Of a stretch of 64,000 nucleotides of DNA, positions 1 to 64,000 are shown one piece after another. The DNA is from Heloderma charlesbogerti (taxonomy: Eukaryota > Chordata > Lepidosauria > Squamata > Helodermatidae): the NCBI GenBank assembly GCA_026122225.1, contig JANEZZ010001494.1, positions 1,798,001 to 1,862,000 on the forward strand, given 5' to 3'. A program made the translations under genes and the position numbers. The notes beneath the pieces were generated by a model. It saw only the letters and a list, made by a program, of their open reading frames with translations. It was not told the origin of the DNA and ran no database searches. Numbering within the stretch: the first letter of the stretch is position 1; each line of letters opens with the position of its first letter.

Positions 1-16
1 TAAGTGAGCAGAGGGT

Positions 17-106
17 TTAGTTAGTTAGTTAGTTAGTTAATTAATTAAATGTATTAATTGCCCATCTGGCTGGTCACCCAGCCACTCTGGGTGAAGGCAA
101 ATGCAG
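17..106 (-). repeat. TTAG microsatellite plus L2-like LINE 3' tail
   Basis: A short run of TTAG units is followed by a segment reading, on the minus strand, CCAGAGTGGC then a hairpin-like TGACC/GGCCA stretch and an AT-rich tail. The same tail follows an L2-like reverse-transcriptase fragment at 47530-48040 and recurs at 36319-36398, so this is a 5'-truncated copy of the same LINE 3' end. The family name is inferred from the linked coding fragment. Confidence 0.55.
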
Positions 107-1301
107 TAACTGAATGCTGTCTTCCAGGTAATACGTGTTATCACATCACTAGAAAACACTGTCTGATACATTTTACCTGGAAGGGCTACCATCTGATGAA
201 CGAAAGGGACACTATAGTTGGATCGGGGAAGAGATTTTGTTGTTTTGCTGCTGGGAAGGTCTTTCTTTAAAATTCCAAATCCCTCCATCAGTTAAGGCCA
301 AACTAGTACGTGGGCAGCAGATGACTCTGAAAATAGCGCCTACAACAGCTCAGGTGAATTAATCAGCTCTCTTCCAGATACCTGCAACATGTGAATCCCT
401 AATCCCTTTTCCAAATGTGCTTTGTTCCTGTACGATGGGTGTTATTGCCCTTCCCTGCAAATCATCTCACCACATTGCTAGTTTTGATTTCCCATTTTTG
501 GATGCCCTCGAGCAACAGCAGCTCCTGAGAAAGATGTTAATGTCTCCCATTCAAGACATGAAGAACCTCCTGTTGCCTGTCCTAAAATAATTGCTTTATT
601 TGGACTCTATAGACCTGTCCCTTAATAAAATACCTTTAAGGTTAAGAATTAAACTGGTGTGTCTCTTTTTACCTTGAAGGGCATGTTTTCTGGACTTACC
701 TTCTTTTTCTAGCAGTAGTTACATTCTTGAATCCTCCGAGCAATAACTCCTGTGCACACAACACTCTCTGTTTCATAGTTAGTAATGTGGGTTTGTTCAT
801 TATATTCTTATTTGGAAAGAGAGAAGCAGTGTGTGGAATGCCAAAGTAGTCGTGATGGGAGTGGGAATCAGTATATGGATGAGTGAAGCAGTTTGCTTTT
901 ACTCTCCATTAATCCACTGTTCATGACTACCACTATTCGCACAAGCATTAGTGTGGATTAGAATCACTACTCAGCCTACATACGGTTGCACTGAGAGAGT
1001 GGAGAAATCATCGGTGTAGTTAAAATGGTTAGGAATGAACATCAAATGATGTCAAGATCGTGCCGTTAAATGGGAAGTTAAATGTTCCTGGACTGGGATC
1101 TTGTGAAAGAGGGGGAAACAACAGAGAAGTTGCCAAGGAGAGGCTCTGGTGGATGGAAGATGCCAGGTTTACGGAGAGGTTAGTAAATGATGAAGGAATG
1201 GGCAGTGCTTGAATTACTGGGGATGGGAGCAGGGGAGAACTTTAATGAAATCACAAGCTCCACCCCATGGGTTCCCCCAACTTTAGCCAAACAATGCTGA
1301 C
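107..1301. other. Unassigned non-coding stretch
   Basis: No gene, exon or clearly recognisable repeat is visible. Open frames here are short and show no family resemblance. Confidence 0.5.
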
Positions 1302-1729
1302 AAGGGATGTCGGAGAAACCCACAATGGAACCAAAGAAGTTTGGATTTTGCTGAATATAGCTGGTGGATTCTGTAGCAGACCAGCTTTTCCCTTTGTCCG
1401 GTGGATTCCACTAACTTGCGGACTGTTTTTCGAACTTTCCAGATTTTGCACAAATTTTGTTGTTGAAAAATACACATAAAAAAAAAAACTGGCCAAAAAT
1501 GTGCATTTCTCCATAGGTGAAAGCGTGAAAATGCACGTTTTGGGGGATTTTGCGCATTTGGGGGGATTTGCTCATTTTCACACATGCGAGTTTACAAAAT
1601 TGAACATTTGCGCAAACCCGGGAACTAAAAAATATCCAATCCTGTGGATGGGCAGACTGCGGAACGAAAGGCACCTGACAATCCATGAAACAATGACAGA
1701 ACAGATTTTACCCAGTTCGTACATCCCTA
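1302..1729. mobile_element. hAT-like MITE, short type, with perfect 8-bp TSD
   Basis: The element starts AAGGGATGTC and ends GTACATCCCTA. It is flanked on both sides by the identical octamer ATGCTGAC (1294-1301 and 1730-1737), the target-site duplication length expected of the hAT superfamily. The interior is AT-rich with repeated GTGCATTT-like words and a right part (ATGGGCAGA, GAACGAAAGG, GCACCTGACA, CAGATTTTAC) shared with the copies at 32066, 34037, 50738 and 57886. It has no coding capacity. Confidence 0.85.
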
Positions 1730-2756
1730 ATGCTGACCCCATAGCCTTCTCATCCAGTAGCTAAGGGGGCCATCACAAAAGGCAAGGCAGTGTGGGGCCC
1801 CTCCCCTCTGCAATTTGTGCACTGGATGGGTGCGATAACAGGTGCACTGTGGGTCTCTGTGAAATAATTTTGTGGGTAGGAACCTGAGATACCCTTGACC
1901 TCAACCTAAGGCATCCCCAAGAGATCCTCTCTTGTCTTGTCTTTCCTTGAAATTCCTTCGTAGCATCACACAGCTGGTAGGATTCATGTTTGGAATGTAT
2001 TCATTGAGCAATGAGAAGGAACATTTCTGGGTAGACAAGAGGTGTTGCCAGAAGGTGCAACACGGAAGGCCTTAAACATCTCACTTGGTTCAGAAATACA
2101 ATTAACGATCTTTGCATTCCAAGTAATAAGGTGTGTTGTTGTTGTTGAACTGTAGAACAGGAAAAGGGCAGGAGCTAAAATCTTGGAATCAATGACCTAT
2201 ATTTTCATGATTATGGAAGCATGCCATATAATAGACTATTGTGAACAAAGTCACTTTAGCCTAAAACGTCCTTGCCCAAATCCTCATGTGGCTGGGAGTC
2301 ACAGTGACGTGCCAATCAATCACTATCTCTCTGAAGAACCTAGTTCACCTGTCAGCTTCTTCCTCTCCCTCCCTCGACCTATGCAGCAGCCCAGAGTGCC
2401 ATAAGGAAAGAGGCTGCACAGTGAATATCTCCAGCAAGGGAGGAAAGCCACATGTCAGGAGACAACACGTGGACACACACGCCCCCCCACACACAGGGCC
2501 TTCAGCCAATTTGAACTGAGGCAAATTCTTTCTGACCCCTGGCTGTAAACAAAATTCATGTAGAGTCACATCGAAAGGAAACTGGGTGACGCTGTGATGG
2601 GGGCGTGGTGGTGGTACTGGGATGTTTTGAAAAACATCCTGACTTCAGTTGTAGAATCTTGCACGATGCCCCAGAAGAAGCAGAAGCCGTCTCCAAAACA
2701 TATTTGGGGATGAAGACTTTCCCAATAGGCCAAATGCATCACCAAAGTAGAAACAG
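1730..2756. other. Unassigned non-coding stretch
   Basis: Beyond the flanking elements nothing is supported here. There is a short C-rich ACACAC stretch near 2472-2495 and no coding signal. Confidence 0.5.
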
Positions 2757-3362
2757 AATCATAGAATAGTAGGGCTGGAAGGGGCCTACAAGGCCATCGA
2801 GTCCAACCCCCTGCTCAATGCAGGAATCCAAGTCAGAGCATCCCAGACAGATGGCTGTCCAGCCTCGTCTTGAATGCCTCCAGTGTGGGAGAGCCCACCA
2901 CCTCCCTAGGTAATTGGTTCCATTGTCGTATTGCTCTAACAGTCAGGAAGTTTTTCCTGATGTTCAGCTGGAATCTGGCTTCCTGTCACTTGAGCCCATT
3001 ATTCCGTGTCCTGCTGCACTCTGGGATGATCAAGAAGAGATCCTGGCCTTCTCCTCTGTGACAACCTTTCAAGTACTTGAAGAGTGCTATCATATATCCC
3101 CTCAGTCTTCTCTTCTCAAGGCTAAACATGCCCAGTTCTTTCAGTTTCTCTTCATAGGGCTTTGTTTCCAGTCCCTGATCATCTTTGTTGCCCTCCTCTG
3201 AACCCTCTCCAGTTTGTCTGCATCCTTCTTAAAGTGTGGTGCCCAGAACTAGACACAGTACTCCAGATGAGGCCTAACCAGTGCTGAGTAGAGGGGAACT
3301 AGTACTTCCTGGGATTTGGAAGCTATGCTTCTATTAATGCAGCCCAAAATAGCATTGGCCTT

Positions 3363-5903
3363 TTATGCAGCCACATCCCATTGTTGGCTCATCTTCAGCT
3401 TGTGATCGACAACAATTCCAAGATCTTTCTCGCTTGTAGTGTTGTTGAGCCACGTATCGCCCGTCTTGTAACTGTGCATTTGGTTTCTTTTTCCTAGGGG
3501 CAGAACTTGGCATTTATCCCTATTAAATGTCATTCTGTTGTTTTCTGCCCAGCGCTCCAGTCTATCCAGATCACTTTGAATTTTGTTTCTGTCTTCCAAA
3601 GTATTAGCTATCCCGCCCAATTTTGTGTCATCTGCAAATGTGATCAGCATTCCCTGCACCTCCTCCTCCAAGTCATTAATAAAAATGTGGAAGAGCACTG
3701 GGCCCAGGACTGAGCCCTGCGGTACCCCACTCGTTACCTCTCCCCAATTTGAGAAGGTCCCATTGATAAGCACTCTTTGAGTCCAATCCTGTAGCCAACT
3801 GTGGATCCACCGGATCGTTGTTTCATCTAGCCCACTTTGAGCTAGTTTGCTCATCAGGATATCATGGGGCACTTTGTTGAAAGCTTTGCTGAAGTCGAGG
3901 TATATGATGTCTACAGCATTCCCACGGTCTACAAGGGAGGTTACTTGATCAAAAAATGAGATCAGATTTGTCTGGCAGGACTTGTTTTTGACAAATCCAT
4001 GTTGGCTTCGAGTAATCACGGCATTGTTTTCAAGGTGCTTCCAGATGGATTGCTTTATCATCTGCTCCAGAATTTTCCCTGGGATTGATGTCAGACTGAC
4101 TGGTCCGTAGTTCCCAGGTTCCTCCTTTTTACCCTTTTTGAAGATAGGGACAACATTAGCCCTCCTCCAGTCATCTGGCACTTCCCTCGTCCTCCATGAT
4201 TTCTCAAAGAGAATAGACAGTGGTTCTGAGAGTTCTTCTGCCAGTTCCTTTATTACTCTAGGATGCAGTTCATCTGGCCCTGGAGATTTGAACTCATTCA
4301 AAGTCATTAGGTGTTCCTTGACCATATGCCTATCGATCTGAAGCTGCAATCCTGCCCCTTCAGCCTGCACTTCGCCTTTGCCAGGGGGGTCATAGACCCT
4401 CTTTTGGGAGACGACTGAGCCAAAGTAGGAATTGAGCACCTCTGCCTTTTCTTTGTCATCTGTTATCGTTTTGCCATCCTTATTTAATAGCTGAACAACC
4501 ATTTCTTTCCTCTGCCTTTTACTATGCACGTAGCTGAAGAAAGCCTTTTTGTAGTTTTTAGCATCACTCGCTAACCTCAGCTCGTTGTCAGCTTCAGCCT
4601 TCCTGACGCCATCCCTGCAATTCTGTGCTACCTGCCTGTGCTCTTCCTTTGTTACTTGGCCTTCTTTCCACTTCCTATATGTGTCCTTTTTTGTTTTCAG
4701 GTCATCCCTAAGCTTTTTGTGAAGCCACATTGGCTTCTTCTGTTGTCTTCCACCTTTTCTTCTTGTTGGAATTGTTTGTGATTGTGCCTTGAGAATTTCC
4801 TTTTTTAAAAGCTCCCACCCATCTTGGACTCCTTTTCTCGTTAGCGTCGCTTGCCATGGGACCTTACTGATCATTGTTCTGAGTTAATTAAAATCAGCTT
4901 TCCTAAAATCCAGGGTACACGTTTGACTACACTCAGCTTTTGCTTCCCTTAGAACCAAGAACTCAAGTGCAACATGGTCACTTTCCCCCAGAGTTCCTAT
5001 AACTGCTACTTTCTCCACTAAGTCATCTCTGTTGGTTAGGATCAAGTCAAGGATAGCCGATCCTCTAGTTCCTTCCTCTACTTTCTGTAGGAGGAAGTTA
5101 TCTGCAACACAAGTCAGGAATTTCCTGGAGGGGCCATGTTTTGCAGAATTTGTCTCCCAACAAATATCGGGGAAATTGAAGTCCCCCATTACTACTACAT
5201 CATGCTTCCTTAAAACATTGGCTATTTGCTTTTCAAAAGTTTCATCCTCATCTTCTCCTTGTTTGGGTGGCCGGTAGTAGACTCTGACCACCAGGTTCCT
5301 TTTATTCTTTGCTCCATTTATTTTGATCCAGATGCTCTCGATGGGGCTACCAAGCTCATCCTCCTGTATTTCTGTGCAGAGATATGTATTTTTCACATAC
5401 AGTGCAACCCCACCTCCCTTTCTGTTCCTCCTGTTCTTTTTGAACAAGTTATATCCTTCAATTGCTGTATTCCAGTCATGAGAGTCATCCCACCAAGTCT
5501 CAGTTATACCTATCAAGTCATAATTTCCCTCCTGTATTAAGAGTTCAAGTTCGTTCTGTTTGTTTCCCATACTCTGGGCATTAGTATATAGACATCGAAG
5601 ACCATGTGCTTCATTGTCTGGCTTTCTTCCTACATGTGTCTGAAGACTACTATTGGGCGCTATCAGAGCTGTTCTCTCCGTTGCAGAGCATGCGCCTACG
5701 TCCATTGTTACCCCCAACATTACATCTCCCTTCCCCGTAGGATTCAGTTTAAAGCCCTTCTGATGAAGTTCTTCATGCTGTGGCCAAACACATTCTTCCC
5801 ATCCTTTGTGAGGTGCAACCTGTCCCTTGCCAACAGCCCATCTTCCAGGAAGTATAGCCCGTGGTCCCAGAATCCAAATCTCTCTTGTCGGCACCACCTT
5901 CAT
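3363..5903 (-). pseudogene. CR1 ORF2: endonuclease plus reverse transcriptase, interrupted
   Basis: The right half (4884-5903) encodes an apurinic/apyrimidinic-type endonuclease: an early [11 protein letters not shown] motif, [22 protein letters not shown] and [10 protein letters not shown] are all visible. The left half (3363-4874) encodes the reverse transcriptase, with SPGPDELHPRVI, AFNKVPHDIL, GVPQGSVLGP and the catalytic FADDTKLGG. The halves are in one frame and separated only by an in-frame TAA at 4884-4886, after DFRKADFN. A second TAA ends the frame after QQWDVAA near 3363, where the following KANA continues recognisable CR1 sequence to about 2870 with further damage. It would have copied CR1 RNA at a nicked target; it is inactive as it stands. 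Confidence 0.9.
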
Positions 5904-6770
5904 AGCCAGTCATTCATCCAGAGTATTTGTCTTTCCCTTTTTATCCCTCTTCTAACTACTGGAAGGATGGATGAGAAAACTATCTGGGCCCCAAAGTTCT
6001 TGAGTTTCCTTCCCAGAGCTTCAAAGTATGACGTGATTTCTTCGTAGCTCCGCTTGGCGGTATCATTTGTTCCCACATGGATGAGAAGAAAGGGATACCT
6101 GTCAGTGGGCTTTATGAGTGCAGGCAACCTTTCAGTCACGTCTCTAATTCGTCCTCCCGGGAGACAACATACCTGGCGAGTCTACGGATCTTCGCGACAT
6201 ACTTGGGTCTCAATCCCACGCAGCAAGGAGTCTCCCACTACTACCACTCTTCTCTTCTTGTTGTTGTAGGCCTGGGTTTCATCGCCTCTGTTTGACTGAC
6301 CTTCAGCCTCTTGCTCACTCTCATGTAGGTTCCCCTGTGATTCTTCCTCTGCAGGCTGTCCTCCAGTCTCATCTGCAAGTACCTGGAACCGGTTCCACAG
6401 CTCCACTGCTTCCACTGGTGCAGAGTGGCGTCTAGTTCTTCTTCTCCTAACTGTCATCCTTTTCCAAGGAGTATCCTCTACTCCATTTTTCTTCACCTCA
6501 GCATTTCCCACTGCCTCATCTTGCTGTTGCTCTTCAAGCTTCTGGTCTGCCCTTTGCTGCTGTAGTTCTCCCATTCTGTCCAAGAACTCTTTGTGTTCTC
6601 TTATTCCCCGGAGGGTCGACAGTCGCCGCTCCAGTCCACTTACTTTTTTCTTCCAGCAGCATGATCAACTTGCACTTGTTGCAGGTGTAGGCCATGTTGT
6701 TCTCAGGCAAGAAAACAAACATTGCACACACCTTGCAGGTCACCACCACTGGAGAGTCTTGTCCTTCCAT
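5900..6770 (-). pseudogene. CR1 ORF1 remnant (Cys-rich N-terminus and esterase-like domain)
   Basis: Three overlapping open pieces (6534-6770, 6182-6583, 5900-6139) together resemble CR1 ORF1. The N-terminal piece has two Cys-x-x-Cys pairs (VTCKVC and YTCNKCKLIMLLEEK), a zinc-binding and coiled-coil type start. The middle piece ends in VVVVGDSLLRGIETQVC, carrying the GDS serine motif of SGNH-type esterases. The last piece carries LLIHVGTNDTAK, the GTND block of the same fold. The frame changes between pieces show it is frameshifted. The esterase assignment follows from these blocks and known CR1 architecture. Confidence 0.8.
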
Positions 6771-6989
6771 AGCCTCTTTTCCCTTTTTGTGTCTAGCTTT
6801 GTGATTGTTCTAGACTAGCCTGTGCCTGTTCCTCTACTCAGTAGAGGTTAAAAGCAGAGTCTCACTGGTGTGAAAGTGTGTGTTACAAGGCAGATAAATG
6901 GGGAAAAGTTAGTTAAAAATAAAATGAAAAAAATGAAAAAAAATGAAAAAAAATGAAAAAAAATGTTAGGGGCCTCCCCCTTGGTCTCC

Positions 6990-7560
6990 CCTGCTGAACT
7001 CCCCCAGCCAACTCCTGTTTGCTCCCCCTGGTTGCTTGCTCTGGTTGCTTGCTCTCTGGGAGCTTGCTTGCTTCTGTAGTCCCTGGACCAGCTGGAGCAG
7101 CTTGCTCTGCTCTGCTCTGCTCAGCTGGGAGGCGGGAAACAGACTGAAGCTTCCCGCCCACTCAGCTGCTGGGAGTACTCAGGCCCCCCCCCAATTCAGT
7201 TGGAGCTCTCAGAAGCACCTGGTGAGCTCACAGCCAATCAGAAGGATAAAGGGCAGCCCCCTGGGCTTCCTGCAGCCCACTTACCTCCTAGCCTCTGTCT
7301 CCTTTGTCTCCTTTGTCTCTTCAACTACTGCAACTCCCCTGGCCAACTCCTGTTTGCTCCCCCTGTGCGCTCGCTCTCTGGGAGCTTGCTTGCTTCTGTA
7401 GTCCCTGGACCAGCTGGAGCAGCTTGCTCTGCTCTGCTCAGCTGGGAGCCGGGAAACAGACTGAAGCTTCCCGCCCACTCAGCTGCTGGGAGTACTCAGG
7501 CCACACACCCCCAATTCAGTTGGAGCTCTCAGAAGCACCTGGTGAGCTCACAGCCAATCA
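6990..7560 (-). repeat. Duplicated 5' unit of the CR1 element
   Basis: Two closely similar GC-rich units lie head to tail. Each includes ACTCCTGTTTGCTCCCCCTG, the run TGGACCAGCTGGAGCAGCTT, a GGGAAACAGACTGAAGCTTC block and an end at CACAGCCAATCA. The first runs from about 7006 to 7240 and the second from about 7341 to 7560, an offset of about 320-335 bp. Both lie upstream of ORF1. Repeated 5' units are a known way for LINEs to carry their promoter; that role here is inference. Confidence 0.7.
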
Positions 7561-8904
7561 TGATTCATGGAATTCTGTCCTAAACCAATGAGGTTCCCTG
7601 CTCCCACAAGTGTTTCCCGGATGGTGCATTTGCCATCTGGTTGCCTATTAATCTGTAATCCTTACTTTTCTCGGGGATGCACAGTGCTGGCTCCGGGTTT
7701 CTGAGGACTCTTGGACAAGACACCCCAAAGGGTCAGTAAGTCCACCTTCTCACTCCCATTGTCGCCAGCTACTATTGCTTCTCATCTTCTTGCTCATTGT
7801 CGCTGCTACTTGTGTGCTGGACAGGCAGAGACAGGGAGCAAGTTGGCCGCGGCATCTCCTGCTCCTCCTTCTCACCACCACCATCGTCTGGCCCAGGGCA
7901 AGAGGCAGGTGAACAAGCAGAGTGGAATGGCGAAGAGGAGAAGTAACTCTGGGGGACTCTTGTAGTGGGCCCCTGCTAGAGTGTGGGCCCTCAGCAGTTG
8001 CCCACCCGTGCCCACCCTTGACACCTGACCTGGGTAAGCCACTGATGTGTGAGGGATGGTAAGTTGTCGGGTTGCCGAATCTATCCACAGAACTGCAGAA
8101 CACGAACATGCTGCAAAGCATTTGCAAAATGGAATGTGTAAATGGTTTTTCCATCTGCCAGATCAGCAGGTGTTTGTCTAAGTGCAGGCCTGAGGACAGG
8201 TAATGGGTCAGGTCCGGCTGGGGGGGGGGGATGTCTAGCTTGCATTAATCAATTCTAAATATTAGAGTTAGGAAATTCAGTGGAGCCAGACACAATACAA
8301 AAGTGCATGATGAGTGCTGACAATGGGGGACAGGAATTGCAGACAGGGAGGAAAGAACCTAGTCTATTTAGGCAACTTCAGAAGAAGCAGAAATACACCT
8401 GGTGCACAGCCAGACGCTTTAGAGCAGCTTTCCCCAACCTCGTGCCCTCCAGATGAGGTGGACTACAACTCCCATAATCCCCAGCCACCACAGACGGATC
8501 AGTTTATTTCTGGTCCATCCATGTCAGCTTTGCATGTGTTCATTCTTAAGCCCATTCTGTATCAATCTGCTAATCTTTTTTTCAATCCGCACAAGCGCAT
8601 TTCACAATGCATGCATACAAGTGTGAAATCCGAATGACAACTGTGTTGCAATTCGCACATTAGCCCAGGAGGTGCAGATCAGTTCGGTTTGCTTTAAAAT
8701 GTGGACAGGATGAAATCCTTGAGCATTCCGAGTTACTTGACACAGGATGGAAACAGATAGGGGGAAAGTCTGTGATGAACTATGGTTACTTTCTACCTGT
8801 GGTCTACCTGTGGTTTTCTTGATGTCTGTGGATGACTGCAGAAGCAGAATTCAAAATATCGGAGAAGCCCACATTTATAACTCTGTGGGTGTCATTATAT
8901 ATGA
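7561..8904. other. Non-coding; half of a foldback element near 8425-8500
   Basis: No gene is supported. Around 8425-8500 lies one arm of a common foldback repeat (TGCCCTCCAGATG followed by GACTACAACTCCCATAAT), whose full form is at 20037-20144. A G-tract occurs at 8221-8230. Confidence 0.5.
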
Positions 8905-9090
8905 ACAAGAGAAGTGCTGTGCTGAATCAGACCAAGGGTCCATCTAGCCCAGCATTCTGTTCCCACAGTGGCCAGCCAGATGCCTATGCGAAGCTCACAA
9001 GAAGGATGTGAGGGCAACGGCACCCACCCACCCATGCTCCCGAGCAACTGGTACTGAGAGGCATACTGCCTCCGATACTGGAGGCAGCAT
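8905..9090 (-). mobile_element. CR1/L3-like LINE 3' end fragment
   Basis: The segment contains ATCAGACCAAGGGTCCATCT, CCAGCATTCTGTTCCCACAG and CAGCATATAGCCATGATG. The same blocks in the same order occur at 40063-40400 and 57433-57690, and inverted at 15660-15742. The terminal short repeat of AACATAAGAAC type, better preserved at 40063, places the element 3' end at the left, so the element is on the minus strand. The CR1/L3 assignment is from general knowledge of amniote repeats. Confidence 0.6.
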
Positions 9091-9105
9091 ATAGCCATGA
9101 TGATC

Positions 9106-9690
9106 AGGGCCGGCCCTATAATGAGTCAGCCATCAGGCAGTGTGGAATGGGGAGAGCAGAGAATTGCACTGCTCTCCCCATGCAAAGGGCCCACCACCAC
9201 CACCACCCAACCACACTGCTGTTGCCTCCCTACCTCTTTGCAAATGCCTGCCTGGCTGACTGGCGGCTCCTTCTCCTCTTCCTCCCTCCCTGCTCACCGG
9301 CCCACCAGCTGGCCTCTCCCACCTTCTGCCCCAGCCGCAGGGTTCCTGGGAGACTCAGGAGAAATATCATGAGAGGTCACGAAGTCTCGCGGGAGCCTCT
9401 GGGACATCACGAGAGGTCCTGAACTGTTGCGGGAGCCGCTGGGACCTCTCGCGGTATTTTGGCTGACTCCCAGGAGCCCCGTGGCTGGGGCAGCAGGTGG
9501 GAGTGGCTGGCCAGCCAGCGAGCAGGGATTGAGGGCACTGCCGCTACCAGCCACTAGCCCACCCACCACCCAGACGAAGCAGGGTGTGGGCAGCACTGCG
9601 GCTGCCACCACCAGCACCAAGGGCACCAGTGCCACCTCGCTTGGGGCGGCATCATGGCTTGGGCTGGGGCTGATCATGGCCAGTAGCCAT
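9106..9690. other. GC-rich unclassified repeat-like segment
   Basis: It starts with the palindromic CAGGGCCGGCCCTA and includes a short inverted repeat (GGGGAGAGCAG / CTGCTCTCCCC) and a local duplication (GGGAGCCTCTGGGAC / GGGAGCCGCTGGGAC near 9390-9450). The composition is much more GC-rich than the surroundings. The start resembles a transposon terminus but I could not find a matching right end. Long open frames on both strands follow from the composition. Confidence 0.35.
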
Positions 9691-9842
9691 TGATACATTA
9701 CCTAAGAGGAGCTTTTACCTTGGGCCAGGAAGATGACTTCTTCACCTGGCAGGGGCTCCTTTCAGTCAATTCAAGCAAATAAAACCCAGGGTCAAAATCT
9801 GAGGGGAGAGTTTACAGGAAGAGCGCAGGAAGATGAGACCTC

Positions 9843-10003
9843 ATAGAATAGTAGGGTTGGAAGGGGCCTATAAGACCATTGAGTCCAACCCCTGCTCAAT
9901 ACAGGAATCCGAGTCAAAGCATCCCTCACAGGTGGCTGTCCAGCCTCGCCTTGAATGCCTCCAGTGTGGGAGAGCCCACCACCTCCCTAGGTCATAGGTT
10001 CCC
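9843..10003 (-). mobile_element. CR1 LINE 3' fragment
   Basis: The segment repeats the 3' end of the CR1 at 2757: CATAGAATAGTAGGGTTGGA, then the TGAATGCCTCCAGTGTGGGA block, ending abruptly after CCTCCCTAGGTCAT. It is the usual 5'-truncated kind. Confidence 0.85.
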
Positions 10004-10687
10004 TGAGGTGAAGGAAGCTGAGGACAGGAGATTGCACTATGAAAGTCCTCATTTATGTGTGTGTGTTTGATCTGTCCTCAAAACGTTTTTGTAGCACATC
10101 TGGCCTGGGTTGTGGAAAGCCATTCAGGGCCTGAAAAGAGCTGTAACTTGAAGAGACCTTTATGTTGGCCGACTGGCTCAGGCTTCTTTCTCTGGCTCTC
10201 GTCCCACACAGGCCGGCATAAGGGCTGTTACCATGCTGAAAGAGTTACCTAACCCCTGGGATCAATGCCACTGCTTGTCATCGTTCAGAGCTTTTTGTGA
10301 AAACCTCTCAGGATTATGGGAGGTACAAGTTACCACCATTCAGAACCAGAAATACTCTTCATAAACTAAGCCACATCTTTGCATAAAGCCTGGCTTCTTG
10401 TCTTATTTGGCAGCGTGAAGCTCCAAGTAACTTAATCTGATTCATCACCAGGATTCTTACCTAGTTGGATAGGTTTTATTACAAGTCCATATTAACCCCT
10501 CAGCTTGGAAAGCAACTTCCTTGTAGTGGAAACCAGTAATTCTTTTTAATTATAAGGAAATTATATATTTACAGGGAGGATTTTTTTTAAAGGATTGTTT
10601 CCCTAATTTAGCACAGAATGGCCATTTGTCCTGTATGGTTGGCTTCATATATACTTGGAGACATCCATTCTAGTATTCCATTCACTT
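10004..10687. other. Unassigned non-coding stretch
   Basis: No gene or clear repeat is seen; a short TG run lies near 10056-10068. Confidence 0.45.
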
Positions 10688-11118
10688 GGGGCTAAACTAC
10701 ACACTACATTAAATACGTAGTGTGTAGCTTATCTTCACCATTTTGTTTACCATAGCATAAGCTTGTGGGAATATGATCCAGATTGGGTCCACTGTGCGTG
10801 GGTTGGGAAAGTTTAAACCTTCCCACCCAGCCACCCTACCCCGCAAATCCCCTCCCCTCCCACACACATGGTGGCTAAAAAAGAGAGATTTGGTGCCAAT
10901 TGAGGTCCCCCCCCCTTTTTTTTCTTTTTTAGTATCAATGGAGTGGTGGAGGGGATTGGGGGGAAAAGTGGCTGGGTGGGAAGGGTTAATCCTCCCATAC
11001 CCACTCACAGTAGTCCCAGTCCAGAGGAGTAGGGCGCTGCATGCTTAAACTAAGGTAAAGAAATGGTGAGGATCAGCTGCGCATATGATGTATTTAACGT
11101 AGCATTTAGTTTAGCCCT
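10688..11118. mobile_element. Non-autonomous DNA transposon with terminal inverted repeats
   Basis: The left end GGGGCTAAACTACACACTAC and the right end (read inverted) AGGGCTAAACTAAATGCTAC match over about 30 bp, including a following TTAAATAC. Inside, the arms continue as imperfect inverted C/G-rich segments (AACCTTCCCACCCAGCCAC versus GTGGCTGGGTGGGAAGGGTT). I found no convincing target-site duplication, so the superfamily is open. Confidence 0.65.
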
Positions 11119-11283
11119 TCGATTTTGGAAAGTAATTGCAGACTGACCCACAGAAAGCATCTTCGAAAATGGTTTTATGTGGACAGGTATATTTATATCT
11201 GCCTTGTTACCAGCTTGCCATGAGCTGCTTACTATGGTGTATCAGAAATATACTGAAAGTGAAAACAATGTGTTGGGCAATAT

Positions 11284-11639
11284 TAGGGTAGCCATGTGGC
11301 CTCCTTTAGAGATGACAGTCCTCTGTTTGAAGAACTGTGCAGTCCAAGTCTGGTTTAAAGATACATAACAATAAGAAGGTAAAGCAGCAGGGGCATAAAA
11401 CAAGTTTTATGTTTATTGATTTCTATAAATATTTATAAGCCACCTTTCCACCTGGACAGCAGACTGAACAGGTACACAGGCAGGTCACTATGGTGAGATG
11501 TCTTGTATTTCTATTTAAATTATCATCATGATTTCTAAATGTGTGTCTATGCCTATAAATTACTTTAGCAAATGCAATTTTATGCAAATCGGTGTCCCCC
11601 TTTGTCCCCATTTTGGGCAATGCATGAGTGGCCACCCTA
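11284..11639. mobile_element. hAT-like MITE, TAGGGTGGCCA type, perfect 8-bp TSD
   Basis: The element begins TAGGGTAGCCATGTGGCC and ends GAGTGGCCACCCTA, and is flanked by GGCAATAT on both sides (11276-11283, 11640-11647). The interior has GACAGTCCTCTGTTTGAAGA and, further on, ATTTCTATTTAAATTATCAT. Related copies are at 31768-32517 and, as remnants, 15760-16032 and 25524-25735. It has no coding capacity. Confidence 0.85.
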
Positions 11640-11775
11640 GGCAATATACAACACACAAAATCCCTGCCCTCCAAGGTTTACAGTTTACAGGTCTAGCCAA
11701 AATGAGGGCCCATTCTGATGTTGTTTCCTAACTCATAGTATAAAATGCCATTTAGGGATGTGGCTACATCTTTAA

Positions 11776-12028
11776 CGCCAGTGTGGTGTAGCGGCGAGAG
11801 TGCTGGACTGGGAGCCGAGAGATCCGGGTTCTAGTCCCCACTCGGCCACGGAAGCTCACTGGTGACTTTGGGCCAGTCACAGACTCTCAGCCCAACCTGC
11901 CTCACAGGGTTGTTGTTGTGAGGATAAAATGGAGGAGGAGAAGGAGGATTATGTACGCCGCCTTGGGTTCCTTAAGGAGGAAAAAAGGCGGGATATAAAT
12001 GTAATAAATAACAACAACAACAACAACG
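11776..12028 (+). mobile_element. Sauria-type tRNA-derived SINE
   Basis: The head GCCAGTGTGGTGTAGCGGCG and the B-box region GGGTTCTAGTCCCC mark an RNA polymerase III tRNA-like promoter. It is followed by GGGCCAGTCACAGACTCTCA, AACCTGCCTCACAGGGTTGT and a tail GGCGGGATATAAATGTAATA ending in AAC repeats. The AAC-repeat tail matches the tail of the Bov-B fragment at 61243-61662, in line with the known dependence of Sauria SINEs on Bov-B. Other copies are at 16826, 22704, 26020 (minus) and 52322. Confidence 0.9.
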
Positions 12029-12320
12029 CTGGATGGGTCAGACAGGCATGAGTAAGAGACATGTGCGTTGCAAACCTCCAGCTGTTCCTGCATTAGGCAG
12101 CTGTTTATTGACCTTTTCTCTATGGGTATTTTCAAGAACCCAAGTAGTGAAATGAGATATCAGAAGCAGCCCTAAAACAAAGAAAGAAAACACTGATGGT
12201 TCAAACAGGTCTGAGGCATTAATATATGCCAGGTTCAGTTCCTCCTTTGTAATAGGGATAACTTGTTGACATACCTCTGAAAGGGGCTTAGTTATCACAG
12301 GTAGCAGATGGGGTGGTGTA

Positions 12321-12519
12321 CCTGTGTCTGGACTCTACCGCTTCAGACTGTGGGTCTCTTCACGTAGAAAGCTAGAATGTTGTCATGGAGAAAGCTAGAG
12401 TGGAAGTTTTCACTCAGACATCTTGTTTTTTCAAGGGCAGGGAATTGTTTTGGATGGATGAGCATTCAGTTATGAGAGCCCCCTCCTACAATCTAAAGCG
12501 GTATAGTCCCAGACACAGG
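12321..12519. mobile_element. Foldback MITE, about 200 bp
   Basis: The left arm CCTGTGTCTGGACTCTACCG and the inverted right arm CCTGTGTCTGGGACTATACC pair over roughly 30 bp, with CGCTTCAGA/TCTAAAGCG continuing the stem. No coding sequence is present. No clear flanking duplication was found. Confidence 0.6.
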
Positions 12520-13276
12520 CTCTTTCCGAGAACTAGGCCAAGATTACTGCAAGGAGATGCATGAGCTGAGGCAAGACCATCCAAACACATTTTGCTGCCT
12601 GAGGTGATGGATGGGAGGGCAGTCCCTCCCATTCCATGACCCAGAATGACAGATGAATCTTACTGACAGTTGAATTTTACCTGAGGCTAACAGGCTAGCT
12701 TAGGGGTTCCAGGGAAGGCGATGTGGCACATACCATCTCCTACCGCCACTCACCATGCTCCAGCTTCCAGCTGAGGTTCCCACCTCACTCTACCTAACCC
12801 TCATGACAAGGCAAGGCCTGTAGAAGCAGCAATAGCCTTGCTAATGATAATTAACAAATTAATTTTCCTCAGCAGAGCTTGATAATACTACTTGCTAAAA
12901 CAAAGAAATTGGAAAAGGTCCCCATCTCATCTGCATAAGATTATTTTCAGCATAAAGTCCTGCATCCATTGGATGGTTTTTTTAAAAAAAAATCCCATGG
13001 ATATATGTCCGTAGACATATTTTACAGGAATGGATAATCCATTCTGCTTGCTCAAACACTATACCATTAACTGAATTTAATAGGCATTTAGGATTCACTC
13101 ATAAAACTAATCTCACAATGGAATCTGAGAGAATCATGCTGTGCAGGAGGCAATGAGATCACCTAATAATTATGCTTTTAAACTATTTATCTTTGGCATA
13201 TACAAGGCAAGAGAAAAATGCCATTGTTCTCTCTGTTTAGAATTCAAATAATGTTTTATGCAAATTTGAAATGTAG
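12520..13276. other. Unassigned AT-rich stretch
   Basis: No exon, gene or repeat is recognised. Confidence 0.45.
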
Positions 13277-13553
13277 AGAGCGATTTGAAACCGAAATGTT
13301 GATTTTCAATTCCCCCTCCATTTCAATTTTATAAAGGTTTGTATAAACTATATCTTCTGTTTTGCTCATAAAAATGGCAAAGACTAATATTAAGCATTAA
13401 CTTGCCAAACTCAATATTTTGGCAAGTTAATGCTTAATATTGTTCTTTGAAATTTTTATGAGCAAGATGGAAGATCTAGTTTTATACTAACTTTTATAAA
13501 ATTGACATTTGAAAAGAAAATGAAATTCAACATTTTAGTTTCAAATTACTCAC
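13277..13553. mobile_element. Long AT-rich foldback element
   Basis: Two arms of about 130 bp are inverted copies of each other. The innermost part, AATATTAAGCATTAACTTGC and its complement, is essentially perfect, and the outer parts (TGCTCATAAAAAT / ATTTTTATGAGCA, GATTTGAAAC / GTTTCAAATT) are diverged. The whole would fold into one hairpin. I see no coding sequence. Confidence 0.75.
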
Positions 13554-13993
13554 TGCATACTACATGTTTTCCTTTGTTTTGTCCTTTGTTTGCCATGTAT
13601 TACTGTTGATTGCCTAATAAATCCTGATGGATTGAAATTTTGTGCTCCTAAGCCTCTAAATTCCACGATGTCCATAGCAGGAGTGTTGTTACAATCTTGA
13701 ACTGGGAACATATAAATATGCTTTTTCCCTCCCCCAAGCAAAATATTACTTAGCTAGGTAGCTTGAGAACTCTTCCTTCTTCTTCGTTAATTTCACGGCT
13801 ACCTCCCCTTCCCCCTTTCCTACCCTCTGAGTCCACCCCTTTCTTCGAGGACATTTCTTCTGCACGACTTCAGCAGAAGGAACAATTTGGAGCAGTATCT
13901 CAACTATTTATAATGCAGCCAGCTGCGCTGAATGAGGACCTCAATTCCCCCAGGAGAGGAAATGTAAAACAACACGCATCTCCGCTGACTTAC

Positions 13994-14407
13994 CTGCTCA
14001 TGCATGTCTAAGATGTTTTGCTCGTAACCCTTGAAGTCATACCGGGCGTTGTGAGACCTCTTCTTGTGCCACTCCCGGATGCAGCCCTCCAGCTGAGTGT
14101 TGGCCTCCTCCAAGGAACGCACCTTGTCCAGATAGGCAGCCAAGCGGTTGTTCAGCTCCTGCATGGTCTGCTTCTTGTTCCTTCCCAGGAAGAGGTCCCC
14201 ATGGCTCCCAGGAAAGGCGCCCCAACCTGCCCCTGCATCAGAGGCCAGCCAGGTGGGCCCTCCAAAGGACATGGGAACGTGTGTACTGCTACTTCCCCCG
14301 TGCAAACTGGAAGCTCTGTAGGAATCTCCAACATGCATGAGGCCGCATCCTGCAGCACCCCTGAGAGACCCGGAAGAAAAGTGGTAGATGCCTTGGCTGC
14401 AGCTCAT
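13994..14407 (-). CDS. Type I keratin, exon 1 (head plus coil 1A start)
   Basis: The exon encodes 138 residues from ATG at 14405-14407 to a GTAAGT donor at 13992-13993, phase 0, which is where type I keratin genes have intron 1. Residues 1-76 are a Gly/Ser-containing head beginning MSCSQGIYHF with only two cysteines (3 and 21). From about residue 78 comes the helix initiation region (TMQELNNRLAAYLDKVRSLE, EEANTQLEGCIREW), characteristic of type I intermediate-filament keratins. Keratins of this type pair with type II partners to form cytoplasmic filaments of epithelial cells. An in-frame upstream ATG (MGHFSDS) exists, but the MSCSQG start gives a normal head length and an A at -3. The head is of the soft-keratin kind, unlike the hard keratin at 50-63 kb. 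Exons 2 onward should lie to the left, but none is visible down to base 1. Confidence 0.85.
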
Positions 14408-14508
14408 CCTGACATCTATGAGGAACTGAATGTACACACAAACTCCGCTCTCTCTCGCTTTTGACTTACTGGCACTGTCTGAGAAGTGTCCCAACCTTCC
14501 TTAAGCGC

Positions 14509-14514
14509 TTTTAA
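14509..14514 (-). promoter_or_regulatory. Possible TATA-like element of the keratin exon 1
   Basis: Read on the minus strand the sequence is GGCTTAAAAGCG, about 100 bp upstream of the ATG, the spacing usual for keratin promoters. A TTAAAA core is a weak TATA variant, so this is a suggestion only. Confidence 0.3.
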
Positions 14515-15017
14515 GCCTGCCCCTGTGGGAGTTCCCTTGTGTTGAACAGCTATGCCAACAAAGATTGTGTCATCACAAAATATGTGTTTCCTCTTGGTCA
14601 TTTCTGAAACCCTTATTAGCCTGCAAATACGGCTGTCATTCTCTGGAACAGCAACGGCAACATACCAAGGGCTCTATCTTCTCCCTCCCTCCCTCTCTCT
14701 CTTTTTTTTTTTGCTTTTTGCATTGTACCAGTGAGGTGTGTCTACCAAAGGGAGGGGCGAGGTGCAGCACTGAAGCAGCCCAGCGTCTGCTTCAGGTTTG
14801 TTTCAGTGACACGGCTCAGTGTGCTGGTTTTGTTGTCTGCGGTAGCAAGAAAAGCACCCTGAATTACACACACTACCAAAGGCCAGAAAATGGGCTAGGC
14901 TTCCTCAGGTCTTGCTTTAAAGGTCAAACCCATTTCTAAACCTCCACATTTTCGAATGTCTTTTTAGCATGTTAACAACTCCTGATTTCCCAAAGCACTA
15001 CTTACCAAGTCGTTATG

Positions 15018-15385
15018 TTGTTGTTTATTCGCTCAGTCACTTCTGACTCTTCGTGACTTCATGGACCAGCCCACGCCAGAGCTTCCTGTCGGCCGTCGCC
15101 ACCCCCAGCTCCCCCAAGGTCGAGTCCGTCACCTCCAGGATATCATCCATCCATCTTGCCCTTGACCAGCCCCTCTTCCTTTTGCCTTCCACTTTCCCTA
15201 GCATCAGCATCTTCTGCAGGGTATCCTGTGTTCTCATTATTCTCATTATGTGGCCAAAGTACTTCAGTTTTGCCTTTAATATCATTCCCTCAAGTGAGCA
15301 GTCTGGCTTTATTTCCTGGAGTATGGACCGGTTTGATCTTCTTGCAGTCCAAGGCACTCTCAGAATTTTCCTCCAACAACCAAGT
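15018..15385 (-). mobile_element. RTE-clade LINE fragment, diverged Bov-B relative
   Basis: The minus strand encodes MPWTARRSNRSILQEIKPDC and further LKYFGHIMRIMR and RARWMDDILEVT, matching the C-terminal end of the Bov-B protein seen at 24425-25330 and 61243-61662 but clearly more diverged. The 3' end lies at the left, at the TTGTTGTTTATTCGCTCAGT segment. Confidence 0.8.
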
Positions 15386-15659
15386 CATTATATAAAGCCT
15401 TTTAGGAACATATGTTTATGTTCCTGTTATATATAAACTGTTTCAAGAACATGAGAAAAAAGTATTGAAATCAATCATGGAGTCCTGTGTCAACTGCCGT
15501 CTCTCTCATTATTCTCCTGTGCCTGCAGGGCCAAGGTTTGAGGAGGTTCTGGGCAAAGTGCCCATGGGTGAGCCCTCTCCTCCATGGTTGGGCCTGGCGG
15601 TAGTGAGCCCATGTGTCCTACTTTACAGAGGACACAGGGAAGTCCTGTATCTGAAAACA

Positions 15660-15742
15660 GGTGGTTGGCCACTGTGTGAAGAGCACGATGGACTAGATGG
15701 ACCCTTGGTCTGATCCAGCAGGGCTCTTCTTATGTTCTTAAA
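15660..15742 (+). mobile_element. CR1/L3-like LINE 3' tail
   Basis: This is the inverse of the 8905 and 57433 repeats: TGGACCCTTGGTCTGATCCA then GCAGGGCTCTTCTTATGTTC. Only the last part of the element is present. Confidence 0.6.
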
Positions 15743-15759
15743 TGCTGCCAGATGACAGA

Positions 15760-16032
15760 CCTCTCTTTGAAGATGTCCTCTGTTTGAAGGGCTGCCCAGT
15801 CCAAGCCCAGCTTAAAGTTCTAGATCCCTAAGAAAGCAGAAGCCTTGAAGTTGCTCGTCAACAGTTAGCACCCAGACAGGAGACTAAGACAGGTCAGGTG
15901 TTCCTTCCCCACTGTTGTGAGATGTATTTCTATTTAAATTATTACTGGTCTTTCTATACTGGCAAATAAACACATACATTAACAGGTGCAAATCTGTTTC
16001 TCCATTTTAGGTGATATGTAAGTGGCCACCCT
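15760..16032. mobile_element. Remnant of TAGGGTGGCCA-type hAT-like MITE
   Basis: TCCTCTGTTTGAAGGGCTGC, ATTTCTATTTAAATTATTAC and the right end GTGGCCACCCT follow the order seen in the intact copy at 11284-11639. The left terminus is missing. Confidence 0.6.
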
Positions 16033-16825
16033 CCCTGGCAGACTTCCCTGGGGCCTGAGCAACACCAGGCTGCTGAGGGCCACCATTTTAATTCCCCACA
16101 ATGCTCCGGAGTGACACTGCGTTGGGAAATTAAAATGGCAGATAGAAGTTAGACCCAGCTGGCAAGTGCTGCTTGGAGAAGCAGGGCCAGAAAGACAACA
16201 TAAAGGGTGCCCAGGGAGCCAACAGTGGTGGCTCAGGATGCCTCAGGATGCCAGGTGCTGACACCAGCCTGGTGTGCCTGTTATTTAACATTACTATTTT
16301 TGTAATATTACTAATCCAGTATGCTAGGTGCTGTACAGAAAGTTATTAATAGCAGTTCTATCTGTATATATAAAAGGCCAAAGCCACTCTTTGCCTCGCT
16401 CAAGCATAGCCGGAAAACAGAACCCAGGAATGGAGCTATGCAGATGAAGGGAAGAAGAGGCCATCCAGACAGGAATAGGTTTATTACTGAAAACTAGTCA
16501 AGACATAATGCTAAACACATTGCTTGGAATCACATCAGTTAAAAAAAAAAAATAATAACAGCCATAGGGTGGCCAATTTTCATCAGGGACACTGGGCAGG
16601 GAGCAAGTTCACACCATCGTATCTTCTCTCCTTTTTTGTTTTAGCAAATATTTTCCAAACCTTTGCTTGGTGTTAAATCCAGCTTTGTGCCCCATCACAA
16701 TTCCTAGCAAAATTCTGCACAAAATCAAAATTCAGCAGAATTGCAGAACGAAAAAGGGACGTTTTGAGCATTTTCAAAGTTTGCTTTAGAAATTCAACTT
16801 CTGAGGAACAGGTTCTTTAAAATGA

Positions 16826-17032
16826 GAGCCAGTGTGGTGAGAGTGTTGGACTGAGACCGGGTTCTAGTCCCCACCCAGCCATGAAGCTCACTGGATGACT
16901 TTGGGCCAATCACTACCTCTCAGGGTTGTTGTGAGGATAAAAGGGGGAGGAGGAGGGTCAGGTGAGCCACCCTGGGTTCCTTGAAGGAAAGAAAAAGGTG
17001 ACATATAAATGTAATAATAAATAATAATACAA
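16826..17032 (+). mobile_element. Sauria-type SINE, internally shortened
   Basis: It has the head GAGCCAGTGTGGTGAGAGTG, the B-box GGGTTCTAGTCCCC and the tail GACATATAAATGTAATAATA. It lacks the GTAGCGGC part of the head and the CACAGACTCTCAGCCCAACC part seen in the 11776 copy. Confidence 0.85.
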
Positions 17033-19359
17033 ACGTCAATCTTACATTTTCATTATGAATTCTGAGGCAGTAAGGTGAGCCTCCATTTGCCAACTATTTC
17101 TACACTTAAAAAAAGAAAAAGAAAACAATGATGCCCATAATTATTTGGGTGGGGGGTGGGGGTGGGGTGCATGTGTCAAATTAGGATATTTACAAGCTAA
17201 TTCAAATTAAGAGAATTGGTCTGGGAATACCTCTCCCCCCTCTGCATTTCACCTTTAGCAATCTCTCTTGATAGACTGGGCTGGGGATGGTTTGTTAGTA
17301 ATACTCTCAGTACTACCAAGTAAGAATAATATGCACAGTTAATATTCTTTATGACTGCTCAAGAACTCTGGAGACTCACCAAAGCCTGAACCTGAATGTA
17401 TTTCAGAAGCACTGTAATTCTCCACCCCTATTATTATTATTATTATTATTAATATCCCGCCTTTCCCCCCAATACTGGGACTCAAGGCGGCTTTACAACA
17501 TTAAAACTTGTACAGTTAAAAGCTATAAATAGAAGTATACAAAAGTTAAAAATATAATTAAATCATCAATAGTATAGTATAAAATATCAAAATGTTAAAA
17601 GACAACAAGAAATATTACCGTAGTATCCATCCGTTGTATTCTCACAGGTCCAGACTAGCTATCCCCATTAGGACTGGCATTTGAGGAAGGGGAAAGTGGG
17701 AGTTTGAAAGTTAGCTGGACCTCAAGTCACAGCATCTGATCTAAAAGTTCCTCCTCGTAATCTTAGATGTTTCGTTGCTATTTATAATTGCTCAGTGGTA
17801 AACTAAAGGCATTCTGAATATGGTCTAAGCTGCTTTGTCCTTTATTATTACATCAAAAGCCCCAGGTGTGTGACCTGCTAATGAAACAGGTTGTTCTTTA
17901 TAAAGCTCTTGTGCATCCTGGCTCACACTAAGGCCTGGCTATGTAGTTCCTGTAGCTGTACAGTATTAACTGTTAACAGCTGGTCATAGTAGTTATATGT
18001 GAAATGAGTGGTTGGAACTGAACCCCAAATTTAATTAAGAATTTGCAAGGGAATTAAGAATATAATCATAATAATTTCCAGAGTAAAGAGTACTTTTACT
18101 TACCTATTTAATGTTCTTGCTTCTACTATGTAATTGTTGCTACTACAATATCGCTGCTGCTATATTGTTATTGCTGTTGTTGTTATCTAAAAACTAGGCA
18201 TTGTGCATAGTCATGCAGGAACCCACAAAATGGCTTCCAGCCCATCAGCTATCTAGCAACCGGGATACCAGGTACCACACAATTCCCTACCTCAGAAACT
18301 TAATTCCGCTACAGTTTTTGAGCATGTCCATTCTGAGCTCCAACAGAGACTCCCCCTGTTCCTTACCTTCTCCAGAAGTATGAGAATCTCTCCAGAAGAT
18401 GCAGGTAAGGCATTTGGTGATGACCAAAATTGATGGCTGGCTATAAGCCAAGCTAACATTTGTGGACCCCTTTAATTATGTATACTCACAATTCACTCCC
18501 TCTCCTTTGTGAGGGTAATTTATTGTAGATAGAGTCTTTTGCATAGCCTTCTTCTACCAGAACCCTATGGAAGCAGGATAGGATGGTTTGAGGATGCTTT
18601 GGGCCCCACTGTAATTTCTCATGAACATTTGTATGGATTATGCTATATAATTTTGCACTACCCACCCCAAATCAGGAGCGTCCTGCAGCACCCCTCCCCC
18701 CATAGCCTTCTTTCAGAATGAAGTTCAAGCTATCCTGTGAAAGTAAGAGCTAGAACCATCCCGTGAAGACATCTCAGGCTCCATTGGCACTACTTCATCA
18801 CCTGCAAGAAATATAGTGGTCTCTGCCTCACCCTAGATTTGTGGGACATCAGTATCTTAACCTGACCAAACCTCTGTGTGGTCTTCTTGAGTAACACCAT
18901 TCCTCTCCTCAAAAAAAGAAAAGTGGTTTGCTTTCACTGGCTTCAAAGATCACATATCTCTGTCTGTCCTCAACACTGCAAGTTTGTCTGGCTTGTAGGT
19001 AGGTGACCAGTGCTTTTAGTACTGTGTTCTAATAGTGGGGCTCTCTGTTGTCTCAAGAGTTTTTATGAAATGCATGGCAGTAGCAGCTGCCCAACTTCAT
19101 CATCATGGTATACCTGTTTCCCTATATATCAATTCCCAGCTATTAGCAGCAGAGATGCGCTTCTCAGCAGTTTAGATACCTCATTTTGCCACCTGGAAAT
19201 GGTGGGTGGGGTGGGGTTTTTTGACTCTGCCCTAAAGATGTCCTGAATATTTTGACTACACAGTATTGCCACGGATCACGCAAACGGTATCCTCACACCA
19301 GTATGGTGGCCTTGACAACCTTGGTTCTCCAAGCTTCTTCAGTTGGGGTGGCATCACTT
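17033..19359. other. Non-coding; ATT microsatellite and repeat-tail remnants
   Basis: A TTA run at about 17430-17452 precedes an ATCCCGCCTTTCCCCCC segment, which is the inverted 3' tail of an unidentified retroposon. TTG-rich sequence is near 18165-18186. No gene is supported. Confidence 0.45.
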
Positions 19360-19998
19360 CCCGGCAGTATGGTCCAGAAACTTCAGGTAGTCCAAAACAG
19401 GGCAGCAAGATTGTTAACAGGGACTGGTCAATGAGATCACATTACGCCAGTACTTTTCCAGCTATGCTGGCTGCCAGTCCATTTCGGGGCCTGATTCAAA
19501 GTGCTGGTATTAACACTCAAAGGCCTTAATGGCTTGGGGCCAGGTTATCTGAAGGATCACCTCCTCCCATATGTATCTGCCCAGACCCTAAAATCATCCT
19601 CAGCGGCCCTCCTCTGGGAGCCCCCACCAAAGGAAGTGAGGTGGGTGGCTACCAGGAGGAGGGCCTTTTCTGCTGTGGCCCCCTGGCTGTGGAATGAGCT
19701 CCCTAGAGAGGTTCACCTGGCGCCTACATTGTTCTCCTTCCAGTGCCAGCTGAACACCTTTTTATTCTCCCAGTATTTTAGCATTTTAGTTTCCTAATCT
19801 TTTCGCTCTGGTGTTTTAAATTGGTATTTTAAATCTCTGCATTGCTGCTAGGTTTTATTGTGGTTGTACTGTTATATTGTGGTTTTAAGCTTTCATATTT
19901 TATATTGTTTTATGCTGCACTTTGTGGTTTTAATTTTTGTGAACCTCCCAGAGAGCTTCAGCTATTGCGCTGTATAGAAATTAAATAAATAAAATACT
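19360..19998 (+). mobile_element. L2-like LINE 3' fragment with coding remnant
   Basis: The plus strand carries a decayed C-terminal part of an L2-type protein: LLPYVSAQTLKSSSAALLWE, then RRRAFSAVAPWLWNELPREV and FSFQCQLNTFLFS. It is followed by a long T/A-rich 3' region ending GAACCTCCCAGAGAGCTTCA and ATAGAAATTAAATAAATAAA. Other L2-like ends are at 42440, 47530 and 51618. Confidence 0.75.
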
Positions 19999-20036
19999 GT
20001 GTGCAGTGTCCCAGAACAATGCGAAGATCATATATC

Positions 20037-20144
20037 CTGGTGCCCTCCAGATGTTTGGGCTACAACTCCCATCACCCCAGTCAGCATGACCAATAGTAAG
20101 GAATTATGGGAGTTGTACTCCAAAACATCTGGAGGGCACCAGGT
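20037..20144. mobile_element. Foldback MITE (GGTGCCCTCCAGATG arms)
   Basis: The arms TGGTGCCCTCCAGATGTTT and AAACATCTGGAGGGCACCA are exact inverts, continuing through CTACAACTCCCAT / ATGGGAGTTGTA around a short loop. Diverged or half copies are near 8425, 39580, 51545, 56484, 57775 and 59965. Confidence 0.8.
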
Positions 20145-21855
20145 TGCCTCCACCCCATGCCCCCTGTCCTACAATGAGATATCCAGATCTCAGGTCTTAC
20201 AGCTTGGCAGGCCATACGCACCTAAGGTTTTAAACATTCCATTCAGTGCTAGGAATTCATAGGTAAGCAAGTAGACTTAACCTTCTGAGTTGGCTGATGC
20301 CGAAACTAGAATGGGTTATCATGGGCGACTGAAATAAGCAATGAAACTGGCACAGTACATATACTCTAACGTGGAATTGCTTGTTTGTTTTCTCCCCCAA
20401 GGCTCCTGTGTTAAATGCAAATTATATTTAATACTAAAAACATCTAATTTGCGTTTAACCCTGAAGCCTTGGAAAGGAACATTTATGGGACCATTATAAG
20501 GTTAAAACCAATCAAGAAAACTGAGGTTAGTGGGACGGCTTAGAGAGAGTATATAATGCCAGGAACTATAGTTCATTTGGGTTGGGGAGCTTCTCCATGT
20601 TTGGTCAGATCAGTTTATTGCACAGTTGCCTTCTTTCCAACTCTTGGGAGCTTCCTGGAGCTTATCTGCAGTTACCTGGAGCCTTTAAAAAAAAAGAAAA
20701 AAGCCTTTGGTGGCTTTTGCACAGCTCTGTCTGAACTGTGATTAGTGACCAAGACTTGGATAGAAAATAGATGAACTGTTGAGTGACATTTAATTTGAAA
20801 TGACAATGTGAAGGTGCAGCCTACAGTACCAGCTGGGAGAGAACTCTAAAATAAAATGACCTCCCTCCCCGAAGATTTTCTGAGAAAGGTTGGAAACACT
20901 GAGCAGATTCTTTTGAGCAGAGCTTAGGGGAATTCGCTTCCCTATCGCTAATGAAAAAAAGACTGAAAAAAGACTGAAAAGCAAGCAATATGCATAGTAT
21001 TAGGAGGGAAAATAGCAGCAAGTGTTCTAATGTAGGCAGAAAGTGGGGCTACAGGACAGCTGGATCAGGTACAGATATTTTTCTAGGATGGCAAAAGATC
21101 TAAGCCTTCATTTCTGGATATTCTATTCTGTGATGTTTTATTCCCTATAATTTCACTCTCTCTCCTGCTCTTATCTTGCTGAAGGTGTTCACTCTGTCGC
21201 ATGTTGCTAAGAGCTGTTAGGAAGAAAATCCCAGTGTGGTTTCTAATTATAAAGCAGCAGAATGAATGGCAAAGGCAGCCGCAAAGCTCTGCAAAGCCTT
21301 GTCCAAACAAATTCTGACTTGTCCTGAGCTTACAACCCTGTTCTGTTATCGTTAAAGGTTGCCAAATCTGCCATTATATCAACAGCACCTTCATTTCTGT
21401 GTCAACGACAGATCTCATCTTTTTCTCATGCTGTTCCCAAACAGGAAGGTCCATTGTACTTAAGAATTGTGGCCCTTGCAGATCTGCTTACTCCAAGGGG
21501 ATCTCCTTCCTGATTATTGATTTTCCATGGAGGAATGGTTGGTAGCACGAATCCCTCGTTGGCTTGAGCATGGTGGGCAACCTGCCTTGAACACCTGTCC
21601 TGGCACAGTGAATGTGAGCAGAAACTGGTGGAGTTACTGGGAGAGAGTGTGAAGACTGGCACGACGCATCCACTGCTCATGGAATTCATCCTGAAGTTGG
21701 TTGCCAGTTCTTGTTGACAAAAATTATAGGGCCGAGTGCCTTTGAGCATCTGCAAAGTGCCTTTCGTTTGTGAAGAAAACGCTTCCTCACCTGTTGGGAG
21801 ACTTTCCAAGTGTTCTGTGGAATATGATGTCCTGTGCCTCACTTTCAGCCGGAGT
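20145..21855. other. Unassigned non-coding stretch with one unrecognised ORF
   Basis: No repeat family is recognised. A minus-strand open frame at 21426-21842 (138 codons) has scattered cysteines but no family resemblance, and I do not call it a gene. Confidence 0.4.
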
Positions 21856-22464
21856 TAGGGATGTAAGAGAAATCCTCCATGGACCCAAATGAGGCCGGAT
21901 TCTATTGAATCCAGCCCACCGAAGTCCATGGAGGATTGGATCTCCTACCTCCAAAGTCCTTGCCGACTGGATCCTGCCTGCCGCCGGCTCCGAAGCCCCA
22001 GCGATACGGCTGCCATTGCTATACTGCTGGCTGGACTGACAGACTGTAGATGCAAATGGCGTCTGCTATGCCATTTGCGTCCCTGCTCTTTGATGTGATA
22101 GGCTATGTAAAGATTTACATAGCCTATTATGTGAAAAAACAGGGATGCAAATGGCATATTTGCGTCCCTGTTCCTTTGCGTGATAGGCTATGTAAAGATT
22201 TACGTAGCCTATCACGTCAAAGGGCAGAGACGTAAATGGCGTCTGCTATGCCAGATGCCATTTGCGTCTGCAGTACGTCAGTCAAGCCTGCGATATGGCA
22301 ATGGCAGCCATATCGCTGGGGCTTTGGAGCCTACCGGAGGCTCCGCAGAATTGCCATGGAGCGGAGCCGGCCAGCGAGGATTCTGGGGGGAGGGATGGAT
22401 CACTTCCCCCCCCCGCGGACCCCCCCCCTGCCGGAACGGCAGGTAAGTAATTCGTACATCCCTA
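21856..22464. mobile_element. hAT-like palindromic MITE, perfect 8-bp TSD
   Basis: TAGGGATGTAAGAG at the left and TTCGTACATCCCTA at the right are flanked by the identical octamer GCCGGAGT (21848-21855 and 22465-22472). Inside, two small hairpins with TAGGCTATGTAAA / TTTACRTAGCCTA arms (about 22096-22126 and 22181-22213) sit between larger inverted segments containing ATGCAAATGGC / GCCATTTGCGT. A GGTAAGTAAT splice-donor-like word lies just inside the right end. Confidence 0.9.
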
Positions 22465-22542
22465 GCCGGAGTGCCTAGGGTGACAGTGTCTCCACATCTG
22501 CTGTATGATCTGAGAGATGACTTTGGGTGAGACCGGGGTGGG

Positions 22543-23151
22543 AGAACCAGGGATGTTTGAGCTCACAGAAATTCTCCAGACTTCACTTCAGAGCTCAGTT
22601 CAGCTCACTCCCATTTTCATTTGAGGCATGGTTTTTGGTTTGCTCAAACAGGAAAAGTGAACATTTCAAATGGGAAAACTGTGCATTTCTCCCATTGACT
22701 AAAGAGCCAGTGTGGTGTAGTGGCTAGAGTGTTGGACTTGGAGCCGGAAGATCTGAGTTCTAGTCCCCACTCAGCCATGGGAGCTCACAGGGTGACTTTG
22801 GGCCAGTCACAGACTCACAGCCCAACCTACCTCACAGGGTGGTTGTTGTGAGGATAAAATTGTGAGGAGGAGGATAATGTAAGCCGCATTGGGTTCCTTG
22901 CAAGAGGAAAAAAGGCAGGATATAAATGTAATAAATAAAATAAATAAAGTGTGGAAATGTGGCTAAAAATAAATAAATAAATGCAAATTTCAAAGTGTAC
23001 ATTTAAAACAATAGCAACACATTTTTCGAACGCAGTCGCTAGTTTGGGAAGGTGCGGACATTTTTCCGCAAGAATGCTCTCCCACTTGCATTTGTGAATG
23101 GGGCAAGTTCGGAAGATTCACAAACCAAAAGGAAATTCTTGTGCATCCCTA
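22543..23151. mobile_element. Probable hAT-like element interrupted by a SINE
   Basis: CAGGGATGTTTGAGCTCAC on the left and CTTGTGCATCCCTA on the right look like the two ends, with a GTGCATTT-rich interior like the 1302 and 50738 copies. A Sauria SINE sits in the middle. No convincing 8-bp flanking duplication was found, so the limits are tentative. Confidence 0.5.
22704..22950 (+). mobile_element. Sauria-type SINE
   Basis: AGAGCCAGTGTGGTGTAGTG, the B-box region GAGTTCTAGTCCCC and the tail GGCAGGATATAAATGTAATA make this a full copy. It is flanked by TAAAG on the left and AAAG on the right, a short possible duplication, and splits the element at 22543-23151. Confidence 0.9.
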
Positions 23152-24424
23152 GGTGAGACATGCATTGTAAATTATTAAGCAACATTTCACTCTCCAAATA
23201 AATATGTAAGATTCAGTTCCTAAGTAACACAGTTTCACCCTTTTCTGGCAGGGTACCTCTGATGTACGGCAAGCAGAAATTCAACAAAGGAAGCCTACCA
23301 ATGCCAGGAAAAGCATCATCTGTTGCATTTCTGCCTGTCCTGGACTTCAGCCCTGAGATCCAGCCCCAGCTGCACCACTGGAGATCACAGGCAACTATTC
23401 AGCTGATAGAGGCCCAGGTTATACTAGGCTGGCTGCTTCAGTTGCACAGTGGCCAGGACAAACCTAGCAGACTCACCAAATACTCCTTGCAAAATGGTAG
23501 AGCTCCATGTGAAGGCGTTCACCATACACAGCTTTCACAGTACACGCACGGGTACTTGAATAGGTTACCGTCTCTGTGGGATGACTTAGTGTAAAGTCAG
23601 TGCTATGGCAACATATGTATGGATACTTGCAGCAAGACTGTTTGGGGAGTTTGGGGCTTTGGATCCTCCAAGTCTGACAGTTGGCCAAGAGGTCAAATTT
23701 CTGACTGGGGCACTAACATTCTGATGGAGTTCTAGAAATCCTGCTTGTAGTTGTATAAGATGAGATGGCACCGCATTTTATTTATTTATTTAAATATTTT
23801 TATCTGTCTCACAGTGCAAGACTCTTGGCATTTACATTAAAACGTTTTAAAACAAGAAACATTCTTTTATTTTCTTTTAACTGATGCCTTATTACTTCCA
23901 GTCAAGACAACTTCGATGCTCTATATGTGGGACTGCACTCCGTCCTGATGTCGCACGAGATCAGATAGTTGGGTACAAGACGACAGACAGGGAACTTTTC
24001 ATGGTGGGGACAAAATAGCGGGATGCCCACCTTCTGGAGTTCCGCCAAGCCTCTTCTCTAGCTTTTGGGGGAGGGGGTGGGTGGGGTGAGTCTACCGAAG
24101 ACCTCGCAACAAGTTTTAGTGTTGAATGATCTGCTGTTTTTATTATTTTTATAGGCTACCACTCTTAAATTAATATGCTGTAGAGCTCCTATTTCAGTAT
24201 TGGGTTAATTCCATTTTTATTTTGCATGATTTTGAGTGTATTATTTTAACCCTTTGTAAGATGCTTTGGATATTTTAACAGAAAAGTGGGGGTAATCATC
24301 ATCATTATTTGCATGCTCTAACAGGTACATGATACCTTAGAAATCTAGTGAGATAGCTCAGATTTGCATACATTTGTTTGCACTGCATAATTTTATCCAT
24401 GCTTTCGTAACCTCTCAGATAGAC
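23152..24424. other. Unassigned non-coding stretch
   Basis: A TTTA-repeat tail near 23778-23792 suggests an old retroposon end. No gene is supported. Confidence 0.45.
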
Positions 24425-25330
24425 TGTTGTTGTTCAGTCATTCGGTCATGTCCGACTCTTCGTGACCCCATGGACCATAGCATGCCAGGCCTTCCTGTCC
24501 TCCGCTCTCTCGTCTCTCCCGGAGCGTGCTCAAGTTCATATTCATTGCATCGGTGATGCTATCTAGCCATCTCATCCTCTGCCGTCCCCTTCTCCTTTTG
24601 CCTTCAGTCTTTCCCAGCATCAGGGTCTTTTCCAGAGAGTTTTCTCTTCACATTAGGTGGCCAAAATATTTGAGCTTCAGCTTCAGTATCTGTCTTTCCA
24701 ATGAGCAGTCAGATTTCCTTTAGGATGGACTGATTTGACCTCCTTGCAGTCCAGGGGACTCGTAAGAGTCTTCTCCAGCACCACAGTTCGAAAGCATCAA
24801 TTCTTCGGTGCTCAGCCTTCCTGATAGTCCAGCTCTCACAGCCATACATTACTACTGGGAAAACCATAGCTTTGATTAGACGGTCCTTTGTCGGCAAGGT
24901 GATGTCTCTGCTTCTTTCTATGCTGTCTAGGTTTGCCATAGCTTTCCTCCCAAGGAGCAAGCGTCTTTTAATTTAATGGCTGCAGTCACCGTCTGCGGTG
25001 ATCTTGGAGCCCAAGAAAATAAAATCTGTCACAGCTTCCATTTCTTCCCCTTCTATATGCCAAGAAGTGATGGGGCCAGATGCCATGATCTTAGTTTTTT
25101 TAATGTTGAGTTTCAAACCAGCTTTTGCACACTCCTCTTTCACCCTCAACAAGAGGCTCTTTAGATCCTCTTCGCTTTCTGCCATTAGGGTGGTATCATC
25201 TGCATATCGGAGGTTGTTGATAATTCTCCCGGCAATCTTAATTCCGACCTGTGATTCATCCAACCCAGCGTTTCTCATGATGTACTCTGCATATCAGTTA
25301 AATAAGCAGGGCGACAATATGCAGCCTTGT
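24425..25330 (-). mobile_element. Bov-B (RTE) LINE 3' part
   Basis: The minus strand encodes, with breaks, the C-terminal half of the Bov-B reverse transcriptase: LRYADDTTLMAESEEDLKSL (catalytic YADD), TKIMASGPITSWHIEG, DFIFLGSKITADGDCSH, then MANLDSIERSRDITLP, VVMYGCESWTIRKAEHRRID and MLGKTEGKRRRGRQRMRWLD. The 3' end is at the left, at TTGTTGTTCAGTCATTCGGT. Stops and frame changes near 24709, 24960 and 24973 make it inactive. It is known to be widespread in squamates and horizontally transferred to other vertebrates. Confidence 0.9.
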
Positions 25331-25383
25331 GCATTGTACATGGGGCTGTCCTTGAAGATGGTTTGGTAATTGCAGCTAGTACA

Positions 25384-25735
25384 GAAAGCCGCTGTGAGAC
25401 TTTTAACTGCAACAGCTCTCTGGGAAAGTATCTCACCAGTATTAAAAGGACATCACTGGTTGCCAGTTTATTTCTGAGCCCAATTCAAGATGCTGGTGCT
25501 GACCATCTGGCCCTAAACTGCTTAGGGTGGCCATGTGTGTTACTTTACAAGAGACCTTTATTTGAAGGGTTGCCTGGTCCAAGTCTGAATTAAAGATTAA
25601 TAACCCTAAGAAGAATGAGCAGAGGTCTTGAACTGGCCCATCAATGATTACCACTTCAACAGAAGACCAAGCAGGCAAGCAGGCCACCTGGTGACACAAG
25701 TCCTCACTGTGGCCGTTTCTTCATGAGGCATTTAT
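25384..25735. mobile_element. L2-like scrap followed by hAT-like MITE remnant
   Basis: About 25400-25520 resembles the CACTGGTTGCCAGTTTATTT and AAGATGCTGGTGCTGACC part of L2-like LINEs. At 25524 a TAGGGTGGCCATGTG terminus begins a remnant of the element family at 11284; its right end is lost. Confidence 0.45.
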
Positions 25736-26019
25736 CGTGCACTCGTGATTGGCCACTCACGGAAGTTTGTGGGAGGCACTAGCAGGGAGGGCAGGCGAGG
25801 AGGGCTTGCAGCAGCATCCAAGTCTCATCTTTGAAGCCTAGATTCTGGTAGTTTCTAGAGATTGCTGCCAGGCAGCCTGGGAAATAGAGTCCCCAGTGCC
25901 CCTCAACTTAATGGATTGACTCAGGAAAGCTTTAGGAATTCTATTTCCCAGGCTCCCCAACGTTAAGCTGAGCATGTTTGGATGAAACTAGAGGTATCTA
26001 GGCCTCATAGATGACGCAC

Positions 26020-26192
26020 GAACATTTATTTATTTACATGTATATCCCATCTTTCCTCCAAGGAGTTCAAGGTGGAAGTCTTGGCCTAAAGTCATACAGG
26101 GTGTTTCATGGCAGAGTGGGAACTAGAACTTGGGTCTCCTCAGTCTTCGTTCAGTGTTCTAACCACTACACCATACTGGCTATCCACACCAG
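26020..26192 (-). mobile_element. Sauria-type SINE, inverted
   Basis: On the minus strand it reads CCAGTATGGTGTAGTGGTTA, GTTCTAGTTCCCACTC (B-box region) and CTTGGAGGAAAGATGGGATA, ending in AAATAAATAAA. It is a diverged tRNA-derived SINE. Confidence 0.75.
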
Positions 26193-26849
26193 CCCACCTT
26201 GCTGGCGGTCTCCCTCTGTCACAGTAGGTTTTGAGAAGAAGGAGCTGGCAGCAGTAAGGGCTACATCCAGGTGAGAAATGTTGAGCTGAGTCTCACATTT
26301 TGGAGGCTTGCCCTAGTTTTCCAAAGTGGAGACCTTGGTTTTTCAACACTCTCTCAGGACCAGCATGAACAACACTCATTTGAACTCTGGTCAGCAAAAC
26401 AAAACCTAGATTTGAAAATGAATGTATGAGCAATCTCAGAAGTTACTAATGCTCAACTTTTGGAGAGTAGTCTCTAGAGGAAAGGAGCATAACAGTTGCA
26501 CGCGTACCAAGCATGCTTCTCTACATGTGTCATTGTCATCCTAAGTGCCTTGATGGTTATATTCAGAGGGAACTCCCAGTGTGTCAAAGATGATGTAACG
26601 TATGGCACTGAAAAAGAGGCTGCCCACTTGATAGGTGTCCAGAGCTGCTGGATCTGTGTGCATCATGTGGTGAACTGCTGAATGTCCAGTGGCAGCTTCT
26701 CAGTGAAGGATCTTCACTGATTCCACCCATCCAGGCTGGCCATTGGCTTTTCCTGGACAGGAAGGTGTATAAGAAGAGTTCCTGTTCCAACTGAGCATTA
26801 CTTGAGCAATAAGGTCCTCCTAAAGTCTTGAGCGTTCCTGTATCTTTGG

Positions 26850-27372
26850 TAGGGATGGATGGACTCACTGCCATCCAGTTTTGCCACCACTCGCTCCCCC
26901 TGGACCTGCTCACCAAGCCTCCGTGCTCACCCAGACCTGCTTGCCGAGCAGCCGCACACCCGGTGAATGGATCCGGCAGCTGCCTGTCCTCTTAGCGAGC
27001 TTTGCATAAAAATGGCAGCTTGGGGATTTCTGGGAATCTAATGTTGCACTAAAGGTGGCTGTAAAGGAGCCATTTACACAACATTACAGGTGTGAATGGA
27101 CCATTTACACCTGTAATGTTGCATAAATACCCTTTTACGGCCGCCATTTGCATAACTTTAGATGTACAGAAATCTCCGAGCCACATTTTTTATGCAAAAT
27201 GGGTGGTTTGCCTAGAGGACGAGCAGCTGCTGGACCCACTTGCTGTTGCATGGCTGCTTGGCGAGCAGGTCCGGGCGAGCATGGGGTCTCAGTGAGTAGG
27301 TCCGGGGAGAGGGAGTTGGGGGGGGGAGTCCACTGGACTCCACCCCCTTCCTGGACTGTCGCGCCATCTCTA
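26850..27372. mobile_element. hAT-like palindromic MITE, 7/8 TSD
   Basis: It runs from TAGGGATGGATGGACTC to GTCGCGCCATCTCTA and is flanked by ATCTTTGG (26842-26849) and ATATTTGG (27373-27380). The centre is a hairpin around CCATTTACACCTGTAATGTT with outer arms GCATAAAAATGG / TTTTTTATGCAAA. The long frames on both strands are composition artefacts. Confidence 0.75.
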
Positions 27373-27946
27373 ATATTTGGTCCTGGCCATTGGCTTGTTC
27401 CATGGCTCCTGATCCACCTCAAACTGCTGCCCATGGTCCACACTAAGAACATGTTGGGCTTAAGGTGTTTTGAGCTTTATAGGTATTCAAGATCAGCTTG
27501 ATGGATTGTGCCTAGAAGATAAAGGGCTAGCATGGGTGATGGTAACAGCTGCTGCTCTTAACGCATGAGGGTGGTTCACATGAACCCCCCCCCATGCACT
27601 AAAAGATGGAGGCATGGGGTTGTGTGGGCTAGTGCTGCTCCTTGCTGCTGATGTGCCATCCTCCCTGCCACCAATGTGGCCAGCTGCCATGCCCTCTGTC
27701 TGTTAAGGTCATCTTGGTTGTACATGCATAGAGAGTTCCTCCATGTAAGGTGACCCTGATAGGTGGATGGGTAAAGTCTCTTCTGGTGTGTTACAAATGC
27801 ACGGAGGGTGGGGTGGGGTAACTGCTGAGTGCATAAGCAGTGTGGGCCCATGAAGCCTCATGACTCCCTTGTGAATTCTGTCAATGTGTAGAGGGGTTTG
27901 TGTGCCCTCCCATGTTCTAGAGGAGGGAACAAGTGGATGTGGATTC

Positions 27947-28406
27947 TAGGGATGGTGGAGAAATCTGCTGCGGATTCAAATCAGGGCAGAATCTCAAGAA
28001 TCTGACCTGTGAAATCCACAGTGGACCAACCCCACTCACCTCTAGCACCATTGGATTTCCTGCAGGGCGGCTCTCCTCCATTTGAAACATATGCCATTAG
28101 CCAATCATGGGAAAAATATGGCCGCAAAAGGAAGTTTATGGCATTTGCAACCATAAAGCACTTTCTTTTATTTGCTTTACGGCCACAAATGCCATAAACT
28201 CCATAATTCACAGCCGTATTTTTCTCACGATTGGCTAACGGCAGCTGCCATTAGCTGATCGCGCTGTTTAGAATGGAAGACAGCCACCCATGAAATCCGA
28301 TGGACATAGTAAGGCTCCAGGGAAATCCACGGGGTGCAAGCAGCCCGGATTTCCCCACTGTGGACCCCCTGCCTGGACCAGAAGTCACAGTGTTCATACA
28401 CCCCTA
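27947..28406. mobile_element. hAT-like palindromic MITE, perfect 8-bp TSD
   Basis: It starts TAGGGATGGTGGAGAAATCT, ends CATACACCCCTA, and is flanked by GTGGATTC at 27939-27946 and 28407-28414. The central inverted arms include AAGTTTATGGCATTTG / CAAATGCCATAAACT and AAATATGGC / GCCGTATTT. Confidence 0.9.
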
Positions 28407-28707
28407 GTGGATTCCAGTCTCCAAAATTTTCACCAAAAGCTTTCTCATAATATTGTGTCTTTGGGCTTCATATGGAGGGAGTAAACAGAAGTCCAATTCT
28501 GGGTACAATTTTATGGCAGTTTCTTCCACAGTCCCCATCTTCTTTGCTATGTTTACTTGTTTCAAAATCCTCTGCATGTTAGAATATGGTGGTGGCTGTT
28601 ACCTACTCCAAAAAGAAACAGTAGTTTCTCATGCAGAAAAATGTAAGTAATGGGCAGCCATACCAGTTGTAGGGCAGCTGGTCTGGATGGTGATGGTTTG
28701 GGTGGAT

Positions 28708-29437
28708 GAATCATAGAATCATAGAATAGTGGGGTTGGAAGGGGCCTATAAGACCATCAAGTCCAACCCCCTGCTCAGTGCATGAATCTAAGTCAAAGCA
28801 TCCCTGACAGGTGGCTGTCCAGCCTCATCTTGAATGCCTCCAGTTTGGGAGAGCCCTCTACCTCCCTAGGTCATTGGTTCCATTGTCGTATCTCTCTAAT
28901 GGTCAGGAGGTTTTTCCTGGTGTTCAGCCGGAATCTGGCTTCCTGTCACTTGAGCCCATTATTCCATGTCCTGCACTCTGAGATGATCGAGAAGAGATCC
29001 TGGCCTGCCTCTCTGTGACAACCTTTCAAGGACTTGAAGAGCGCCATCCTATCTCCCCTCAGTCTTCTCTTCTCAAGACTAAACATGCCCAGTTCTCTCA
29101 GTCTCTCCTCATAGGACTTTGTTTCCAGTCCCCTGATCATCTTTGTTGCCCTCCTCTGAACCCTCTCCAGCTTGTCTGCATCCTTCTTAAAGTGTGGTGC
29201 CCAGAACTGGACACAGTACTCCAGATGAGGCCTAACCAGTGCTGAGTAGAGGGGAACTAGTACTTCCCAGAATTTGGAAGCTATGCTTCTATTAATGCAG
29301 CCCCAAATAGCATTTGCCTTTTTTGCAGCCACATCACATTGTTGGCTCATATTCAGCTTGTGATCTACAACATTTCCAAGATCTTTCTTGCTTATAGTAT
29401 TGTTGAGCCAAGTATCGCCCATCTTGTAACTGTGCAT
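28708..29437 (-). mobile_element. CR1 LINE 3' fragment with reverse transcriptase C-terminus
   Basis: The minus strand carries an open frame reading [60 protein letters not shown] and ERVQRRATKMIRG, the C-terminal end of CR1 ORF2. It ends at the typical CATAGAATCATAGAATAG terminus on the left. The copy is 5' truncated near 29437. It keeps AAKKANA where the 2757 copy has a stop, so the two are independent insertions. Confidence 0.9.
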
Positions 29438-30316
29438 GGGATGGTGGGATGCTAATATATGTGTTGGGTTGCATTTGTTTGTGCCCACCTTTTGTATGTG
29501 GATGCTGGCAGCCAAGAAAGAGTCGGCTGTGTTCTGTTTCCCAAGCTTAATGCATTTTGTGTCGACTCAAAGTAAAAAGAGATGGGGTAGGGATCCACCT
29601 GTAAACAAATGTGCAATGGCAAACCAGTTTATGTAGGCATTTGCCTGAGGTGATCTGACAAAGGACACTGTGGCTTGAATTGGTGATGAAAACAAAAAAT
29701 GAGAGCTCACTGCTCATTTATTTATTTATCTGTCTTATTTCTATCTCACTTATCCACTATAAATAGTACCCAAGGTGGTTAACGACAAAAAAATGCAAGA
29801 TAAAATACAAAATCATAGTTATGAATAAAAGCAAGGCAATTAAAAACACATCAATGAAATTAAGAAATAAGCAGCACCCACCAGTTAAAATCTTCTTCAG
29901 TGAACAAGTCATCTTAAAAGCCAAATGCCTGTCTGAATAGAAACATCTTTACCTACTGCATCACAGATCTTACCCCAGGATGAGTTCAGTTTCACAACTG
30001 AAAGAAAAGATATGCATGCTAACTGAACCCAGGTCCAACCATCAGTCTTGCCCCTTCCTCCATTTTCCAGACAGGCTATTCTCCTTTTTATTTTATTTTT
30101 TTAAATGACGCATCCATCCATTTATTTGTTGTTGCCTTTGTAATATTTTTAAGTGTCCTCCTTTTTTCTTTTTTTTCTTTTTAAGTGCAAAACTGCTCTA
30201 GGGATTTTTTGGTGATATCACAGGGCAGAGCCAGCCAGCACCGTGCACAGCCATCTGTTCCTGCTGCAGACCTGGAGAACGGGCTTTTCCAGAGCTCAAC
30301 CCCGAGGAGGAATAAG
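29438..30316. other. Unassigned stretch with repeat-tail remnants
   Basis: TTTATTTATTTATCTGTCTT at about 29716 with a following CCAAGGTGGTTAACGAC resembles an inverted retroposon 3' tail. No gene is supported. Confidence 0.4.
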
Positions 30317-30523
30317 CAGTGGAGGCTGGTGGCTCCGATTCTGGTGGGTCCGTGAATCCGTTCTGGGTTTCAATCAGAACCAGCCAGTACTCTAAAGGAG
30401 CTATCCAAGATGCTGAACCTACTTTGGGGGGATAGGATTCAGCACCTCAGATAGCTCCTTTAGAGTTCTGGCTGGTTCTGACTGAAACCCAGAACGGATT
30501 CTTAGCCCCACCAGCCTCCACTG
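30317..30523. mobile_element. Foldback MITE, CAGTGGAGGCTGG type, 7/8 TSD
   Basis: It begins CAGTGGAGGCTGGTGGCTCC, ends CCACCAGCCTCCACTG, and is flanked by GGAATAAG (30309-30316) and GGAATGAG (30524-30531). The arms pair almost end to end (GATAGCTCCTTTAGAGTTCT / AGTACTCTAAAGGAGCTATC). A sister copy is at 47293-47510. Confidence 0.85.
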
Positions 30524-31012
30524 GGAATGAGTGTGTTTGGACTGGAAGCAGCGGGGACGTTTCCAGGTCAGCTCTTCTTCTTTCGTCCATTGTTACTGGA
30601 ATACATAGTGGGGTTGTTGCAATGGCAGGGCTGGGGATAGACACAGAACCAAACCGATCCTTGTATTTGTGGTGCAGTCTAGTGGGTATAAGCGGAGGAG
30701 AGGATGGGGATGTCATGACATCAAATGTGAGCATAACTAACACCATATGATGGGCACCATAGGCTACTTCAGGATGGCATATGCCACAGCCAGCCACTTG
30801 ACTGCAAAGTCTTTGGGGACCTGAAGATACAGCTGCAAAATGCTCATGTTTCGAGGGTAGAGTAGATATCAGCTGCCCTGCACTAGTTTCGTTTGGATGA
30901 AAAATCGGGCTTGTCTAAACCATGAGCATTGCCTCAGTGTTCCTAAGCTGCTGAAGGATAAAGAAGAGATCCTGATTTGGGTCCTGGGCTTACCTCCCAT
31001 TCCTGCACACAA

Positions 31013-31743
31013 TAGGGACGTTAGAGGATTCCGCCACGGACTCCAATGAGGCTGGATTCTTTAGAATCTGCCCCCCTGGAGTCTGTGGTGGAACGGAGCA
31101 GTGTTGTCGTCCCCGCCACCCTGCGAAATTTTCCCAGGACGTACCCTACCTGGCGTTGGCCGGTCCGTTCCGTTCACTGCCCTGGTCTGCGGCCGCGAAT
31201 GGCTGCCCCGGTCTGCGGCTGCCATTTGCCTCCCTGCGTTAGCTGTGATAGGCTACGTAAGTATTTACGTAGCCTATCATGGCAAAGAGCAGGGACGCAA
31301 ATGGCATCCGCTACGACATTTGCTTCACTACTCTTTGCCGTGATAGGCTACATAAATATATATGTAGCCTATCACGGCTAACGCCGGGATGCAAATGGCA
31401 GCCGCTACACCATTTGCGTCCCGGCGTTAGCTGTGATAGGCTACATATATATTTACGTAGCCTATCACGAAAAGAGCAGGGATGGAAATGGCATAGCAGG
31501 TGCCATTTGCATCCCTGCTCTTTGCTGTGATAGGCTATGTAAATATATAAGTAGCCTATCATGGCTAACGCCGGGATGCAAATGGAGCCCACTACGCCGG
31601 ACGCAATTTGCGGCCACAGCCCGGCAGCAGACAGAAGTCCGGCTACGGGCGGGCCCAGCTGGTGGCTCCGCCAACTCACCGGATCGCCTCCCCCCCAGCG
31701 GACACCCCCACCCGGAACAGGGTAAGTAATCCGCCCATCCCTA
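31013..31743. mobile_element. hAT-like hierarchical-palindrome MITE, perfect 8-bp TSD
   Basis: It runs from TAGGGACGTTAGAGGATTCC to CCGCCCATCCCTA, flanked by GCACACAA at 31005-31012 and 31744-31751. Four small hairpins of the GTGATAGGCTACGTA type occur between 31235 and 31565, separated by ATGCAAATGGC/GCCATTTGCGTCC segments that pair with each other. The hairpin at 31338-31377 has 17-bp perfectly matched arms although both TACGTA cores have become TACATA/TATGTA. Confidence 0.92.
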
Positions 31744-31767
31744 GCACACAATCAGTGGTTCGATAAG

Positions 31768-32517
31768 TAGAGTGGCCATTTAAGCATGGCCAAAAAAGAG
31801 AAAATGCATCACCAGAAAAGAACAAAAGAGGACGCCGATTCGCATAACATTTGCATAAGCTGATTTATATGGATAGATGAAAATGTGGGCATAATTACTA
31901 TAATTTAAATAGAAATACCATCTCATCATAGTCAGGATAGGAAGAGTGTCCAGATGCTGACTGTTGGTGGGCAACGTCAAGGCCCCTGCTGCTCTCTGTT
32001 CCTATGGTTCTTTGTCTTTAAACTGAACTTGGACTTGGCAGGCCTGCAAACAGAGGACCGTCAAGTAGGGAGGCTGGAGAAATTCGAGACGGATGAAAAT
32101 GAGCTCGGATTTCTAAAAATCCAACCGGCGGAATCCGCTGCAGAGCGACTCCCTCAGGTCATGCAGAGTCTGTAGATTTTCGGATGATTTTTTTACTTTC
32201 CTGAAATGTACACATATAAATCGGTAGAAAAATATGTACGTTTCTGCTGAGGAAACATTGAATGCAATGGGGACAATACACTAAATGTTACATACTGAGG
32301 TAAATTATGTAAATACTTATGTAAATATTCACACAAATACTTATGTAAATATTTACATAATTATTTCCGTACTTTTCCACATGACGAAAAAAAAATTGCA
32401 TCCGTCTGTGGGCAGATGATGGAACGAAAGGTGCCTGACAACACGTGAAACACAGATGGGGCAGATTTTACTCAGTCCGTACATCCCTACTGTCAAGTAG
32501 GACACATGGCCACCCTA
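31768..32517. mobile_element. TAGGGTGGCCA-type hAT-like MITE hosting a second MITE
   Basis: The outer element starts TAGAGTGGCCATTTAAGC and ends CATGGCCACCCTA, flanked by TCGATAAG at 31760-31767 and 32518-32525. It is split at 32066-32489 by another MITE with its own duplication, so the outer one is older. Without the guest it would be about the length of the 11284 copy. Confidence 0.9.
32066..32489. mobile_element. hAT-like MITE, short type, nested, 7/8 TSD
   Basis: It starts TAGGGAGGCTGGAGAAATTC and ends CAGTCCGTACATCCCTA, flanked by CCGTCAAG (32058-32065) and CTGTCAAG (32490-32497). Close relatives are at 34037 and 57886. It includes a local repeat of CTTATGTAAATATT units near 32308-32360. 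Confidence 0.88.
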
Positions 32518-32920
32518 TCGATAAGAAAACAGCCGTCATGCAGGCAAGAACCGCAGACCTCTCTTTAGCGTCACAGAAGAGGGGGTGGAGACACAGAAAA
32601 GGAAAATGTGCCTCCAATGAGCATTGAGCCAAAATTTCTCCAAAAAGAATTGCCTGGTAATTCTTCTAAGAATTTTCTTTCTTGACCTCCCCCTGTGAAC
32701 TGCGGGAGAATATTTGACAAAATGGCCTCCCCACTTCAGGATGGAGCATTTCAGGATCCGGCCTTAATATGGCTTAATATTATTTTAATATTGTTGAAGG
32801 TAGCAGTGGGTTTGGACCCTAATCTGTCCACTCCTGTCTTAGGGAGCACACTGCCTCTTTCATCCACCAGTGTGAACTAATAAATAGAACTGATACAAAC
32901 TGTTTCAGGAGGGAATTTTC

Positions 32921-33840
32921 TAGGGGTGCACGAAAGTCACTTACCTGGTCTCGCAGCTTTTCGCGGTGGGGGGGAGGCGCTTCGCTGCTCTCCCTGCGAA
33001 GTTCAGGCCGGGGGGGGAGGCTTCCCGTGTCGCCCGGCCGAAATTCAGGCCGGGGGGGAGGCGCCTCGCCTCGCCTGGCCGCGAAATTAAAAGTTAAAAA
33101 AAAAAACGCCCCCGTGATAGGCTACGTGACGATTAACGTAGCCTATCACGGCTAGATCTGCAAAGTCAGCCGTGATAGGCTACATAAATTGTCACGTAGC
33201 CTATCACGGGTGACTTAAAAAAAAAAAAAAGCGCGTACGCAAATGGCGGCCCCCATAGGGAGCCGCCATTCCCGTTCCTTATTTGGTCGCTGTAGTCTAC
33301 GTAAATCTTTACGTAGACTACGGCAAAAATAAGGGCAACACAAATAGCGTTGCCCTTATTTTTGCCGTAGTCTACGTAATCTTTACGTAGACTACAGCGA
33401 CCAAATAAGGAACGCGAATGGCGGCTCCCTATGGGGGCCGCCATTATCCGTACGCGCTTTTTTTTTAAAGTCACCCGTGATAGGCTACGTGACGATTTAC
33501 GTAGCCTATCACGGCTGACTTTGCAAATCTAGCCGTGATAGGCTACGTTAATCGTCATGTAGCCTATCATGGGGGCGTTTCATTTTTCTTTTATTGGAAT
33601 GGCGGCGGTGGCAGCCGGTCAAAAGACCGGCTGCCGCTCCCGCCCCGGACAAAGACCCGACGAACCGCCGGCCGGACCCCCCGCCAGGAGGGACATTCGG
33701 GAAAGGTAAGTCCCGTCCCGGGGTGTGTGTGCGGGGGGCGGGGGGGTGCGGAGAATTTCTCCCCGAAACTTGTTCGGGGGGCTGAACACGTTGGTGCTTG
33801 GCCCCCCGAAGTTTCGGGGAGAAATTCTCCGCCATCCCTA
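32921..33840. mobile_element. hAT-like hierarchical-palindrome MITE, reference copy
   Basis: It begins TAGGGGTGCACGAAAGTCAC and ends TTCTCCGCCATCCCTA, flanked by GAATTTTC at 32913-32920 and 33841-33848. Six small hairpins are visible: four with CGTGATAGGCTACGT arms (33113-33150, 33171-33208, 33476-33513, 33534-33571) and two with GTAGTCTACGTAA arms (33292-33321, 33367-33395). The halves are inverted copies around about 33347, and the linkers (GCGGC...GCCGC near 33246-33268, AAGGGCAAC...GTTGCCCTT) are themselves palindromic. The ends differ: the left has ACTTACC plus a G-rich tandem block, the right a GGGGAGAAATTCTC hairpin. No transposase is encoded. Confidence 0.93.
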
Positions 33841-34036
33841 GAATTTTCTGAAAATTTTCCTGAGAATTCCCCCCCCCAAAAAAAATCTGCTGGAAATTCT
33901 CCCCCTCCAAGAATATTTATCACCCTCCTCTAATTTTGCCTGTTCTAAACAGAGTGGATAATTTTGGGAGGACATTTTCATTCAGCCCTGCCTCCAACAG
34001 CCCTTTCCAGCCTGAATAAGCATTGGGGTTTGGAAA

Positions 34037-34444
34037 TAGGGCTGCTGGAGAAATTTGAGATGGACTAAAATGAGCTCCGATTTCTAAGAATCCGACCTGC
34101 AGAATCCGCTACAGAGTGACCCCCTCAGGCCGTGCGGAGTCTGTGGACTTTCGGATTATTTTTTTTACTTTCCCAAAATGTACAAAAATATAAATTCGTA
34201 GGAAAATACATAAGTTTCTGCTGAGGAAATGTTGAGTGGAATGGGAGACAATATGCTAAACATTATGTACTAAGGCAAATCATGTGAATACTTCTGTAAA
34301 TACTTACGAAATTATTTGAGTATTTTTCTGCATGACGAAAAAATAAATATTTGTATCTGTCTGTGGGTGGATGATGGAACGAAAGGCACCTGACTATCTG
34401 CAAAACACAGATGGAGCAGATTTTACACAGTCCGTACATCCCTA
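34037..34444. mobile_element. hAT-like MITE, short type, 7/8 TSD
   Basis: It starts TAGGGCTGCTGGAGAAATTT and ends CAGTCCGTACATCCCTA, flanked by TTTGGAAA (34029-34036) and CTTGGAAA (34445-34452). It is closely similar along its length to 32066-32489. Confidence 0.87.
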
Positions 34445-35313
34445 CTTGGAAAGAAAGTGGACAAAGTACAGGTCCTTACTTTCTTTTGGGAGGAAAAATC
34501 AATCTTGGTTTTTATGCATAGCTTTTTTGGTAACAGGAAAATGCAAATACCTAGCACCACCAACAAAACCCAGAAATTGTATCTGGATAAATGTATGTTA
34601 TTATTTTATTTTTTAAAAACCTTTATTGTTGCTGTGGGACTGGCAACAACCTGTTGCAGTGTGGAGTGCTCCTGTTCAGGGTTCCAGTTATCCAGTCATG
34701 CCATCTTCTAGGATATCCCATTCCATTTCCCCTCCCCATGGTCTTCCGCCCCATGCCCACCCAAGCCCTCCACATTTGGTGCCTACTGATCATGTTCATT
34801 TCTCATGGGGCTGTTTTGGGGGACCCCTCCAAGTTTTTTCCCCTAAATATTTTTTGTACTTCTGCAAACCCTGGGGTTCCCCCAAGCCTGCTGTTACCTC
34901 CCTCTTCTGTGTGGCTGGTGCTGTATTGGCTACATAAGGAATGGCACTCACCCTCTGAAGATCAGAAATAGAGGGAATAACGTATGGCACGAGAGAGAAC
35001 ACCTTTGGGAAGCGAACAGGTTTTTCTTGGTGTCTCAGTTCCGCTTAGCATGTTACTGATTTAGAGTGACAGATTACGACAAAGAGATGCAGAGAGATAT
35101 AACAGATTGAGGGTGGATCAACCCATTACGATAAAGACGGGGTTGCTGCCAAAAAACATAGCAGCCTTGCGTCAAGTTCTTCCTCTTCATAACGTATAAT
35201 AAAAAAAACCTTAGCTGGATCCTGACATCACAACATTCCACATCATTGACAGGCAGGGCAGAGAAATATACATCTTGACATCAGGACACAGATAACTATT
35301 AGTACACGTCAAT
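34445..35313. other. Unassigned non-coding stretch
   Basis: No gene or clear repeat is recognised; long frames around 34590-34970 are not protein-like. Confidence 0.45.
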
Positions 35314-35410
35314 AGTGCGATCTTATGCATGTTTAAACAGAAAAAGTTGGCTGGGAAATGCTGGGAGTTGTAGGACTTCTTTCTGTCTAAACATGCGTAG
35401 GATTGTGCCC
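35314..35410. mobile_element. Diverged copy of the GGGTGCAATCC palindromic MITE
   Basis: TGCATGTTTAAACAGAAAAA on the left and TTTCTGTCTAAACATGCGTA on the right correspond to the arms of the perfect copy at 43550-43640; the right end GTGCCC is followed by TAA. Confidence 0.65.
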
Positions 35411-35629
35411 TAAGAAGGGAAAGAGTGAGAACCTTTCATAGGGCTGTGGTATACAGATCTATGCTGTATCCTGTGTTTGAAAAATGAGTGGGTATGTCCT
35501 TATTTGGTGCAGTGTTACAGCAACATGGTTCTCCATCACAGATACATGTGGCAGGGAGCTGCAATTGGATGTAACTCCCTAGCACATGTGTAAACCATGA
35601 GTATGCACAGTGAAATATACATATGTTGC

Positions 35630-36318
35630 TAGGGATGGACGAAAGTCCCTTGCCTGGTCCTGCAGCTTTTTTCGGGGGGGTGGGGAGGCGCTGCGGTTCT
35701 CCCCCCGAAATTCTTGGTGGGTGGGGAGGCGCCCCACCCCTCCTGGCTGAAATTCTGGCTGGGGGGGAGGCGCCCCATCCCTCCCTGCCGAAATTCTGGC
35801 CGGGGGGGAGCGCCCCGTCTCCCCGGCCGCAAAAGAAAAAAGTAAAGTGTAAAAAAAAAAAAAAAGTGATAGGCTACGTAAAGATTTACGTAGCCTATCA
35901 CGGCTAGATTTTCAAAGTCAGCCGTGATAGGCTACGTAAATCTTTATGTAGCCTATCACGGCTGACTGAAGAGAAAAAAAAAAGCGCGTACGCTATTTGC
36001 GTTGTCCTTATTTTCGCTGTAGTCTACGTAAATCTTTACGTAGACTACCCGTGCCCAAATAAGGAACGCAAATGGAGGCGCCCATGGGCGCCGCCATTTG
36101 CATACGCGTGTTTTTTTTTCAAAGTCAGCCGTGATAGGCTACGTAAAGATTTACGTAGCCTATCACAGCGGACTTTGAAAATCTAGCCGTGATAGGCTAC
36201 GTAAATCTTTACGTAGCCTATCAGGTTTTGTGGGTTTTTTTACACTTTACTTGGAAATGGCGGTGGCGGCAGCCGGTCGGAAGACCGGCCGCTGCCGCCG
36301 CAACGCTGCCGAACCGTT
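35630..36318. mobile_element. hAT-like hierarchical-palindrome MITE, right end lost
   Basis: The left end TAGGGATGGACGAAAGTCCC and the G-rich tandem block (35670-35830) match the left end of 32921-33840. Four CGTGATAGGCTACGT hairpins (about 35867-35902, 35922-35960, 36129-36167, 36187-36222) flank one GTAGTCTACGTAAA hairpin (36019-36048). The expected second central hairpin and the terminal hairpin end are absent; the sequence stops where an L2-like tail begins. Confidence 0.85.
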
Positions 36319-36378
36319 TCTACTGTTGTACATCGCCCACAGTGGCCGGATGACTGGCCAGATGGGTGGTTAAGAAAA

Positions 36379-36398
<20 letters not shown>
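36319..36398 (+). mobile_element. L2-like LINE 3' tail with CATA microsatellite
   Basis: CTGTTGTACATCGCCCACAG, then GGCCGGATGACTGGCCAGAT and a CATA run (36382-36409) repeat the tail of the L2-like fragment at 47530. It abuts the truncated MITE. Confidence 0.6.
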
Positions 36399-36409
<11 letters not shown>

Positions 36410-37206
36410 GGGTTGTCGCTGATTTATGGGTTGTTCTTGAATCATGGGTTGTCATTACATGTGAACCACACACTATGGTTTAACTATGAGTTGTTAACCA
36501 ACAACAACCCAGGAAGAGAACCCATGGTTTGTTGCTGGGTTGTGAACTCTGGGTTGTTCGTGGTTAACAACTAGGGATGTGAGAACTCACCCTAGTTTGG
36601 TTCTCCGTGCACTCGCTGAAGCAGCGTCCCTGCTCGCTTCCCCCTGCCCCTGAACCTGTGCTCGAGCCACCCACGGGTTTGGTGAATTCCCCAGCACTCA
36701 CCGTGAACCATTTGGTGAGCACCGCCATTTTTGTGCTTTTGCTTTCTAGGAAAAACAGGAAGTTAAAAAAAATTGCATATTCAAATATGCACAGTTTGGA
36801 GCTGGGAAAGCTAAATAATCGCAATATTAGAGGGATTATTCCTCTAATATTGTGCTTATTTGGCTTTCCCAGCTCCAAACTGTGCATATTTGAATATGCA
36901 TTTTTTAAAATGTCTTGTTTTTCCTAGAAAGCAGAGGCGCAAAAATGGCAGCGCTCACCGAACGGGTTTGTGGTACTTTGGAGCATGAGCAGGCACAAGC
37001 AGGGGGCAAAAAGAGAGTGTCTCAGCGGGCGTAGTTCAGGGGTCGCGGGCAGGGGATTCTCAACGAATTCCGGAACCCCAAACTGCGCTCGCGACATCCC
37101 TATTAACAAGCCATAGTTAAACCATAGTGCCAGGTTCTCACATAACAACAACCCATGATTCAACAACAATCCACAGTTCAATGACAACCCATACGCAGGG
37201 TCGTCC
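36410..37206. mobile_element. Foldback element with GGGTTGT arms, split by a later MITE
   Basis: The left part (36410-36571) and right part (37103-37206) are inverted relatives: GGGTTGTCATT, ATCATGGGTTGT and CTATGGTTTAACTATG on the left face CATAGTTAAACCATAG, ACAACCCATGAT and AATGACAACCCAT on the right. A hAT-like MITE lies between them. Confidence 0.7.
36572..37102. mobile_element. hAT-like palindromic MITE, nested, 7/8 TSD
   Basis: It starts TAGGGATGTGAGAACTCACC, ends GCTCGCGACATCCCTA, and is flanked by TTAACAAC (36564-36571) and TTAACAAG (37103-37110). The central hairpin spans roughly 36769-36907 with arms including GCATATTCAAATATGCACAG and CTGTGCATATTTGAATATGC. It inserted into the GGGTTGT foldback element. 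Confidence 0.88.
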
Positions 37207-37633
37207 ATACAAGTGAACCAGGTCAATAGGACCTACTTTCAAGGGCATGAGTGTAGGAACAGGCAGCATGGCCCACTTCACATTTTTCATTTTGAGAGTG
37301 TACTATTTGAAGAAGCAACATTAGAAACCCAAAGTCCAATTCTACAACACTTACTGCAGTGCTAAATGGCTGCGACACTTACTGCTCATTAGGCTATGTG
37401 CATCCTGACCTAATGAATGTCCTGGCAGAAGATCTCTGTTTTCCACTAGGAGTAAAGCAGTGACAGAACCGACCATTAGACAGGCTGGTTCATATGACTC
37501 TAGACTTTGCTGGTGAGACGGAGCCCTGTCCATGCTGACTTCATGCACCAAGTGAGGTAGTCTGGTGATCACTTCAACATGATTTCTCAACACATGCACT
37601 CACATTACTGTGCCACTGTGCTCTCCAGCTAAC

Positions 37634-38189
37634 TGTCAGGAGCGCCCCTGTTGCCTTCTGGAATCCTCAAGTAGCCAGAATCAACACACAGACAAAAGGG
37701 CTCTTTTCCAAAGCTTTATGTCCATTCAACCTAATGACGCTTACAGATGCTAATTGCCTGAGACTAAGTGGAAAACTCAAAGGAGAAGCCTGCCAGAGGA
37801 TTCTAAGTGTTGGGAACGTCAGATGGTCTCTGTTTGGAGAAAAGCGTGGCAACTCTCTGAACTTAAGGAGTAGGAGGGGAGACTCCCCCCCTTTCCCATG
37901 GGGCATCAGGGAGCAGCTGTTGTCGTCATGCCAGGCGGGCTGAGCACCTCCTCTCGGCGCCCGCAACCTCCCGCTTGTCTCTGCGCCTGCGCCTCACATC
38001 TAGAAGCTCAAGTTGTCCCTCCCTCTCCATGCCCGGGTCACTGTCACTCCCAGGAATGTGAGCGGGGGGGGGGCCTCTCCCTCCAGCTGTGCCTCTGAAA
38101 AGCGAGCGGGTTCCTCTCCCACGGATTGTATCTCTTCCTCAAAATCAGACTTGCTTTGGGACTCTATGGGCTCAGATCCAACCCTGACA
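37634..38189 (-). mobile_element. Solo LTR of an LTR retroelement
   Basis: Read on the minus strand the unit starts TGTCAGGGTTGGATCTGAGC and ends GGCGCTCCTGACA, the TG...CA boundary of LTRs, with flanks CTAAC (37629-37633) and CTAAT (38190-38194), a 4/5 duplication. A related unit with a perfect 5-bp duplication is at 58698-59227. No internal gag or pol sequence is next to it. Whether it is an endogenous retrovirus or a Gypsy-type element cannot be said from the LTR alone. Confidence 0.8.
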
Positions 38190-40062
38190 CTAATGGAAGC
38201 ATTGGCATAGTAAAACAGGTGTCATCCACCCACTGAAAAACTGGACTTGATTTTCCAATAAAGCCATCATACAACTGCCTTGCCCTTCGCATGACAGGTA
38301 ACAATATGGTGTGCCTAAGTCACCACAAATTGGCTTCACCACACATTGCCGTAAGTCAATTAAATCAGCTTAAGTGATGGAAGACCATGTGGGAGATAAT
38401 ATGTATGGGGAGGGTCGAAGTACCCTTGCATAGTGAAATCCTTTCCCAAGCAATTCTACTGGATCAGAAAGAGCTTGTAGTACTTTAGTGGGGCTGTTGC
38501 CTTTCCAAACGTTTAGGTCACCTGGGAAAAGGACCCACCACCCTTACCCTTGTGTTTATTTAATTTAGTTGAAAATAGTTGTACCCTGCCTTTCTGCCTG
38601 ATGACAGCCCCCGCAAGGCAGCTGACAATAAGTGAGAATGAATGGGTAATAGCGCGATGCATAATAGTGCAAAATAAGGTTCTCTAAAAAGCAGGGGGGA
38701 CTTGCGATGATGGCAGATGCTCACTCCCCAGGCCTTGCATGTTGATGCTGCTGATGTTGCGACTGCTTCTCTTAGCAGTTTCCATGGAGACCACAGGGGA
38801 GGATAGGCCTGTCCCCTGATGTGTGCTACTTAGCAACCAGGGCCAGGTAGCATCAGATCTTTTTGTCTCTTGGAGACGGGGGCCTCTCACATGGACAATC
38901 AGCAACTCCTGGCTCTTCCTGGTGGCAGGGAGGCCTGATGAAGGCCCAGGGGGAGATGGATAGAAAATGATTGACCTTTTTCTGTGGCAGTGAGCAAGCC
39001 TCCAATTAATAAGACAATTGCCTTGTGGAAACCTCCCTTCCTGTTTATGATCTTGCATTATCCCTCAGGTAGTTGTGGCAATTGCTTTCAAGAGAGCAAT
39101 TTAAAAAGAAAACAATCAAACCTTAACTAAAGAATGTGAATGGGTTGTGTGTCTAGTGTCTTTTAATGAATTTTAGAACAAGGTGGTTCAGTGGTTAAAA
39201 GTGTGGGGGCTTAAAGTGGTTCACATCCCTGTTCAGCCTCAAAGCACACTTGGTGACCTTGGGCCACCAAGGATCTTGAACTATGCCTTGTGTGAAGAAA
39301 TATTTCCTTTTATCTGTCCTGAATTTCCCACCAATCTGCTTCATTGGATGACCCCAGGTATTAGTATTATAAGAGAGGGAAAAAATGTCTCCCTATCCAC
39401 ATTCTCCACACCATGCATAATTTTGTACACCTCTATTATGGCCCCCCTTACTCACTTCTTTTCTGTGCTAAACAGTCCCAGATGTTGTTGCCTTGCCTTT
39501 TTTTTTCTTGACCAAGGGCCTCCCGAAATCTGAAACCAGCACTGATCTCCCACATCACATTTAGTTTGTCCCAGCATTCTTTACCATTAGCCATGTTGTC
39601 TGGGGCTGATGGGAGTTTTTGTCCAAAACATCGGGGGGGGCATCATGTTTGGGGAGGCTGTAGTAATGTGATACATTCTGGGGCAGGCAATTCAATTGGG
39701 GGAAGGGAGAGGGAATAAAATGTTGGGGTGTATGTAAATTTCTTTTAAAAATCCAATCTGAGTGCATAGTTATTTCTTTGAAGGGTTACAAATTTTATGA
39801 AGCTATATGTAAGTGTTATGTGCAATGCGAGTGGAATGCATTTGACTAGTTAAAGTTCATAGATTTATATCACTGGTCAAGAAACCTGTCCTGATCCAAA
39901 GTAAATTTAGAGGGGGTGGGGAATAACCCCCCCCCCATTCATAATGGTTTGTTGGGAAGAATGTCTGAGGTTTAAAAGAAACTACTTAATGCAGTAACCC
40001 CCTGCCAAAAAACAAAACAAAAGAACAGTTTGATAACTCTTGAAGAAGTTGGGGTGCTTATA
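38190..40062. other. Unassigned non-coding stretch
   Basis: Weak remnants only: an inverted retroposon tail near 38553-38640 and half of the ACTCCCATCAGCCCC foldback near 39578-39645. No gene is supported. Confidence 0.4.
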
Positions 40063-40400
40063 ATTAGAGCATAAGAACATAAGAGCCCTGCTGGATCAGA
40101 CCAAGGGTCCATCTAGTCCAGCATTCTGTTCACACAGTGGCCGACCAGCTGTCAACAGGAACCCACAAGTAGGACATGGGCGCAACAGCACCCTCCCACC
40201 CATGTTCCCCAGCAACTGGTGTACATAGGCTTACTGCCTCTGATCCTGGAGGTAGCACATAGCCATCAGGAGTACTAGTCATTGACAGCCTTTTTCTCCA
40301 GGAATTTGTCCACCCCCCTTTTAAAGCAATCCCAAATGGTGGCCATCAGTACATCCTGTGGTAGCGAATTCCATAGTTTAACTATAAGAAAAATTAGGTG
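40063..40400 (-). mobile_element. CR1/L3-like LINE 3' end
   Basis: AGAGCATAAGAACATAAGAG is the inverted short terminal repeat. It is followed by CTGCTGGATCAGACCAAGGG, AGCAACTGGTGTACATAGGC and TGGTAGCGAATTCCATAGTT. This is the longest copy of the family in the window. Confidence 0.65.
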
Positions 40401-40679
40401 TTGTCTCAATACAAGAGAAACTCAGAGAAACTTAAATGAAGGTTGGAATCCTCCCCAGCAAGTCCAACCAACCAACGCAGTTGTATGAATTGAAGGAAGT
40501 TCATAATTACCCTAAAAAAATAATGATGTCATGAGAATTCCTTGTGGGTAGGTGAAGTGTAAATCCTGAGTGTCAAGAAAAAAAAGAGAAGCTGTTATGT
40601 GCTTGTCACTGGGCATGGATATGAAGAAATTAGAAAAAAAATCATAACAGATTGACTATTAAGGCCTTATTTGAACCAG

Positions 40680-40940
40680 AGCAATGCACAAATGGCCTCT
40701 TGAAATTCTCCACCTTACTTGTGGGCAGAGAAATCTGGGAGACAATTTCTTTGAAATTCTCCAGGGGAAGGAGAAATTCTCAACCGTTTCTCCCAGGTAG
40801 GGCTCCCCATTGGCAGGGCTTATAGCACAGCGTCTTTCTCTTTTGGTAAACGTTTTTTGGGGGGGTTGCGCTGCAAGAGCATCAGCTGTCTTGGCAGGCC
40901 GGCCCCCAGTTTGCACCCACCGCAAGGCAGGTGGGGGCAG
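40680..40940. repeat. Interspersed repeat, copy 1 of an unclassified family
   Basis: It shares with 41838-42062, in order, a GAAATTCTCCACCTTA block, AATTCTCCAGGGG, GGTTTCTC, a CTCCCCATT/CTCACCATTA step, a poly-T/G step, a TTGGCAG block and a final TTTGCA block. The termini are not clear. Confidence 0.5.
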
Positions 40941-41837
40941 TGTTGGGTCCAGCTCCAGGGATGAGGGGGAGTTCGTGCTCTGCCAAAAGCTGTCCTCCAA
41001 TTTCCTGAACGTTTTCTCCCCCCATGAAAGGGGCTTCCCTTGTTCTGCCTCATTCGGGATGTTTCATCATGTATTTTTGTGGTGTTTCTGAGCTTCCCTG
41101 ATCACAGCGAGCCTCCCAGGCTGCCTGCACATCCTCATCTGAAAAAGCCCCATGGGAGGAATTACCTCATGGTGCCTTAAACTGGGCTTTAATTGAAGTG
41201 TAGGAAGCTGAGGAGGCCACAGATTGCCAGAGAGATGATTGTACAATGAAAAACATGACACTGGTGCTCTGCTCACTCCTCGGCCGCCACCTAAGTAAAG
41301 TCAGCCCCAGAAACTCAAACCAACCCAAGAGAATTTCTCCAAAATTTTGTCACCATTGAATTTCTTTTCAGAAACAATTTCTCTTCTATCAGATTGAATG
41401 AAGATGGTTGAAAAAATGTGGGAGAAATTTTCAGCAAAGCACAGTAACTATTTGCAGTGGGCCCACCCAAATCTCCCTCTGCCTTGTGTGGCCCTTCACT
41501 GCGGATGGGAGTGATCACAGGTTCAGAGGATTGAGTGCTGTCTGGATGGTCAGAAACATAACTTCCATATTATATAACTAGTGTATTCAGAATGCCTTGT
41601 CCGCCACGGGCATCTGTTTCCCAGATTCCACCGCCCCCCCATGGCCAGCTCTTACCTCAACAAGCAGTGTCTCTCTTAATTATGCAATGTCTCACTCTAT
41701 AGCTTGGTGGTGACATATTTCCTAAAATCACATTATCCCTATACAGCAAGTATAGGTTAGGCTATGAATGGGCTTTCTAACCAAAGCTGTAACAGGGCTC
41801 AGTTCAGAGCACTGGTCTTGACCTTTGAAACTATAGC

Positions 41838-42062
41838 TGTATGCAAATGACATCTCAAAATTCTCCACCCCTTATTTGCGAACACAGAAATTGGGGGCAC
41901 CATTTTGCCCAATTTCTCCAGGGGGAGGAACAATTCTCCAAAGGTTTCTCAAGGGTGAGGCTCACCATTAATTTATTTTTTTGCTGTTGCGGTGACACTA
42001 GAAGCAATTGTGTTGGCAGCCCATCTGCCATTTTGCATTCTCTACAATGTTTCAGACCTAGT
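41838..42062. repeat. Interspersed repeat, copy 2 of an unclassified family
   Basis: This is the diverged partner of 40680-40940 in the same orientation, about 1.15 kb away. Both contain phrases built on GAAATTCTCC / AAATTCTCC, resembling parts of the terminal hairpin of the hAT-like family. Confidence 0.5.
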
Positions 42063-42439
42063 GTCATTCCAGGGCATTGTGGGGTGGGAGAATGGTGGAG
42101 AATCTGAGCAGAGATGGTGGAGGATCTGAGGAGAAATGGTGGAGAATTTGAGGAGAAAATTCCATAAAGTGGCCTTTTTGGGGCATGTGGGGTGGGGGGT
42201 GGGTGGGGAGCAGATGAGAAAAAGAAATACCTCAGAAATGTTCTTGGAACAAATGTCTTCTGAGAAAATTCAGAACAGCTCTATAATTAAGGATACCTGT
42301 TGCCACATGTGCCTGTCCACTGAAATCTTCAACAGAGGCCCTTTTTTGGCTGCCTTCACCATCTGAGGTATGGCAGATAGTTACTGGAGAAAGGATCTTA
42401 TTGGTGATGTTGCTCTGATTCTGGAATATTCTTACCAGG

Positions 42440-42705
42440 GAGGCTCACCTAGTGCCTACTATGATGTAGTTTTGGTTCCAGGTGAAGCCCTTTTTATTAT
42501 TTTGTGAGGGCTTCTAATTCATTTTTGATCTGTTTTATCGTGCCATATTTTTAAAAATGCTTTTACGCTGGTCTTACAGACCTTTCTGCCTTTGGTATAC
42601 TTTATTATGTTTTTAATTTGTTTTATTGCATTTTGAAATATTGCGAACCACGCTTGGGATTTTGATTGACAGGCAGGCTATACATACTTATAAGAAATAA
42701 AGTAA
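42440..42705 (+). mobile_element. L2-like LINE 3' end
   Basis: GGAGGCTCACCTAGTGCCTA, TTTTGGTTCCAGGTGAAGCC and, after a T-rich stretch, GAACCACGCTTGGGATTTTG with an AAGAAATAAA end follow the same order as 19700-19998. Confidence 0.6.
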
Positions 42706-43549
42706 TAACCAGTTTATTCACTGACTAGCTGAAAAAGGGCTCTCCAGCATATACAAGGTCAGTCACCAGCTCAGCTCACATACCACAAGACCTTATTCAG
42801 GAGGAGGAATAATCCGCTCAACCTTCAATTTCAGTGCATGAGAGTGGCTACCAAGCTCTCATTTTTTACTTCGAAGAGCTCACGTCAGTCACATTTGGGA
42901 CTTTGTATCTGAGATCCGAAGCGGTTGGATATACTTCTCATTGAAAGCAGACTGCAAAGCCTTTCTTTGCACAGCAATGTTCAAGCAAGTGTGACCACAG
43001 CGTGAGCAAAAACAACACTCTGTAGTGTGAGAATTCGTTATGAGAATACCTGTGACTCATTATGGCTTAAAAAAAAAAAGTATTCTATTTGCCTATTAGA
43101 ACTAAAAAAAAAAAAAGCTTTTTATACTCTTTGCAAAACATTCAGCTTAAAATCATTACAGAGGGCCTCTGCTGAAAAGAGCTGAAACCACAATTTGTAT
43201 ATCGAATGAACAGAAACCACCTTGCAAACTGCCAGTACAAAAAAAACACCCCTCAACCATTGTTCATTAAGGCTATTTGCTTCTCCTTAGTTTTGGTGAG
43301 TTGTGCCTGTGGGGTGAGGTGTGTGTGTGTACATGTTACACAGGCAGTTCATGCTGTTGTGCAATGCTTATTCATAAGCCTAAAGATAACACAACTCTTA
43401 ACATTCGCAACTCAAGTCCAAATATGTAAAAGGCTTAACTGTAAGCAGAGTTATTCAGGAGCACAGTAGAGCCAGTGAGCAATTTCATTGTCCCATCTGC
43501 CACTGGTGTGAAAAACATGCCATAGAACTGTAGACCTGTTGTTGTCTTA
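42706..43549. other. Unassigned non-coding stretch
   Basis: Two A-tracts at 43070 and 43105 and a short TG run near 43320 are the only notable features. Confidence 0.45.
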
Positions 43550-43640
43550 GGGTGCAATCCTATGCATGTTTAGACAGAGAAAAGGCCTACAACTATGTTG
43601 TAGGCCTTTTCTCTGTCTAAACATGCATAGGATTGCACCC
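43550..43640. mobile_element. Perfect 44-bp palindromic MITE with TTA duplication
   Basis: The arm starting GGGTGCAATCCTATGCATGT at 43550-43593 is matched without a mismatch by 43597-43640, around a 3-nt loop TAT. It is flanked by TTA on both sides (43547-43549 and 43641-43643), the duplication type of PIF/Harbinger elements. Old copies of the same sequence elsewhere (35314, 49328) are much more diverged. Confidence 0.88.
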
Positions 43641-43643
43641 TTA

Positions 43644-44992
43644 ATTGCTTTTTCCTTTAGCCAAAGGAGAAACTAACTAACCAAAGACAGCTTGAAGGAG
43701 AGCTATCAATATCTCAGGTCCACCTTAGCCTTCAGGCAAGTGCACTTGGCTGAGGCAGACACCATCACCTTGTCCAAGAGCTCCTCTGAACAGACCTCCA
43801 TGCCTGGTGGGGCTGTCTATTCACTCCATTGTTGACCATTGCCACACAGTGGGGAAGGTGTCTGTGGGCATCTGATGGTATTAAAGAGAACAGGCCAGTC
43901 CCTGTACACATGGATCTCTGGGCTAGGTTGCCAACCATGCCTGGTTCTGACTAACCATGTCTGTTTCAGTGCAAATCCAGGAATTAGATCTAGCAGTAAT
44001 TATGGCACTTTTCTTTCTTGTTGAGACTCACTATGTTCATCCTAGGTAAAGTTGTTTCTGAATTCCAGTCTAGCTAGAATTTGGGCTGGATTGGGGGAGG
44101 GCGGGAGGGATGGCTAACAAAGTTGGATATATTTATTATTTTAGTTTGGAGAGCTTCTTAGAATTTCTGCTGAGTTTCTTGGTTCCATTAGGATTCCTTG
44201 TAGGCCAAGCCCTATAAGCCTTCAGCATATGCTGCTCAGATGACTGGTGTGTGCTAGGGATTCAGATCTTTAGGGCGAGACCCAGAATCAGGCAGATCTG
44301 CTAAGGAAAGTGTCACTCCAGTGATGTTCCTGGAAAATGTTCCGTTTTCACCTATCTCTAAACCCCCATCTTCTCCATTGCCTAGACCAATGCTATTATG
44401 CATGTGCTGAAGCATTTGGAGCCTGTGTGCAGGCTGCAGCTGTTATTGTAGGTCTCAAGTCCTCCCCGCCACCTCTGCATGATTCTTCTGCTGGGGAAGC
44501 AGTGATGGTTGTAGCCTTCGCTAAAGCCTTGGCCTCCAGTTACATCATTCACGTACGCTTAATTAGGCCTATAAAAGCAGCAGTTGCCATGAGATGGTGC
44601 ACGGGGGCTCCCAGGGTCTGCTGCTGAGTGTCACTACATGGGAAGAGGGACCCCCCAGCACCCTTACCAGAGAACACTGCGAGGCAGCAGAGGAGGCACG
44701 GGGGTTGCTGATGCGTGGTTAGCAGTGTCCAGTGTGGTCACTGGGGTGATGTCCTGTGCCTACACTGGGGACTGCTAGCAATTCAGCAGTCACATGCCTA
44801 TGTGGTCTTAACAGCCTGCACACCTCCTCTACCTCCTTGCAATGCACTCTGGTAAGGGTGCCAGGGCACCCCCTGCTATGATGACAGAGCTCGGTGACAG
44901 ATGTTAGTAGCCCCTAGAGAACTGCTGCTGCCTTCAACGCCTTATCAAAACCTAGCAAGGACTCCAGGATTTCAGAAGGACATCAAGAACCA
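43644..44992. other. Unassigned non-coding stretch
   Basis: No repeat or gene is recognised with confidence. Confidence 0.4.
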
Positions 44993-45058
44993 GGAAGGGG
45001 GTTGGACTCGATGGTCTTATAGGCCCCTTCCAACCCTACTGTTCTATGATTCTATGAA
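44993..45058 (+). mobile_element. CR1 LINE 3' terminus
   Basis: GGGGGTTGGACTCGATGGTC, CTTATAGGCCCCTTCCAACC and TTCTATGATTCTATGA are the CR1 3' end on the plus strand. Confidence 0.85.
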
Positions 45059-47292
45059 GATTCTGCTAAATTTTGCAAACAAGCTAATTTTAACCCTTTG
45101 GGCACTTCGTTGGGGTGGGGTGGAGGGAATCACACCTACAGCCAGCGTGTTGCCCACCCCATGCTAAATGTAACAGTTCAGTTACAAATGCTGTAACTGC
45201 AGTGGAATGACTGAAAAATGTGTCATGGAATATTCTCTGCAGCACAGCCACTGGGTCTCCCCCATCTCCAAACAGGGCTCTACTATTGTGCCAGGAGCCC
45301 GCCTTGTTCAAGTTCATTCCACTTCCTGGTCTGGACCTGTTCCTTTCCAGATTCTAGCCACCTTTCCATTTGTAGAACCGGTTGTCCCTGCTGGGGTGGC
45401 CCAGTTTCTCAACTAACTGGAATGTTTTAAAGTCCAAATCAGAGACCTACTCTATCCTGTTTATAAACACCAGCTGAAAGCTCTGTTGACACCTTGTGCT
45501 GTTGATCCAACAAAGCTTTTGCTTGCACACGACACAGCCAGGGGCTTTTTCACTTGAACATGGAAGATTTCTATGGTGTTCAGGCTTGCTATACATTCCT
45601 GCTGGGATGTTCTTATCGTACCTAGCTACTGCTATGGAATCACGCTCTGCTGAGATAGCTGCTGTTCCATCTCTATTGGCTCAGCCACACCAACTTGAGC
45701 CCTGCAAAGAAGTAACGATATCAGTTTTTTACTCTCTTTCCGCAGTGGTGAGAAGAGAAGTTCAAGACAGGTGTTGCTCTGTCAGAGGTCACACCTGATC
45801 CTGCCAGCCTGTGGCAGGCAGCTTTATTTTTAGTTAGCCCATGCTGATGTCCAGCCATGCTGCCATGGGCACAGCTAGTCATGTGCGTCTGACATCATGT
45901 GCTGAACTTGCCATGGATTGGCTTTTGGCACACAATGTCTGAAGCCCATAGGTTAGATCCAGACGTTTTCTTATTTTAAGAGTAAACTCATTGAAATCAA
46001 TGGGGCTTTGAGTAATTTAAGTCCCATTCTGCTCTGAATAGATTTGGATCCAACCCCAATGACTGCTGCCATAAACAAGTTTATAGGCAGTTTTCTTTGG
46101 AAGAGAGAATCCTTGAGACATGGTGTCATTGTTTATATACAAATGATCATGTTGTGTTTGAAACAGCTGGGATGCTGTGACAAGCACAGGCCATGCTAAG
46201 GCCAAAGCAGAATCTTTGGTAGATCCAAAGCCCAGATCTGGTGTTCAAGACCAGGTGGCAATGCATGGTACTATGCAGGTGGTTACCTACTGGGGTGTTA
46301 TGATTATGGTGATCAGGTGGCAAAGAGAATCCTTTGGTGATTTGGTCAAGACACCTGAGATAAACACCCGAAGTGCTAAAAACACCTGGTTAGAGAGGAA
46401 ATGCAAGACTTGGACCAGATAATGTCTAGGTTAGATTTTGCATTCATTTGCCACAACTAGCATTGAGTTGAAGATTATTATTATTTTTCTGCCAAGCTAC
46501 CCGTTCTGAAACCATGGGCATGGCTTGGATGGTCACTTATACAAGTTGAACAGCACTTTAGTTCCCCCGTGTGGTTATGTGTCGGTACTGGATGCTGACT
46601 TTGGAATTGTTTTCTTCAGATTGTTTCCCATTGCTACATTCTCGTTCCAAGATAGGTTTTCTTTCTGTGAGTTTTGTACTTTAGATGGTAAGCAATTTAA
46701 AAGTTATGGAGGTGGTCTATCTTTGGGTGGGATCCACAAAGGAACAGTGGTGGATGGGAGAGGATGTGACTGTGATTGATTTTCATTGTTTTAGGCTGCC
46801 CTCCTGTGGTCAGAGGGTGTCCCTGGGCCGTCAGTACTGCAGACTTCACTTCCCCCTCCATGGACAAAGAGAGCAAGAGAGAGAGAGAGATTTGCCCATG
46901 GAGGTCCTTCCAGGGTGGTGGCAGAGCTTTCTGCTGCCATGGCTGTCCCAGGGACAGATCAGAGGAGACTTCAGACCCACCAGATCCAAAAACCCCTATT
47001 TCCCTAGACTTGACCATCAAATGGTGGAAAAACTATCATCAGCCCTTGAGATGGCATAGTGGCTTTCCTCCTTTTGAAGGCATTCAGCAATTCAAAAGAA
47101 AAAAGCCAGGAGCCCAGCAGGTCTTAGTAAATGGTGGTTCTTCAGCCATGGATGCTGATGCTCCCGCCCTGGCTCCCATAAGATTGCTCTGCCCATGATG
47201 TATCTGTGGAAGGTATGGGCTTAGGGACCCTTTGGATGTGATGGGAAAAGAATCCCTCTCCCCCCACCTCCCTCCATGTGTGTGCGCATGTG
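45059..47292. other. Unassigned non-coding stretch
   Basis: No gene is supported. An old palindromic-MITE-like segment (TAAACTCATTGAAATCAATG) lies near 45985. A GA run lies at 46872-46892. Confidence 0.4.
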
Positions 47293-47510
47293 CATGGGAG
47301 GCTGGTGGATCCAGTTTCAGTGGGCGGAGTTTCCATTTTGGGTTTTAGTTACAGCCAGCCAGAAGTCTAAATGTGCTATCCAAGGTGCGGGACCTAGCTC
47401 CAATATGGGTCCAGCACTTTGGATAGCTCCCTTAGACTTCTGGCTGGTTGTAACTAAAACTCAGATTGCAATCTCTGCCCCACTGAAATTGGATCCACCA
47501 CCCTCTCCTG
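47293..47510. mobile_element. Foldback MITE, sister of 30317-30523
   Basis: GGGAGGCTGGTGGATCC on the left and GGATCCACCACCCTCTCC on the right enclose arms GTTACAGCCAGCCAGAAGTC / GACTTCTGGCTGGTTGTAAC and GCTATCCAAGGTGC / GCACTTTGGATAGC. The termini are more diverged than in the 30317 copy. Confidence 0.75.
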
Positions 47511-47529
47511 TGTGTGTGTATGTATGTAT

Positions 47530-48040
47530 GTATTTATTAAATTTCTTAATCACCCATCTGGCCGGTCACCCGGCCACTCTGGGCGATGTACAATAGTACA
47601 ATTTAAAAGAGTAAAATTATACATCAAAACATTATTTAAAAATACCCTAACCCACTCCAAATGCCTGCCTGAACAATCACGTTTTTAATGGGCGGCGGAA
47701 GCTCATTACAGAGTGGGCATGGCGGAGTTCCCTAGGGAGGCAGTTCCACAGAATGGGGGCCACCACAGAGAAAGCCCTCTCCCTCGTCCTCACCAGCCTA
47801 GCTGTCCTGGCTGATGGGACAGAGAGAAGGCCTTCCGAGGCTGATCTTATTAAGCGGCCTGTCTGGTTTTGCTGGAGGCGCTCCTTGAGATAGGCTGGGC
47901 CGGAACTGCACAGGGTTTTAAAGGTCAAAATCAACACCTTGAATTTGGCATGGAAAACAACTGGTAACCAGTGCAACTCCTTCAGCACCAGAGTGATGTG
48001 GTCACACTGGCGGCTGCCTTGAATCAGCTGCCGGCGTGAT
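47530..48040 (-). mobile_element. L2-like LINE 3' part with coding remnant
   Basis: The minus strand has an open frame of about 100 codons with LKELHWLPVVFHAKFKVLIL, FKTLCSSGPAYLKERL, RTARLVRTRERAFSVVAPIL and WNCLPRELRHA. This LHWLPV...AYL...F-V-AP-LWN-LP pattern is the C-terminal region of L2-type LINE proteins. It ends in the CCAGAGTGGCCGGGTGACC tail and TAAATACATACATACA. Confidence 0.8.
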
Positions 48041-48779
48041 CACATGTATATACATATTGGTTTTTCACTTTGTAATTCTAACATGGGGGGAAACCTGACA
48101 ATTAGACTGATGTGATTACATTTTTGTATGCCCGCTGATCCACTTTTACACCAATCTTGAAAATAACTGTTGAGGGTGGTGATCGCCTGGGCCGCTATTC
48201 CTTTTTCCACTTTCTTCTCAAAGGGATTAGTTGGATGGTGGGATGGATGGAAACGGATAGATTGTATTTCGGACTGTGTGAATTCTGCTGAAATCTTGGA
48301 ATAAGATGACCCGCATAAAACAAAACTGTACTTTGTATTACTACTACTGCTATTGTTGTTATTATTGGGATTTTGGACTGATTAAAAACAACAACACACA
48401 CATTGTTGCACGAGTTGACTTGCTTCCCACTATTTCATAATCTGAGAAGTGCGCCTGCTCTCCTCAGTAGGAAACATCATACCTCTGAAAGCCTCTTCGG
48501 ACTGCAGGTGGCACCAGCACCTTATGTTACTCTTTGCTGTGAGAGGCAAGAACTGATGGGCTGGATTCAGACAACGCTAGTTGGACTTAGGTCTCACAGA
48601 AATCAATGTGAGAAGTAATTCATTGACTGAAGTTATATCCCATTGATTTCAATGAGACGTAAGGAGGGATGCTTGAGGAATTCGATCTGGGCACATTGCG
48701 ATGTAAACTGATCTAATCCACACCTCTGGGACTAATGTGTGGATTGGAATGTAATTATTCTTCCGATTTCATCCTTCCC

Positions 48780-48950
48780 TGCATTTTCTGATGTAGTTCC
48801 TGGCTCAAAAATATTTAAAATGAGTATTTTAGGATAAAATGTGTTGAGAAATGAGTACTTCCCGATAAAATGCATTTAGAAATGTGTATTTTGTGAGAAA
48901 ATATATTAAAATGTATTGAAATGCATATTTATGTACAAATGTTGTGGAAC
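48780..48950. repeat. AT-rich imperfect short repeat
   Basis: Units of the form AAATGxGTATTTTxxGATAAAATG recur about every 36-40 bases. The words resemble the AT-rich interior of the short hAT-like MITEs, but no termini are seen. Confidence 0.45.
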
Positions 48951-48982
48951 GGGATGGAATGGCCTTCTGAATGAAGTGAAAT

Positions 48983-49326
48983 TAGGGATGTTAGAGAAAT
49001 CCGCCACAGATTCAAATGAGGCCAGATTCTTTGGAATCTGGCCTCAGGAATCTGCAGTGGATCGGCCCCAGTTATCTCCTCTCCTGGAGGATTCTGCATG
49101 GGACGGCATGGCCGCTTGTTGCACCAGGAGCCCTTCGCCTCCGCGCCGATCGCCACTTTTTTTTTTTATGGCGATCGGCAGGATGTCCCAATAGACTTAT
49201 ATGCAAAATAGAGCCATGAATCTTGCGTATAAGTCTACGTGTCCATATGCTTATACGCAAGATTCATGGCTCTATTTTGTGTATAAGTCTATGGGCACAT
49301 CCTGCCAATCACCATTTTTTTAAAGA
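48983..49326. mobile_element. hAT-like palindromic MITE, right end lost
   Basis: The left end TAGGGATGTTAGAGAAATCC and a subterminal hairpin (GGCCAGATTCTTTGGAATCT) match the hairpin-type end of the family. The centre is a hairpin with arms AGACTTATATGCAAAATAGA and ACACAAAATAGAGCC-type counterparts. It runs into a palindromic-MITE fragment (49328-49382) without a right terminus. Confidence 0.7.
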
Positions 49327-49382
49327 CTTAGGGCACAATCCCATGCATGTTTAGACAGAAAAAAAGTCCTACTACTCCCAGC

Positions 49383-49525
49383 TAGGGATGTGTGAACCCA
49401 CTCCTGTCCGGGTTCTCTGGGTGCCCAGCCCCTGCCCCCGCTTGCCAGTCCCTGGACCATGCTCGAGCCCCTCCCGTGCTCAGCAAGTGGCCCGCATGCA
49501 CCCTGGCAGCCTCGTTGAGCTCTGT
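49383..49525. mobile_element. Left end of a hAT-like MITE
   Basis: TAGGGATGTGTGAACCCACTC resembles the left end of the element at 36572, with a similar following GGTTCTCTGGGTGCC segment. No right end is found. Confidence 0.45.
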
Positions 49526-50001
49526 GGTCGATGGAAATAGTCTCAAATGCCTATAGAGTTGTTGTGAGAGAAGGACCATCTGTTGTTGTGAGGGAAGAAC
49601 CATCTTTTCAGTTATTTCACATGTTCCAGGACTGAGCTCTGGCAATGGAAACACCAGGCTTACACCCTTGCTCAAACTGCTTGGGACCCTTGTGTTGGAT
49701 CCAGATTTACGTGCACGCAACTGGGCTGGTGAAAGCGGACTTCCCAGCCCCCTCTTCCCCACAGCAGCCCCCTGAGTGGGGCCCTGCTGGGTGAGCTATG
49801 GTATGAGGGGGAGGAAGGGGGGCTTCCCAACATTGGGTGAAGGCATCTTCCACAAGCAGAACCCTTCCGTCAATGGAAGGCAGACCCTGGATCCAACCCT
49901 TTGCTTCCATCTGGAAACTCTCACCCCCTTGTCTCAAGCAAAACGTTCCTTGGGAAACACACCCCCAGATGCCACATTTTTGCTATGCCAGAAAACAAAC
50001 G

Positions 50002-50007
50002 TTTATT
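50002..50007 (-). terminator. Polyadenylation signal of the hard keratin gene
   Basis: AATAAA on the minus strand lies 227 bp past the stop codon in exon 7, a plausible 3' UTR length for a keratin mRNA. Confidence 0.7.
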
Positions 50008-50233
50008 CAGAATTAACCAAAGAATCTTTTGTGTATCCCATGAAGTAGGAAAGCAGCAGGGAAGGGAACAACCACCATGCTTCTAGGCAGTACACACTTT
50101 ACTTCAGCATGGCTCCTAGAGGACTTTTCTAAGCACAGGGTAGGAGCATACGTTTTCCTTTCTTTCTCTCTTCAAGGTCCGGTCCCAGTCAGTTCCTTGA
50201 TGCCTCTGGATTTCACGCCTGGGCAGTGAGGTT

Positions 50234-63275
<13,042 letters not shown>

Positions 63276-64000
63276 CTGAAAAACAAGAAATTAAAATGTC
63301 ATTTTAATCCACCTAAATGGGTGAGGTAGGAGGAGGGATGTGTGACTCCGCCAGATCCAAGCTTGTTGAGGTTCTCTGAATTTCACCCCAAAGCTCATTC
63401 CGGCTCATGTCCACGTCAGATTGTGAGCTTTGTTTTTGACTTTTTGCACAAATTGTTGTGTGCATTTTTTTTTCCAAATGTACAATTCAATTGTGCACAT
63501 TTTTCAAAAGTACATGTTTTTCATGTGCAATTTTCAAATATATACATTTTTGAGTGCACTTTTTTGGCTTGTTACACAGATGGCATTGCAATTTCAGAAA
63601 TGTACAGGCCTGCATTCAATTCTGGCCGCTGAGGACTGGGTACCTTCTGGTCAAAAGTGAACTGAAACAAAATTCCCATGCATCTGTAGGCAGGAGCAGG
63701 TCGGAAGGAATTTGAAGGGCGTGGCAGCCGACATCAGAATGTGCCCTGAAAATCTGTACAGATAGATTGTGAATGGTAAGCATGCTGGAAAGTACACTGA
63801 CTGTGCTGGGTCAGATGTATCATCCTCTCTCCCAGGGTGAGCTCAGGGGAAACTGGCACTGCGCTGTTGTCACAAAAGTCGGCTGTGCACTGTAGTGATT
63901 GGCTAGAACTGGTGATGTCACTAAGCCAACTTTCGCTGCTTTCTCAGAGCAGTTTTTCAGCATTTAAAAAATGGATTCTGCTTGCTTTTTTTTTTGCTTT
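63276..64000. other. Intron 1 of the hard keratin gene, partial
   Basis: No exon 1 is visible. From about 63334 an AGGGATGTGTGACTCCGCCA segment resembles the left end of a hAT-like MITE with a GTGCATTTTT-rich interior. It has no identified right end. Confidence 0.5.

What the first reader, a model, noticed from the sequence alone, without database searches (positions are those of the whole stretch)
32921..33840. Palindrome made of palindromes: hierarchical foldback transposon family
In this copy six small hairpins are arranged symmetrically in the order A-A-B | B-A-A, where A has CGTGATAGGCTACGT arms and B has GTAGTCTACGTAA arms. The linkers between them are inverted copies across the centre, and several linkers are hairpins themselves. 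Single strands could therefore fold either as one long stem or as a chain of small cruciforms. The element is bounded by an exact 8-bp duplication (GAATTTTC). I know of foldback elements and hAT MITEs but not of one with this multi-level symmetry as a family trait.
Basis: partly seen in the sequence, partly recalled or inferred. Interest (0 to 1): 0.75.

Follow-up and report, generated by a model that had tools for sequence, protein, structure and literature searches.

The report
hAT MITE built of nested palindromes
A small, gene-less mobile element whose middle is made of small DNA hairpins arranged as palindromes inside palindromes; related copies lie nearby and their mirror-image arms seem to have been copied onto each other, so it is a striking variant of an ordinary kind of transposon.

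Summary
At 32921-33840 (E3) lies a 920-bp element with an exact 8-bp duplication (GAATTTTC), TAGGGRTG ends and six small hairpins in the order A-A-B|B-A-A, nested at three levels: hairpin, inverted pair, whole array.

The window holds eight related elements (about 10.5% of it); seven have exact 8-bp duplications. Seven carry 30 hairpin cores, 29 with the same 28-base span. The mirrored order is not a trait of the whole family: E3 AABBAA, E4 and E7 AABAA, E5 and E6 BBAA, E1 AA, E2 AAAA. More general are the core and inverted adjacency (12 of 15 neighbouring pairs).

Mirror arms look homogenised. E4's two halves are sisters (99/98), and keeping left halves apart from right halves is rejected (p-AU 0.028, post hoc, three copies). 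A derived GTGA variant sits in exactly the mirror-equivalent arms of all four A hairpins in E3 and E7, nowhere else.

Best reading: a non-autonomous hAT-like MITE, moved by a transposase encoded elsewhere, its interior built and renewed by template switching or arm conversion. It is not a classical foldback element: the inverted arms stop short of the ends. The genome search did not complete; Repbase/Dfam could not be consulted.

The parts
32913..32920 (.). target-site duplication, left (GAATTTTC)
32921..33840 (+). E3, the element of the finding, 920 bp, TAGGGGTG...CATCCCTA
33841..33848 (.). target-site duplication, right (GAATTTTC)
32968..33081 (+). left subterminal GC-rich tandem array, 41-bp unit, 2.7 copies (similar arrays in E4 and E7)
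33112..33151 (.). hairpin core A1
33170..33209 (.). hairpin core A2, inverted copy of A1 (inverted 3 vs direct 7 mismatches)
33241..33271 (.). palindromic junction J, left
33287..33326 (.). hairpin core B1
33362..33400 (.). hairpin core B2, inverted copy of B1 (arms: inverted 0 vs direct 4 mismatches)
33416..33446 (.). palindromic junction J, right
33475..33514 (.). hairpin core A3, mirror of A2 (inverted 2 vs direct 7)
33533..33572 (.). hairpin core A4, mirror of A1 (inverted 2 vs direct 8)
33097..33587 (.). whole-array palindrome (outer arms 130 nt, 94% complementary)
33748..33832 (.). right-end subterminal hairpin, 24-nt perfect arms
21856..22464 (-). E1, related element, 8-bp duplication GCCGGAGT, order A-A
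31013..31743 (-). E2, related element, duplication GCACACAA, order A-A-A-A
35630..36310 (+). E4, close relative, order A-A-B-A-A, right end lost (no duplication found; right limit approximate)
53473..54378 (-). E5, related element, duplication GGAGGTGG, order B-B-A-A in E3 orientation
55220..56004 (-). E6, related element, duplication TTTACAAT, order B-B-A-A in E3 orientation
58673..59890 (+). E8, distant relative (no blastn match to E3; matches E5 and E2 in ends and junctions), duplication GTGAAGTC, two 138-bp palindromes C mirrored about a centre (155-nt arms)
62234..63124 (-). E7, closest relative of E3, duplication AGTACAAC, order A-A-B-A-A

Best explanation
E3 is a non-autonomous hAT-like MITE. 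Shown here: 8-bp target duplications, TAGGG ends, several insertions of related copies, no transposase domain in the window's longer ORFs, nested palindromes. Inferred: a hAT transposase encoded elsewhere in the genome moves it through its end sequences, and the interior takes no part in cutting. The interior grows by inverted duplication: a polymerase copying through a hairpin (in replication or in gap repair after excision) switches to the complementary or nascent strand and makes a reverse-complement neighbour (A to A|A', then AA'B to AA'B|B'AA'). The same switching, or gene conversion between mirror arms, later copies new mutations from one arm onto its mirror arms, so the symmetry is renewed. 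Single B hairpins (E4, E7) are read as deletions from a BB state.
For: Exact 8-bp duplications in 7 of 8 elements. In the end-pattern scan 8 of 40 candidate end pairs matched at 1 mismatch or fewer, against 0 of 40 at each of 20 offset flanks; E2, E7 and E8 have ends outside that pattern and were added by reading. Neighbouring same-type hairpins match better inverted than direct in 12 of 15 pairs, direct in 1, tie in 2. E3 mirror arms differ at 3/108 positions (all CpG-type) against 11/108 (7 CpG-type) between a hairpin's own arms (Fisher p 0.0495), so its outer symmetry looks younger than the small hairpins. E4's two halves are sisters (99/98), the all-left clade is rejected (p-AU 0.028), parsimony gives 27 vs 34 steps, although E4, E3 and E7 share order and junctions. 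The derived variant GTGA (once ATGA) occurs in 8 of 60 arms, exactly the four mirror-equivalent arms of E3 and of E7. On 30 cores, 29 cells have a change on both sides of a pair vs 9.1 (sd 2.6) in shuffles, 0/500. Template switching is reported to homogenise inverted-repeat arms and to create stems (abstracts of PMC8604942 and PMC8794818).
Against: No transposase gene or autonomous partner was found; the genome search did not complete. The homogenisation test rests on three copies and 106 columns, and the clades were named after the columns had been looked at. Joining E3L with E3R is not rejected (p-AU 0.114; 29 steps). In E7 mirror vs own is 6/90 vs 10/90 (p 0.43); in E5 and E6 whole-array mirror arms match worse than own arms (13 vs 7, 25 vs 19 of 72), as expected for non-mirrored orders. 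One pair (E1) is direct, and E2's first pair differs by one mismatch only. E3 and E7 keep some left/right differences in register, so homogenisation is not continuous. In one search two measures do not exceed shuffles (pairs with both-side change 7 vs 6.1, 199/500; pair types 21 vs 18.9, 100/500), and relatedness inflates the rest.
Confidence: 0.68

Rival explanations
1. No conversion: the E4 lineage and the E3/E7 lineage each made their own inverted duplication of an A-A-B block, so each copy's halves are alike because they are young duplicates.
For: The tree alone fits this equally well; other members have one-sided orders (B-B-A-A), so a one-sided ancestor is possible.
Against: E4 and E3/E7 share order, poly-A/GCGCGTACG junctions and, by eye, the outer borders of the mirrored region on both sides; two independent events would have to end at the same places.
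Confidence: 0.22
2. The 40-bp hairpin core is a functional site, e.g. a palindromic binding site for the hAT transposase or a host protein, or an origin-like structure, and is kept by selection.
For: 29 of 30 cores keep a 28-base span; cores are better conserved than the rest between E3 and E4 (19/197 vs 125/436 substitutions, p 4e-8); blastn between E3 and E1 or E2 finds cores and junctions only. Subterminal repeats matter for the hAT enzyme Kat1 (start of abstract of PMC4763223 in the listings).
Against: Core vs rest is not significant for E3-E7 (p 0.16) or E5-E6 (p 0.09), and the E3-E4 contrast includes GC-rich stretches that align poorly; E8 carries other palindromes; by coordinates the cores lie about 180 bp or more from the ends (E2 179, E3 191); homogenisation gives the same pattern.
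Confidence: 0.17
3. The hairpins are transcribed and act as RNA (microRNA- or siRNA-like precursors).
For: Stems of suitable size; both-side changes in pairs; MITE-derived small RNAs are known (recalled).
Against: Rfam scan gives 0 matches; arm copying explains the both-side changes; no transcript data were available.
Confidence: 0.05
4. Assembly or chance artefact.
For: Palindromes are prone to assembly error (general knowledge).
Against: Nested layouts recur in copies with different flanks and different exact 8-bp duplications.
Confidence: 0.01

Closest known systems
hAT MITEs (e.g. Mar in Drosophila; passages of PMC3517528)
   Same: 8-bp duplications, short ends, no coding capacity, several copies
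   Different: the passages seen describe AT-rich MITEs made by internal deletion of a transposon; the word stem 'palindrom' does not occur in that text. Here GC is 0.52-0.56 and the interior is made of palindromes
Foldback elements Tetris (abstract and part 1 of 2 of the discussion, PMC4079207), Galileo (abstract, PMC4168063), Foldback4 (passages, PMC2955051)
   Same: non-autonomous or defective copies, modular, variable repeat number, inverted organisation; added repeats are suggested to give more transposase sites
   Different: their inverted repeats are the element's own long termini, with tandem repeats inside them; here the termini are short and the inverted arms are internal and built of units that are palindromes themselves
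Palindromic teleost 'Angel' elements and the internal inverted repeat of Tol2 (recalled; no paper seen on this)
   Same: vertebrate non-autonomous or hAT DNA with a palindromic interior; fold-back proposed for amplification
   Different: a single palindrome, not a three-level array, as far as recalled
Quasi-palindrome correction / template-switch mutation (abstracts of PMC8794818 and PMC8604942)
   Same: makes reverse-complement copies and makes arms identical
   Different: described in those abstracts for RNA genes and yeast coding DNA, not as a builder of transposon interiors

Membership tests
hAT superfamily | 8-bp target-site duplication | tested here: met
   exact in 7 of 8 elements (E1, E2, E3, E5, E6, E7, E8); E4's right end is lost
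hAT superfamily | short terminal inverted repeats (5-27 bp per PMC3517528) of YARNG type (motif recalled) | tested here: met
   TAGGG(R)TG at both ends of E1, E3, E5; variants TAGGGACG (E2), TAGAGATG (E6), TAGGGTTG (E7), TAGGGATA (E8) at one end
hAT superfamily | mobilised by a hAT transposase of an autonomous relative | tested here: inconclusive
   no transposase domain in any of the 54 window ORFs of 120 aa or more; shorter or broken pieces not scanned; the own-genome search did not complete
MITE | short, non-coding, with TIRs, several copies | tested here: met
   eight elements of about 0.6-1.2 kb; 12 ORFs of 120 aa or more overlap them and none has a Pfam match
Foldback element | long inverted repeats that begin at the termini and make up most of the element | tested here: not met
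   E3 arms lie at element positions 177-667; the termini share about 8 bp
Foldback element | internal repeats in inverted orientation, variable number | tested here: met
   orders AABBAA, AABAA, BBAA, AA, AAAA
Known Repbase/Dfam consensus | sequence match to a catalogued family | not testable with these tools
   no such library is held; exact core patterns gave 0 matches in viral and prokaryote contigs, which says little for a eukaryote
Structured RNA family (Rfam) | covariance-model match | tested here: not met
   0 matches at gathering score in the window

The most novel reading that the evidence does not exclude
A transposon lineage whose interior is a self-renewing hierarchical palindrome: hairpins double into inverted pairs, pairs into mirrored arrays, and template switching or conversion keeps copying new mutations to every mirror position at several levels, so that symmetry itself is the inherited trait and the sub-families differ by concerted changes.
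Probability: 0.35. Interest if true: 0.66.

Novelty: new variant of a known kind. Interest (0 to 1): 0.47.

Why it matters
Most MITE interiors are treated as inert filler. Here the interior keeps a readable record of how palindromes grow (hairpin, inverted pair, mirrored array) and of mutations copied between mirror arms. With genome-wide copies of known sub-family order, the rate and scale of template switching or arm conversion in an animal germline could be measured directly. It also warns that paired changes in repeat-derived hairpins need not mean RNA selection.

Tried and rejected
Internalised ends: the arm resembles the TIR by eye (TAGG..TACG.AAA), but shuffled arms score as high in 574 of 2000 trials; rejected.

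Flip of the central spacer between E3 and E7: an early impression. In the alignment the left/right differences are mostly in register and I saw one swapped junction site by eye; not claimed.

The first site-pattern table mislabelled columns in which all of E3/E7 agree as left/right differences; the corrected table is (22 variable columns of 106: 6 'E4 both arms against the rest', 0 'all left against all right', 2 E3/E7 left/right, 10 singletons, 4 other).

The first hairpin pairing with a fuzzy regular expression found 15 of the 30 cores; one search replaced it. The E2 boundary was first taken as 31014 or 31015 and corrected to 31013 (string search; used). E8 was first ended at 59891, corrected to 59890.

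Rfam: 0 matches. Exact core patterns in viral and prokaryote contig collections: 0. Ten paper searches: none of the listed rows is, by title and start of abstract, about nested-palindrome hAT MITEs, but most lists were capped (e.g. 25 of 714, 25 of 1,427, 15 of 139, 12 of 69, 15 of 430, 12 of 129), and Repbase Reports and most subscription journals are not held. PMC2874221 (passages) and PMC7492417 (passages) were opened and gave nothing that decides the question; the latter describes oyster Helentron elements with satellite-like arrays and a short 3' palindrome.

Full report
What is there. The finding lies at 32921-33840 (E3). The 8-bp repeat GAATTTTC flanks it exactly; the ends read TAGGGGTG and, inverted, TAGGGATG. 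Inside are six hairpin cores: A 33112-33151, A 33170-33209, B 33287-33326, B 33362-33400, A 33475-33514, A 33533-33572. The array as a whole is an inverted repeat (33097-33226 with 33458-33587, 94%; 33242-33305 with 33382-33445, 98%; 33309-33339 with 33349-33379, 100%). The junctions between hairpins (GGCGGC...GCCGCC) are palindromes too. A scan for short-loop hairpins lists 36 in the window after merging (some are nested levels of the same structure) against 0-1 in ten Markov shuffles, merged by a simpler rule.

Other copies. Seven further related elements lie in the same 64 kb: E1 21856-22464, E2 31013-31743, E4 35630-about 36310, E5 53473-54378, E6 55220-56004, E7 62234-63124 and the distant E8 58673-59890. 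With E3 they fill 6741 bp, 10.5% of the window. Seven of the eight have exact 8-bp duplications, all different; E4 has lost its right end. A pattern scan of ends gave 40 candidate pairs, 8 of which have flanking 8-mers with at most 1 mismatch; the same comparison at 20 offset positions gave none. The ends of E2, E7 and E8 depart from that pattern, so they were found by reading and are not covered by this control. E8 has no blastn match to E3; it matches E5 and E2 in ends and junctions. E1-E7 hold 30 cores; 29 have a 28-base span and one has 27. With the same limit of 5 mismatches, 20 shuffled windows hold 0-2; at a limit of 7 the window has 37 and shuffles have 5-19, so only the 30 are used.

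Order. In E3 orientation: E3 AABBAA, E7 AABAA, E4 AABAA (left junction and one B missing), E5 and E6 BBAA, E1 AA, E2 AAAA (orientation from the ends). E8 has two 138-bp palindromes C mirrored about a centre: C1 matches C2 at 88% inverted and 85% direct; C1's own arms match at 90%, C2's at 82%. So the mirrored order is a trait of the E3/E4/E7 sub-group, while the hairpin core is shared by all seven. Deletion from a BB state in E4 and E7 is inferred: by eye, the left arm of E4's B resembles the centre of E3 rather than E3's outer B arm.

Three levels. The small asymmetry inside each core shows its orientation. In E3, A1 against A2 has 3 mismatches inverted and 7 direct, A1 against A4 2 and 8, A2 against A3 2 and 7. 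Over all elements, neighbouring cores of one type match better inverted in 12 of 15 pairs, direct in 1 (E1), with 2 ties (14 pairs, the E3 B pair). The pairs are not independent, since E3, E4 and E7 share a layout, and one E2 pair differs by a single mismatch. Mismatches between a hairpin's own arms and between mirror arms of the whole array are: E3 11 and 3 of 108, E7 10 and 6 of 90, E4 11 and 9 of 90, E1 5 and 5 of 36, E2 12 and 10 of 72, E5 7 and 13 of 72, E6 19 and 25 of 72. For E3 the contrast has p 0.0495, for E7 p 0.43. Of the E3 mismatches 7 of 11 and 3 of 3 are CpG-type. The outer symmetry therefore looks younger than the small hairpins in E3, is undecided in E7, E4, E1 and E2, and is not seen in E5 and E6, whose orders are not mirrored.

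Mirror arms change together. For the AA block of E3, E7 and E4 (six halves, 106 columns, 22 variable), six columns separate E4's two halves from all four other halves and none separates all left from all right halves; 2 separate left from right within E3/E7, 10 are singletons and 4 are other. IQ-TREE joins E4L with E4R at 99/98; holding the three left halves together is rejected with p-AU 0.028; parsimony needs 27 steps against 34. Caveats: I looked at the columns before naming the clades, joining E3L with E3R is not rejected (p 0.114; 29 steps), and E3L with E7L has only 70/77 support, so the history within E3/E7 is unresolved. The core-arm variant GTGA (once decayed to ATGA) occurs in 8 of 60 arms: A1-left, A2-right, A3-left and A4-right of E3 and of E7, the mirror-equivalent places, and in none of the other 52 arms, E4's included. 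A second variant, GTTA, sits in A1-right and A4-left of both E3 and E7. Because E4 already has the four-A layout with the same junctions and lacks the variant, copying between mirror arms is the simplest reading; two independent inverted duplications with the same ends is the rival.

Covariation. On the 30 aligned cores, 29 cells show a change on both sides of a pair, against 9.1 (sd 2.6) in shuffles, 0 of 500; with the partner slid by 1-3 columns the number is 3-7. Two other measures do not exceed the shuffles: pairs with a both-side change (7 vs 6.1, 199/500) and further pair types (21 vs 18.9, 100/500). The tool warns that relatedness inflates such scores. Arm copying explains the signal without RNA selection, in line with the abstracts of PMC8794818 and PMC8604942.

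Constraint on the core? Substitutions in cores against the rest: E3-E7 10/200 and 51/631 (p 0.16), E3-E4 19/197 and 125/436 (p 4e-8; the rest includes GC-rich arrays that align poorly), E5-E6 43/160 and 207/609 (p 0.09). This leaves room for a binding-site role but does not show it.

Folding. With DNA parameters the E3 array folds best as one stem (-278 kcal/mol); limited to 60-nt spans it forms a chain of small hairpins (-157). The same two numbers are -214/-136 in E7, -170/-122 in E4, -200/-169 in E5, -181/-138 in E2 and -154/-95 in E8; E1 and E6 were not folded this way. Eleven end-pair elements were compared with 12 dinucleotide shuffles each: eight with an exact duplication (E1, E2, E3, E5, E6, E7, E8 and 27947-28406; z -8.9 to -38.9) and three with one mismatch (36572-37102 z -29.5, 26850-27372 z -21.5, 57886-58316 z -4.3). 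Fifteen 700-nt control segments outside, with 8 shuffles each, range from -4.0 to +0.8, so 57886-58316 does not stand out from the controls. Palindromic interiors thus seem common among the hAT-like elements of this window, not special to one family.

What it is. 8-bp duplications, TAGGG ends, small size and lack of coding domains make it a hAT-like MITE; the transposase is inferred to lie elsewhere. All 54 ORFs of 120 aa or more were scanned with Pfam: four match (reverse transcriptase, endonuclease, intermediate filament twice, the second below the curated cut-off), none a transposase; 12 of the 54 overlap the elements and match nothing. It is not a foldback element in the strict sense, because the inverted arms do not include the ends. 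Tetris, Galileo and Foldback4 are the nearest in style. None of the rows listed in the ten paper searches describes this architecture by title or start of abstract; the lists were mostly capped, and Repbase Reports and most subscription papers are not held, so this is weak evidence of novelty.

Limits. The own-genome search did not complete in thirteen identical tries, so everything rests on eight copies in one window.

Noticed in passing
36572-37102: Another hAT-like MITE (TAGGGATG ends, 8-bp duplication with one mismatch, TTAACAAC/TTAACAAG) with a long palindromic centre of other sequence; folding z -29.5.
   Followed up: partly
27947-28406, 26850-27372, 57886-58316: Further hAT-like end pairs with 8-bp duplications (0, 1 and 1 mismatch); folding z -8.9, -21.5 and -4.3, the last within reach of the controls.
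   Followed up: partly
43549-43641: Hairpin with perfect 45-nt arms (GGGTGCAATCCTATGCATG...) flanked by TTA on both sides, which looks like a small PIF/Harbinger-type MITE (TSD rule recalled).
   Followed up: no
13345-13482: Imperfect hairpin with 65-nt arms, AT-rich, ends not defined.
   Followed up: no
3363-5909 (-): LINE-type endonuclease and reverse transcriptase domains in two adjoining ORFs of one frame, separated by a single stop.
   Followed up: no
13904-14500 (-) and 56535-57365 (-): Intermediate-filament (keratin-like) coding stretches by Pfam Filament; the second is below the curated cut-off.
   Followed up: no
58673-59890: By eye, E8's left part (from about 58690) does not resemble the other elements and may hold a nested insertion.
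   Followed up: no
31221-31598: E2's array fits a 187-bp period (2 copies, 85% matches) better than a 94-bp period (4 copies, 74%), i.e. a small higher-order repeat of a hairpin pair.
   Followed up: no
32921-33840: CpG ratio of E3 is 1.17 (array 1.52) against 0.41 in its joined flanks, so the copy may be young or may escape CpG decay.
   Followed up: no
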